64,000 bases of DNA from Styela clava. Taxonomy: Eukaryota > Chordata > Ascidiacea > Stolidobranchia > Styelidae. A program made the translations under genes and the position numbers. Below, one piece after another: positions 1 through 64,000 of the stretch. Below the pieces are notes generated by a model, which searched no databases, had not been told where the DNA came from, and worked only from the letters and a program-made list of their open reading frames with translations. The stretch covers positions 18,373,383-18,437,382 of the forward strand of contig NC_135252.1 in assembly GCF_964204865.1 (NCBI RefSeq), in the 5' to 3' direction. Position 1 is the stretch's first letter, and each line of letters begins with the position of its first letter.

Positions 1-3000
1 CATTACTCAATGCATGGAAACATACTTTGGAAGTTGCATTGAATGCTTGTCCTGTTGATTTAATGGGGAAAGAAATAAAACAACAGGTAAGTTTGATGAA
101 ACTCTTGTTGCAACATTAAAACTTATTTTGAATGTTTTGGTCTACTTGTTTGTGTAAAGGTGCTGCTTTAGTGATGGTGTATTATAGTTTGTAACAGGCC
201 TGGATGACGGACCTTTACATGTATATCTGCTTTGAGAGCAAATAAACTTTTCACTTATCTTTCAAAATATAGGTGATCATGTCTGATGGCCTTGAGTAAA
301 TACAGAACTTTTTTTGAGAATATTTGCTCAAAGCAAGGTCACGAGAACTCATTTAGAAAATTGAAGAGAATGATCCCTGAGCAAAGCTAGGGGGGAGACC
401 ACTAAAATGCGAAGAGCTACCGATACACTATAAAGAATTAGTTTAAAATTGTGTGTTAGTAAATACTGATTGGCGCAAGACTTGAAGTGTAGTTCGCATC
501 AAGTAGGTCAGAAAAACAGTTATCGCGCATGGAATTCCACATAACTGAAGATCTAGATCAGTGGTTCTCAAACTTTTTTAGTCTCAGAGCCGCATTTCAA
601 ACATCAAAATTATGAAGAGCCGCACACAAACAACGCAAGGTAAAATAGCAACAAACCTTAAGAGCGTATTTAAAATACCAAGTGATCGTAACAACAACAC
701 ACGTAACAACTAGGGCTGGGCAAAATATTCGTATTGCATTTTACTATTCGAATTTCCGGTACCACGTGACCTGCGCCGCTCTGCTTGGACACCGAACTCG
801 CACGTCTCCAACTCAATCGTGAATTGTGCGAGATTTCCCAACGGCGCTCGCTATCAGAAAAAGAAGACAAATTTGAAAAATCATTGTCTTTGTGTTATGG
901 TGTTATATGCTTATCTTTGCACTAAACGTATTGTTTCAATTCATTATTTTGCGAAAATAACGTACCGACCGTTCCACAAATTTAGAAAACGTCAAACCAG
1001 ATTAGGTATTTGAAATAAATTTATCAGATTTTAAACTCCGCATGCTTGGTGACATGTCCTTAGCCATTTCTTGCATTACTGAACATAAAGTTGATTAAAA
1101 TTAAATGGTAAAATGACTTTTTGGCGTTTCATTGTGAAAAAGGCGATTTTAGTTTGTTAGAAAACTCTAGTTGTGTAAATAACATGGATTTAAAAATGAC
1201 CAAAAGTTTTTCCAAAAGCTGGTATGAGTTAGTTGTATGAAAAACACTCATTAAGTTCTAAACAAGACAAGAAATGTCATGTCCTATTAACCATTAAAAT
1301 GAGAATATCGGTCAGAAGGGGGAATCCATTCGACTGACTAATAGACTTCCGCATTTTAATTTCAAGTCAATGATTAGTTTTCAATGAAAAATTTTTTTTG
1401 AAAATAATGAATTTTTAAAGCATTAACGAGAGCCGCAGGAAAGGTTGTTGAGAGCTGCATCTAGATCGTGATCTAGATCGTGGTAAAAACTTAATTAAGC
1501 ATTGTATTTTTTTTCTGGTATCTGGTAGCTGGTACACTGACTGTAAAGGAGTGAGAGTTAACACTAACAGCCAATCGAATTGGCCGGCTGAAAACATTTA
1601 AAACTTGTAGTGTCCACAGTTTTTTGGAATTTCCACAATTTGACTTCTACAATCATGCAGCATTATCATAGAATTGATGGTATCAGATTGACAAATTTTT
1701 TCTAAAATTGTTTTAAAACTTTATTATTGAGTACAGTCTTGGGAAGACTCTATTCACTCATGTCAATGATTTAAGCTGTATAGACGAATGTATCAACTCT
1801 GTCTTGGCAAACCACAGAGAATTGACATTTAAAGATGGTTTGGGATAGGTCCTTGCAAAAAAAAAATTTGTATTGAAATACGATTTATCAATATTACAAC
1901 ACTTCAAATATTTTCTTTACTATCCTAGATCTTACTTGACATTCTTCAAGAACTTCTAAGCAGAGTCTTAAACCCGGATTCCATGTCGGAACTTTCATCT
2001 CCTGTTGCTTCAATATGTTTAACATTGATTACTCATCTCCGAACTTGTTTCTCTGCAGCGAGCAGCATTGATGGACAAAGGTTTGTATTGTATATGTACT
2101 GTCAATTAGTTCAAGGTGTTTTATGGAAGCATCTGAAGTATTGTTAAATGTCTCCCATCCTGCCTAATTGTGGAACGAATCCTTAAAATAAGCCATTGTT
2201 GCTAATATATGCTATCTATTGAATTTATAACTTTTGGTAGCCCCTGCAAAGCTCTAAACCTAAATATGTATATAAATTTTAGCTTCTGACGTTACAATGG
2301 TTTCTGACATAGTTTTGGAAGATCCTAACCTGACTCTCTCTAAGTCGTAAATGATCTTTACTGGGAAGAAAAACTATAAAATACACCTTCATAAAGATAT
2401 AGTAGGCAAGGAGGCTTCCCCCGCACTAAATTGATCACAAATTTTATATTTAGACATTCAATTCTTGTTTCTGATCTTTCAACAAGTCAAAATCTCAATG
2501 TATCAAGAATATTACAACAGGAATCAAGCACACCCATTCCAGCGAGCATTGCTGGCTCCTTACAGGTACTTGCTTGGAGATTTAGAAGAAATTTTTAATG
2601 ATGTTTCACCAGTTGCCAGATTTTAGATGTCATCACTTCACAGCGATTGGATATTAAATTTTTTTGACAACTAATTCATTAGTTTACAAGGTGTTGGCAA
2701 TAGAGAAATATAACAGATTTGGTTTCTGCTTACTGTTCAGTTTGTTTATTACTAGACCTAAGTGCAATTGTCACGTCACACTTGAAGTAAAAAATTAGGT
2801 CTGGTATGCATGGTGAAGAAAAGGTTTTAAACATTAGTAGTTCTGTATTTCTATGTAAAATGCCTAATGAAACTGTTTGATTAATTTTGTTACTGTTACC
2901 CATTGGTTTTAGTTAGTTTAACAACTAATTATTCCCAGTGATAGGTAACTTATATATTTTCTGTTCAAAGGTTATAATGAAAGGAATATTGGAATGGATA

Positions 3001-6000
3001 CTCCAGGCCGGGGTTGGTCAAAAAGTACGAGCTAATCTGTATGCATCACTTCTATATTACCTGCAAATGTGTCAGAAACCTAAATCATCTTCTGAGGAAA
3101 AAGGTGAGTCCAACTTGTCGTTTAGTTTAAAGAGGATAAGATAGAATTTACATATTTATCCCGAAAGAGAGGAAAGCCGATAAGATGGCTTTATCACATG
3201 TCGAACCACAGCCTTTCGTCCAGTTACCAGTCCATGTCAGGTATGAGATTAGTTAGCCAGTTATTTGTTTTCTGAAGCACGGACTTGATGGTGGAGGAAG
3301 CCATAACCGACCGGCAGTCACGTAAACCACCCTACGACAGTGAGGAGTCCAGTATATGACTATTCCTGCATGGAATTCGAACCCGCGAACACATGCTGGG
3401 TATTCAGAGGTGCGGTGGTGAGCGTATTCCTAACGCTAAGGATGAAGACAATCACAATCTGATTGAATACATATTGCATTACAAAGGGATTTGTTGTTAA
3501 AAATGTTTGCCAGTCGTTTTCCTCGACTGAGTTGTGTAGTCAACGGAGCACACAAGCATCAAATTCAAGCCATTTGAAGAATAGCCTTAAAAAAAAAGTT
3601 TTAATAGCAAAAACGTAGGCCAATACCATCCTTCTTTAATTGTCTGTTTAGAATTATTGGTTAACTCTATACTTTTTCATCTTTTGTCAAAAATATTGAC
3701 ACAGACAAATTCCAACTTTTGTCAAATTCTAACTTTGACACCTGACTCTGGGAGTTTGAAAATACAATTCTGACTTCAACTCCAATATTATAATTTAAAA
3801 AAAAATTCCACCTCCATAGTCCTGCTCCAGAGTCATTAATGTTTTAAAGTTCTGTATGGACCTGCAGGTAATAATATGTTTATTATGCAGCCACTCAACC
3901 ATCTTCATCAGGTCTTCGTGCATTATCAGTAGATATTTATGCAAAATTAGCTCGGGATAACGTCAAGTTGTTCAAGGCTTATGGTGATACCTTGATGGAA
4001 CTTTTATGCAAAGATGCAAGTGATGGTTGGTATTTCCGTTTAGTTGTTTTTATAGAATTTGGCTGGTTTGCGTTGAGAGATGGTTGATTTGTCCCGAATT
4101 GATGAATCAGTAAATTGATTGTTTTGTGAGGATTTGTCTAATGATTTCGGTGTTTGTTGTAGACATGGGTTTGTGATGAATATTCGAGTTGTTTTTGTTG
4201 CTTCTGGTTGGTTTGGACGAAATTGTTGAATGGTTTGTGTTGGATTAGTGCCGGTTAGTTAGTTGATCGAATTGGTTATGTGGATGGCGAGATCCTGAAG
4301 TTATTTGATGGAAATTGAGTCATTTTTAGGTCACTGTGTCAAATTCTGGTATTGTTTTTTTATTAGATTCCTAGGCATCATCATCTATAACTTATATGTA
4401 TTTGTATTATGTATTTTCACATATACATTGAACAGATTTCTACTGACTGCCATTTCAAACCCATACATTAAGCAGTCTATTGTATCTACAGCTGCGTGTA
4501 ATATTAGGTTTGATGTTTTACAGGTCATAACGTCTGCAGAATTCTTGCTTATTCGTGCCTTGATGCGATTATACAAATTGATTGGGAACTTGCATGGCTT
4601 CAGTTTATGATTAAGAAGGGATACATTAACTCAATTGCTCACAGGTTCGTTCGAAAAGTTTTTGTTACTGTTTTACTTATGTTGCCAATACGCTATGCTT
4701 AGAGCTGTATGCTACATATGAATCAGTTGATTGATTATGAAATATTTACCATGCAATTGGATAAAAGATGATTTGATAATCTGTTGATATGTCTCTGTAC
4801 AATATATGGTCATTTCAAGCTATAACCTATAGCAGGGCTACTCAACTATTTTTACCGAAGATCCGCATACAAAACTTCAAAAGTATTTGGGTCCGGTCTT
4901 TCCAGAAATAATATTTCGGCATCCTTAAATACGTACATCCTCGTATTACTAATGATTATTAGCTAATCAAGATTGTTTATCATGGCGTTATAGTTCTTTC
5001 CATATATATTTAAATCTATGGAAGTTATTTTATAAAGGAAACTTTGAAAGTGGGCCTAATGATTCAAAATAAAGAATTATGCGCGGTCCGAATCGAATAC
5101 CCGAAATGTCCGGATTCAGATCGCGGTCCGCCAGTTGGGTAGCCCTGACCTAGAGCACCAGATCAATCTGTTACTATTAATGTATATGGGCTGATTTGTC
5201 AATATTATGCTAGTGCCTCTGGAAAAGCAGATACGAATACACAGAATACCCTTCTATTTTCGGTAAAGATAAATCTTTGAAGATAGGTTGAAAGCATGGG
5301 TGTTGGACCCGAGGCCTGTAACCTGTTTTGCCAACATAAATAGGTCCAACACCTGAGTCACTCGGACATTTACAAAATTTATTTTCATGTAAATCTTTGT
5401 AAATTGTACTGGTCAGGCCTTCGATGTGTTTTATTTTTGTAAAAATATTTTTCTTTAGTTTTATTCAAGAAGATGAAGCTCTTCAGCAGGCCGTTACACC
5501 TAATCCTGAAGCAGTTCGATCATTATATATCTACGAACAAAAGATGGCATTTTTGAGTTCGCTGGCACGGACACCAGCTGGCGCTAGAGCTATTTTAGAT
5601 GCAGGAGTTCTCACTAAACTCGCAAAATGTGCATTCCTCGAAATGCGTCCAGTTGGTGACGATGGAAATGTTAACTCATTTCTGCCAAGTGTGATGTCTC
5701 GTTATCGTCAACTGCTTTTCCCAGCACTGAAACTTTGCTCATCAATTCTTGCAACACTAGGTGGCACTACACATCATGAAGCGAGCGCGCTTGTTCTAGA
5801 GTTTATGCTGATTCATGCTGACACAATAATAAATCCAGTTCTGAGAAATCAACCTATTCCTGATGATATACAGGTGGGTTTGCTTATTTTCTAAGAAAAT
5901 ATGTTTTATCGATTGAGTTTCTAGGGTTAACCACTTTTCCTTTCATGCATGCATAAATGGCATGTATAGGACAGAATAAGATTTACATATTTATCCCGGG

Positions 6001-9000
6001 GGAGAGGAAAGTGGATAAGACGGCTTAACCATATGGCAAACCACGGCCTCTCGTCCGGTTACCTGTCCATGTCAGGTATGGGATTAGTTAGCCAGTTATT
6101 TGTTTTCGGAAACATGGACTTAGAAAACATACTTGCATGTGCACACCTGTTCCCCTTTACATGGTTTGAGCCATTTTATGAATCCATATATTTTTAAAGC
6201 ATTAAACTTGCTAATTTGTTTGTCAATCAGGGTTTGATGAACCTGATGTAAAGTTTTTACTAAAATGCTTCTGTTTTATTCATTTTAGTCCTTGATGGAA
6301 CTGAAATTTGTGACTGGTATCCTGAGTCAGGTTGCAGGACAAGATTTCTCCAATGAAGCAATGTATGCTAACATTCCACAAGGAGTCCTCATTGAGCTGC
6401 AAGGACATTTATCGAAAATTCAGGTAAATTGGGTTTCTGGGATATTTTTTATTATATTCATACATAACGTGTCTCATCAAATTCCCCTAACAGGCCTTTA
6501 ATATTGATTACAACGCTGGACCATATATAGAAACGTAGAATTGATTCATAAATGGATTCGAGTTAATTACTTAGCTCATTTATTCATGTTTGTTATTTGC
6601 TTCACTATTGTAGTTTATTCAATATGTCTAATGTTTGCTAGTTATGAAATAATGTTTCCACCATTTATGTGTGTTAATATCCATTTTCCCTTTTACACAA
6701 CATTTTTGCAATCATTTTTAACAGCGTCAGTTATTGAGTCTTCTTCCACGATATTGTGTATCTGCGGAATGGATTCGTGACATTGGAAGAAATAACAGAG
6801 AAAGGGAAGATAAGGAAAATATACAAGAGGTATGTTACTTCTTTCGAAAGGATTCAGACGATATTAAACTGGCTTGATCATTGTTTGAGTTTACAAACTT
6901 GTCAAAAATGCTGCAGAACTTAAACGGAAATTCGGGGCTCGAACACCCGCGTGCCGAGCGTGCTGCCGAGTGAGATGACGCCACCCGATTTCACCTTAAT
7001 TGCGCATCTCGGCCATTCAATGAGCATCACGAATTTGGAAAATAAGTAAATGAAAAGGGATGCTATTGTTACGCAGGGAGTGACAGTAATTATTGTCATT
7101 TAGGTACACATTTTGATACCGTATCAAAATAGTTACTGTTGTTTCTTATTGCGAAAATTTTTTTTTGTACTCGAACAAATCTGTAGTCGAACACCAATCC
7201 TGAACGAGTTATGTACTACCGGGAGATCACTGTATATCCAATATTCCCAATTTTGAATGTGTTAGTTTTGGTCATCCATGCTTATACCAAAGTTCACTTT
7301 TATTGTTTCATGATTTTTGTTTCATGATTACATTAAAATATCAATTTATTTTTTGACAGATAATTCTTCTTGTTCATGAAATTTGTGCAAATTTGGCGAG
7401 TTATTGTGTTGTCATAATGCAACAAAAGTCACATGACATGGATTCACCAGTCCTGTTATTTTCTCCTCACCTAGATGAATTGTCTGATGGTGACAACATC
7501 TATAGACAGGGTGAGAGTCTTTCTTAAATTTGTGATAGGATAAATAAAATACCATTCAAAGCCTGAATAAAAAGTTGCCCATGGAATATCTATCCATTTC
7601 AATGCATCAGATGGATTCAATTAGCGGAGAGATGTAGGTGCCCAACATTGTAGAACTGACGTATTCGAGAATTTCAAATATTCATCTCCTATGCAAGTCT
7701 ATGGATATGCTATGGAATGTACCAGTATGTTTCCAATAATATCAAAAACTTTTTTTTACCTTAACATCTATGTCAGTTCCTATTTAGTGCCTGTCAAGCA
7801 TATATTTATTTGCATTTCTTTCTCATTATGGATGTTACAGAAGCAGGCTAAATCTTACATCACAGTTTTGGCCAATATGGGTGAGCACATGAATGTCCAG
7901 AATGATTCAAACATTCGGATCGATTAAAAATTTATTATACCTTCGATATTCCAAATTCCTAACTTCAGGAATAGTTTGGAATGGAGTTCTCTAAAAAATT
8001 ATTACCTTGAATAACTGAAGTCTTACAGAATGACCCAAAATGCTATTCAATTTCTGAAAAGTATGAAAAATAAAAATCCAAATCTAGAACTCCGTTGCAA
8101 TCCCATGGTAAACTCATTTCCTATTCATTTGTCTTTAAGTGCTCTTTGCGAAGTAGGGCCCCATTTTGAGGGCCCCATTTTGAACACATCGAAATTCAAA
8201 AATACTATTTTAAAGCGCATTCGGAATAAGTGGACTATTTGGTTTTAGCTATTCCTGTGAAGGTCAAGTCCACTCTTCTCAAAAACTGGATAACTAATAA
8301 CTGGATAACTAATCCAATACACGACATGGACTGGTAAATGGACGAGAGGCCGTGGTTCGTCATATGATTAAGCCATCTTATTGGCTTTCCTCTCCCTCGG
8401 GATAAATATATAAATGCTAAGGTTCAATTGATGACACAATTTTTGATAGTTAGTTTGTTTTCCAGATTACCCAGGATCCATCCAACCTCCTACACTTGGA
8501 TTATTAGTTCGAATCTTGAAAGTTTCCTCTTCAAAATTTAATTCTGCCATGGAATCAGTTGCTGTACAAAAGAGAAGATTGGATAATGTTGCTATTCTTA
8601 CTGCTCAAGAATTGAAGGAGGTAAACTAAGATTTAAAAAAAAAATTATTAACAGTAAATATACACATACAGTATTACCTCAGCATAATACATGTCTGTTA
8701 AAAATTAAAAATTATTTTAATATGGATTTTTTTTCCATTTCAATTGTTATTTTGCCTTAATTTGGTGCAGCAATTTCTTGATTTCAGGTATCATGCAGAA
8801 CACTTCTAATGCATGCTTGTTAAAAATAAAACTCTATTTTCAATTTTTTCATTACACATTATTTCGCCTTAATTTGATGGAGCAATTTTTTTCTGGATTT
8901 CAGGAATCATGCAGAATGCTTCCGCTTGACATTTTTTAGTTCGGTTTTTAGGAATCAAACTGAAAACAACCAACTGTATAAAATAGAAAAACCAATGAAA

Positions 9001-12000
9001 TAATGATTTTCTGTCTGCATTATCAAATTGAATTTCTACACAATGGATTGATTTATTCATGTTCTTTGTGGAGCAGAACTAAATTTTAGAATATATTTCA
9101 TATTTCAAAACATGTGTTCAGAATATATTCAGAATAGTAAATTATTCGGGTTTCTCGCTTTCTCCAGGTTTTTCCGTAATTTTGGTATTTCAATATTGAC
9201 ATACCGACATTGTGGTAATTTGTTTTAAGATTTCAACTACAGAAGACGATAAATTATCGATTCCGCAACGGCAAGCTATTGCTTCTATCAAACTTAGGAA
9301 GGAAATATCTTCCAAGGTTTGTTTTTCTTCGCTTAGGTTGTGATATTTTCATTTGTCATCATTTCTCCATTGATCGTTGGAAACAACCAGTTTTTGGCAT
9401 GACCAAGACAATAGGGCAGCTGGAATATTAAAATGGATTGATTGTTAGTGAAGGGATTTATTGACTATACAACTGACTTGGACATTTTAAGTTCATAACT
9501 GCCTGTACTTGTACCTGCAGCAGCATAATATCATAAGAACATTATATTATTTTTACTGATTTATTGTGTAAAGATAGTTAGCTATTTAAAATAAACTTTT
9601 GTGCTAGGGATTTTGTCATTGCAAACTTTCTGATTAGTCTTGTATTGCATTACCACAGCCCCTTGGGGTGGTTCACATAACTGCTTGTCGATTACAGCTT
9701 CCTTATCAATCAAGTCCATGTTTCAGAAAACAAATAACTGGCTAACTAATCCCATGGTCATACCCAACTTGGACTGGGCCGGAACGGGAGGGATGTGGTT
9801 TGCCATATGATGAAGCTGTCTTATTCGTCTTTCCTCTCGACGAATATATAAATCTTATCCTATCCCTTCCTTTAGACGTGCAGGGATGTTACTTTAAGAA
9901 CCATAAATTTTAATTGAAAGTTCTTAATTAACCTAATCTGACATGAAAAAAATTGGTTTTTATTACAGTATTTCTTTTTACTTCAACTTGTATATATTTT
10001 TTCAGGAGCAGTTTCTTTCAACATTATATTTTGTCATGGAAAATTCTTTACTGTTGCTATGGCAGCATCTAGATTCTTTCGTCATAAAGTCTGTAGAAGT
10101 TGATACAGGTTCAACTGGAATTCTTTTCCAAACTAAGAATTCTGGAATGCAGAGACAAACCCCAAGAAGACTGCAAGGTTAGATATCAATGTGTCGAAAC
10201 ATGGCATTGTTGATTAGCAGGAGGATTTATTTCGAACAATTAACAAAACTCAGATCTCTCGATTTTTATGATTAATTTTTATTTTGAAGTGAAATCAATT
10301 AATGTTTGTCATATGATGGGAGGGGGTGTACTTTTCTTTCAGATTTAAGCCTTTGGTAATTCTTTTACTTCTTGTGATTCAAAAAAATAAAAATGCCCAC
10401 CTCCTTACTCAGGGTGTGGTAGCTCAGTGTCTCAGTGTATTAGGACCTTGTTCTAAGTGAAAGGTATGAATAATTATTGCAATGATAAAAAATACTACTT
10501 GAACCTTTCTGGTGACTTTAGTTCCTTAAACCTTTCTGATAGAAAACTGGACTAGAGATATCATTGTCTTCATAAGCTTGATCTTAATAAAAAACATCTT
10601 TCTTTCAAAATCATCATATTCTGACTTTCTTTTTCAGACATATCCAACTTTACAGATGATTCAATGTCGCCTTCCAGTCAAAGTTCATTCCCCAAACATA
10701 CAATGTCAGTTGGCGTTAACAAGGAAGTTATAAAAGAGGTATTGCTTTTTTGTTATTAAGTGTCACTATATTTGGAAGTTTTCTGGTGATGAGGATTTTC
10801 ATGGCAAGTATTTTACAGCAAGATTTAACGAGGATTTAAGAAAAAGAAGCTAAAAATATGTTTTTTTATCATGATTTTTTGTTGGAATAGTTAGATAAGA
10901 TTTATTTGAAGACAGTCATGAGTTATAAAGTAATCATTTCTTAGTTTTCTGCCTCATGTGATCCTAATTGCTATTAAGCAGTAGTTAGTTAATCATCAAC
11001 ATAGCAAAGTGACAATCCAATTCAAAGTGTATTGAAGAACTAATGGCCGAAGTATAAATAGATTAGAAGGCAGATTTAGCCTGAAAGATTAGGTTCGTTC
11101 TGGATGAAGTGGATGTCTATAGAAGCCCGGTAAAGCTTTGGTGAACCTGATAAAAGAATTTGTGAGGTCAAGTATAATAATCGAGACTGAGAAATATGTC
11201 AAAGAATTAAAAGAAGTCTCCACACAAAAGATTCTATATCATCAGACCTATATATGGAAAGCATGTAGTATTAAAGTCAGGTCTGTGTCTAAATGTTGTG
11301 CTCAATAAGAACCAGTTGAAGTTGACACAATGAGCAGCCCTGGGAAGATATTTTCTGAAGCCTAGATCAGATCATTAATAGGTTAAATAAACTATGAGTG
11401 ATAGGGAATTTATACAAAGTGGAATTAGCTGGTCGTCTTGTGAAAGGGATGTGAATAAAGTGACTCAATCTTACAGTTAAAGCTTATCATTATTAAGCGA
11501 TTAACCATTTAATTGTTGTACGTCTGTTTTAATGTTTAAAATCTATCCATCCTCTCACATGTAATTATCCCTTGAGGGTGACAAATGTCCTAATATCAAA
11601 TTTGTTGCTTTTAGCCGACACAGTGTGACAAATGGCCTAATATCAACTTGTTTTCAGATACGAAGTGTTCTTGTGGATATTTTTCTCACTTTCGCCTTAT
11701 GTGTTTCACAAATTTCCAATAAAAGAAAAGGAGGCTAATTTTTTTTCAATTCTCTACCAGACCTGATATTCCGCCCTAAAATTTACTGTTTTATTTCAAT
11801 ATCTGGAACTCTCTGTATTTGAGCATTGCTCTCGTAATAATTATTCTTTCACTCTTTTTACTCCAAGCTTAAACGATGTTTACCATCCTGCATGACTGAT
11901 GTCTTCCTCTCCAAACTATGTGACATCGAAGCAAATTGGAACGATGGATCGAAGTGTACATTCGTTCGTCCGCTCGTAAGAAGAATTCAACGCATAGTAC

Positions 12001-12035
12001 GATTGCATACAACGACAAGGTCTGCAGCAATGTAG
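1..12035 (+). CDS. NUP205: Nucleoporin NUP205 (NUP192 family), C-terminal 741 residues, 5' partial
   Basis: Scaffold nucleoporin of the inner ring of the nuclear pore complex. Fifteen exons join in one open frame: 1-86 (frame from base 3), 1929-2080, 2454-2565, 2971-3103, 3891-4025, 4524-4644, 5459-5873, 6289-6423, 6725-6829, 7360-7510, 8466-8620, 9230-9316, 10006-10177, 10638-10738, 11868-12035, with stop TAG at 12033-12035. Every intron is GT-AG and the phases agree across all joins. Similarity to vertebrate NUP205 is plain in the helical repeat part: RANLYASLLYYLQMCQKP in exon 4, the KMAFLSSLARTPAGARAIL stretch in exon 7, LMELKFVTGIL and LIELQGHLSKIQ in exon 8, and the terminal FVRPLVRRIQRIVRL in the last exon. 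Human NUP205 is about 2,000 residues, so roughly the last third is here; the start lies left of the window. Introns carry SINE and hAT copies. The identification is firm; the exact ends of the weakest exons (9, 12, 14) are inferred from phase. Confidence 0.93.
559..1458. mobile_element. hAT-like element in a NUP205 intron
   Basis: The left end CAGTGGTTCTCAAACTTTTT is a common hAT terminus and the right end AACAACCTTTCC... in reverse (CAGCTCTCAACAACC) is a degraded match. GCCGC blocks lie just inside both ends. An 8 bp ATCTAGAT flanks it (551-558 and 1459-1466). From about 712 a TAGGGCTGGGCAAAATATTC sequence looks like one end of a second, smaller element nested within, whose other end I could not find. 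Confidence 0.7.
3134..3440 (-). mobile_element. SINE copy, minus strand, head truncated
   Basis: In reverse complement this matches the SINE at 24439: the B-box region GGTTCGAATTCC, the GGACTCCTCACTG body, CAAGTCCGTGCTTC and the GGGATAAATATGTAAATTC end. The A-box part is missing. In the NUP205 intron following exon 4. Confidence 0.8.
4833..5147. mobile_element. hAT-like MITE in a NUP205 intron
   Basis: Inverted ends CAGGGCTACTCAACT and AGTTGGGTAGCCCTG are flanked by ACCTATAG (4825-4832) and ACCTAGAG (5148-5155), an 8 bp duplication with one mismatch. 315 bases, no coding sequence. GCGGTCCG repeats occur near the right end. Confidence 0.85.
5972..6121 (-). mobile_element. SINE fragment, minus strand
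   Basis: Reverse complement of the 3' half of the SINE: from AAGTCCATGTTTCCGAAAAC to the GGGATAAATATGTAAATC end. Truncated at its 5' side. In the NUP205 intron after exon 7. Confidence 0.78.
6925..6995 (-). mobile_element. tRNA-like Pol III head, probably a second SINE family or tRNA pseudogene
   Basis: On the minus strand an A-box-like TGGCGTCATCTCACTCGG is followed 28 bases later by GGTGTTCGAGCCCCG, a good B box. A clean cloverleaf acceptor stem is not visible, so this is not a working tRNA. The downstream sequence (lower coordinates) does not match the main SINE body. Confidence 0.5.
8298..8427 (+). mobile_element. SINE fragment, 3' part
   Basis: Matches the SINE from AACTAATCC through GACATGGACTGGTAAATGGA, GAGGCCGTGGTTCGTCATAT, ATTAAGCC to GGGATAAATATATAAAT. 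5' truncated, as expected for target-primed insertion. Shortly before NUP205 exon 11. Confidence 0.75.
9660..9876 (+). mobile_element. SINE fragment, body and tail
   Basis: Matches from GGGGTGGTTCACATAACTGC through CAAGTCCATGTTTCAGAAAA and CTAACTAATCCCAT to CGAATATATAAATC and a (CTTATCCTAT) tail. More diverged than the copy at 24439. In the NUP205 intron before exon 13. Confidence 0.75.
10739..11867 (+). other. Last NUP205 intron, 1.1 kb, content unrecognised
   Basis: Between the penultimate and last exons. The part 11060-11480 is less AT-rich than usual for introns here and reads like a decayed coding sequence (many stops in all frames), perhaps an old transposon relic. AATGTCCTAATATCAA-like and AATGGCCTAATATCAA repeats occur near 11584 and 11631. 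Confidence 0.35.
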
Positions 12036-12540
12036 TATAGATTGCTAGAATATATGTCGTCAAATTACCACTTATATGTGATAGCTCAATGTGATTGTTT
12101 CTCTGTTTTTGGCTTTTCATTAAAAGAATGCAGTTGTTTGAACTTCTGATATTTGATGTGGATCAAGACATAAGTTTTATAAAAAGTTACAACAGCCCAA
12201 TAGCCTCGAACAAAATAGAGTTGTAGGTAAATTGAACCATTGTTTATGCTGCATGAACCTTGGCAATCTACATTTATATCTACGCCTTCCAAATACAGAA
12301 TAGAAATGTTCAATTTTTATGCATTCCATGTTTAAAATGTATTTGTACTTTGTTAAAATAGGCAATAATTCGTAAAATAATTCAATTATGTTCAACTATC
12401 CGACTTTGGTGGTGATTTTGTATATTTCGTGGATTACGGTATTTCATAAGTCGGGATTTGTATGTTTTCTGATGTAATTTACTGCCAATAAACAAATTTT
12501 GATGGTCTGTGATGTGCGGACTGGTGCAGCTAACAGTGTC
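12036..12540 (+). other. Probable NUP205 3' UTR with polyadenylation signal
   Basis: The sequence after the NUP205 stop has no further coding signal. An AATAAA lies at 12487-12492, about 450 bases after the stop, and is the best placed polyadenylation signal before the tandem duplication that follows. The minus-strand open frames over this stretch show no family similarity. Confidence 0.4.
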
Positions 12541-12870
12541 CGAGAAAACTATTTGCGAGAGGCTAGTTGCAAGATGGCTAGAATGGCATTTTGCGCGAAA
12601 GTAAATGTGAAAAGGTAGTTTTGCGAGAACGCGTATTGGGCAGATGTAGTCCGTTCCCCCAAAATCAGCTATTTGTACATTGCGAGAAAACGAATAGTGC
12701 TCGAAAACCACTTGCGAGAGTGATTGATTACAAGCGCTTGATTTCTAGAATGGCCTTTGCGCGAAAGTTAATGTGAAAAAATAGTTTTGCGAGAACATGT
12801 ATTGAGCAGATGTATTAGTAACAAAAGGTCAAACATTGCCGACTCTAAAATCAGCAATTTGCACATTGCG
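12540..12870. repeat. Diverged two-unit tandem duplication
   Basis: Two units of about 160-170 bases follow one another (about 12540-12698 and 12699-12870). Both contain in the same order TTGCGAGAG, TAGAATGGC, TTGCGCGAAAGT, AATGTGAAAA, TAGTTTTGCGAGAAC, GCAGATGTA, AAAATCAGC and CATTGCG. The units have drifted apart by substitutions and small indels. The element class is unknown. Confidence 0.7.
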
Positions 12871-13453
12871 GATAGTCGATGATATGGAATAAGATAACAA
12901 ACAGTCGGTAGTTTATTTTATCTCAAACCGGAAGTATACATAATAAAGAAAGATGAAAAATTGCATTAAAACAGCAATTAATATAAACACCCGGATATGT
13001 GTCCGCAACCCATACTCCGAAACTATAGCTTGTAGTTAACGTGGAGTCAATTAAATGCGAGAGATACAAACGTGTAAACTCCTGAAGTCCTTTATGATAA
13101 AAGTTTTAAAGTGATGCAATAAGCTGGTGGTAATTTTAGACGAGTCTATCGCACCGTTTTTGGGACTTTCTCAGAACAAAAACTTTTCGGAAGACATTAT
13201 GACAATTAAGTTATTTTCACGTACCGTAGCCGGTGCAATATCTATCTAAGCGCCTGCATCGGGTGTCGCTGCTCGATACCTAACCAGCTATGGTTCCCCG
13301 CCACTTTTTTTCCGCAGTAAAGCTACATTATCATTTTCTAGTAATTTGTGCTTACGATGTCCCGTGATTAAGTTGCTTGTATGTGTGCCTTGTGTGGCAA
13401 CTGTCTCAGTTTTTTATAAGAGACAAAAATTTATTATCAATATGAGCAAAAGT

Positions 13454-13525
13454 TGACCCCGACGTGATTTGAACACGCAACCTTCTGATCTGGAGTCAGA
13501 CGCGCTACCGTTGCGCCACGGAGTC
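13454..13525 (-). tRNA. tRNA-Trp (CCA)
   Basis: Read on the minus strand this is a 72-base cloverleaf. The acceptor stem GACTCCG pairs with CGGGGTC (one G-T), the D arm holds the A box TGGCGCAACGGTAGCGCG, the anticodon loop reads CTCCAGA with anticodon CCA, and the T arm has GTTCAAATC as B box. A run of four T on the transcribed strand (plus-strand A at 13448-13451) follows at once and would end Pol III transcription. No intron. It lies divergently about 110 bases from tRNA-Asn. Confidence 0.95.
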
Positions 13526-13637
13526 AGACGATAAATTATTGCGAGAGTCCTAATATGTAACGTTTTGTTCATCGCCCGGGGCTAAACAGTATCATTGCTT
13601 GTAACATATTCAGTATTCGGCACCGAGGTGCTCGTCT

Positions 13638-13658
13638 GTCTCTGTGGCGCAATTGGTC

Positions 13659-13704
<46 letters not shown>

Positions 13705-13711
13705 AGGGACG
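13638..13711 (+). tRNA. tRNA-Asn (GTT)
   Basis: A 74-base cloverleaf: acceptor GTCTCTG with CAGGGAC, A box TGGCGCAATTGGTCAGCGCG, anticodon loop CTGTTAA with anticodon GTT, and T arm GGTGGTTCAAGCCCACC. A T5 tract at 13719-13723 is the Pol III terminator. No intron. It is divergent from the neighbouring tRNA-Trp. Confidence 0.96.
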
Positions 13712-14342
13712 TCGTTACTTTTTAGTCCTATACTAATCTAATAGTATACAATATCAATGATTGGTGCGATTTAGATAGATAGCTTGTTTTGAAAACACCA
13801 TAATTCACACAAATTTAGAATGAAGAGGGAGCGAAATATTTCAAAACATGAAAATATTTATTTGTGCGCTTGCCAGCACACATAAAAATTACAAATATCA
13901 CAGAGCTAGTTGAACGAGGCTTGGGCCAGAAATAATCAACCAAATACTCCAAACGAAAGCACGCGAATGTATTGCACTTTCGGGATGTTACAATTTGCCT
14001 AAGCTACCGTAATAATGACCAATTTAATCTTATACAGTATATTCCTCAATTTAAATGTCTTGAATAGAGGAAAATATAAAATTCAATTTTCATCTTTATG
14101 AAACCTAGTACACGGATACAGCGAAATACTGAAATATTAGTCGAAATTTGCAATAAGAAAACTGATTAACCATCGTAGTATGATATCATAAGTAGAAATT
14201 TATTTGGACTCCATTCAATTGCAACAATGTCGTACTATTTGTTACTTGTCACAATAGATGCGAAAGATAGTTTTTTTTTATATTTAAGTTGGAGTGTCAG
14301 TAAGCACTTCATGTTTTCATCTAACGTTATATATCGCCTAGT
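13712..14342. other. Intergenic stretch, nothing recognised
   Basis: AT-rich sequence between tRNA-Asn and the large hAT-like element. I see no exon, tRNA or terminal inverted repeat here. Confidence 0.5.
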
Positions 14343-14350
14343 AGCCAAAC

Positions 14351-16667
14351 CAGGGGCGGACACTTTCCATAATTTTGGGGGGGGCGAACTTGGATCGCCT
14401 ACCGAAAAACACCGCGCCGTGTATCGTCACGTAACAATAACCTGTCGATGTCATTCTCTAAGTATTAGCATGTCATTTTGCTACTCATATATCGATTACC
14501 TAGGCTGCTTTGCTCGGACACGGAACTTGCGCGTCACTGAACCAATTTCTTGAATTCCGCGAGAATTAGCCCACGGCTCTTGCTAACAAACAGAAAATAG
14601 CAAATTAGGTTATTGTTTCAATTCCTAGTTCTGCATAAAGCGCACTAACGCCGTTTCGTAAAATTAGAAATGCAAAACAAGGTAACAAGCTATTGTGCGA
14701 ATTTTTTTCCTAAATTTTACCAAGGAATTATCATTTGACTAGTAGAATTGCCATTATTGCCGATTTATTAAATCATCATTTGAACTCGAAATAACATTCA
14801 GGATTCACGCAATGACTTTGCAGGGTTTTTATTTATAATTTAATACGAAAATAAACAGGCACAAGTTCAGGCGCGCAGCCAGGATTTAAAAGAAAAGGCG
14901 GGGGGATCAAAGTCGGAACTCCCCATCGCCGTCTGCAACAAGCACCGCGATTACGCGCTCGTTAAAAGAGCCGCCTATTTAAGCGTATAATGATTTTTCT
15001 GTCAATTCATGACAGCCACGAGATTCTAAAATGTCCTTATATATTAATTTATTTGTGTGCAACGTAACTCGCGGTTGACACTTCTTACGTCAAAATAAAA
15101 ATATTACTAAACTAAAGTACCACGGCGATATGTGTACATAAAAATATGAGATAAGCTGCCTGATGTATTTAATTTTGATACGTATTTTTGCAATCTTCCG
15201 AACTCGTTATCGCCGTTACAAAAATCTCGATATCTGATATAAAATCCCATATAGTACAATTTTAATTCATACAATGAAAATAATTATAAAGTATACTAGT
15301 AAATCAAAAATACAAATTCACCGCCTCGAAATCCACGCGGAACAGTCGCCGCGATTACGCCACTTGTTAAAAGAGCCGACTTTATCAAAGAAAAATGATT
15401 TTTCACTTGTGCAAAGTAATCAATCGAAGACCGATACGGGCATATTCAAAATGTCTTGATTTATTAATTTAATTGTCTTCAATTTAAACTGCGGTTGAGT
15501 CGACAAAACAAGAGCCACTCTAAAACACGACGGCAATCCGCGGACATAAAAATGTGTGGTAAACTGCCCGTTTATATATTGTTTTGATTCGTATTTTTGC
15601 TATTTTGCGCATTCGATAAATTTGAGATGTACTTGTCACACTGGCTCCGCTCAATCGCAATGTTGTCACTCCGATTATTTTCAAAGATAAAACCTTTCGA
15701 AAAATCCGTAAATTTTCTGTCAATTCTCACGTAGTAAAAGTTATTTCAGTACAATAAAAATACATAAATAAATACAAAAAGTGATCGAATATACTTTAAT
15801 TATTCTATATATCATCACAAACCGGGGAAAAGTCGCGTTCTCAGCTTTGTTTAATGTTAACACGAAAATTTTCGACGTCAATTTAAAAGTAATGGATACA
15901 AAGGCAAATCCCGCTCACAATTGACCGTGTTTCGATTTTAGTGACGAAATGTTTTTAAAGGTCAAGCAAACATAACTTGTGCAAGTCAAGCAAACATAAC
16001 ACACGAAATTTTGCGATTTTCGATGCCTAGAAAAGCGTTTTTAGACTGTCGCGGGCCTCAACAAAACTTATATTGTTTACAGTTTTATTTTTAGTATTTT
16101 ATATTTCCGCTTTTCAACTTTTCGACATAGTAAATGCTTTGATCTTTGATCGCAAATTATGCTGGGCCTTGCACGAAATCCATAACGTGAAAAGATACGT
16201 CCAGCGGTGAAAATTGTTTATAACAACTTTAGATTTAGTTAATTTTTTAGCGATAATAATTAATTGTTGTAATGAAACACAGTTTGCCACTTTCACTTCT
16301 CTCGCAAGTGCCAACAATAACACTATTGAAAGATTTTGACAATGAGAAAATCATGTTAAATTGTACAAAAATGAATTAGTTGTGCAAAACCGTGGCGCGT
16401 GATCGGCGGTGCGTTTGAAGACGGAGTATTACCCGTGCGGGCGCGCATGTTTCACAAAATTGTGAGGTGCTCCGAAGGCGACCTGGTCCAAATTATTGTA
16501 AGAAAACATTTATAATATCGGTAACTATTAACCGTTTAATTGCGCTTGACTATCGCACTTTTCGGAAATGATAATTTTGTAAGGCGGAAACAACATGTAT
16601 TAAATTTTTTTGCGAAATTATTGGGGGGGCGACCGCCCCCCCTCGCCCCCCCGGGTGTCCGCCCCTG
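14351..16667. mobile_element. hAT-like non-autonomous element, 2.3 kb, 8 bp target duplication
   Basis: The left end CAGGGGCGGACACTTTCC and right end GGGTGTCCGCCCCTG are inverted repeats. They are flanked by a perfect 8 bp duplication AGCCAAAC (14343-14350 and 16668-16675), the size made by hAT transposases. Inside each end is a G-run followed by GGCGA. No transposase reading frame is visible, so it depends on enzyme from elsewhere. It contains an internal direct duplication (listed separately) and a short doubled GTCAAGCAAACATAAC near 15961 and 15984. It sits between the tRNA pair and tRNA-Gln, so the three tRNA genes were about 2.3 kb closer before insertion. Confidence 0.88.
14935..15735. 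repeat. Internal direct duplication inside the large hAT-like element
   Basis: Unit 1 (about 14935-15300) and unit 2 (about 15325-15735) share, in order: CCGCGATTACG, GTTAAAAGAGCCG, AATGATTTTTC, AAAATGTC followed by TTATTAATTTA, CGGTTGA, an ACATAAAAATAT or ACATAAAAATGT block, and TTTTGATTCGTATTTTTGC or a close variant. The copies are clearly diverged, so the duplication is older than the individual mutations. Confidence 0.7.
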
Positions 16668-16843
16668 AGCCAAACATAATACCATCTTTCGTGTAATATA
16701 TAACCAATGCAAATTTTCTTCCTGTGATCGTTTTTTAATTTTATGGGTAATGTTGCCGTAAGGAAATACTGGATCATGACATGGTCAATTTGATAACCAA
16801 TGTGTGCTCTGTTTAAGGGGAAACAGAAAAATGAAAAAAGAAG

Positions 16844-16915
16844 AGGTCCCACCGAGATTTGAACTCGGATCGCTGGATTCAAAGTCCAGAGTGCTAACCA
16901 TTACACCATGGGGCC
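16844..16915 (-). tRNA. tRNA-Gln (TTG)
   Basis: On the minus strand a 72-base cloverleaf starts GGCCCCATGGTGTAATGG, with A box TGGTGTAATGGTTAGCAC, anticodon loop CTTTGAA (anticodon TTG) and T arm CGAGTTCAAATCTCG. The acceptor pairs GGCCCCA with TGGGACC, including weak C-A and G-T positions that differ from the usual GGTTCCA/TGGAACC, so the acceptor may be slightly weakened. Six T follow on the transcribed strand (plus-strand A at 16834-16839) as terminator. Confidence 0.9.
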
Positions 16916-17377
16916 TTGCGCGTCAGAAAGCGTCACGCTTAGGTACTTATTACTGTAGACGAGAGACGCATTTTTCATTTTTTTCGAGAGAATATGAAAA
17001 TACGTATTCGTTACTCTGACGTGTTATAAACGAGCAGACTATTATCCACATTGGTCCCATTTACTAGGCCAACCTCATCCTTTAAAACTCATTCGATTGG
17101 GCATGAAAGAGCAAAGAAAGTAGATAAATCTTGAATGGATCGAAATGAAAGTTGTAATTTTAAATAATAGAATTATTACTGTCATTATTTTTCAAGTTAG
17201 GATTTTTTTAATAGTAGATTACTGTTTTTATGTAATTTTCTGGGCTCAATTTGAAGCATTCATTGTTAATGAATTATTTAAACACATTGGGAGCAACCAT
17301 GAATAAAAAAGTTTATGCTTAATTGTCGATCCATAGCGGTATGTTAGTCGTTGATCCATAGTGTGGTTCACGAACCA
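16916..17377. other. Intergenic stretch, nothing recognised
   Basis: AT-rich, no exon seen. A GTCGATCCATAG-like motif occurs twice near 17324 and 17348, just before the piggyBac-like element. Confidence 0.4.
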
Positions 17378-19200
17378 TTAACTCTTTGAACTCTGAATCC
17401 CCAGAACGATGCTACTCTCTCACCCTGACTTCCCACGGCGTCGCATCGATTTGACGCGTTAAAAAATTGTAATATCCCTAATTTTAAATCAAAATAACTT
17501 CTAAACCATTAGATATCAGATGGTCTGTAATATATCATATAAAAGCTTATCTAGTCTTTTATTTTTAACTGGCATTATTTTTCACGAGATGTTTTGATGA
17601 GATGTGTAAGCCTATTTGTAGCCCCATCTACTATTTTTTTGTATTTTGGTAATATTTAATACATTTCTTAGAAATGTATCATTAATATAAGTACAATTTT
17701 GAAAAGTATACAAAATTACCTTTCGGAGAATATACGTATGACTTTCTTAACATACGCATAACTCATTTTATTGCAGAATTTGTACTATCGATTCAAATGG
17801 TTTGGGAACAAAATTTATCAACTATTTGACGCCAAGTTTGCGTAAGGACGCAAAGGGCGACGACGACATTGTCGTGATAACGTTCATGCGACGTATCGTG
17901 CGTAACTCTTTGCGTGAGGTATATTGCGCAATTGCACATCTGGTCGTTCACAGCTTGAGTGCAGATGGTGGCTTCATTGCATTAGTATCATATCCTCGGC
18001 CGCAGATAAAACCCTTTCAGACGAATTTTGATCGAACATAGTAAAATTGCTAGAATATAAAGGCCATTTTATATACGTTTACTATTTGGATATGGGACGA
18101 AAATGAATGGCCAAAACGAAATATTTGATCCTCATGAATTTATGAGGTTCCGCCGGAAACATCAAGGCTAATTATTCACCGTTGGATATCATGAAGATTG
18201 AATAAAAAAAAACTGATAACGGGTACACGGAAGACATGGTGGCACCAGTAGCTCACCTGGCCAGTGTTTTACATTTTGCAGCCTCATTAGATTTTCGAAA
18301 TTACTGCATATACGCTACATTCCTGTTATCGCTATATTTACAATGGATTTTAAACGGAAGCTTTGTCCAGATGAAATATTGGATAGTATTCATCTATCGG
18401 AAGAAGAAAATATGGCACAATAAAACTCAGCAATGGCGCTAAACAATGCATCCATCGATATGTTCCATCATTCCGTTTTTAGAAATCCGTAATTTTGCTA
18501 TTCGTATTTTTCATATCTTTATGCAATTAAAACGGCAATAACACTGCGTATTGTGTGTTTTAGTCGAACCGATGTAATGCGTAAATTTCCCCGTGTATCG
18601 TTTACAAGTCGTAAGTCGCTTCACGAGTACGAACTTAAGTAAATGACGTTACGAGCATGCGAGGAAAAGTGTTTCTCGTATGAAACGTAAACGTGCTACG
18701 TGCTTAACGTCGCTGCGTAACGGCGTAAATGTGTTAGGTCGTTATTTACGTCACCTCGATCTTGCGACAAACAAAATCACGAATAAAAATGCTTCTAAAA
18801 TTTGAATGGTGCAACATAAGTTCAATCTAATGGTATCACTGGAAAGCTATCTTCAAATTCTACAAATTTTGTCGATAATGTACTAGGTTTAATCGAAAAC
18901 AAATTTAAGTTTTGTCAATTAGATTTGAGCAATTTTCAGAAGTTTTTTATGCTTTTTAATTTTGCCAATTTTCATAAGATGATCACAATATTCTATCTTA
19001 ATTTTAAAATTATACTCAGTCCTGTAGATTATCTTTCACACGATGTAAAACTTGTCTAAATATAATAAATGGTTCGCGAGATATGAGGTTTCAAAGTTGC
19101 ATACCTCTTACGGGATGCGAAAGCCGCTAAACCGGCTTTCAGCGTCAGAAGACTTTCTCGGGAAAGCCGGTTTAGCGGCTTTCAGGGTTCAAAGAGTTAA
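17378..19200. mobile_element. piggyBac-like non-autonomous element with TTAA target duplication
   Basis: The left end reads TTAA-CTCTTTGAACTCTGAA and the right end, in reverse complement, TTAA-CTCTTTGAACCCTGAA. TTAA at 17378-17381 and 19197-19200 is the target duplication typical of piggyBac transposases. Next to the right end is an internal palindrome built on GCCGCTAAACCGGC / GCCGGTTTAGCGGC. A 79-codon frame at 17802-18041 has no recognisable transposase motif, so the copy seems non-autonomous. The stretch 18550-18770 is rich in ACG/CGT words (GTAAATGACGT, AACGTAAACGTGC), unlike the AT-rich surroundings. Confidence 0.75.
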
Positions 19201-19348
19201 TCTCTGATTGGCCGCGATTCACGCGATGAAAATCTACGAATTAGAAGAGTGATTATATATCTCCATAAGTACCCATTAAATTAGACAAACCCGACTGATA
19301 GCCCGGCAATAAGGTTGATGGTTTGAACACAGTGAAGTATTCCTATAA

Positions 19349-19696
19349 CGTGTTTTCCCGAAAATAAGACTGGGTCTTATTTAAATTTATCTCCGAGAAA
19401 TAACACTGGGGGTTATTTTCGGGGGATGTCTTATATTTTCATTTATCAAAAACAAAATTATAATGTAGAGAATTATGAGATTTCCATTCACTTATAAATA
19501 ACACGCTTTTATTAAAAAAAACTGCATAACATAGATTATAATAATTATCAATCATTTAAAACGTGTAGGAGAGATTTCTTGCTTTCGACTAACTAAAAGA
19601 AAAAAAAAAATGAGGGGGAGGGCTTATATTGAAATCATTTTTAAAATTCAGACTGGGGCTTATTTTCGGGGTAGGTCTTATTTTGGGGAAACACGG
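19349..19696. mobile_element. Small terminal-inverted-repeat element of the ISL2EU/IS4EU kind
   Basis: The left end CGTGTTTTCCCGAAAATAAG and right end CTTATTTTGGGGAAACACGG are inverted repeats. Subterminal copies of GGGTTATTTTCGGGG and GGCTTATTTTCGGGG repeat the motif. A terminal CGTGTTTCCCCGAAAATAAGAC-like sequence is familiar from short DNA transposons of many animal genomes that I associate with ISL2EU; that family name is from memory. No coding sequence inside. Confidence 0.6.
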
Positions 19697-19900
19697 TATG
19701 CATCGATGGGCCAAGTCACTTTTTATTACCTCTTCTCGCTGTTTCTTTCTTATTATCATTTTCACTTCTTATTTCTGTCATGGTAACCACAACTCCTACC
19801 TCACTTTCTGAGCATTCACAAAACTCTGATTGAAGTAACAAATATATATTCATCAAAATGTTGTCAGAATAAATCAGTAACTGAAAACGGCAAACGACAA

Positions 19901-19902
19901 TT

Positions 19903-19936
<34 letters not shown>
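19901..19936. repeat. Compound (CA)n(TA)n microsatellite
   Basis: A run of CA units passes directly into TA units. It lies about 80 bases downstream of the minus-strand sulfotransferase stop codon, inside the probable 3' UTR. Confidence 0.9.
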
Positions 19937-20012
19937 TTGAACTTTCAAGTCGTCTGAGAGTGATTAAATGATTAAATGAGATGCTTACGTATATATAGAT
20001 ATGTATATATTT

Positions 20013-23000
20013 CTAATCCAACGTGAATCGACCTGGGCTAGGCGGGCACCATCCTGAATTCTTTGACATGTGAATAGCAATTTCCCGAATCTTATTTATA
20101 TTAACCGAATTGTGGCCCCTTTTCTTAAGTATTGATGATATTAAAGCGTCTGTAGCAGTTGCATAATGTCTCTTATTTGCATCTTGTTCATTCTTATTGA
20201 TAGTTTGAGTGCTTCTTCTGTTTCGCTTTTTCTTGTTATCATCTTTGCGCGTATTGGCTTGTTTTATATATTCTTTCAGTGTATTCACGTCGTCTTCCAT
20301 CCGTTTCCTACCGTAAGAATCAATCTTTTTCCATAGCGTAGCATTGAAATATTCGTACAAAACGAGATCCTGAATTCCACAAACACAAACTGGTAACTAT
20401 AGCAACAATTGAGAAAGGGTCACAAATAAAATCCGATGAAATACACACCTGATTATTGAGTCTGCTGGCAATCTGTTTCTCTTTGACAGAATAAGTATGT
20501 GATTCGTAAGTTCCTTTATTCCTAGTTGGTGGAACAATATCTTCCCATGACATACATAATACTTCCTGAAAATATAAAAATTGTGTACAATTTAAAAACC
20601 CTACTAATTTGAAGTAAGACAGGCCCATCTCCGAGCAAAGTTTACGGGCGACTTTTGAAATGACATGTCGTGGAAAATTCGAAAATCCACAAGCTTACTT
20701 TATAGAAAAAAAATAAAATAGGCCGTTTTGATTTATTTCAGAAATTCGATTCAGAAATCATAACATAAGCTCAATACATGATTGGTTTGACTTTATTTGT
20801 TAAGACATTCGCCGGGACCCGCGAATCGGTTCGCCCGTGACTAGAATTTTATCAACTATACAGGTTTGGGGATTCATACACAAGTGACAACACCAAGTGT
20901 TTCGTCGTCGCGCAAATGATAAGGGTTACCACGGCTGAGACTCTTTTTCTACAAAAGATGCATCATATAATATATATAGCACCATGTACTTGTCTATACT
21001 CACCTTCATCAGTATCAAGGACTCCAGGAGATGATCTGTGATGAGAACCAAGTCAAAAACGGCATCCAACTTCTTTGCCATGCTGAGAACATAATCTTTT
21101 CCGTTGATTGTAGGATCAAGTCCGAGATCAAATGATTGGTAATTGCGGCTTCTGTAGATGAATTTTAAGAATGGTAAGAAAGTGCTCATTTAGATTTTTT
21201 TGTTTTAGATTTTTTTGTTTTTTGTATATTTATTCCAAGGTCTATGAGGGCAAGACTATTTCGGGACGTTTTTTTACTGTTGCCTGGCCTATGCAACTTT
21301 GTTTTGGCATCAATGTGTTACCGAGTACAAGTACTATATTTGTTATCTAGTTAGATTCAGTCTTGAAAAAACAGCAGTTTAGTTCGACTAATGAAATATA
21401 ACTGCTCAGCTACAATAGTAGATAGATAGGTTATTGTGAGACATTTTAGAATAAGCAATATATACATCAACATTCAAACAACCATCTTGGTTCCACATGT
21501 ATCTTGAAGAAAAACGACCACCAGTAAGCTATATATTTATGCTAACGGGGAACGAACCTGAAATACCAGGCAATCGATTCGTTCAAGGAATTTTCTGCCA
21601 TCGCTAGGTAGTCAGGATAACTAACTTCATACTTCTTCGCAACTTGTAGGTATGGTTCAGGATGACACGTAACCGCCTAAAGTGAAAGTATGATATATAT
21701 ATAGCCTATACATTTTTGGCGCTCAAGAAGTGTGTGTACCAATATGGAGGTAAATTTTGTTCGCCTACTTTACATCAAGTTGTGTAAAGGGACTGATTAC
21801 TATGGGCAGGGGGTATATTCACTAGGCCAGTGTTTCCCAACCCGAGTCTGCAGTCTCAAATGAGTCCGCAGAGCGTTTGAATGAGTCCTCAACGAGCCAC
21901 ACCGTTTTAGAAGTTATGTAGTAGTATATTTTATGTAGGTAACTGACCTTTTCAGTGTCGCGAAGTTCATTGCGGGGCAAAAACGTTTTTACCAGACTTA
22001 AGTACCAGCCAAGTTTACGTTAGTATTTACATAAAACATAAAAGGCAAGTTTATACGCATAAAAGTTATTTAGTAGTATATTTCATGTAGGTCACTGAAC
22101 TTTTTAGTGTCGCCAAATTCATTGCGGGGCGGAAACGTTTTTACTAGACTTAAGTACCAGCCAAGTTACGATTTACGTTAGTATTTACATAAAACACAAA
22201 AGGCAAGTTTATTCACATAAAATTAATCGATTCAATATTTAGCGAGTAGGGCTGGTTAAAATATTCGAACAGCAAACGCGACACATACGACAGATAATAA
22301 TCGGAATGAATTTATTTGAAAATTTTAGCTGCAAATTCCTTCCTATAATTTTTCTCGGCGAATCGTCGCCAGTGATCACATAATATATTCCGAGTTTGCC
22401 AGAGCGAGCAGTTCTCGATGTCTCAATGATAGAGCACCCTCGCTATGGTTCTCATTGAAATTTATAAGTGTGGATTATAAACTGACTCCGGTAAAATTCT
22501 GTTGTTTTTGATTTTATTGCTTCTTCACACACAATTGGGGTTTACAATTAACGCACAATGAGTCCGCAAAGATTTTCCCTGGTGAGAAAATAGTCCGCGA
22601 CTAAAAAAGGTTGGGAAACACTGCACTAGGCTAACACAGACAGTCCCCGAACACATAATAGAACTAAAATGAGGAAAATTGGAATGAAATTATGGCCCAA
22701 CCATAACCTGGTACACACACTGCGGAAGTACCACATTTTTAACGGATCTAGCAGCAGTGCTGCACATTAGCACAAATCTATTTTATATAACGTTTCTGGC
22801 TAAGACCACTTCATCAGATATTTATATAATTCAACTATGATAAGAAAAGCGAATCGCGTTTACTTGTTTTAGCATAATATATATCTGTGTCAATGGGCAC
22901 CAAGACTGTTGAATCACTTAGAATAGTTAGCCCAATCCCTCTCTTGTTACAGCATCCTTGGTATATATGCATACGGTTCTCCCGTAGCAAATGCGTAGAA

Positions 23001-26000
23001 TGTATAAAAGTGGTTAGCCCCGCGGAAACGAAATCGATAGCAGAGCGTTTTACACAAAAAGCGGCATTTAACTTAGGGGTCAGAGTTCAGTGTTTAAAAT
23101 TTCATTCTATCATAAGATCTTTTTAAGTTTGACCGTCGATACATCTACCCCCTTCGTGCTGTTCACAAATCATTGAAATAACGCTGTGGGTCGAAACATA
23201 TAAAATCGTTAACACAGAAATTGGCAATAAGGAGGAAAAAAATAAATAGAACGATCACTAACTATAGGTTATAGTTGCGCTATGTATATCATTTGTAATT
23301 TTATGAAATTCTCTGTAAAAAAAACATAAATTAGACGGCAAATCTTCGACTGTTACTCCGATTCAAGTCCGATTCCATCGTTTATGCATATTATAACATA
23401 GCAATCTTTAATTCTCTTAATCGATATAAAATATACATTTACTTTTTAATTTTGCCATGCATGAGCTAATCAATTTAATGGTGTTGTTGAATTCGAGAGG
23501 TCGAGACAAGTTGTTAATTCACCCAAATGTTTAAAAGACTTCGCAAAGCCCAGCAAAATATCCATATATATATATATATACTTTTTAAATCATGACTGGA
23601 TTTTTTGCATGCTTGTCGCTCGTTTCAGATAATCCCCACAAAAAGATCAGCTCAAATGAAATCGGGTGACCTATGACGTAGGTGACAGTTTGACTCAAAT
23701 CTCACTCAAAAAATAACAGTGTGCAAACTTTCGACCGAAACTGCATAAAAACGACATTTCTTACTCGTTTCTTTTGAAGCTGTTTTATAAGTTTTAAATG
23801 TCAAGCTTCAACCAATAAGTACTGTTGAAAATAACGCGTAAAATTATTTTCTAAACTTTTCATGTATTTTGGATGTTTGAAAACCTCTCGACAGCTTTCG
23901 AGATGCGAATGGCAAATTTATTCCTAATCAAAGTTTGACAAAACAAGAGAGCTATGCTAAAATATATGGACATGTAGCGCCACCCAGTGGCAATAATTTT
24001 GATGACGCCATAGCGAAAAAAAAGTAATAGCCTCCTGGAGAAAATTTTTATCTTTAACCACTGAAAATATCAAAGCAATTGGTCCAGTATTCGAAGAGAA
24101 AAGCAATTTTTTTAAAATGGAGACGGAGACAAATAACAATAACAACAAGAGAGCTATGCTCAAATATATGGACACGTAGAGTCACATAATTTTGATGACG
24201 TCATAGCAAAAAAAAAAAGGTAATAGCCTTCTGGAGAAAATTTTTATCTTTAACCACTGAAAATTTCAAAGCAATTGGTCCAGTATTCGAAGAGAAAAGC
24301 GACTTTTTAAAAACGTGTCAAAGAACAAGAACAACAACAACAACATAATATTGAAACGATCGTTATGTCCACTACGTGTCCAATAACAACAAAATTTTGA
24401 AACGATCGTTATGGCCACTAAACGTGTCCAATAAAGTTTGACGGCTCGGCGGTGTGGCGCATCGTGCTAAGCGTTAGGAATATGCTCGCCACCGCATCTC
24501 TGATTACCCTTTGTGGGTTCGCAGTTTCGAGTCCCATGCGGGGATGATTATGTGCGAAAGGATTGCTGGACTCCTCGCCGCCGTAGGGTGGTTCACGTAA
24601 CCGCTGTTCGGTTACGGCTTCCTCTACCATCAAGTCCATGCTTCCGAAAACAAATAACTGGCTAACTAATCCCATAGCCGAATTGGACTGGTAACCGGAC
24701 GAGAGGCCATGGTTCGTCATATGATTAAGCCGTCTTACGGCTTCTCCCTCCCCCGGGATAAATATGTAAATCCTATCCTATCCTAAATTGTCAGAACTAT
24801 AAATCTATTGGGGCTCCTTTCGAATTCAACTTCTCTAACGATATTCTTTTAGTTGGGTCTGTAAACCTTTCCCTGAACAAACGAATACAAAATTAATGTT
24901 ATATATATTTATGATATTGCATCCTTGAAGTTCAAAAATATACCTGTAACCATACCTGTAAATTTTTCACAGATTTTTCAGTATGTTTTCCATAATAGTA
25001 GTAAAACGAGGACTCGAATGCTTTAAGCGGGTTTCGAAGAATTGTAATATATCTGTAAATAGATTAAATATTTGTTGGGGATGAGCGACATGAATTCACG
25101 CTGATTTTGTTGGACTGAAAAGACAGAATATGATTGCGGTAGTTTAGGTGGTATCGGGCTATTTTTATTTTTTTTATTGGGCATGCAAGTTTTCTTTGAA
25201 AAACGGACTCTTCACGTAGCGTCTGACTAATTCAAAATTATGTGAAAGAACGCACTCAGAGAAGTACATATACACGCGGCGTAAAGTGTAATTTTTGTAT
25301 TTGGGTGTTTGATATCTTCTCCACGTAAAAGTTACTAGAAAGGGGGTAACAATCTTTTTACTCTTTTAGCCGACAAAAATCATTACACCCGGGTAAGGCG
25401 GTAAACATGGAAATTTTTGAACCCAGTCAGTCAGTCAGTCAGTAGTTTATTTGTCACCAAAATGAACATACACTTGATGCAATCAAAAACTAGGAAAAAA
25501 GATGAAAATGGCATTTCACGGTGAAGGATGACGAAAAAACCCAATGTTGGTTATCGAGCAACGACAACTGTGATAAAAGTCTAACTTTGATACAGGTAGA
25601 ATAGAAATAAGTCGAACAAATATATGGAATTAAAAAGATTAATGTTTAAAAAACCAGGACCGTTACAAAAAAGAGACTCCGGGCATCAACAGGTACCGGT
25701 GAGGTAATCATGGGTAACAGCATAGCAACAACACAGCAGACTGAGTACAGTCAGCGCCATTCAAAGCTATTCAAGAACATGGTTTAGGCTCCATATTGGT
25801 CAGGCCAATTGTGTGACACATTGACAAATATTCGAATAATTGGATATAATAGTTTTATAATTATAGAAGTAGAACACCTATTTTTACTCACTTAGCATTT
25901 GGATTCATTAACGACCGAACTTCATCCTCATCGAAGCGAAAATGGCCAAGTAAGTAATCTGGCGGCACATCAATCTTGGACATATTTGAAGAAGGAACAA

Positions 26001-28748
26001 CTGTCAAATTCTGAAGAAATCTTCCTGGATATCCACCGAAAAATGGTGCTGGGAATGTCATAACTTGCGTCTGAAATAGTCATTGAATATTAGACAGAAA
26101 TTATGCACAAAAGCGGCAAAAATATATGCTTCAAGCAAAGAGCAACATTCGCACTAAACTGGCGTATAGAAATAAGGAACGTCGAACTTCGAATTGAACT
26201 AAAATAAGGTTTTTGTCGTAGACAGACTTTTTCAGTCCTAATATTAATGTATATATAATATAATTAGGTTGTTAATGCGCCCGATTCGAGAATTTCAGAT
26301 GCAAGTCATTATTCATTCTGATTCATTAGCCCTTTACATTATTCAGAGATCTTATTTCTTTGATACCTATTTCCTGAAAAGTCAGGTAAAAATTATTAAC
26401 AATAAACGATGATTGCATATGTTTTTCAATTCGGATAACGACTTTAGCCAGGAGTCTACAATGCGAAATTAAAAGCATTATCACAGGTTATATTCGGTTG
26501 AATGTTTTCTGACGAATAAAAATCCCACTTTTTAACCCTATATCTGAAATGACCTGTAGACGTTATCGATGATGTAAAAAATATATAAATCTCATTATTA
26601 TACAGTGTAGCTTCGACGAAACTAAATGACTTTTTTAACAATTTGTAGAAATATCGACAATTGTAATTATTCCCATTTAAGTTGTTTTTGTTTCGGGTAG
26701 GAAAAACAACCCGGCATTATAAGGATCCAACAGTTATAACACAGGTTTATTTATGTGCTTTTTTACTGATTACTAATTTTTTTCCCACATCTATGGCAAA
26801 GCGAAAGATAGAGTTTACGCACAAACCGAGTTAACGGAGATTGGGTTTACTTAGATGTATAATGTGGCTTGGAGGCCCTTATTCACGGCTCTTTGGAAAA
26901 CGCCGAAGTGTGGTGTCCCCAGGAGACATACAGAAGTCATTCCCTTTGGTACTTAGAGTGAGAGTGCGGCCTTGTTTTGAGCAGATTTTTTTTCCAAATA
27001 AACCTAAACTAAACAATTTTTAAGAAGAAAGAACATGAAGTGAAGCGAAATAAATGAAGGCAACATTTTGATTCAGTGTCGCGAATCCGCCTCGATCATT
27101 TTTGTTTCGGAAATGGAACGCGGTCAAAAAAGATTGCGAAACACCGACATATATATGCAATACATCTTGAGGCTGAATGAACTACGCTATAGCACAGTAC
27201 GACGGAATGCGTACTGGTAGCAGATTTAAAATTACATCATAGAATGCTAACCTGATTACTGAGTTCATATCTTCTTTTGTGTCTCGCGAGTATTGCCCTC
27301 AGTGTACTACTCCCCGTTTTGTGCGTTTTTACATAAACTAGAGATCGCGATGGTACGCAATCATTTTTTACAATCGCCTCTGTTTGTGCTTCTTCCGTTG
27401 TGCTGGTTTTAACTCGAGATTTCGACAAAAAAACGCTTTTTCCAATATTCGGCAATTTCACTCCCTACAAACGAACAATTATAAAATATTGTTATTGTAA
27501 AATCAGGTCAGCTGAAGATATGAAGAAGATCAGCAAGACATAGGTCAATGAATACATAGCTATATATCTCGGAGGAAAAAGGGCACTCCCGTAGTATGTG
27601 AACCAAGATGGCGGACACCTGAACATAGTATGCGTACCAGGTTAGGATTGGACCATAATTTTATTCCAATTTTCCCTATTTTAGTTCTATTACGAGTTTA
27701 GGAACTAGCCAAGTGACTCCCGTAGTATTCGTACCTGAACTTATGGCTTAACCCTAAACTGTTCCGCCATCTTGGTTCACATACTGCTGGAGTACCAAAA
27801 AAAGTTAATTAGTTGCATATATGCAAGTATGATGAAGAGCTACTTCAAGGTATGTAAAAAAGTTCACCAACTTTGACAAAATTTTGACCAACAAAAAATG
27901 GTTTTAGAATAAACTAAAATAAATCGAACTGAGTTTTGGTGAACGCATTTTAAAATCGCAAATTCCCCGAATATTCATTCGTGTGCTCATAGCACGGGTA
28001 TTATTGCAAGAAATCGTAAATAGAGCACGCACACAGAGAAAACCATCTGCAAACATTATGGCAAGTTACCATAAAGCGCTATGATAAATTTTCCCCAATA
28101 ATTATTCGCATGCTCACAACACGAATATTATTGCAGGAAATAGTAAATAGAACAGAAACACACAAAAAAAACATTTGCAAATAACACGTTAATATGTCAT
28201 GACGTTACAATGCTAGCTCGTGTGGAGCAAACAGCGGTTGTAAATTGTAATAGGATCAATGACCGAAACTTTCTGTAACTAATAGAAAGACTACGTTAAA
28301 TGGCTCAGGTATTTGTATCTGGACCTTCTGTATTCAAGGTTGTACACTCCTAATGTAAGTGATATGCAAGGTATACATGAACGGATTGCATTTAAATGCT
28401 TTATATATAACTTGGATTTAGGAATAGGCTTTGCAACGTAAATTACTTGCACCTACCAGATTTAACTACATTAAAAACTCATTTTGTGGGCGCACACCAA
28501 CTGGCACTACTCGGCGGGTCGCACAATTTGTCCTTGCGGGCCGCAGGTCTCACATCCCTAGCTTAGATAGTTTTAAATATTTCTTACTAAGAGTAGAAGA
28601 AACCTCTGTGGCGGGCTTCAGCTCATACAAAATCAAATAAACTTACGATTATTTTGCTTATTTGAATGTTGTGCATCACTAACATGGAAGTAAGCAATAT
28701 GCTTATAATAGCAACGTATATCAGAAACTTAGTTGCCGTCTTTTTCAT
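20013..28748 (-). CDS. Galactose-3-O-sulfotransferase-like Golgi enzyme (GAL3ST family), complete, 443 aa
   Basis: Transfers sulfate from PAPS to the 3-OH of galactose on glycolipids or glycans in the Golgi. Coding exons in order on the minus strand: 28748-28647, 27464-27252, 26070-25892, 25052-24956, 21676-21558, 21151-21004, 20565-20449, 20369-20013 (stop CTA in plus view at 20013-20015). All introns are GT-AG and phases agree. Exon 1 encodes a short cytosolic tail and one membrane segment (about residues 8-27), the type II anchor of Golgi sulfotransferases. YVKTHKTGSSTL (about residues 78-89) is the 5'-PSB loop binding PAPS. YITILRNPLKAFESSFYYY after residue 165 is the 3'-phosphate binding motif, and FDLVLITDHLLESLILMK is the later conserved block. 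N-glycosylation sequons include NLT, NMS and NES. Human GAL3ST1-4 are about 420-490 residues. The acceptor substrate cannot be told from sequence. The lysine-rich stretch NKKKRN in the last exon is unusual. Confidence 0.92.
21718..22732 (+). mobile_element. Inverted-repeat MITE copy 1, split by a hAT-like element
   Basis: The start GGCGCTCAAGAAGTGTGTGT and the end CTGCGGAAGTACC are the family termini. A perfect 8 bp duplication ACATTTTT flanks the whole (21710-21717 and 22733-22740). This copy and the one at 60817 define the family ends. It lies in intron 4 of the sulfotransferase gene, just upstream of coding exon 5 in gene orientation. Confidence 0.9.
21838..22623. mobile_element. hAT-like element nested inside an inverted-repeat MITE
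   Basis: The ends CAGTGTTTCCCAACCC and GGTTGGGAAACACTG are inverted repeats, flanked by a perfect 8 bp duplication CACTAGGC (21830-21837 and 22624-22631). Removing the element and one CACTAGGC restores the continuous body of the MITE at 21718-22732. Inside, a segment of about 170 bases with TTTATGTAGGT or TTCATGTAGGT, ATTGCGGGGC, AAACGTTTTTAC and AAGTACCAGCCAAGTT occurs twice in tandem (about 21930-22065 and 22078-22215). No transposase frame. Confidence 0.92.
23943..24432. mobile_element. Two tandem copies of a dispersed element (AGAGAGCTATGCT family)
   Basis: Both copies begin AACAAGAGAGCTATGCT, then A(C)AAATATATGGACA, AATTTTGATGACG, AAAATTTTTATCTTTAACC, AAAGCAATTGGTCCAGTA and GAAGAGAAAAGC. 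The second copy (from about 24146) runs on through a CAA-rich tract to AACGATCGTTATG, which is itself doubled near 24354 and 24401. The same family, inverted, occurs at 29872-30108, and fragments lie near 32830, 40040, 44025, 46360 and 46950. No terminal inverted repeat or coding sequence; class undetermined. Confidence 0.65.
24439..24786 (+). mobile_element. tRNA-derived SINE, nearly full length
   Basis: The head GGCGGTGTGGCGCATCGTGC holds a Pol III A box and GTTTCGAGTCCC fits a B box at the usual distance. A body of about 200 bases follows, including GGATTGCTGGACTCCTCGCC, CAAGTCCATGCTTCCGAAAA and ATGATTAAGCCGTC. It ends with GGGATAAATATGTAAATCC and a short (CCTAT)n tail. This is the most complete copy here and serves as reference for the others. 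It lies in intron 4 of the sulfotransferase gene, in the antisense direction. Confidence 0.85.
25424..25443. repeat. (CAGT)5 tract, possible 3' end of a non-LTR retrotransposon on the minus strand
   Basis: Five CAGT units are followed by AGTTTATTTGTCACC. On the minus strand this gives a sequence ending in tandem ACTG units, as many LINE 3' ends do. The 250 bases to the right have no recognised reverse transcriptase frame, so a truncated LINE is only a guess; the microsatellite itself is certain. Confidence 0.5.
27582..27796 (+). mobile_element. Inverted-repeat MITE copy 2 (symmetric subtype)
   Basis: Starts GGCACTCCCGTAGTATGTGA and ends CATACTGCTGGAGTACC. Both arms carry the CCAAGATGGCGGA or TCCGCCATCTTGG block that marks the symmetric subtype. 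Flanking GGAAAAAG and AAAAAAAG agree at 6 of 8 positions. In intron 1 of the sulfotransferase gene. Confidence 0.8.
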
Positions 28749-28772
28749 TTTATTAAACTCATTAATTGCTAT
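28647..28772 (-). other. First coding exon of the sulfotransferase with short 5' UTR
   Basis: On the minus strand a TTTACAG acceptor precedes the exon, leaving 24 bases of 5' UTR before the ATG at 28748. Such an acceptor just upstream of a start means either a further non-coding exon or spliced-leader trans-splicing. A candidate non-coding donor, CAG followed by GTGAGAG, lies on the same strand at about 28891. Confidence 0.45.
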
Positions 28773-29590
28773 CTGTAAATACAAAAAGCAAGTCTAGAAA
28801 AATATAACGGTAAAAAACTGACTATAGGCAGCATGATCTGATGCCGGGAAATCTAAAGCTTTGCTACTTTTCTATTATAATTCTCTCTCACCTGAAGAAC
28901 TTAACGTTACCTGCGAGTACGGCAAGCAGTAATGAAAATCAGTTATTGTTGTCACTTTAGGGTTCGAAATACCATGGATTAAAATTATCCCGATCGTAAC
29001 AATTATTCTCGTATCGAGTTTCCTATACATCCGATTCGGAATGCGCGAAGTCGCTCAGCAACCTAAACAATTGATTGTCCACGGTAGCTGACCAACCAAA
29101 ACCAAAAAGTGGCTGAAACTGGACCTTCGGGCAAATTTTCTTTTCCTACTTTAAGTTTCACGTGACTGGCTGTATATAGAGTATGGATTGTGCCTTAGAA
29201 ATTGTACACGGAAGTTGCTTAATTTTATTTTTATTATCGAATAAAAATGATCGCTCGATTTGATGTTGCATATGACCATAGATAGATAAAAATCGCTGCA
29301 ATTGTACAGAAGCACAGCTATATGATATAGTGAACTATTTTCATGATTATTGTGTATTAATTGACTTTTCCACGACTATTATTTTCTCCCTCTCTCTTTT
29401 TCAAATCGTATATAAAGATTCATACCAACAAATTAGTAAATTTTTGAATGACTAAGTTTCTGTTTGTGTTTATTACTTTCTTTTATTTCAATTTTTAGTA
29501 TTGACTCGTTTTAAATCTTGGCGTAGCAGACTTATGATAACAATTTCTGGTCCTTTGCGACTCTCTGTCAATTTCAATAATATCCGTTAC
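28773..29590. other. Upstream region of the sulfotransferase gene
   Basis: Presumed promoter and 5' non-coding region for the minus-strand sulfotransferase. I see a possible non-coding exon donor near 28891 and no other clear element. Confidence 0.3.
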
Positions 29591-29597
29591 TGTAATG

Positions 29598-30267
29598 CAG
29601 GGGTCGGCAACCTTTTGTCGCTCGCGGGCCAAAATTAAGGTTGCAAGTCATTTGCGGACCGCGCATATTTTTAGAAAGTTGAAAAACCGAACGGATGGTA
29701 CTTTTTATAATAAAAAAATCAAGCAGTGATACACCTCTTGAATAGAATATAGATTTATTTCCTCATTGCATCTCATAAAATTCCATTTGAATATTTTCAG
29801 CGCCATTGAACCCTTTGCACTTAGCATCAACTTTCCTGCGTTTTGTTGCCATTTGCTTGATTATAATTGGACACGAAGTGGACATAACGATCGTTTCAAT
29901 ATTATGTTGTTGTTGTTCTTTGATACGTTTTTAAAAAGTCGCTTTTCTCTTCGAATACTGGACCAATTGCTTTGAAATTTTCAGTGGTTGAAGATAAAAT
30001 TTTTCTCCAGAAGGCTATTACTTTTTTTTCTCGCTATGACGTCATCAAAATTATTGCCATCGGGTGGCGCTTCGTGTCCATATATTTGAGCATAGCTCTC
30101 TTGTTAAATTATATACTCATTAAACGAGTAGTTGTGAAATATATAATTGTTAGGTTATAATATAATTTAGTCTAAAGAATATATTCGTCGAAGCGGATGT
30201 TTTGTTACTATAATTTAGTGAAGCGTCGCGGGCTGGATTATAGTGCTTCGTAGGTTGCCGACCCCTG
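29598..30267. mobile_element. hAT-like element, 670 bp, with another element nested inside
   Basis: Inverted ends CAGGGGTCGGCAACCTTTTG and GTAGGTTGCCGACCCCTG have a perfect 8 bp duplication CTGTAATG on both sides (29590-29597 and 30268-30275). GCGGGCC/GCGGACC blocks lie inside the left end. An inverted copy of the AGAGAGCTATGCT family occupies 29872-30108. Confidence 0.9.
29872..30108. mobile_element. AGAGAGCTATGCT-family copy, inverted, nested in a hAT-like element
   Basis: Reverse complement of the copy at 24146-24432, from CATAACGATCGTTTCAATAT through CTGGACCAATTGCTTTGAAA to GAGCATAGCTCTCTTGTT. Close similarity to the 24 kb copies points to fairly recent activity of this family. Confidence 0.75.
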
Positions 30268-30275
30268 CTGTAATG

Positions 30276-31439
30276 CATAATTTTTTTTTTATTTGCATTT
30301 GTGTAGTGATTTCTTGCACGACGAAATAAAGGTATTTTGTCTAATGTCTCGCAAAATGGGGAAGAAACCCCGTAGACTTGATCTTTAATAAGATTGACTT
30401 ACTTCAAGTTGCTTGTCTCAAGAAGTATTAGGACGTCAGTTACTATTTTTTTTAAGCGGAATGTGTTGTTATCAGCAATAATATTCCATCACACATAGTT
30501 TTAAATCCATAATTTATTAATTTCCCAGAGGAAAAGCAGAGTTTGCTATTACAAAGTCTTGTTTCGAAACAAGAAAGCCCTCATTCCGCAACCTATTTCG
30601 CTACCTTACTGCATTTACAATTAGGAGTAAAGAAATTTTGTGTCTGAGATCTGAGTTTCTTGCTGGTTCTTTTCTGATTCACATTCGCTGTTATTGACTT
30701 TAAAATATCCGAATATCTATATTTAAATATATTGAAATTACTATGAAATAACACTATGCCGATGTTTTTTGAATAAATGCAAATTATGTTCTGTACAATA
30801 TACAATTTCCGTAAGCATAATACTGACATATATCGTAAAAAAATCAGTTCATTGTCCGCGATTTATTAGTAATTGTCATATTCTATATTTCCACAAGACT
30901 GTATCATGTCGTCGAATTTGGTCAACAAATTGATAAACCCCAGTTAAAGCATTTGATGCGTTTGTCATTTTTTATCGAACTTTCGAATAAGCAATGAATT
31001 CAACGCTTCATACTTATGAATTCTAGTTAAATTACTGAAATTTATCGTAACGTACCAGACAGTACAACAGGAAACTAGATTTACAAGTAATCACTATCAA
31101 GCTAATATCCGTAATGGACAAATCTAAATATTGTACTTGATTATCTTGTATAGCTTCTCTGAAAATCAAAAATCTCTCTATATATATTGGCCTAATAAGC
31201 TCTCTACAAAGGAAAAAATGTCGATTGGTATGTCCAAAGTTAAAGCTTAGAAATTCTCCAATTGGCTAACATTCAAAATAAGCGATCCCAGACGAAATAT
31301 ACAGTTGTCAATTTTCATTTCAAATAAGGTACTAAGTACATTTCCCATTCGTAATTGGTAAGTTTACAACACACCTACAAGGCCCACAATACAAAATTTG
31401 CGATTAAACATTATTGCCTAATATTGTTCACTCTGTGAT
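30276..31439. other. AT-rich intergenic stretch, nothing recognised
   Basis: No exon, tRNA or terminal inverted repeat seen. Short open frames on the minus strand lack similarity to any family I know. Confidence 0.4.
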
Positions 31440-31460
31440 ATTGTTGTTTTCCGGTTCCAT

Positions 31461-31648
31461 TACATTTGAACCCACGTACATTTGAACCCATGACAATTGC
31501 ACCTGTATGCTATTGCACCTATGGAATTTTTTTTGTTTCACGGATAGTTAAACCCATACTAACCCTAACCCATGGGTTTTAGCACCTGCATATAGATTGA
31601 ACCCGTGGATATACACATGGGTTCAAATGTACGTGGGTTCAAATGTAC
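31461..31648. repeat. Foldback element with 32 bp arms
   Basis: Left arm 31461-31492 is the exact reverse complement of 31616-31647. Each arm holds two copies of ACATTTGAACCCA separated by CGT. Weaker inverted matches continue inward (TTGCACCTATGG / CCATGGGTTTTAGCACC). No coding sequence. Confidence 0.8.
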
Positions 31649-32395
31649 GGTCACCTTGTTTTTCACCAGTTGTTGGGATAAGAGAAAGGCAGTGTCGATT
31701 ATATAGTGTTCCAGAACACTAATATTGGACTGGTTTAGGAATAAATTGTAATACAAGTTGTCCATAAAGTCATATATTAAATTAGATAAATAAAATTTGA
31801 TGTACCATGTACTACTATGTATTGAAAACTGACTTTATAACAAAATCGAAATTATAACAAGACTTGATGAGCACACTTCATTATCGGAATTAGGAAATTA
31901 CACGATACATTCTAAGTCGAATACGTTCTTTTGCCAAACTAGATGTACAACTTACAAATGTTCCTACAATACGAAATAAAGAATAAATAAGGGCGATCGA
32001 TACTGTTCGAATAATGAACATATATAATATATATGAAATATAACATGTATGTATGTGTATAGATAGCCCTGGTGACAAATATCCTGGATAAGTTAATACC
32101 TTATATTGTTTTTACGTTAGCTGAATCATCATATTGACACGGCTGACTAAAAATCTAATTCTTTCCCTGGGTATTTGAAGTCACTGTCTAATGCCCTTTC
32201 TCTAGTTCTCGTGGAATGTAGAATACTCTTATGCAGCGTATTCTTTCCCAGTATGTATGATTTAAAATGATCGTATCATCATCATTGATGACCAAACCCG
32301 TAACGCGGGACACGCAACGATAGCTCTCCCATGCCGTTCAAAGCCATTAATGTTTCATTTAATGTTACTTTTTAAACGTATTCTATCGTGTATTC

Positions 32396-32651
32396 AGCAT
32401 TGCAGGGATGGTTATGTGCGAGAGGATTGCTGGACTCCTCGCCGTCGTTGGGTGGTTCACGTAACCGCTGGTCGGTTACGGCTTCCTCCACCACCAAGTC
32501 CATGCTTCCGAAAACAAACAATACAGTAAAAACTAATTCCATACCCGACTTGGAATGGTAACCGCACGAGAGGCCGTGGTTCGCCATATGAATAAGCCGT
32601 CTTATCGGCTTTCCTCGCCCCCGGGATAAATATGTAAATCCTATCCTATTA
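32396..32651 (+). mobile_element. SINE copy, head missing
   Basis: Matches the SINE from GCAGGGATGGTTATGTGCGA through GGATTGCTGGACTCCTCGCC, CAAGTCCATGCTTCCGAAAA and GAGGCCGTGGTTCGCCATAT to GGGATAAATATGTAAATCC and the CTATCCTAT tail. 5' truncated at the B-box region. Confidence 0.85.
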
Positions 32652-32827
32652 TTTTTGCAGTATTTGTGTTCATTGAGATATACCGTGATCACACGATGCC
32701 GCCATTGCGCCACATCATCAAGTATCCTATGAATCCTTATGAATCGATTTTAATTTGAATATATTGTTGTTGTTTGTATGTTGTTAATTCAATTCCTTTA
32801 GGATAAATTTCTTTTTTTATTTGCAGC

Positions 32828-33245
32828 TGTAAATAAACACCAACACGACCAACGCAAAAGCGGAATCGCCACAAGATGCCCATATTTTGATGACATCATT
32901 ACACACACACACAAAGAGTCCAAAAAAATTCTTGGAAATGAATAAGTAATAGCCTTCTAGAGAAAAGGCGTGACGGAGTTGGTAATACTTGACGTGTAAA
33001 TAAAATAAATTTTAACAGCGAAATTATGAGAAAAATATTGGACTCCGTGATGATTTGAAAAACATTAAAATAGTAATAGTCTTCTGGCGGCTACTTTCAT
33101 CTTTAGGTACAAATGTTTGAAATTGACCGGCCCATAACATATGAAAAATGCGATTTCTACCACCTGAAAAGTCGCCCCAACAACATTGATATAGCAAAAT
33201 GTTTGATATGGACACCTCGCGTCCAATAAAAAAAAAAAGCAAAAT
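32828..33245. repeat. Fragments related to the AGAGAGCTATGCT family
   Basis: GCGGAATCGCCACAAGATGC, TTTTGATGACATCATT and GTAATAGCCTTCTAGAGAAA match parts of the family seen at 24 kb and at 46.9 kb, with rearranged spacing. Old, degraded copies. Confidence 0.5.
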
Positions 33246-33346
33246 TTATATGCCCGATTTGCACGCCTTGTATGTATTTCATTTATATAATATTTACCCA
33301 ATCATAGACTTCTCATCTTTATGCGCAAAAGAAGGTATAGTGTTGA

Positions 33347-33549
33347 GTACTCCCGTAGTGTGTGTATCATGTTAGGGTTAGGCCATAATTTTATTCCAAT
33401 TTTTCTTCCATTACGAGTTCGGGGACTGTCTGTGTTAGAAAAGTGAATATACCCCTGCCCATAGGTTTCAGTCCCTTTACATAACTTCATGCTAAGTAGG
33501 CGAACAAAATTAGTTAACTCCATATTGGTACATACACTTCTGGGGCGCC
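33347..33549 (-). mobile_element. Inverted-repeat MITE copy 3
   Basis: In plus view it starts GTACTCCCGTAGTGTGTGTA and ends CACTTCTGGGGCGCC, the inverse of copy 1. Neighbouring AGTGTTGA and AATGTTGA agree at 7 of 8 positions, consistent with an 8 bp duplication. Confidence 0.85.
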
Positions 33550-33584
33550 TAATGTTGATAAATAATCTTCTATGGATTCCAGAA

Positions 33585-33863
33585 TTATCACACCTGTTCG
33601 AAGGCGATATTGATGTGCTTCCTTCTAGTAAGGTTAAAGGCCGCTTCTCTCGACGAAAAAAGAGATCAAGTGATGATTTAAAGCGTTGGTTCTGTTTATG
33701 GTTTGAAAAAAACATGGATTTTGACAATTCTTTATCATCGTCGAACAATGACATTTTTCCGAAGACAAATATCCTGGATAAAGACGATCATTTAATCCAA
33801 ACCGTAAACCATCTTATACCGATTAGTATTACTTTTAAAACATATGATGGAGGCGGATTTTAA
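33585..33863 (+). CDS. Doubtful terminal exon, possibly of a secreted-precursor gene
   Basis: After an acceptor-like GATTCCAG an open frame of about 93 codons runs to TAA at 33861-33863. The codons look protein-like and include RRKKR followed by SSDDLKRWFCLWFEKN, a furin-type basic site such as precursors carry, then an acidic-polar part and the end ITFKTYDGGGF. No upstream exon, signal peptide or family similarity was found. A MITE (33347-33549) sits 35 bases before it, so it may equally be a relic of a broken gene. Confidence 0.25.
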   Translation, partial: LSHLFEGDIDVLPSSKVKGRFSRRKKRSSDDLKRWFCLWFEKNMDFDNSLSSSNNDIFPKTNILDKDDHLIQTVNHLIPISITFKTYDGGGF

Positions 33864-34249
33864 GCAGAAAGTTTTCTAGTTTTAAAGATAAAGATATTAA
33901 GGGTAATTTAAAATTATAAGCATTGTTCCTGCTCGTTTGCAGCTTTTCGCATGAAATGGGTATATATATTATTAGAGTAAGGTTGAGGTATATAAATTAT
34001 ATTTATGCTCTGGATATATTTGTGTTGCAATTGTTATTACTTTGAAAAAGCTAAAGAAAATGCATTTTGAAACCATGTCATGTTGTCATCAGAATAACAA
34101 TATTTTTGAAATGTCGGAAGATTAGTTGTTACTCGCATGCTCGTGTTTTCGGCTTTTTTTTCACTCCAAAACATTTTATATCTCGTCTCGTTGTATTTTT
34201 CTAAACATCGGATATCAGAAACCTCTTTGGCTTTTTCTGTTTAAATTTG

Positions 34250-34461
34250 ATTATGGCGAACACCGGAACGTCGTATGTGTACCAGGTTAGGGTTAGGCCA
34301 TAAGTTTAGGCACAAATACTACGGGAGTCACTTGGCTAGTCACGGAACTCGTAATAGAACTAAAATAGAAAAATTGAAATAAAATTATGGTCTAACCCTC
34401 ACCTGGTACACATACGACGTTCCGGTGTCCGCCATCTAGGTGCACATACTTCTGGAGCGCC
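34250..34461 (+). mobile_element. Inverted-repeat MITE copy 4 (symmetric subtype, left end lost)
   Basis: Arms ACACCGGAACGTCGTATGTG and its inverse CACATACGACGTTCCGGTGT enclose the usual middle with AACTCGTAATAGAACTAAAA. The right terminus GGAGCGCC is present and the left outer terminus is missing. Confidence 0.75.
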
Positions 34462-34794
34462 CATTTTTCAGGTTAACAAAATTCCCTACAAAAACTGGTG
34501 TTTTTACAAATAAATATGTACATGAACTAATTAATAGACTAATTTGTCTATCCAGTAAAATGCCTCGTGAAATGTTCTCGATTATATTAAATTTGCATGA
34601 GTAAATTTGTTATAAAACACAGCGTGTATAACGAGCGATGTTTTCTTGTAAGACTATACAAACTTAGACGAAATATAGTGATAGATTTATGCTTGAGATA
34701 AATTAACGCGAAATTGAACTAGGTTGAATTGAAAAGAAATTCGTCATTTTGATTAGAAATTGTTCGGTATATAATAGCAGAACGTAAAAGTTTT

Positions 34795-35012
34795 GGCGCT
34801 CCTGAAGTATGTGTACCAATATGAAGGTAACTAAAGTTGTTCGCCTATTTTCATTAAGTTGTGTAACGGGACGGAAGCCTATGCTAGGGACAGGGTATAT
34901 TCACTTGGCTAACACAGACAGTCCCGGAACTTGTAATAGAACTAAAATACGGAACATCGGAATACAATTATGGCTTACCCTAGTACATATATTACGGGTT
35001 AACGGGATTACC
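34795..35012 (+). mobile_element. Inverted-repeat MITE copy 5
   Basis: Starts GGCGCTCCTGAAGTATGTGT and carries CCAATATGAAGGTAACT, TATATTCACTTGGCTAACAC and AGAACTAAAAT. The right end (ATTACGGG...GATTACC) is worn. Confidence 0.8.
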
Positions 35013-35332
35013 GAATATTTCATATTCGCATCACAAACAAGGGTTTCTAATTGCAATCAACATTCGACGCATCCCTATCGCACAAACAAATTGGCTAGAT
35101 CGTGTCAAATGGGCGGTAAATCGTTTTCTTCGATCGTGGCGTGAGTTTAAGTGGGTAAAAGTTTAGACCCCTATTCGAGACGTAATAACGGTTGGGGTGA
35201 CAATACCGGGAGAATTGGCACAATCGCCTGACCAAGTCATTCTAACCTAACTTGAGAAAAACAGAGTCAAAGAAAACATATCAAAAAATTAGTAATGGAC
35301 AACAGTGTCCAAAGTATTCTTGGACATCAATC

Positions 35333-35436
35333 GATATTTCAGGAAATATATCCGGAACTAAGTCGGTATTCAGGAAGAAAGCGGACCCAATTCTGAGCAG
35401 GAAATGTTATTAATTTGGATGTTCTTCATAAATTAT
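35333..35436. repeat. Left arm of a 104 bp inverted repeat with 37503-37606
   Basis: It matches 37503-37606 in reverse complement at about 101 of 104 positions, for instance TTTCAGGAAATATATCCGGA and CTGAGCAGGAAATGTTATTA. The two arms enclose about 2.1 kb that includes the first exon of the gene at 36817. Confidence 0.88.
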
Positions 35437-36235
35437 ATATATTCAGGATTCATATTGCAATTTACTTTATTATAAATTTTATGAAAAAAATAAAAAGTAA
35501 AACAGTTCACACAAACGACCGCCAGAAATGAATATTATCTTGTAATAATAAATCTTTTGGGACGTAAAACGATAGATTATAAACGTTAAAGTTCCGAAAT
35601 TCCTTCGTTGGCATGTTTCTCTCCTTTCGTCCCAATAACTCATTCGTTCTGGGAGTGAAGAGTAACAATATACTCTGTTATTTATAATGTCAACACCTTA
35701 CAATCTGTCAAAAGAAAATGACAACTATCGAATAACATGCGCCGTTTTGTTTCACAATGTACCGACTTTCATCAAACCACATGTTGGCTGAGGCTGAGGC
35801 AAAATATATATAACTTGTTTAACCTACATAATTGTTGCAATCACAAACAATCAGAGATTCCACACGCTTTTACTAGTAAATTAAAACCATATATTGAATT
35901 TAGCACTGACTGATTTTGCTCGCGTAAAAAGTTGATTATTCCAGTCAAGGACGAAATTATTTACATGTTACCAGTCATATAATGCATTTTTGTAAAGTGC
36001 TTCCTATTTGAAATGAATGACGATTGTTCATTCTTAGTCTGTAACCATTTCGCTCAGTTCGATTCTAAAATTAATCCTTTGCAATGCGTTAAATAGATTA
36101 TCGATGTGTTTCTTTTTAAAATATAGAAATTGTTCAGAACTCGCAGACAAAGCGAATATGAGGTACCCGCGATATGACAAATCAAAATTCAGCTTTTCAG
36201 TAACTTGCCAATTTTTCCTAACTCAATTACGTGTA

Positions 36236-36725
36236 GTAGTACTTCGTTAATTGCAATCGTTGTGCTTTGGTCAAACTTTAACAAAATTTCCTAAAGCTCT
36301 ACGGCTTGTCAAGAAGAAGCCGAAGTTTTAATACAATACAGTTCATTATGTTCCCTTTTGAAGCCAGGAGTTAAAATATTTATTGAATTATGATCGTGCT
36401 CAAATTGTATCGACATTGTACTAGAAATATAGCGTTCCATCCAGTAATAAATGTGAATATTTCGATAATGTCAACAGGTTGACATAGAGTTAGATTTATT
36501 GAAATACATGTAGTTTTAATTGCAATCTTTGCGTATTAAAACATTTCCTAGTATCCCACGGCCTCCCAAGAATAAGCGTGGGATTTAATATAGATTAGGA
36601 ATTTCCAAGTTGAAACAAGGATTTAAGACATTTATCTTGAATGATAATCATGCTCGTTTTTTGTTGGTCATCGTTGTACATGAAACATATATCGAATATT
36701 TCAATACTGTTATCAGGTTGACGCA
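36236..36725. repeat. Diverged tandem duplication upstream of the gene at 36817
   Basis: Unit 1 (36236-36490) and unit 2 (36508-36725) share in order TTAATTGCAATC, ACATTTCCTA or AATTTCCTA, a hairpin-like CTACGGCTTGTCAAGAAGAAGC or CCACGGCCTCCCAAGAATAAG, TTAAGACATTTAT or TTAAAATATTTAT, a GAT..TCATGCTC or GAT..TCGTGCTC word, GAATATTTC and ATCAGGTTGAC or CAACAGGTTGAC. It ends about 90 bases before the ATG, so it may be a doubled promoter region. Confidence 0.65.
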
Positions 36726-36816
36726 ATCTTTTATTTGACACACACAGACAAACATATGTATGGCCTTACGAAATTTTCTTATCTGATAAAGTTGTGTATA
36801 TAAACACCTATTCATT

Positions 36817-39800
36817 ATGGCTGCAGTTGTGGCACCGAAGTCTGAACAATACGGTAGGAACCGACCGAAGCCGTTTTTAAGAGGAGGCAAGAAAGGACAA
36901 AATCGCGATACAGATCAGTATGGTACGTTCTTGGTGAAGCTTGTAGACTTTCATAAATCTCCTCGAAGGCCGAAGTTGGAATTACCGAAACACCGAAGAA
37001 AAACTCCAAATCTTGAAGAAGCTTCTGCGAAAGCTACCGCGGGAACGACAGAAACAAGGTGTGTACGGAAATGTTTATTTATGAATTAAGCTGTTGTACA
37101 AAAAGAAGAGTATTTATCGATTAGGCCAATGTTAAAAATTTTACCAATTTAATTTTTGGGTTTAAACTGAGCATTGACACAGGAAAAACGATGCTCCTGA
37201 AGTATGCGTACCAAGATGGCAGACACCGGAACGTAATATGTGTACCAGGTTAAGGTTGGGCTATAATTTTATTCAATTTTTTTTATTCAAGTTTTGTTCC
37301 TAGTTCGGGGACTATCCAAGTGACTCCCGTAGTATTTGTACCTAAAAGTGTGGCCTAACCTTAACCTGGTACACATACTATACGTTCCGGTGTCCACCAT
37401 CTTGGTACGCATACTTCAGGAGCATCGTTTTTCCTGTGTCAATGCTCAGTTTAAACCCAAAAATTAAATTGGTAAAATTTTTAACATTGGCCTAATCGAA
37501 TAATAATTTATGAAGAACATCCAAATTAATAACATTTCCTGCTCAGAATTGGGTCCGCTTTCTTCCTGAATACCGACTTGATTCCGGATATATTTCCTAA
37601 AATATCAGGAGTACAGGAAAAATCGGTTGCGGTTTTGTTATAGTTTGCACTGCATTCTTGTCTCCGAAAGTAGAGTGGTTTTTTCATCAAATAATCATCA
37701 CTCATATGAATTAAATAGTTAAAACTTAATCAATCAAAAAACTACAATTAGTACAGAAAGGCTAAAAACAATTGTGCACATGGTGCTTTAATATAGAAGC
37801 TAATACCCTATTCTTTACAGCATGCCAACAAAATCTTCGCCACGACGATCGAGGTCTCCTCGGAGCCCACGTAGGACAGCAAGAAGTCCATACGAACCAG
37901 ATTCATATCCAAGCTATGATTCTAGATTAGACAGACATCAACAAACATATGTGTTGTCTCCCTTAACCCTGGAAGCTCTCAGAGTAAGTGCTTGCTTTGT
38001 ATCATATATATGTAATGATATATTCTGGGACGTACACAGTATTTTCTTTTATCACGGGGGTGCGATTAAAAGTGGAAAACTGTGATGCTATAATATGATG
38101 TCATAATTTGTAATTTACACAACAGGGAAATCAACTGTTTTATAGCTATATAAGTCATGCTACCAGGAAACGTGACGTCATGGTTCATGTTTCTAGCAGC
38201 AAGGATTATGCTCCCATAAATTTACTTTAAAATAATCTGTGTATACTACAAAATTGCATAAGTAGGCATATTTAGTATAATAGCTTGAATTTAAGAACAA
38301 GTTAAAAGATATAAAGCCACGGTGCCGGGGCCTCGCTATGTTTTTGCCTTTTTTGAGTGGAAGTCCATATTACCATCGTAACTAATAATTCTATCTGTAC
38401 AATTACATGTACCAAATTTTGTAAGGTTCGAATAATTTGTTTTCGGCGGTTCAAAACACTTTTTTCGTGTTTTAGAAAACGATGAAAGGTACTCATCAAA
38501 CAATGATGTCAGACCCGAACAAAAATATTGCTTTTCATGGTCCAAGAAGACCTCTTCTTCTGTCATATCCAACTAAGCCTACAAAAGCAGGAAGGTAAAT
38601 AATATCATCAGTTGAAATGAAGTTTTGCTCAGCAAGTGAGGCTAAAATGAATAATTTGAAGGCGAATGGACATAAACTGAGAAATAGCTTTTTTTGACAT
38701 CGAATTTGGCTAATGAATGTGAAATTTGCAATCGAATTTGAAGTAAAATATTAAAAAGTATACACGTATGCTGAAAACATCATTTTAATTATAAAATCTT
38801 CGACTGCACTTTTATCACAATGTGTTATAATCTGAAAAATACGAAAATTTTAAAACAGGAAAAAAGTATTCCCAGTGTTAAACTATTTTTCGGTCTTGGA
38901 ATAATACATCGTGTCACTTCTGTGACTTCCAATGACCCATACAATTTAGTACTTGAACATCGAATTTATAATTTCAACATCTTAAACTATATTTGCAATG
39001 CAGCCATAAGTAGAATGAATCACAGCAAAATGTTAGTGAATTTATAGATCGTTTGATAGTATATACTTGCCCAGGTTGCCTCACTTTAAGTCGTAGAGAA
39101 GTTCTGGTTATATTGATAACCCCAGAACTCAAAAGTCGGCGCTCCAGAAGTGCGTGTACCAATATGGAGGTAACTAATTTTGTTCGCCTATTTTACATCA
39201 AGTTGTGTAAAGTAAAGGACTGAAACCTATGGGTAGGGGATATAATCACGGAATAAAATTATGGTCTAACCCTAACCTGGTACACACACTACCTGAGTAC
39301 CTAAAAGTCTAGGTAAAATACTGACTGGTCGACACATTACGTCTTCACTATGTGAATATTCTAGAATTACCCATGTAACCATAGCAAGCACAATTTGAAA
39401 CAAATTTTAAATCTTCAGAGCAATCTTCATACATCGACCAGCCAGTTCTCCACGATCTCCCCAGTCGGCTTCTGCAGATCAAGAGCAGATTCCAGTTCTA
39501 ATGACAGAAGAAAATATACCAGATACAGACGAAGCTCGCGATTTTGTGCGATTAGCATATCATTTACGCACGGTAAGCTAGATCAGACCTAATTTAAATT
39601 TAAATTTAATCCACCAAATGTAGAATTTAGCAATTTCAATTTATCGGGTCCGAAGCTGTCTGCAGAACTTATATAAAGTCAGGAGCGTCTATTTTCCAAT
39701 TTTGCTTGTTTTGAAATATTCATATCATAGTGTATAATTTATCGCTAGGGTGTTGACGAATATATATCATATACGATCTCTTTGTGCACTAAAAAACGAA

Positions 39801-42800
39801 AAATCAAGGTGTCGTCGATTCCATGCATTGGAATCGATTCTCGACGTTAAAACTTGGATTGCAAACAATGCGTAACGTTTTGTGGAAATTCCTCCACATA
39901 TATGCGTACAAACTGCTTTACTGCTATGTCGAGTTGCTACGACGTCGCAAATTTCACTATTATATACGGTATATATATTTCGCGATTTAGTCTCCGGTGA
40001 CAGATTGAATACCCATACTACCATAGTTTTGGCCTTCTTGTCCGTCCATATATTTGAACATCGCTCTCTTGTTTGATTTCATATGATATTGCTCAGATGT
40101 GTATGTTTTCTCGGAAATTGTATGTCGAGGAATCAAGATTCGGAATCGAGAATCGGAATCGAAAATTTAGGAATCGGATAAAAATCGAATACTTGAAAGT
40201 GATCATAGTTAGTATCCTTACTTAATAGTATCTAATTCAATTAGGGCGACGCGGGGGCCTAGCGGTTAGAGTACTCGTGTACAGATCGTACAATTGTTAA
40301 ATATCAGTTGCCGCTTGTTCTGGGCAAAATCGTACAAATCGTTAGATATCAGAGTGAAAGGCCTGAACAACCGTCGTATAAAAGATTCGTTAGTGCGCTT
40401 TTAGTGTCCTAGACCTGAACGTATTAAAATTTTATTCTCTAATTTATCCTCTTTTATGCGCACAGTTTATTAGTACGATGACATAGAAGCCGGATAGGTC
40501 GTTTTACATAGGAACTAAAATTATCAGCACAGAATACATCGGTGCTACTTCAATATTCCACAATTTTGAAAAGTAAAGAAAAGCCCTTTTGTACGCTTGA
40601 AATAACTTTGTTTCTTCTACCGACACAAACGGTGAAATGATGACTGATAGCGCGAATAAACAAGGAATTAGCTTAGTGAGAATTGTAAATACTTTCTACT
40701 CCATTATAAATTATAGATAAGGGATGTTTTCATTGTCATTGAATAGTGCACTATATCAGGGAATTTATAACTGTTTTCATGTTTCGAAATAGTGAATTCA
40801 AAATCTTGTTTAGATAAGTAAAGCAGGCTTATAGCATAGCTATATATAAGCGGTATAGTTACAATAATTATAATAATAAATACAATAATTTCTGCCGGAA
40901 ACGAAAAATTTATTGTTATTATGAGCGACCTTGTTGTTATGAGCGACCAATATACATTTCCTATTCTTAACACTCTTTCAAAATTGACAAACTTTCAAAA
41001 CGCATCCCATAATTAAAGCATTGAGTGCCGTAAAAGTTCTAGAATCTGCATAAAAAATGAATGTGAACTATTGGTAGCTTTGTCATTCCAATCCAATATA
41101 TATAGGTAGTAGACAATGCTTCTATAATGCAATGCCCAATCTTTCCCATACAAGTTTTGTCAAGTTTGCTGTTTGTTTCTGTTGTTTTATATTTTAATTT
41201 TAAAATTTACCTTCGATTATTCATCATTTGCTGGGCAATAAGTTTTCAGGTAGTCCCGAAGTATGTTGTGTACCAGGTTAGGGTTAGGCCATAATTTTAT
41301 TCCAATTTTTTTCATTTTAGTTCTATTACGAGTTCGGGGACTGTCTGTGTTAGCCAAGTGAAGATACCCCCTGCCCCATATTGGTACACACACTTCTGGA
41401 CCGCCATTTTTCATGTGTATTTCTCAAAATCATCAACTGTTATTTCCTCACTGAGTGTTTTGTTGGAATTACCCCTTCTATATTATGTAAACGCAAATCA
41501 GGCTACTTTATAACTTCACTTCGATTACTGTTGACATCCGTACTTCACCTGCTCACCTGCCCCAAGTATTTGAGTAACTAATCCTACTTAATGTGTAGAC
41601 AAAAGACTCAGTATTGCGTGGTTAAATTATTGTAACAGTTTAATTAACTTAAAGTGTTGGTCGTGGCGTCTAGCAGAAGTATATTAGCATTAGCATTCTT
41701 TGTACACAATGTTGAAGAACTTATTTGGCAGTATAAACGATCACTGAAACGTTTCGTGGCTTAGATGTGTTTTCCGAACGTATGAAGATGTAAAGCAAGA
41801 AGACAACTATGTCATTGACTGTCAGGAACTCTTTATTTTGATTCCAACTTTTTCGAAAGAAAATTAATGCGAGCAAAAACAGCCTTTATTTATTTATAAT
41901 TGCTCACAAATAAGATAACATTCAGAATAAATAATTGTGACTGAAATCTATCGATGCATTATAAAGCTTTATTCGGAACAGTATGGAAGTATACCTAATT
42001 TTTTATTCCATATGGTATCACGTTCATCTCTTCTTCTTGAGATGTTAAATGGATTTCAACAGTCGTAAATACCTAATATATATTCATTGTGTGGCAAGAT
42101 AATAAGCAATGGCCGTCCGTACTCCGCAGTGGGATTCATTTGTACGAACCCGTTCTTGAAATGTCGCGATGGTCATCGAACACGTTCTTGTTTTTAGAGC
42201 TATATATGCGTCATGGTTTTCTGAAATGAAATACATTCGATACAAAATAGAATTTGAAATTCTTAAAAAAATCTTAATTGCTACACTGGCCGTATTACAT
42301 AATTTTTCAGAAATAAAATTGAAACAACTCAGAAGTGTGTGTACCAATATGGAGAAAACTAATTTTATTCGCCTACTTTACATCAGGTTGTGTAAAGAGA
42401 CTGAAACCTATGGGCAGGGTATATTCTCGTGGCTAACACAGACAGTCCCCAAACTTGTAGTAGAACTAAAATAAGGAAAATCAGAATAATATTTAGGCCC
42501 AAACCCTAACCTTGTACACATACTACGGGAGTACCGTATTTAGAATTGAAATAACAACACTTTACATTAAATTAAGCATTAATATTATAGTGTACATCTT
42601 ACTTCTTGTGTTATGAAGGGGGCAACGAGAACAGATTCTCCAATACCGAAAAAGCTTCGAAGACCTAAGACAGTTGCACCGTTGCAAACTAAAGCACAAA
42701 GGCTGGCAAAAGAAAAAGGATTTATTTTAGATGGAATTGCGTTGAGCAACATACAGGTATGATATAAATGCTAGAGCAGTGTTTTTCAACCTATGGGTCG

Positions 42801-45093
42801 CGACCCAAAACTGGGTCGTCTAAAATATTTTCTGGGTCGCTTGTTTTTTAACAAAATTCTGAAAGTTGTCGATTACATTTTCTAGGAGATTTTACTGTTT
42901 ATTTTTACTGTTGCACAATATAATTAATACGTGGAAGTGGGAAATATCACTGCGTAAAATTTTGGCAGCGTTTATTTTACTTAAGTGAAGTCTCATGGCT
43001 AATGGCAAACTAACTTTGAATAAAGTTCTGGTTAAATAAATGTTTTGGGAAAAACAATAGTTTCGTATTAATAATTTAATTTTGCGGGCATGAAAGTACT
43101 ACATGCCGTTTAGCATTTGAGCATAAGTCGAGTCGCGAGATTTTAAAAAAATTATTTAAAAAAAATTGGATCGCTTGCAAAAAAGGCTGGGAACCATTAT
43201 GCTACAGTATTGCTATGATTCAGGAGGTTTAAAATAGGTGCATCGATTTTTAAGTGTTGGTGTAAAAAGGCAATGCTGTATTTCAAGTCGGCGGTCAGGT
43301 AATCCGAAACAGGCCATCGAATTGAATAAATAAAACAATAAATTGTGTCTCGTCTTAAATAAACTCCAGGAGAGCTGGCCAATACGTGAATCCTGAGGGG
43401 TTTGTTTTTATTTGTTTTATCAAATGGATGATCCATTACCCCTTCTATATTGTGTATAGGATATGCTAATTAGAGTTCTGGACGTAGTGAAAGAAAGTGA
43501 GTTGCCCCTTTTCCAGTAGGCTATGAATTAAAAACTGGGTTTCATTTATAAAAACACCTGATGTTTAAAGATTCATGGTTAAAGATTATATTCATTTTTT
43601 GACCTTATTAAATCATAGTAATTTTTGACTATTGCATTTACAGGACGATTATGCGCGAGTTCAGCCGAAACTTGGACCAGCGATTCCGCCGTATAACTCG
43701 CATTTTGATCGACATGTTGGGAATTATTTTAGATTTAAAGGTGTAAACAAAACATTGAAAAATACCGGACAGGTGAGTAGGTTACTTGTTAAATTGTATT
43801 TGACTTAGACCAGTGATTCACAGCAAATTATGTGTTGTGTATCGGTACGAAGTGAAACGCTCGAATAATTGTAGTAAGATAGTATGACTTTGATTTCATC
43901 GAATGTGGTTTCATTAAGGCAGGAAGCACTGCAGTCTAGACTAGACGAAGAGTTTATTCTATTTTAGTGTGATGATGTGTTCATTACTTGTTAAAACTTT
44001 AACATTTCATCAATTTGTAGAATAACGAAAGAGCAGTGCAAATATATAGACACAAATGTCGCCGGTACGATAAGTCATTAGCTGTCTGAGTTGAGAATCG
44101 AGTTTGTCGAAAAGATCGTCGAACAAGCATGGCGGAATAAAACTCTTCCATAAAAAATGTCCTCCTATCATTTCACGCATTTTGCTCAAAACACGGTCGA
44201 AAAACGAAACGAAAAATATAAACACATTTCATGGATTACAGAGTCGTTGAAAGGTGGTTGGGATGTTTTCAATCTCCATTCACTTTTAGGTTCGAGAACG
44301 AAGTCAGTCGTTACAAGGTAAAGCAGTTGATAGATTTCATTACATCGGAGATGGACATATTTATATTCAAAAAAGAAACAGATCTGGTGCAGGTGTGTCT
44401 AATTTTAAAAGTATTTTTTGATAAAATTTGTGGCGCTCCAGATGTGTGTGTACCAATATTGAGGTAACTAATTTTGTTCGCCTACTTTACTTAGAAATCT
44501 GTGAAGGAACTGGAACCTTTGGGCAGGGGGTATATTCACTTGGCTGAAACAGACAATCCCCAGACTCGTAATAAAACCTAAATAAGGAAAACCGGAATGA
44601 AATTATGGTCTAACACTAACATGGTACACACACTACGGGAGTACCACACTTTTTATGTTCTCTGATGTTTTAAGATTCGTCTGATATTATCAGCCCAAAA
44701 AACTACTGTCCGAAGCCTATTAGCATTACAAGTAGCATTACAAATTAGTAGCATTATAAATTCCAGTTGTTCCAGCAAAATACTGTCCTTCTGGTGATCC
44801 GTTGACTTTTGGCTACCGCGATCATCGCGGACGCAAAACCTAGAAGGAACCACGAGTTTAGCAATCCTGATTTCAGTGAAAACATATCTTTGTCTATAGA
44901 TTTGCATCGTAAAGTGAAACTATTCTCAATTTCAGGATATTCACGGGAATTCGTAGATGGGCACGATCAATTTCTTTCCGAAATTAAACCAATGAACAGT
45001 TACAACGGTAGATTCGGATTCAGACGAAACACACCGACACTGCGAAACTGCCCGTCGCCATTTGGAACTGCCAGTAGATCTCCGACACATTAA
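36817..45093 (+). CDS. Basic Ser/Pro/Arg-rich protein, 401 aa; possible sperm or ciliary microtubule protein
   Basis: Eight exons join in one frame with matching phases: 36817-37058, 37821-37983, 38476-38594, 39419-39572, 42619-42756, 43644-43772, 44290-44392 (or to 44386), 44936-45093, stop TAA at 45091. The start is the first ATG (MAAVVAPKSEQYGRN). The protein has no signal peptide or membrane segment. It is rich in Arg, Pro and Ser, with SPRRSRSPRSPRR in exon 2, a probable helix VLSPLTLEALR, an acidic-helical piece DTDEARDFVRLAYHLRT, the motif QPKLGPAIPPYNSHFDRHV in exon 6, and near the end YNGRFGFRRNTPTLRNCPSPFG. Such short Pro/Arg motifs recall microtubule inner proteins of sperm and cilia (the SPMIP/CIMIP group, perhaps SPMIP7/SPATA48), but this rests on impression and no alignment was made. 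The gene model is good, the function uncertain. Acceptor of exon 5 is purine-rich and weak. Confidence 0.72.
37117..37499. mobile_element. Near-palindromic inverted-repeat MITE copy 6 with extended perfect arms
   Basis: Arms 37117-37219 and 37397-37499 are exact reverse complements over 103 bases by eye; the inner part continues as an imperfect inverted repeat. The MITE itself spans about 37193-37423 (GCTCCTGAAGTATGCGTACC). The outer 75 bases of each arm (AGGCCAATGTTAAAAATTTT...) are not found in other copies, so the inverted duplication covers flanking DNA too. It lies in intron 1 of the gene at 36817. Confidence 0.9.
37503..37606. repeat. Right arm of the 104 bp inverted repeat with 35333-35436
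   Basis: See the partner arm. It begins three bases after the end of the MITE palindrome arm, so two different inverted duplications abut here. Confidence 0.88.
39138..39301 (+). mobile_element. Inverted-repeat MITE copy 7 (internal deletion)
   Basis: Ends GGCGCTCCAGAAGTGCGTGT and ACCTGAGTACC, flanked by CAAAAGTC and TAAAAGTC (7 of 8). The middle, from TATTCACTTGGC to the AACTAAAATAAGG block, is deleted. In intron 3 of the gene at 36817, about 120 bases upstream of exon 4. Confidence 0.82.
40040..40190. repeat. Repeat fragment and GGAATCGA tandem tract
   Basis: GTCCATATATTTGAACATCG is an inverted end of the AGAGAGCTATGCT family. At 40129-40190 the word GAATCG recurs several times (ATTCGGAATCGAGAATCGGA), a short degenerate tandem repeat. 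Confidence 0.5.
40246..40330 (+). mobile_element. tRNA-like head, possible SINE remnant
   Basis: GGGCGACGCGGGGGCCTAGC followed by GGTTAGAGTACTCG resembles the A-box end of tRNA-derived SINEs. No convincing B box follows at the expected distance. GATCGTACA / AATCGTACA and TTAGATATCAG / TTAAATATCAG recur just after. Confidence 0.35.
41249..41405 (-). mobile_element. Inverted-repeat MITE copy 8 (internal deletion)
   Basis: In plus view starts GGTAGTCCCGAAGTATGT and ends CACACTTCTGGACCGCC. Flanks AGTTTTCA and ATTTTTCA agree at 7 of 8. The part between CTGCCCC and the ATATTGGTACAC arm is lost. In intron 4 of the gene at 36817. Confidence 0.82.
42327..42535 (+). mobile_element. Inverted-repeat MITE copy 9
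   Basis: ACTCAGAAGTGTGTGTACC to CATACTACGGGAGTACC with the standard middle (CCTATGGGCAGGGTATATTC, AACACAGACAGTCCCCAAAC). Left terminus slightly worn. It ends 84 bases before exon 5 of the gene at 36817. Confidence 0.82.
42776..43198. mobile_element. hAT-like element
   Basis: Left end CAGTGTTTTTCAACCTATGG and right end AAGGCTGGGAACCATT. ATGCTAGA and ATGCTACA flank it (7 of 8). GGGTCGCG / GGGTCG words lie inside the left end, like other reverse-complement hAT MITEs. In intron 5 of the gene at 36817. Confidence 0.75.
44431..44645 (+). mobile_element. Inverted-repeat MITE copy 10
   Basis: Starts GGCGCTCCAGATGTGTGTGT and ends CACTACGGGAGTACC. No clear target duplication is left. It begins 38 bases after the donor of exon 7 of the gene at 36817. 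Confidence 0.82.
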
Positions 45094-45284
45094 AAACACA
45101 TTTCAAACTTGAGTTCTTCATTGTATTCTATAGCCTACTATGTCTCAATGGTGCATATTATCATTATGCTCACTTGAAAGCTTCTTTCACTAGATCAGTT
45201 TAGCTACAAGAAAGCAAGCTATTCAAATTCAACACGTTTCCCTGTTTGTAACAAGTTGTTGACCTATAACAAAAATCACAATTC

Positions 45285-45496
45285 GGTACTCCCGTAGTAT
45301 GTGTACCAGGTTGGGGTTAGGCAATAATTTATTTCGATTTTTCGTATTTTAGTTCGTTACGAGTTCGGGGACTGTCTGTGTTAGCCAAGTGAATATACCC
45401 CGTGCCCATCAGTTTCAGTCCGTTTACACAACTTGATATTAAATAGGCGAACAAAATTGTTTACCTCCATATTGGTACACATACTTCCGGAGCGCC
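45285..45496 (-). mobile_element. Inverted-repeat MITE copy 11 with perfect target duplication
   Basis: In plus view GGTACTCCCGTAGTATGTGT to CATACTTCCGGAGCGCC, flanked by CACAATTC on both sides (45277-45284 and 45497-45504). Lies about 190 bases after the stop of the gene at 36817, probably in or near its 3' UTR. Confidence 0.92.
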
Positions 45497-45504
45497 CACA
45501 ATTC

Positions 45505-46257
45505 AGCGTCAACATCCGCCATATATATCAAACTTTAGTGAAATCAACAACTTGGCATTTGTAGAATGGTCATTGAAATCTTTTTTTGATTTTAATATTT
45601 GCTTGCGATGTCTCTCAGTTTTTAGGAGTCCACATTTGAACATTGGGAATAAATGAGTTTGAAAGGAAAAAGACACTTTTTCAATATTCAACTTTAAAAA
45701 AAAATTCCAATTTACTTGGATATATGAATATTAATTACGCATCGAAATGTTTTAAAGAAAATTAATTGTCTAAACCTTATTACTGAAGATATATATGAGT
45801 GAAATGTTTGGCAATATTTTTCTTAGTATATTATTCTATGGTTTTCTATATTTCATTGTGATTAAAAATGATACTAACCCTTTTGCGATATATAAAATAT
45901 TTTTCTAGAATACAGATTTAAAAAATTCATTTTATTTCAAACGCTTCTAAGTAAGAAACAATGCTTAAATACAGTCATTATTATAATGTAGGTAACTTGA
46001 AGCAAAGTCATTAATTGTGTAAATTAAAAGTATTGGAGGTGATTAGGCTTTTAGAATATCATGAAATATGAAGATAAAAAAGGTACTAATCTGCATTTAT
46101 CCCGGAGAGAGAAAAGTTAAAAAATGCCAACAAATATTGAGAGGAAATCCGTTGTATTGTGAATGTGAAAATGAAACGTGATAATTAAAATCGGAAGTAT
46201 AGAAGCACCTATGACATACGCCAATTTACAATAAGATGGATTATTTCTTAGAAAGTT
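45505..46257. other. Intergenic stretch with a SINE tail fragment
   Basis: Mostly featureless AT-rich DNA. At 46083-46126 a minus-strand SINE end is recognisable (CATTTATCCCGGAGAGAGAA). No exon seen. Confidence 0.4.
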
Positions 46258-46316
46258 ACCTAGCTCGGCGATGTGGCGCATCGGGCTAGGTGTTAGAAAC
46301 ACGCTCGCCATCCCTT
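46258..46316 (+). mobile_element. SINE head fragment
   Basis: AGCTCGGCGATGTGGCGCAT through GTTAGAAACACGCTCGCC matches the A-box end of the SINE at 24439. The rest is missing. Confidence 0.7.
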
Positions 46317-46420
46317 TTTCTCTCACATGGACGAACATTAAACCACCAGAAAAAGCAAGAGAGCAATGGTCAAATATATGAACACGAATAGCAAAACAAG
46401 AATAGTACAATTATCTAATC

Positions 46421-46884
46421 CAGGGTGGTCCAAGGTTGCCGGCTCCGCGGGCCACAAAATCATTTTTGCATTGTTTACGGGCCACAATAGTGCCAAAAAT
46501 AGGTAAACAGTGCAATGCAAAACAAACCCTTTTATTATGCAAACACATAGTTATCAGACATAGCCATCCCAGGCTAATAGAATCCGCATTCGATTTTTAG
46601 TTTTCTCTGATGCATATATTGTTAGCATATATTCCCGACCAAAAAGATAGAAAAGCCAGATAACACTTTAGACTGCCGAGCACATTATTCAACTTCGCTA
46701 GTGGCCTCAGCTAGCCATAACACTAGTCAATTCAGTGACATTAGTGATGTAACAATATGTCGAAAGATTTTTCTGATTAATTTTATTACGAAACAACACG
46801 GAGTGCTATTTTTTCATTACTCTCCGAATGCGACGCGGGTCACAGATAATGAATCCGCGGGCCACATGTGTTTGGACCACCCTG
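46421..46884. mobile_element. hAT-like MITE, 464 bp, perfect target duplication
   Basis: Inverted ends CAGGGTGGTCCAA and TTGGACCACCCTG, with GCGGGCCACA just inside each end, flanked by ATCTAATC on both sides (46413-46420 and 46885-46892). No coding sequence. Confidence 0.9.
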
Positions 46885-46924
46885 ATCTAATCTCTCATAG
46901 TACCGGAACCGTACACTTTCTGAC

Positions 46925-47255
46925 TTCGAATGACCAGTGACCACCAGATACTAAAGTAACGATTGAGAATGCGGAACCGCCACATGATGCACAATTTTTT
47001 AATTCCGATTACGTCATTGCACAAAAATTCTTAATGAAAAACGAATTCCATAGAGTCGACAGAAAATTTTGAAATAAATAAAAGTAAAAAAGCAGTGACA
47101 AATCTTTGACCACTAAAAATTCAAAGCAATCCGCTAGGTAAAAAGAAACGCGATTTTTTCACAACAATAACAACAACGTGAAAAAGAATACATCCAACAA
47201 CAACAACATAATACCAAAACGATCCATATGTTCATTTCGTGTCCAATAATAATAC
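46925..47255. repeat. AGAGAGCTATGCT-family-related copy, diverged
   Basis: GCGGAACCGCCACATGATGC, ATTACGTCATTGCA, GACCACTAAAAATTCAAAGC, a CAACAACAACATAATACC tract and TTCGTGTCCAATAATAAT follow the order of the family. Strongly diverged from the 24 kb copies. Confidence 0.5.
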
Positions 47256-47639
47256 GCCGAGTAGGTTTACAAAATCTTCACAAAATTTCATTACAAAAAG
47301 TAATTATTTTAGGCATATTAAACAGTACACGAGAATATCGGTCAGAGACTGAAGACTTATTTTTCGAAAGTTAGGGGATCCCCCAAAACAGCGCTCTTAC
47401 TTCATAGTGACACCTTGTGTCCCATTACTAATTAATTAATAACTCGCTAATTGTATTACATAATTCATCCAAAATCAATAGGCTTCTGGTACGACATATG
47501 ATGAATGCGAATGCAAAATCTGGAGCAGATTCAAGCTTGCTTTCGTGAGATATCGCCTGCATCTAACAGACAAACAGACAAATACCTATCAACATACTTA
47601 CCGATTAAAATCGATAAGTAAATAAAAATGAGACTTTTC

Positions 47640-48020
47640 ATGAAACATGGATCTATTTAATTCATAACGCATGAACTAAACTTCGACAAGAAACAATAAT
47701 TATTCATTGACGATTGAATCATTTTACGAAAATACGGTGTCTCATGTTACTTTCTACTGATAAAAACCATCGGATATTGATCTCTTTCTGTATATTCATA
47801 GTTTTGCGAGTTTACAAAAAAAATACCAAAAAACATTGCATGAGACTGAAACCTAATACATCATTGCAGCTAGCTGCTTCAACATGATAACATTCTTACG
47901 TCACAAAAAGTTTCCCACTTCCGAGGTTTTTGAAACTAAAAATTTTAATTTAATTTTACTCGGACAATTAAGTTACAATACCGTGTCTGGGAGCAAGAAT
48001 GTATGCATCGAAATGAATAG
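47640..48020. repeat. Upstream copy of a dispersed duplication (partner 49385-49775)
   Basis: Shares with 49385-49775, in order: ACAATAATTATTC or GCAATAATTATTC, AACCATC(G/C)GGTATTCATCTC-like sequence, TTTTGCGA(G/A)TTTACAAA, GACATTGCA or AACATTGCA, ACATCATTGCAGCTA(G/C)CTGC, TTCAACAT, GTTTCCCACTTC or GTTCCCGCTCTT, TACCGTGT or CACCGTGT, and AGAGCGAG or GGAGCAAG. Identity is only moderate, with indels, so the duplication is old. Confidence 0.7.
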
Positions 48021-48863
48021 CGTATTCAGGCAAAATATTTTTCTCAGAGACTATGACAAAAGAAAAAGTTCATTCATGACACTTTAAAGCTATGACACGC
48101 GTGGACTGCATGGTAATTGCGTGACCAAGTTTACCTCGTCCGCAATTTTTCAAAAAAGGGTTCCGTTCCCCCATTTATAAACGATGAACCCATGTCCTCA
48201 AAATCCAGCGAAGCCTTACAAAAATGTTAAATGGAAACTCTCCAATCAGCGTTGCAATTGTTTGTAAAATGGCAAATTTTATAAACTCAAAATATTTCAC
48301 GATAATCGAATACTACTTGTATTTTGTCTACTTATCTGACACCACGAAGATTATCAGTTTGAGGGAACTACTAGAATTAAAATCAAAACAAGCAAAAATA
48401 CTTCAATTCTAATTTATTTAGAAAATAATAAAGTTTATTTTTTAATATTAAAGTTTAGTAGGATTTCATTTATTTAGACGAAACAAGTGTTCTCTGATCA
48501 TCAAACGATCGAGTGCCATTTATTATGGTACGAATTTCAACCAGGTTTTTTTACTCGTTTATATTCCTTAAACGTTTTAATTTAGCAAAAACAGTTATGT
48601 GTGCGACCAATGGAATGGGTGTTCACGTTATCCGTTCAAATAAAATTTATCCCCATCTTTAACGTGTTTCAACCTCTATAATCTAATATGTCCTGTAACA
48701 TTCTTTGTTCTGTCATTTTGCCATGTCATAGAAAGTTGCATTATCCGAGTTCTTCAATCCATTTGATTTTTAGCTTCTTCCTAAGCGATAATTTGATTTA
48801 ATGAAACTTTAATATTAATACTGGAGTAAGGAAAAAGTACGCATTTATTTTGTTTAAAATTTT

Positions 48864-49076
48864 GATACTCATGAAGTATGCGTACCAAGATGACGAACAC
48901 CGGAACGTAGTAAGTGTACCAGGTTAGGTCCAGGCCATAATTTGATTCCAATTTTCCTTATTTTAGTTCTATTACGAGTTCGGGGACTAGTAATTGTACC
49001 TAACATTATGGGTAAAACCTGTACACATACTACGTTCCGGTGTACGCCATCTTGGTACGCATACTTCAGGAGAACC
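48864..49076 (+). mobile_element. Inverted-repeat MITE copy 12 (symmetric subtype)
   Basis: GATACTCATGAAGTATGCGT to GGTACGCATACTTCAGGAGA, arms carrying CCAAGATGACGAACACCGGA and its inverse. It lies between the two copies of the 47.6/49.4 kb duplication. Confidence 0.82.
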
Positions 49077-49384
49077 GATTTTTTTTCTAATCGATGTAAG
49101 ACATAACATGTACATAATTGTATTTCGTTTTTTTTTTTTTCAATTCATATCGTGCACCTGGTTTAATTTATTTGCCATATTTGACAGATTTGCCTAGCAG
49201 ATTTTTTTAAATTGAACTTTCATCAATGCATAATAAAACCAAACAAGTCCGGAATAATTTTGATTATTATTTGCTGTATTGTATTAGGAAGTTTGATACT
49301 TAAATTACCTCAATGAATGTCTTTACGAGAATATATTGCGCTTACAAAGCGAATGAAATATATTTTAGGGCAAAATATCCAGTA

Positions 49385-49775
49385 CATAAGATTGAGACAA
49401 AACAAAAATCTTTTTAATTCTTGACACTTGATTTGAACTTTTACAAAAAGCAATAATTATTCCCCCCTAAAAATGTGGAATTCCCCATTGCTCTTCATTG
49501 GCAAACCATCCGGTATTCATCTCCTTATGCATTTTCAATTTTTTGCGAATTTACAAATACAGATCACGCGACATTGCACAAGACTGGAACATTATACATC
49601 ATTGCAGCTACCTGCTTCAACATTCTCACGTTACAAGAAGTTCCCGCTCTTTAGGATGTGTTTCTGAAATTTTATCCGACTCGGGGAGTGTTTTTTCTAT
49701 CCAATTTTAGTGAAGCGAATAGGCTTCAACACCGTGTATTAGAGCGAGCTGCTATATATCAAAATAAATGTAATT
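49385..49775. repeat. Downstream copy of the duplication, just upstream of the discoidin gene
   Basis: Partner of 47640-48020. It ends about 155 bases before the ATG of the gene at 49930, so it likely belongs to that gene's promoter region. Confidence 0.7.
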
Positions 49776-49929
49776 CAAGAAAATAAGTTTTTTTTTTGGA
49801 ACCACGCGTTCAAAAATGTCTTTTCAGGCCAATGTTTTATGCTCGAACGTCTGTATATATTTCCGTTGCACCCAGTTTTCAATTTCGTTTGGTATTAGCT
49901 GTAGCTTACTGTTGTTATAAAGTTTAAAT

Positions 49930-52405
49930 ATGAAGTTTATTTTAACTCTCGCTATTGTCTCCGCTATTGCCTTTGAAATATCTTGCGACATTCCCAATGT
50001 TTTTGAGTTTTGCTCTGCGTTAATGTCCGACAGGCAAACATCGTGTGACAGAAGCACGTGTCAAGGAATCCCTGGCAAACGAGGGCCAGAGGGGCCAAGA
50101 GGTTTAATAGGATTAAAGGGCGATACTGGTGCGGCTGGTTCGCCAAGAGAGCTAGAAGAAAAAGTAAAACGGATTGAAGGTATTTTCGTTAAAGATTGTG
50201 AACAGAACGTTGGTGTTAAAAGCAAGAGATTTATAATAAGAAATCACAATATTACACAGCTCGTTTAGATTTATTCATTTTTAGAATTATTAATTATGAG
50301 TCACCTAGTATTCAATTCACATACATTACATTACAGTCATTTTTTCTGATATTTGTTGATATATCTGTGTTTTTCATTTTTTTGCTTCCAAATTTTTGTT
50401 TACATAAGTCATGATATATTTACTTAGTTTTATTTTTCAGTTGCTCTGAAAATCCTGTCTTCAAGTATACCAAGCAATCGTAGTAAGTGGAGAAATATAA
50501 AGGTTCATTTCAAAGAAAATTTTCTTAAATCAACGTCACGAGCACTCACATAAACAAAAGCGATGTTGATCTCTGACCGAAGTTACGAGTCACTAAAGTG
50601 CCAAGAGAATGTAGAGAGTGTAGAATAGCGCGTTAAAAAACACCGATTGGAACGAGACTTGAAGAAGTCCATGTTAAAACGACCAGGACAGGAGCTAGCG
50701 GGTAGTAAGGCTGGGCAATTCTCGAATACCTGATGAATTCACAATCGAGTCGAATATTTTTTTCGAATAAAATTGTATGTAACTTTCTTATTGTATTAGG
50801 TCCTCAAGACATATAAATCACTGAAAGCATACAATACATCACTCAGGCAGATTGCTGAGCGGTCACACACAATAAAAAACACATTTTCATTAATAACTCA
50901 CTACAGAAAAGAGTCATATGTCAGAATTACATTGAAAAAATATGGCTTCAATAAAAAAAAAATTGAGAACTTCACTCGACCATTGGTGAAAAAAAAAGAT
51001 GGCGGCGATTCGAAATTTTGCTCTGAACCGATTCGAATAATTTACTGTAAGATTCAAAATGCCCAGCCCTAGAGTGTAGTGAATTCCAAATAGCCAAAGT
51101 TCATGAAAAAAAAAAAAATTGGGCGTCAAATTTTTCGTCTTGTAGCGAAATGGCTGTAAACGATTGAGAGCTTATATGCTTCTTGGTATGAAACTCGTGA
51201 AGCGCGAAATAATAGTTTTCATTTGTTAACAGTCAATGTTTGTGCGATGGGCATGAAATCACGTGCTATACCCGACTCCGCCATCAGCGTGTCGTCTGAA
51301 CATACTAGAGAATACAATGGGAGACATGGAAGGTTGGACGAAACGGCGGATCATTCATATGGCGTTTGGCATGCTGTAGCAGGTGAGTAACAAATACTAG
51401 AGTTTCAATGTACATTTTCACATAGATAAGAGTAAATTTATTGATTGCTCATCGTGTATACTCCCGACGACAAACAAGAAACAAGCCGGTTTCCAAAATA
51501 AGATTGAGTAGTGTCCGTTTAAACGATAGATATGCCCGCGATGCGCGAATGAAGTGTATTTTCATTCATTTTTCATTTGTTAAAAAAAAAATAGGAGACG
51601 AGTTAATTGCAAGACGGGAATCATAGAATATTCATTTGCAAAAGAATGAAAGATAACAATAACATTTTCCGAATGTATTTTCATCTGTTTGGTCTAGAAA
51701 TAAATAAATCATGCGTTCAAATTGTTATCTATATTTAAAAAATATTCCGCTGCAACAAAAAAATTCCGAAAACATTTTAATATTATTTTTAGGTCTAATT
51801 GACGAATGGTTCCAAGTTGATTTTGGTGTCAAAAAATCTGTAGCCGGAGTTGTTTCTCAAGGACGCCCAGCATGTTGCAGCCAATGGGTAACATCGTACA
51901 AAGTAGAAATCGCAAATTCAACAGATATGTTTGAGCCGGTTACTGAAAATGGCGCTGTCAAGGTGAGCTATTGGGGCTTGTTTGGTATGAAGCACTACGC
52001 CATAGTAATGCACTATTAGCGTGCAATGCGCCACGATATTGTTTACTCTTTGAACTTCTAAATATTTTGTTGAGTTCGAAATATTTCTAACCAAGCTTTG
52101 CTCAGGGGGGCAGGATAATTGTTTTAATTGTGGTATAAATGATAGTAAGATAAAACAAAAATATCTGTATTATTAAAGTTTTTGCTTCATTATATGAAGA
52201 CTTTGATAACTAGATTAACAAAATCAAATTGACACATTTTTTCGTTCAGATATTCAATGCGAATGAAGATGGCGACACAAAGGTTACGAACATATTTCCG
52301 ACTCAAATAACATGTCGATACATCAGAATCTATCCACAGGCATGGAATGGCAGGATTGCAATGAGATTGGAATTTATTCGTGGAGAATGTTTCGATTTGT
52401 ACTGA
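49930..52405 (+). CDS. Secreted collagen-like / discoidin (F5/8 type C) domain protein, 255 aa
   Basis: Five exons in one frame, phases matching: 49930-50179, 50441-50482 (42 bases), 51233-51382, 51793-51962, 52250-52405; stop TGA at 52403. Residues 1-19 are a signal peptide (MKFILTLAIVSAIAF). Cysteines at 28, 39 and 44 precede nine Gly-X-Y triplets (about residues 46-72, GIPGKRGPEGPRGLIGLKG...). A charged helix RELEEKVKRIEG continues into the micro-exon ALKIL, likely a coiled-coil neck. Residues from about 97 form a full discoidin domain: VCAMGMKSRAIPDSAISVSS, EWFQVDFGVKKSVAGVVSQG, QWVTSYKVEIANS, and the closing CRYIRIYPQAWNGRIAMRLE with the last Cys in RGECFDLY. Discoidin domains bind sugars, phospholipids or proteins. 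The layout resembles collectins and ficolins with the binding domain replaced. AATAAA at 52891 may be its polyadenylation signal. Function as a soluble lectin is inference. Confidence 0.88.
50706..51071. mobile_element. hAT-like MITE in an intron of the discoidin gene
   Basis: Left end TAAGGCTGGGCAATTCTCGA and right end AAAATGCCCAGCCCTA, flanked by GCGGGTAG and GAGTGTAG (6 of 8). A TCGAATA / GATTCGAAT motif lies inside each end. No coding sequence. Confidence 0.75.
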
Positions 52406-52944
52406 TGAAAATTTGGGGGTAACTCCAAAATTTAATACGACAGTGCCATTCTTACCCCAAAAATACATTAACGCTTCATGTGCTACTACAATTACGTGTA
52501 GTCAAAATTGCGAAAAAACGAGGGAACTTTCATAGCGAATAACATCATTTGTGAAATAACAATACTTCTGTCAAATTGGAGAGCAGATATCCTGGCATAC
52601 GTATAGTATTTTTTCTTACAAAAGCGATTTGGTGATTTTTTTTTTCCAAAATGGTATAATGGCATTGGCGACCCGTTTTCTTATGTCTTGGAAATCATAT
52701 ATAATAATTAATAATTAGAAGCATCTGCAATAATTAAATTTAGTCATTAATCTGGATCAGCGTTGTAGGTGTCGCTGCTTGAAGACCTTTCGACGTTCCT
52801 CGCGACTCCTGTCACACAATTGAAGTCAGTCTTTTTTTGTTTGCTTTATATTTGCCATATTTCTCGTAATGTATTTATATTGTGTTGTCAAATAAATGAT
52901 GCTTTATTGATTGATTGATTACCACCGTTTTATTATAAATATAT
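52406..52944 (+). other. Probable 3' UTR of the discoidin gene and following intergenic DNA
   Basis: AATAAA at 52891-52896 is the clearest polyadenylation signal, about 490 bases after the stop. Nothing coding is seen. Confidence 0.4.
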
Positions 52945-53170
52945 GGCGCTCTCGTAGTATGTACACCAAGATGGCATACACCGGAACGTAGTAGGTTTAC
53001 CAGGTTAGGACATCATTTTATTCTAATTTCCCTTATTTTAGTTCTATTACGAGTTCGGGGACTAGCCAAATGACTCCTGTAGTATTTGTACCTGAAATCA
53101 TGGCCTAACCCTAACCTGTTAAACAAACTACGTCCTGGTGTCTTCCGTCTTGGTTCACTACATGAGTATC
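52945..53170 (+). mobile_element. Inverted-repeat MITE copy 13 (symmetric subtype)
   Basis: GGCGCTCTCGTAGTATGTAC to CTACATGAGTATC, with CCAAGATGGCATACACCGGA in the left arm and a worn inverse in the right arm. Confidence 0.8.
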
Positions 53171-54010
53171 AAATATATTTGCAAAATCTAAGTTCTTCCA
53201 AATAACAGAACCATCAATGAAATGCTTATATAAGCGATGATTTTTACAGTAAATACTTCCGTTTCCCGTAATGCCTAGTCAGTTCCTTGGTCATTTTGAA
53301 ATATTTGTTCAAATATAAAAAACAAAGTTGCCGAATCGATGCAGCCTGACGGAATTGAAATCCAAGATATTTTCGTTTTTTGCTTGGAACATGAATAGTA
53401 CAATATTAAACACGATAGTGGGTTTATGTGAAAGCATTTATTGAATCATTCATTATTTTATTATTTCCAATCTGGTATTCATTTTAATTAAGTTACTTCG
53501 CAATTGCTGAATTTTATTTTTGTCTTTGTCGTTGTATTTTATTTCATGAATCATAATACAAAATCATCGTGTACAAATGAAGTGAGAGAGTTTTTTTTTC
53601 AAAAAACAGTCGTCGCGATAATAACAAAATAACGAGTTAGTTTGTTATTGAGTAATAGATGAATTGGATTGCGTCACAGCTCTAGTACAGTGTTCTGTGT
53701 TTTAGGACTTAGCTGTTTCAATAAACGAATTCGTTCACAATTATACATGCATACGCCTTCTAATAAATTGCATACAAATGGAAACAGGCAAAGTAATTCA
53801 GTGATTAAACAAATAGATCAGATTAGAGAATTAAGCGCCCACACTTACAGTCGTAATCGTGGGCACGGACTGTGAGATCCATGACCACGATGGTAATACA
53901 TATCTGCATAAATACCTATTTTTAATACCTTCCATGCAAATACAATTTGGATTCGTAATCAACTATTGAATTCAATTGCTATTTTATCAGCGCTTAATAT
54001 TATAGAAAAG
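53171..54010. other. Intergenic stretch, nothing recognised
   Basis: AT-rich; no exon, RNA gene or terminal repeat seen. Confidence 0.4.
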
Positions 54011-54241
54011 GGTTACTCATGTAGTATGGGAACCAAGATGGAGGACACCGGAACGTAGTATGTGCACCAGATTAGGCCAAAATTTCAGGTACAAATACTA
54101 TGGGAGTCACGTGGCTAGTCCCCGAACTCGTAATAGAACTAAAATAAGGAAAATTGGAATAAAATTATGGTCCAACCCTAACCTGGTACACATACTACGT
54201 TCCGGTGTCCGCCATCTTGGTTCACATACTATGGGAGCTAC
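54011..54241 (+). mobile_element. Inverted-repeat MITE copy 14 (symmetric subtype)
   Basis: GGTTACTCATGTAGTATGGG to CATACTATGGGAGCTAC, arms with CCAAGATGGAGGACACCGGA and TCCGGTGTCCGCCATCTTGG. Flanks AGAAAAG and AAAAAAG are a near match. Confidence 0.82.
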
Positions 54242-55616
54242 AAAAAAAGCTATGATCACAATATGCGTCAATTCAATTTTTGAATGTCTTCAAATTTTAG
54301 GCTATTTGGATTTTGTTTTGAATGATCTTTTAAAAAATAAAGTATTAATAGTATAGTTTATTTAGTATAGAAATTTTGAAAAAATTATCTGCCAAAAGTC
54401 TCGACCAATATGTATTGGTGCTCAGTTGCTGGAAACGGCAATTAAAAAGACAAAACAAATGACGTTCTAGATAACACATTTGAACACAGTAAACTTGGGA
54501 ATAAAATATACATTCATTTTTATTATTGCGTCAGAGACAGCGACAATGCTTTTCGAGATTCGTACTGGAGTCTACTCCCTTTGCACAGTGAACGCTTCAC
54601 GAAGTATCATAATCGTGACTCCTGTCATTTATAAAGTTACGGATGAGGCTGATTGACATAATCAACATAACTGAACGTGAATAAACGCTAGTGACTGAAT
54701 GCAGTGGTGTATCTACGGAAAATTACGGCCATGGCAAAATTTGAAAATGCGCCCATCTTGATATTTGGTTGACAATTCATAGTGACTGTTATAATGAAAT
54801 GAGATACTTGTACGTTATTATTTAAGTAGAATACGAGTTTAAATTATTACCAATTTGAAAATATTTTATCAAAACATTTTAGAATAAAACTTTACACCGT
54901 TTTTTACCCCTGGCACGAGCCATGGCTGCCACACCTCAGATACGCCACTGTCTGAAAGATAGATATGTTGAAAAATAATCATGACTTAGACAGAGGATAT
55001 GAATAAAAAAACGTGACACATTTGAGACTGTTAATTTAAACTTAAACATACGTGAACACACAGATTGATTACTGCCAATTGAGAGCTTAGTTTCAGCTCG
55101 CACAAATTGTTCAGAAATTACCATGAACGATGGATACGTAGGTTAGATACATAGATACATGGGTGGTTTGAAGATGTAGATTGTAGATTTTAGTAAAAAA
55201 AACACTTCATCTGTCCTAATTGGTCATTTATGAAACAATATGTATAAATGAAGAATAATTGCTTTTCCCGATTAAATTAAAATTCGTTTTTTTTAAATTT
55301 AATCAATATTGAGTTCTCACGAAATGGAAGTTTCGAATACTATCAATCGCTATGAATACAGAATTATGGACATGGTGTGGTATGGATATCACCCTCGCAT
55401 ACATGGATAGCGTCACAACTAAAGTTTGTTTTTATTTTGAATCATCCATACTATCTTCAAAAGAAGATTGACTAATTTTCAGCAATTTTCTTAGTGCAAG
55501 TTCGGTTTTCGAGAGATTCGAATCAGCCTCTTCTGTATCTTTATTTTGTGAGACTGAATACTATTTAAACTTCGTTTGCAATAATTATTGATGTATTCAG
55601 TTTTGGTTAGTTAGAC
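54242..55616. other. Intergenic stretch, nothing firmly recognised
   Basis: AT-rich. Near 54706 and 54948 the words GCAGTGGTGTATCTACGG and TCAGATACGCCACTGTCTG look like inverted ends of one more hAT-like MITE (about 54702-54950), but I could not confirm a target duplication. Confidence 0.4.
54702..54950. mobile_element. Probable hAT-like MITE
   Basis: CAGTGGTGTATCTACGG at the left and CAGATACGCCACTG at the right form an imperfect inverted repeat (both read CAGTGG(C/T)GTATCT inward). Flanking sequence ACTGAATG and TCTGAAAG agrees at 6 of 8 positions. Confidence 0.6.
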
Positions 55617-56912
55617 CAGGGGTTCTCAAACTTTTGGTGTTGCGGAGCCCTTGAAAAGGTTGGCTATTATTCACGGAGCCCCAAAAGAAATGTTAAAATT
55701 GTTACTTTCCGATTAATCTTCCTGAGTAAGTTAAAAGCACTTTACATAATTTAAATGGTTAATACAAGTAATAAATAAATCTAAGTTTCAATGTTAAATT
55801 ATATATATTAAAGCTGTAAATTTGACACTTGACAAATATATTAATAAATTAGGGGTCGAATCTTTTCTTTTTTGACACTTTCGGAAGACTTAGCCGGGTA
55901 TAGCCGCTAATAACGTGCGCGATTGCATTTTGTTACAATTGTCAATTGCTTTCGTCAGCATGGCGTGTTCTTTTACATCTTTACGCCGGTGTTTATTCTT
56001 CCTAAAACAAAAATTTCCTTGGGCATATACATGTATTGTTCCACACTGACGACGATAATTGCTTTTTTGTTCTCGTGGAGAATTATGAGTTCAATGTGAA
56101 AAACATGTTACCATATTATAATCATCGACGACGAGATGCTAAAAATAATAATTAATAAAAAGGTAATTCCGCAGCTCAAATTTCCTGATTGAAAAACGAC
56201 ATTCTAAAATATTAAAACCTAAAATTGAATATCACACTATAATTTTGGTTTCAGCAGACTCACGTCAGATTAAAAACGCTTTTATAGGCATTGTAAATCG
56301 CAAAATTTGGTGTTATGTTAGGTTTTCTTTGGTTATTCATCGTAGTACCTGTAACTGCGAAATCGAAACACAGTCAATTGTGCGTGCGCTGTGCCTTTCT
56401 TCACTCTGAAACTACTGGTGGAGCCGCATGCAATAAAATAAATTTTTATCAATCGTAATTTGCCCAGACCCTATGATTTTTTTAAACGGCGATATCTTGC
56501 TTAAAAATAATCTCGAGTGCAAAAGAACAAATCAAGTTTGATAAATCCCAAGATCGCAAAAATACGACCTTATTTATAGCTGGCATTTTATCACGGATTT
56601 TGTGTTATTTCAGAATAGTATTCTTTCATTTTAGTAATCGGTAATTTCCGATTATACCCCCCCCCCTCCTCCTCTTAAAAATCCTGGCTGCGTTGCAGCT
56701 TATAAATAATGTCATTTTTTAATTCCTCCTCTTTGCCATATTTCGAGGCTATTTTGTTGACAAATTCTATCAAAGCTGTTGTTGCTTCTTTTTAGAGCAG
56801 TTACAAAATTAGCCAAATCAGTATTTTGAAAAGTAATAGAATAGCTCGCGGAGCCCCTGGGTTTCTCTCGCGGAGCCCTGGGGCTCCGTACGGAGCACTT
56901 TGAGAACCTATG
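55617..56912. mobile_element. hAT-like element, 1.3 kb
   Basis: Left end CAGGGGTTCTCAAACTTTTG with GCGGAGCCC inside, right end GCACTTTGAGAACCTATG with repeated CGCGGAGCCC and GGGGCTCC before it. AGTTAGAC and AGTTAGAG flank it (7 of 8). No transposase frame. A C-run (CCCCCCCCTCCTCC) lies at about 56657. The segment 56245-56400 (AGATTAAAAACGCTTTTATA, GCAAAATTTGGTGTTATGTT) loosely resembles, inverted, the 15.9-16.05 kb part of the large hAT-like element. Confidence 0.82.
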
Positions 56913-58098
56913 AGTTAGAGGGCAATTTTAGAATTTGATAGCATTTACAATTAACGCAAGGAAAAGTTAGAATACATTTTTGTAATATATTCTAGAACAA
57001 ACCCCATTTGTATAAAATATACATTTTTATAAATGTCAGTTCATACAAAAGATACCTAAACTCAACTTAAAATTAACATAATTTAAATATTCATATAATA
57101 TTAGCATTGAAATTTTATGGTTCATCGATTGTTATTGTGGGTGTGTGATGGGAGGTTTCTCACGGCGGATTCTCCCCTGCATTCAGGCGAACTCAGCTAG
57201 TTTATTGTTTGGACATTTTGGCCCGAAGTTAAAATTGCCATCACGAGTGATATCTGGTACTTTTTTCGGTAAGAACATTTTTATTTTATATACTACGTGA
57301 TTCCCAAACTCATTGATGTATCAACTTTCTAGATTAGTCATAAAGCAGTTCACGGTCTTTGTTTCCAAACATTTAAGATTTACATATCGATCGCAGAACA
57401 CTTTTTTCAGTTTTTCTAGATTTGTATGTTTGCATATATTGGGTATTCGTCTATCTATACGTTAGAAGCAACCCTCACGATCGTCTGAAGGCCAACTCTT
57501 AAAAATATGTGTCATTCTTTTCGTCCATGTTGTGGCAGTGTGGTGCAACGTGTTTTCAGAATTTTCTATTTACCGTACTCTTTCCCCTAAAATATTTCGG
57601 TATTTTGATTCTGTGATTCCGGGTTCAAAGTCTACTGTTGTGTTGTCACGAGTGGATTAGGCGACAGCTACGGCCATACTGTGGGCACAGTTTTTCCTTT
57701 TTTTAAACTTACCCTCTCACTGTAGTCAGGTAGCGGACATTGTTATTTTTAAACATTGCTTGAGACTACCTCACATTATGTATTGTTATAGTGATAAAGC
57801 AAAATGAATACAGGAATGCTCCTATATCTGTATATAGTGTTAAACACTCATACAGTACTGCAGTAATACTAATACAGTAATAGTTCTGTTACGGGCTGTT
57901 GGCAGGTTGAGCTGTACATACTTATGTACTTTTTTAATAACACACTATCAGGGTAATATTTGCCCCTTCCAGCCTTTGCTTGAGCTCATTAGTCCAATGT
58001 TCCACGTCATCTTGAGCAGTTTGACAAGTGAACTCAGGCTACTGAAGCATTTCATTAATCATTAATTAAAATTATCTTTTATTACTTTGCAAACTCAG
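56913..58098. other. Upstream region of the choline kinase gene
   Basis: No coding exon recognised. An acceptor-like AAACTCAG ends at 58098, 38 bases before the choline kinase ATG, suggesting an upstream non-coding exon or spliced-leader addition. Confidence 0.35.
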
Positions 58099-58136
58099 AT
58101 AAGAATTGCCGAATCGCATATTATAAAATCGCCAGC

Positions 58137-61100
58137 ATGGCAGAAATGTTGTTAAAACGTAAACCACCGAAGAATGAAGTAGTCATGGATGAGGAGAAGT
58201 GAGTCTTAAGTTAATTTATTGATGGAATGTGCCATTGAGTAATTATTCACATTTTGGCATTTTATGATTCGCATTCCAACACCACTGGAATGATACATGA
58301 TATAAATACAAAAATAAGAGACTATTTCGAGCAACAATGAAGTGCCACTGCTGTTACCTCTTTGATTTTATGAAAAATCGGTTTTCTTCAGTTCTGGGTA
58401 TCTAATAATCTTAACTTATCCTACCCTATGACAAACAGAATCAAAACAGATCAGAAAATTGTTGTTTGGTGTTTGGCATTAACAAATTAGCGGCTGGCCA
58501 ATAATGGAATTGTACCTTGTATTCTATTATCGTATTTTGCAATCTATGTATTTCACTGAAAGTGTTATTGTCAGATTAATCCAAATATTGTGTTTTTTCT
58601 TATAATTTTGATCATATATAACATGTTTTACAAACATATTAAAGATTGTCATCTGTCCTACATCTGGAATATGGGATCAAATAACTCAATGACTCTTTTT
58701 ATAGAATGGAAGTTCATGATCGTGCATATAAATTATGCAAGGAATATCTCGGCGGAAAATGGTCAGAGTTAAAAAAGAATGAATTTCAATTAAGTGTTCT
58801 TGGGTGAGTATGGCTGGATTATTACTGTATTATATGACCACCAATATCATTCTGAATATTATGCCATCACAAAAGCAGTGACAGTGCTTCTTCATAATTT
58901 TTTTTTATAAGAATTTGCTCTAGGCATGGTCGTGTACATTCACTCAGAAGGGAATGAGACCAATTTCTTAGGAAATTTAAGAGTGAAATTTCTAGAGGTA
59001 CTGAAACCATATAAGAGATCAGTTTTTGTTTTGAGGGAAGTAGCTACGAAGTTGTGAATTTCACACAACTTAAGCTCCATGAAAAACTCTTGGCATAAAA
59101 AAAAATTTGTCTTTGATAATCAGAGTTTATCTACTTTTGGATTTCAGTTTGATAAAACAACATTCCTTCTCTTGTTAAAATATTTTAACTGTTGATCAGA
59201 CTTGCGTGTTTTTGTAAAAATTTCGAGAAATGAAAATACATTTCTATTCATTTATAGAGGAGGTCTCACAAACAAGTTATTCATTTGTCAAATTCCAAAA
59301 GAGATTCGAGATTCAAACTCAAAAGTACCACACACTATTCTTCTACGACTGTATGGATTAATTATTCAGGTCAGTTTTCTGATTTTTTTTGCGTAAGTAA
59401 TTAAACATACAAACAAGCATCATAGTTAGTTGGTTTCAGCTTATGTTTTGGCTATTTTACTTTCAGTCATCAATAATTTACTGAGGTAATTTTAGAGTGA
59501 TTTCTATATTATTCAATTCAATATTAGAATTGAAATGTGATGTTTTTTTTGCAGCATAGTAATGAATCTTTAGTGAAACTGAAATAAAATTATGGATGCT
59601 TTTATCGATAAAATATCTGACAAACTTACCGTAGTCCTATGCATCTAAATATTGGAACTGGGGAGATTGTATTGAAATAAAACTTCGTTCTCCTTCGAAA
59701 TAGAAAATCTCCAAAAAAATTTATCACCAACTTTGAATTTCTGTTTAACCAATATTTTTTATCTCGATTTTTTAAATTTGTATTTTATATTTAGGATTTT
59801 GTTGCTCAGATTCAAGAAAGTGTTGTATTTTCAATATTGTCAGAGCGTGGTGTTGGACCTCACTTATATGCCGTGTTCCCCGGTGGCAGATTAGAAGAAT
59901 ATTTACCGGTAGGAGTTTTATCCATTTCTGACGAATTGGTGAAATTGAATATGCTGAGTTGAGTTAAGCTCACAGATTCTCATGTCATGCTATAGTTTCT
60001 TCGAAAATATGTAATGACGAATGAGATTATTGTAGTCTTGTCGATAGTTGCTTGTGACTCAACTTTTATTCTTACTTAGATTCTTACTTACCTATGAGGT
60101 CTTGTGATTTTACCTTGAATGACTATTTATAAAAATTCTAATGTTTTTTTTATTGCAAAATTTATTACAGATTTTACTTTTTTGGGGGGGAAAATACTTT
60201 TCAGGAAACTATAAAATGTAACCATGTTGTTTTGTTAAAACGAGAATTAATGTTTAACAATTCCCAAAGTAAATCTGAATAGTTTGATGGAGAATATGAA
60301 ACTATCAAATCTAACTTTATATTTTACATTAATTTTTAGTGTCAAACGCTAATGACCAAAGATCTTCATGATCAAGCATTATCTCGACATATCGCCAAAC
60401 AAATGGCAATTTATCATAAACTAGTGATGCCGGTGAAGAAAGAACCAACATGTATCATGAGCAGACTCCAATTGTAAGTTTATCCCTTTTTTGAGCTGGT
60501 TTTTATAATACTAATTTAATGAAACTTTATTCGGTACTTTGTTGTAGTAATAGTAATATTTTAGTATGTTTTTTTAATTATATCTTAAAATTTACCCATT
60601 GAATTGCTAAGGAAAATATTTTAATTTCAGGTACTATGAAACTGCTGTACATATGAAATTTGATGATCATAATAATACAAAACTACTAAATTTATTGAGA
60701 GAATATGATCTTGAGAACGAACTGAAATACATAAAGTAAGTTGAAGAACATGCTTGCCATTGCACCTCTGATTACCCTGCGTAGGCCGCTGGTCCGAATA
60801 CTGTGAGAGATAATTAGGCGTTCCAGAAGTGTGTGTACCAATATGGATGTAACTAATTTTGTTCGCCTACTCTACATCAAGTTGTGTGAAGGGACTGATT
60901 ACTATGGGCTAGAGAGCAGGATTACATTCACTTGGGTAGGCCTAACACAGAACTCAGTTCTCGAACTCCTAATAAAACAAAATAAGGAAAATTAGAGTAA
61001 AATTATGGCTTAACTCTAACCTGGTACATACACTACGGGAGTACCGATAATTATGTGTGACTCTCGCTGGACTTCTCACTGCCGTAGGGTAGTTTTCCTC

Positions 61101-63573
61101 TCCCCTGCGATAAATATCTAAACCCTATCCTAATACCATATTCGACATTGCCTGATAAACGGACGTGAGGTCTTGGCACACTATTGATTGGGCCGTCTAA
61201 TCAGCTTTCCCCTTCCCTGGGATAAACCTAAAAATCCTATACTAACTATTTGTGAATGATTACATTGTATATATTTACTATACTTACTTCTAATTGTCTC
61301 TGAAGGGAGTCTTAGTGTAAATAAGTGGAGGATGAACCTCTGTTTATCTATATTGTAATTAATGTAATGCTGATGCTATATGTAGCTCTTATCAGTCTAA
61401 CTTTCCATTTTTCTTCCAGTAATTTTTTAATCATAAGTTGTTGTTAAAATCGCAATCACCTATTGGAGAAATCCTAAAATGAAAAGCCTAGGCCCTAGGG
61501 CAATGAACAGCAGTCGGGATTTTTGGCGTAAATTCTGAATGGTGTTATCAATGAACTATTTCTGTTTTTTTTGTCATTTGGCATAGGATGTCTAAATTTG
61601 TGAACTTGAAAGGAATTGCTATAATCTTACTTATTAATATTAAATTAAACAATTTTTTTTTTGTCATACGGTAATAAATATCAACATCCATATTTCAGGA
61701 AACTTGTGGCGGATACTGATTCACCAGTTGTATTTTGTCATAATGACGTACAAGAAGGTATTTGTAAACCGTTTTTATTCAAATGTTATTGGCAATCATT
61801 CCTACATTCATCCAATTGTGTTTTGGATTATTTTAATACAGGAAGTCGATGATAAAAATGTTTTGAAACAAATTTGGGATTGAATGATTTCAAATCACTC
61901 CTTATTTAATAAATTTGATTATTTTTTTATGATTATAAAAGTTGTCCAATTTAAAAAAATTATTTTTCAAAATGTGATTTCATTTGTTACAACTTTTTTT
62001 TTTGCATAGTTTGCTGCTTTTGATTGAAAATTATATTATTTGTTTATTTTACCAAGTGCATAATATATAAAAAAGATTTCGATTTTGTTAAAATTGAGTT
62101 TAAAAAATCAAGTAAAATTTTACTTTCCAAAACTACATTAAAAACCTGATTTGAATTTAATTTGGTGCCATGATAGAAATTGATGTTTTTGAACAATATA
62201 TTCTAAACTAGTGGTTCTCATACTTTTTAAGTCGCGCCCCTTTTTAGAATTTGTTAAATGATTAGAGATTCTTTATTGTTTAGAGATTGCAATATCCAGA
62301 ATAAGGCAGGCACGATCAAATCTAACATTTATTTTTAATTAGCCTCACGTCCCCTCAAGAAATTTTCTGCTCCGCTCCACCGTTGAGAACCACTGTTTTA
62401 AACACTACATGTGTAGCATGAAAAAAATCGAATATTCGTGTAAAAGTTTAATTGATCTCATTCAAAATTTGTTTCTTTAATTGAAAATGTATAAATGACA
62501 AGACATGTATCACGACAACATGTATCAGTCAGGAGTCACGACAACATGCCATTTAAATCACTTTTGAAATAATCGTTACAGGAAATCTCCTTCACATGGA
62601 CAACACAATGAATCCAGTACAGATGATTGATTTTGAGTATAGCGGATATAATTACAGGTAATTGAGATTTATAGAAACTCAACTCTTTGCCTTTTTATTC
62701 ACCATTTTATATTTGGTTCATTCTTAACTGCTAATTATGGAGCGGCTACTATACTTTGAAAAGGCTGAAATATTTGCAATTACCCATTGCATAGCTAACT
62801 TATTACACCCTGTGTAAGGTTTTTGATTAAATTTGGTTTTTCCAAATTTTTTTATCTGTGATGCCAACATGTTAAGTTCAACTCTTCAACCATTAGGTCA
62901 TCATGATCACACATTGCACATAGGCTTAGTTATAAGGTTTAGTTTATTTGACATCAAATTTGAAATGCAGCATCTAATCTAATGTCTTCGCCGATTTTGA
63001 GAATTTGAAATGTCAGAACTATTGCTTAGTCTATTGTATTTGCTGTTTCTTCTTCTCAGACATTTATTGTAGAGCAAAAAATTTAAGAATATCAACTATA
63101 TTTTATTGACCATTGAACATAATTAAAATAACTTACTTATGATGCAATTATGAATGGGAACTTTTATTTTATCACCACAAGTCTTACTTGATTTGTGTTA
63201 TCTCAGCTAATTTATGGTCAAAAGACAACTGCTCGCTTCCCAATAGAGATTGTTCTCAATTTCTTATGACTCTTCAAGTGGTTTAATGTTTGTGCTGAGG
63301 AATTTTTTTTTTTACAAGAAAGGAATCAGAAACCTTACAAAATTGATCTGTAGAATGGTATAAAACATAACTACAAGAAAATCTTTATTTGATTTTCAAA
63401 TAATTGTACATAATGCATGAATGCGACCAATATTTTTATTTAATACTCATGTATATGTTTTAAGGGGATTTGATATTGGAAATCATTTCTGTGAGTGGGC
63501 TTATGATTATTCGTATTCAGAATGGCCCTTCTACTTATATAAAGATGAGGACTATCCCACAAAAGAGCAACAG
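58137..63573 (+). CDS. Choline kinase (choline/ethanolamine kinase family), 290 residues seen, 3' partial
   Basis: Phosphorylates choline with ATP, the first step of the CDP-choline route to phosphatidylcholine, in the cytosol. Nine exons in one frame with matching phases: 58137-58198, 58705-58803, 59258-59369, 59795-59908, 60340-60473, 60631-60735, 61699-61757, 62582-62657, 63465-63573; the next exon lies right of the window. AYKLCKEYLGGKW and LGGGLTNKLF form the N-terminal lobe with the ATP-binding loop, ILLRLYG the following strand. VVFCHNDVQEGNLL is the Brenner phosphotransferase motif with the catalytic Asp, and [23 protein letters not shown] is the choline-kinase motif with the metal-binding Asp. 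CHNDVQEGN and the NHFCEW ending favour choline kinase over ethanolamine kinase. The N-terminal extension before the domain is short (about 20 residues) compared with vertebrate CHKA. About 50-60 C-terminal residues are missing at the window edge. Confidence 0.95.
60750..61243 (+). mobile_element. SINE interrupted by a MITE
   Basis: The left part GCACCTCTGATTACCCTGCG and B-box-like GGTCCGAATACT match the SINE head. The right part CTGGACTTCTCACTGCCGTA, GGGCCGTCTAATCAGC and GGGATAAACCTAAAAATCC with its CTATACTA end match the body and tail. A CCCTATCCTAATACC within the right part looks like an internal rearrangement. In the choline kinase intron after exon 6. Confidence 0.75.
60817..61045 (+). 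mobile_element. Inverted-repeat MITE copy 15 inserted in a SINE
   Basis: GGCGTTCCAGAAGTGTGTGT to CACTACGGGAGTACC, flanked by a perfect GATAATTA on both sides (60809-60816 and 61046-61053). Removing it and one GATAATTA rejoins the SINE. 229 bases. Confidence 0.93.
62209..62395. mobile_element. hAT-like MITE, 187 bp, in a choline kinase intron
   Basis: Left end TAGTGGTTCTCATACTTTTT and right end CGTTGAGAACCACTG, flanked by TTCTAAAC and TTTTAAAC (7 of 8). The CGCGCCCC / CTCCGCTCC blocks sit inside the ends. In the intron before exon 8. Confidence 0.85.
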
Positions 63574-64000
63574 GTAGAGAATTGTTCTGTACAATTTGCA
63601 GCAATGTGCATGAATTAATATCCCTGCATATAGCATAAGTACCCTTGTGAGCATTTTTATTATTCTTTAAAAATCTAAGGAGGTAACTTTATACAGCTGT
63701 TTATTTTGTGGAACAAAGTCCATTTGCTTGTTTTGCCAGACAGCAGTTTTCTTGGACTTTGTACCTCTTTGGCTCAGTTGTTTGTTTAGTTCTCTCACTT
63801 TGATAGGTGCTTGTAATCATAGCAGTATGATGGCTGTATTGTGAAATAACTTGTTTTCCCAATTTTGATTTATTTCTACTTGATACTTTGTAAAGAAACC
63901 AAGCCCCTTAATATTTATTGCCATAAATTTGATTTTTTGAAACAATTTGGTAATTAATGGCCGATCAAGTTCAGATGCAGTTATGTTATACCTTCAGAAG
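63574..64000 (+). other. Start of the next choline kinase intron
   Basis: Non-coding sequence after the donor at 63574; the following exon is not in the window. Confidence 0.6.

Follow-up and report, generated by a model that had tools for sequence, protein, structure and literature searches.

The window analysed here is a 64-kb stretch of the Styela clava genome (C3:18373383-18437382 in the 376.6 Mb, 379-contig genome that we searched), with a GC content of 31–37%. On its forward strand, positions 49930-52405 hold a gene of five exons in which every border is GT-AG and the phases are 1,1,1,0, giving an open frame of 255 amino acids. This is the five-exon gene proposed in a preliminary description made from the letters alone. 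Its features are:

49930-50179, + strand: exon 1, with a signal-like start (aa 1-19), the Cys region (aa 20-45), nine triplets (aa 46-72) and the start of the neck (aa 73-83); a matching exon lies at 56 other places in the genome
49987-50064, + strand: N-terminal Cys region (Cys 28, 39 and 44), a candidate interchain disulphide region and the segment with the lowest pooled dN/dS (0.14)
50065-50145, + strand: collagen stretch of nine Gly-X-Y triplets as read in the window; exactly nine in 26 of 31 models
50071-50088, + strand: Pro-Gly-Lys-Arg-Gly-Pro segment of the collagen, a candidate docking site (motif from PMC3179595 and PMC2592599)
50146-50179, + strand: coiled-coil neck, first part (aa 73-83), heptad core Leu75, Val79 and Ile82
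50441-50482, + strand: exon 2, the second part of the neck (14 codons, phase 1-1), heptad core Leu86, Leu89 and Ile93
51233-51382, + strand: exon 3, start of the F5/8C domain, with Cys101; matched by the Pfam profile and by solved structures
51793-51962, + strand: exon 4, middle of the F5/8C domain; PF00754 genome match G000:C3:18425186-18425335
52250-52405, + strand: exon 5, end of the F5/8C domain, with Cys251 and the stop codon TGA; PF00754 genome match G000:C3:18425632-18425757

The first 19 residues are hydrophobic and signal-like, as judged by hydropathy alone. Cys 28, 39 and 44 precede nine unbroken Gly-X-Y triplets (aa 46-72), followed by a charged neck (aa 73-98) and a full F5/8C, or discoidin, domain. 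The domain order given in the preliminary description is thus confirmed in the window gene, and it recurs in 30 other kept gene models. In Pfam the two parts fared differently: F5/8C (PF00754) matches aa 115-246 with 86.4 bits (cut-off 28.2) and E 2.3e-24, covering positions 2-127 of the 127 in the profile, but the Collagen profile reaches 20.6 bits, under its cut-off of 27.2, a shortfall that the presence of only nine triplets would explain. Among solved structures, the head comes closest to neuropilin-1 (E 3.2e-27), factor VIII and lactadherin; retinoschisin is a further relative. Cys101 and Cys251 bracket the domain, and both are kept in 31/31 models. Pfam finds no match to Lectin_C or PF00147 at E≤1 in the window protein, which is therefore neither a collectin nor a ficolin by its head, and the C1q domain is likewise absent.

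A tblastn search of the 64-kb window with the 255-aa protein gave no second match below E 0.5. The gene is flanked by a repeat family in both orientations (48850-49084, 52931-53108 and 53998-54245) with short inverted arms; the arms at 54022-54076 and 54177-54231 are 93% complementary, like those of a small palindromic mobile element. Elsewhere in the window the open frame at 5403-5894 (+) resembles a part of nucleoporin NUP205, and that at 27240-27464 (-) resembles a galactose-3-O-sulfotransferase. Similar short open frames (NHGLSSGY, VEEAVTEQRLREPP) at 24421-24777 (-), 32375-32749 (-) and 5970-6194 (+) are perhaps the remnant of a transposon. ARAGORN, run with bacterial settings, reports tRNA-Trp at 13452-13526 (-), tRNA-Asn at 13637-13713 (+) and tRNA-Gln at 16843-16915 (-).

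Using the stem of a paralogue as query and a threshold of E≤1.2e-5, we recovered at least 57 exon-1 copies on 11 contigs, the window's included, many of them clustered; the window protein used as query likewise recovers exon 1 repeatedly across the genome. The gene is real, and it does not stand alone. A profile search of the genome with PF00754 gave at least 133 matches at E≤0.001 (best 150 of 205 candidates scored), and 77 of the 133 fall behind an exon-1 stem. Since the genome search scores the best candidates only, these family counts are lower bounds. At 51/57 exon-1 loci, same-strand F5/8C exons follow within the next 8 kb downstream; the count is 47/57 if PF00754 profile matches alone are used. 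As controls, an F5/8C match is found within 8 kb on the opposite strand at 2/57 loci and upstream on the same strand at 16/57, the latter being expected from the tandem clusters. These counts rule out a chance reading of the layout. Of the six stems lacking a downstream F5/8C, three proved to be broken copies when modelled and another consists of a partial exon; among the 51 loci with both parts, at least two carry an internal stop. No relative turned up in a scan of viral contigs. In a tandem array of the discoidin family at G000:C2:17572217-17603818, two series of three copies each are interleaved at a spacing of 12,261 bases (one step 12,277); the array is a recent duplication or else an artefact of assembly.

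A home-made spliced aligner was applied to 37 of the 57 loci, and we kept 31 of the resulting models, including the window gene; 28 of them are less than 97% identical. Five were dropped for internal stops (C18_15867583m, C13_9235676m, C13_14746224m, C13_14759085m and C13_14788037p) and one, C3_1944447p, which has no internal stop, for a deviant exon set. Because the aligner imposes GT-AG borders and is guided by the window protein, features of that kind do not count as independent evidence, whereas the conservation of the protein sequence and the stop codons reached do. Exactly five exons with phases 1,1,1,0 are present in 25/31 models, and five others have six exons, the extra piece being 9 bases in four and 15 bases in one, probably artefacts of the aligner. 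Model C3_18300818m has no settled start and differs in its first phase, and C2_17603600m is 293 aa long as a result of our extension to an upstream ATG. The copy closest to the window gene, on C18, is 84% identical in its exons and 60% in its introns, with 537 gapped bases (dN 0.138, dS 0.453).

Could exon 1 and the discoidin exons nonetheless belong to separate genes? The frame of exon 1 does stay open for 29 codons beyond its donor. Against such a split stand the same-strand pairing at 51/57 loci with its strand and upstream controls, the 25/31 models that share five exons and their phases, and the neck heptads, which run across the joint between exons 1 and 2. The recurrence of the pair and its conservation, rather than transcripts, lead us to regard a mistaken model of this kind as scarcely credible, and the joining of the collagen part to the discoidin exons assumed in the preliminary description is supported on the same grounds. 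The stop codon, moreover, is found at much the same position in all 31 models, which makes a fragment of a longer protein unlikely, again by conservation and not by transcripts.

The stem is closely kept within the family. Besides the 26 models with nine triplets, two have eight, and seven, ten and thirteen occur once each; Cys 28 and Cys 39 are each kept in 30/31 models and Cys 44 in 31/31. Pooled dN/dS is lowest in the Cys region (0.14), followed by the collagen (0.24), the neck (0.35), the signal part (0.43) and the head (0.49); the pool comprises 40 pairs with dS 0.02-0.6, nine of them C2 vs C2, and gene conversion may affect the values. At positions 75, 79, 82, 86, 89 and 93 of the neck, 162/183 cells of the 31 models (89%) hold one of Ile, Leu, Met, Val and Phe, and shifting the register by 1-3 gives 8-48%; the register had been fixed from the window sequence prior to the family count. 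The helical neck of the preliminary description is borne out by this repeat, and the conserved register supports a short coiled coil. That the protein forms a trimer is inferred from its collagen, with the heptad register adding support.

Within the collagen, six X/Y positions are kept (Ile/Arg47, Pro48, Lys50, Arg51, Lys63 and Ser71; 0-0.7 bits), and the other twelve range from 1.6 to 2.7 bits. Pro-Gly-Lys occurs in 29/31 models in the same register as the MASP-docking site of mannose-binding lectin (MBL) and ficolins, and the window gene reads Pro-Gly-Lys-Arg-Gly-Pro in the right register. In PMC3179595 and PMC2592599, the source of the motif, the residue Xaa after the lysine is usually aliphatic or Met, binding of MASP to rat MBL and ficolin-B is abolished when the motif lysine and its neighbour are changed together, and Glu at Xaa disrupts docking by ficolin-B. 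Xaa is Arg in the window gene and in most copies, so that docking of a protease stays a hypothesis. The same residue would suit a protein that acts only as an opsonin or agglutinin, a sub-case of soluble recognition in which no complement protease docks and the lysine is conserved for triple-helix stability, which could account for the Pro-Gly-Lys. The full Pro-Gly-Lys-x-Gly-Pro, present in 16/31 models, is missing from 15/31, and a docking site is not the sole route to complement, since an amphioxus ficolin without collagen engages MASP according to PMC11312191. However, Lys50 (0.4 bits) is far more constrained than most X/Y positions and lies in the register of the MBL and ficolin lysine, although the five other kept positions show that it is not alone in this. 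We hold the opsonin-only version to be possible and no firmer than tentative.

Variation within the head is uneven. Loops at the presumed binding face have a pooled dN/dS of 0.67, compared with 0.38 for the rest of the head, and parsimony on the tree gives 0.63 vs 0.34 elsewhere. With the signal part excluded, 12 of the 13 sites with the top excess of replacement over silent change lie in loops (238, 176, 175, 123, 149, 237, 124, 240, 121, 241, 144 and 147; the exception is 138). By parsimony on the tree the mean dN/dS of every loop stays below 1 (loop means 0.58-0.69), and relaxed constraint is therefore a possible cause. Silent change is also raised in the loops (pS 0.281 vs 0.169), so that part of the contrast may come from gene conversion in the scaffold or from alignment error. 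As the first loop set was drawn post hoc, with the alignment already viewed, the contrast was retested with positions aligned to neuropilin-1 and a shift control. Entropy within two residues of the mapped neuropilin-1 b1 pocket is 1.93 bits (27 sites) against 1.21 bits elsewhere (124 sites; Mann-Whitney p 1.5e-4), and the contrast is equalled by 2/150 circular shifts. The letters of the residues taken to line the pocket agree with the neuropilin-1 alignment.

An extracellular matrix or adhesive family, in which trimeric connectors carry discoidin heads onto matrix or surfaces and have no immune role, has to be weighed here. Binding to matrix or to the surface of cells is common among F5/8C domains, and neuropilin, lactadherin and retinoschisin are among the solved relatives; the layout by itself does not decide between matrix and recognition. 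The concentration of change near the predicted binding face argues the other way, as do the many copies, tandem clusters and broken copies, which fit a recognition repertoire better, and nine triplets would be short for a fibrous role. Together with the fibrinogen- and C-type-lectin-headed counterparts described below, these points make a matrix family unlikely in our judgement. Changing binding faces and lineage expansion would fit as well with recognition of gametes or of self and non-self, in fertilisation or allorecognition; there is no positive evidence for this and nothing in the analysis indicates gonad or egg, and we regard it as quite improbable.

Weaker stem matches (E about 0.001-0.003) led to four loci in the same genome with other heads: L053 (C19), L056 (C10), L054 (C18) and L055 (C1). 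L053 and L056 have a Cys region, short collagen and exons of a fibrinogen domain, with PF00147 matching the last exon at E 6e-30 and 2e-25, respectively; the solved relatives of the L053 fibrinogen exon include tenascins and ficolins 1-3. L054 has a stem with GRPGKRG followed by C-type lectin exons, whose Lectin_C match (E 0.0012) scores 20.0 bits, under the cut-off of 22.6, and whose head matches the CTLD of lymphocyte antigen 75 at E 8e-6. The sequence of L055 reads almost like that of L054. By eye, L054, L056 and probably L053 show a phase-1 end to exon 1, and L054 and L056 have a 1-1 neck exon, as in the window gene. The likeness to the order of collectins and ficolins noted in the preliminary description holds, and these loci serve as comparators from the same genome.

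In a profile test of the Cys region against the discoidin family, 0/300 shuffles scored as well as L056, 29/300 as well as L053 and 275/300 as well as L054. Descent of this region in common with the discoidin family is thus supported for L056, weakly so for L053 and not for L054, and one common origin for all of the stems matched on C19, C10, C18 and C1 was given up after the L054 result. The plan is shared across three kinds of head; we do not claim a single origin of all stems. The C18 region that includes L054 (G000:C18:16032030-16080960) holds eight equal-scoring C-type-lectin head exons, repeated in tandem at intervals of 6.92-6.97 kb and adjoined by stem matches, with a further copy of the head exon at C1:25784068. 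Around L053 (G000:C19:5340867-6066104), weak stem matches at E about 0.002-0.006 lie on both strands over ~0.7 Mb; the one fetched, L053, is a ficolin-like gene.

Collectins such as mannose-binding lectin and collectin-11 share with the window protein a signal peptide, N-terminal cysteines, collagen, a coiled-coil neck and a single C-terminal head, as well as Pro-Gly-Lys in the MASP-docking register, and the exon phases match those of the collectin-like L054; the window protein differs in having F5/8C in place of the C-type lectin domain and nine triplets only. Ficolins, including those of tunicates, follow the same plan, and ficolin-like genes are present in this genome, L056 with a Cys region resembling that of the discoidin family, but the head of the window protein is F5/8C and not fibrinogen-like. 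C1q-like proteins also combine short collagen with a C-terminal head, and the rotifer ones have a collagen of about 30 aa with nine glycines (PMC8878817). The window protein, in contrast, has no C1q domain and carries a neck between collagen and head. Neuropilin-1, factor VIII and lactadherin share the head domain, whose first and last Cys are those kept in all 31 models, but are not known to carry it on a stem of collagen and neck. Discoidin I-type lectins have an F5/8C-type binding head too; the slime-mould discoidin trimerises through another domain and is not known to contain collagen. Our literature search, confined to non-subscription sources and with the domain name unsearchable as printed because of its slash, found no description of a collagen-stemmed, discoidin-headed protein. 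A screen (PMC11312191) places collagen-bearing ficolins in vertebrates and urochordates, its introduction adding amphioxus, and PMC5465252 credits ascidians with MBL, ficolin, MASP and C3. Earlier annotation is possible, Styela plicata collagenous lectins being cited as references in PMC5465252.

We propose that the product of the window gene is secreted and serves as a soluble recognition molecule, combining the collectin and ficolin plan with a discoidin head, a reading to which we give a probability of roughly 0.6, with about half of this confidence placed on the version with protease docking. The layout, its recurrence, the constraint on stem and neck, the variation near the neuropilin-1-pocket positions and the parallel heads are read directly from the DNA; lectin activity and a role in immunity or in the matrix are what we infer from them. 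Three chains would zip at the neck into a coiled coil that starts a short collagen triple helix, and the N-terminal cysteines may link the trimers into clusters. The ligands of F5/8C domains may be sugar, phospholipid or protein, and the heads would attach multivalently to sugars or phospholipids on the surface of microbes or of altered self, with a specificity that may differ among the paralogues. If the near-invariant Pro-Gly-Lys of the collagen docks a MASP-like protease, binding could then trigger complement C3.

The lectin pathway is classically initiated by collagen-stemmed recognition molecules, the collectins and ficolins. We suggest, as a speculative extension that we rate below an even chance, that the discoidin-headed proteins are a third class of lectin-pathway recognition molecule, with dozens of genes and diversified faces in one invertebrate lineage, existing beside collectin-like and ficolin-like genes, and with the repertoire arising from different heads placed behind a collagen-neck stem by way of phase-1 introns. 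If the proposal is true, the collagen-neck stem would be a general adaptor for different heads, and one animal would hold dozens of versions, with their greatest differences close to the binding face.
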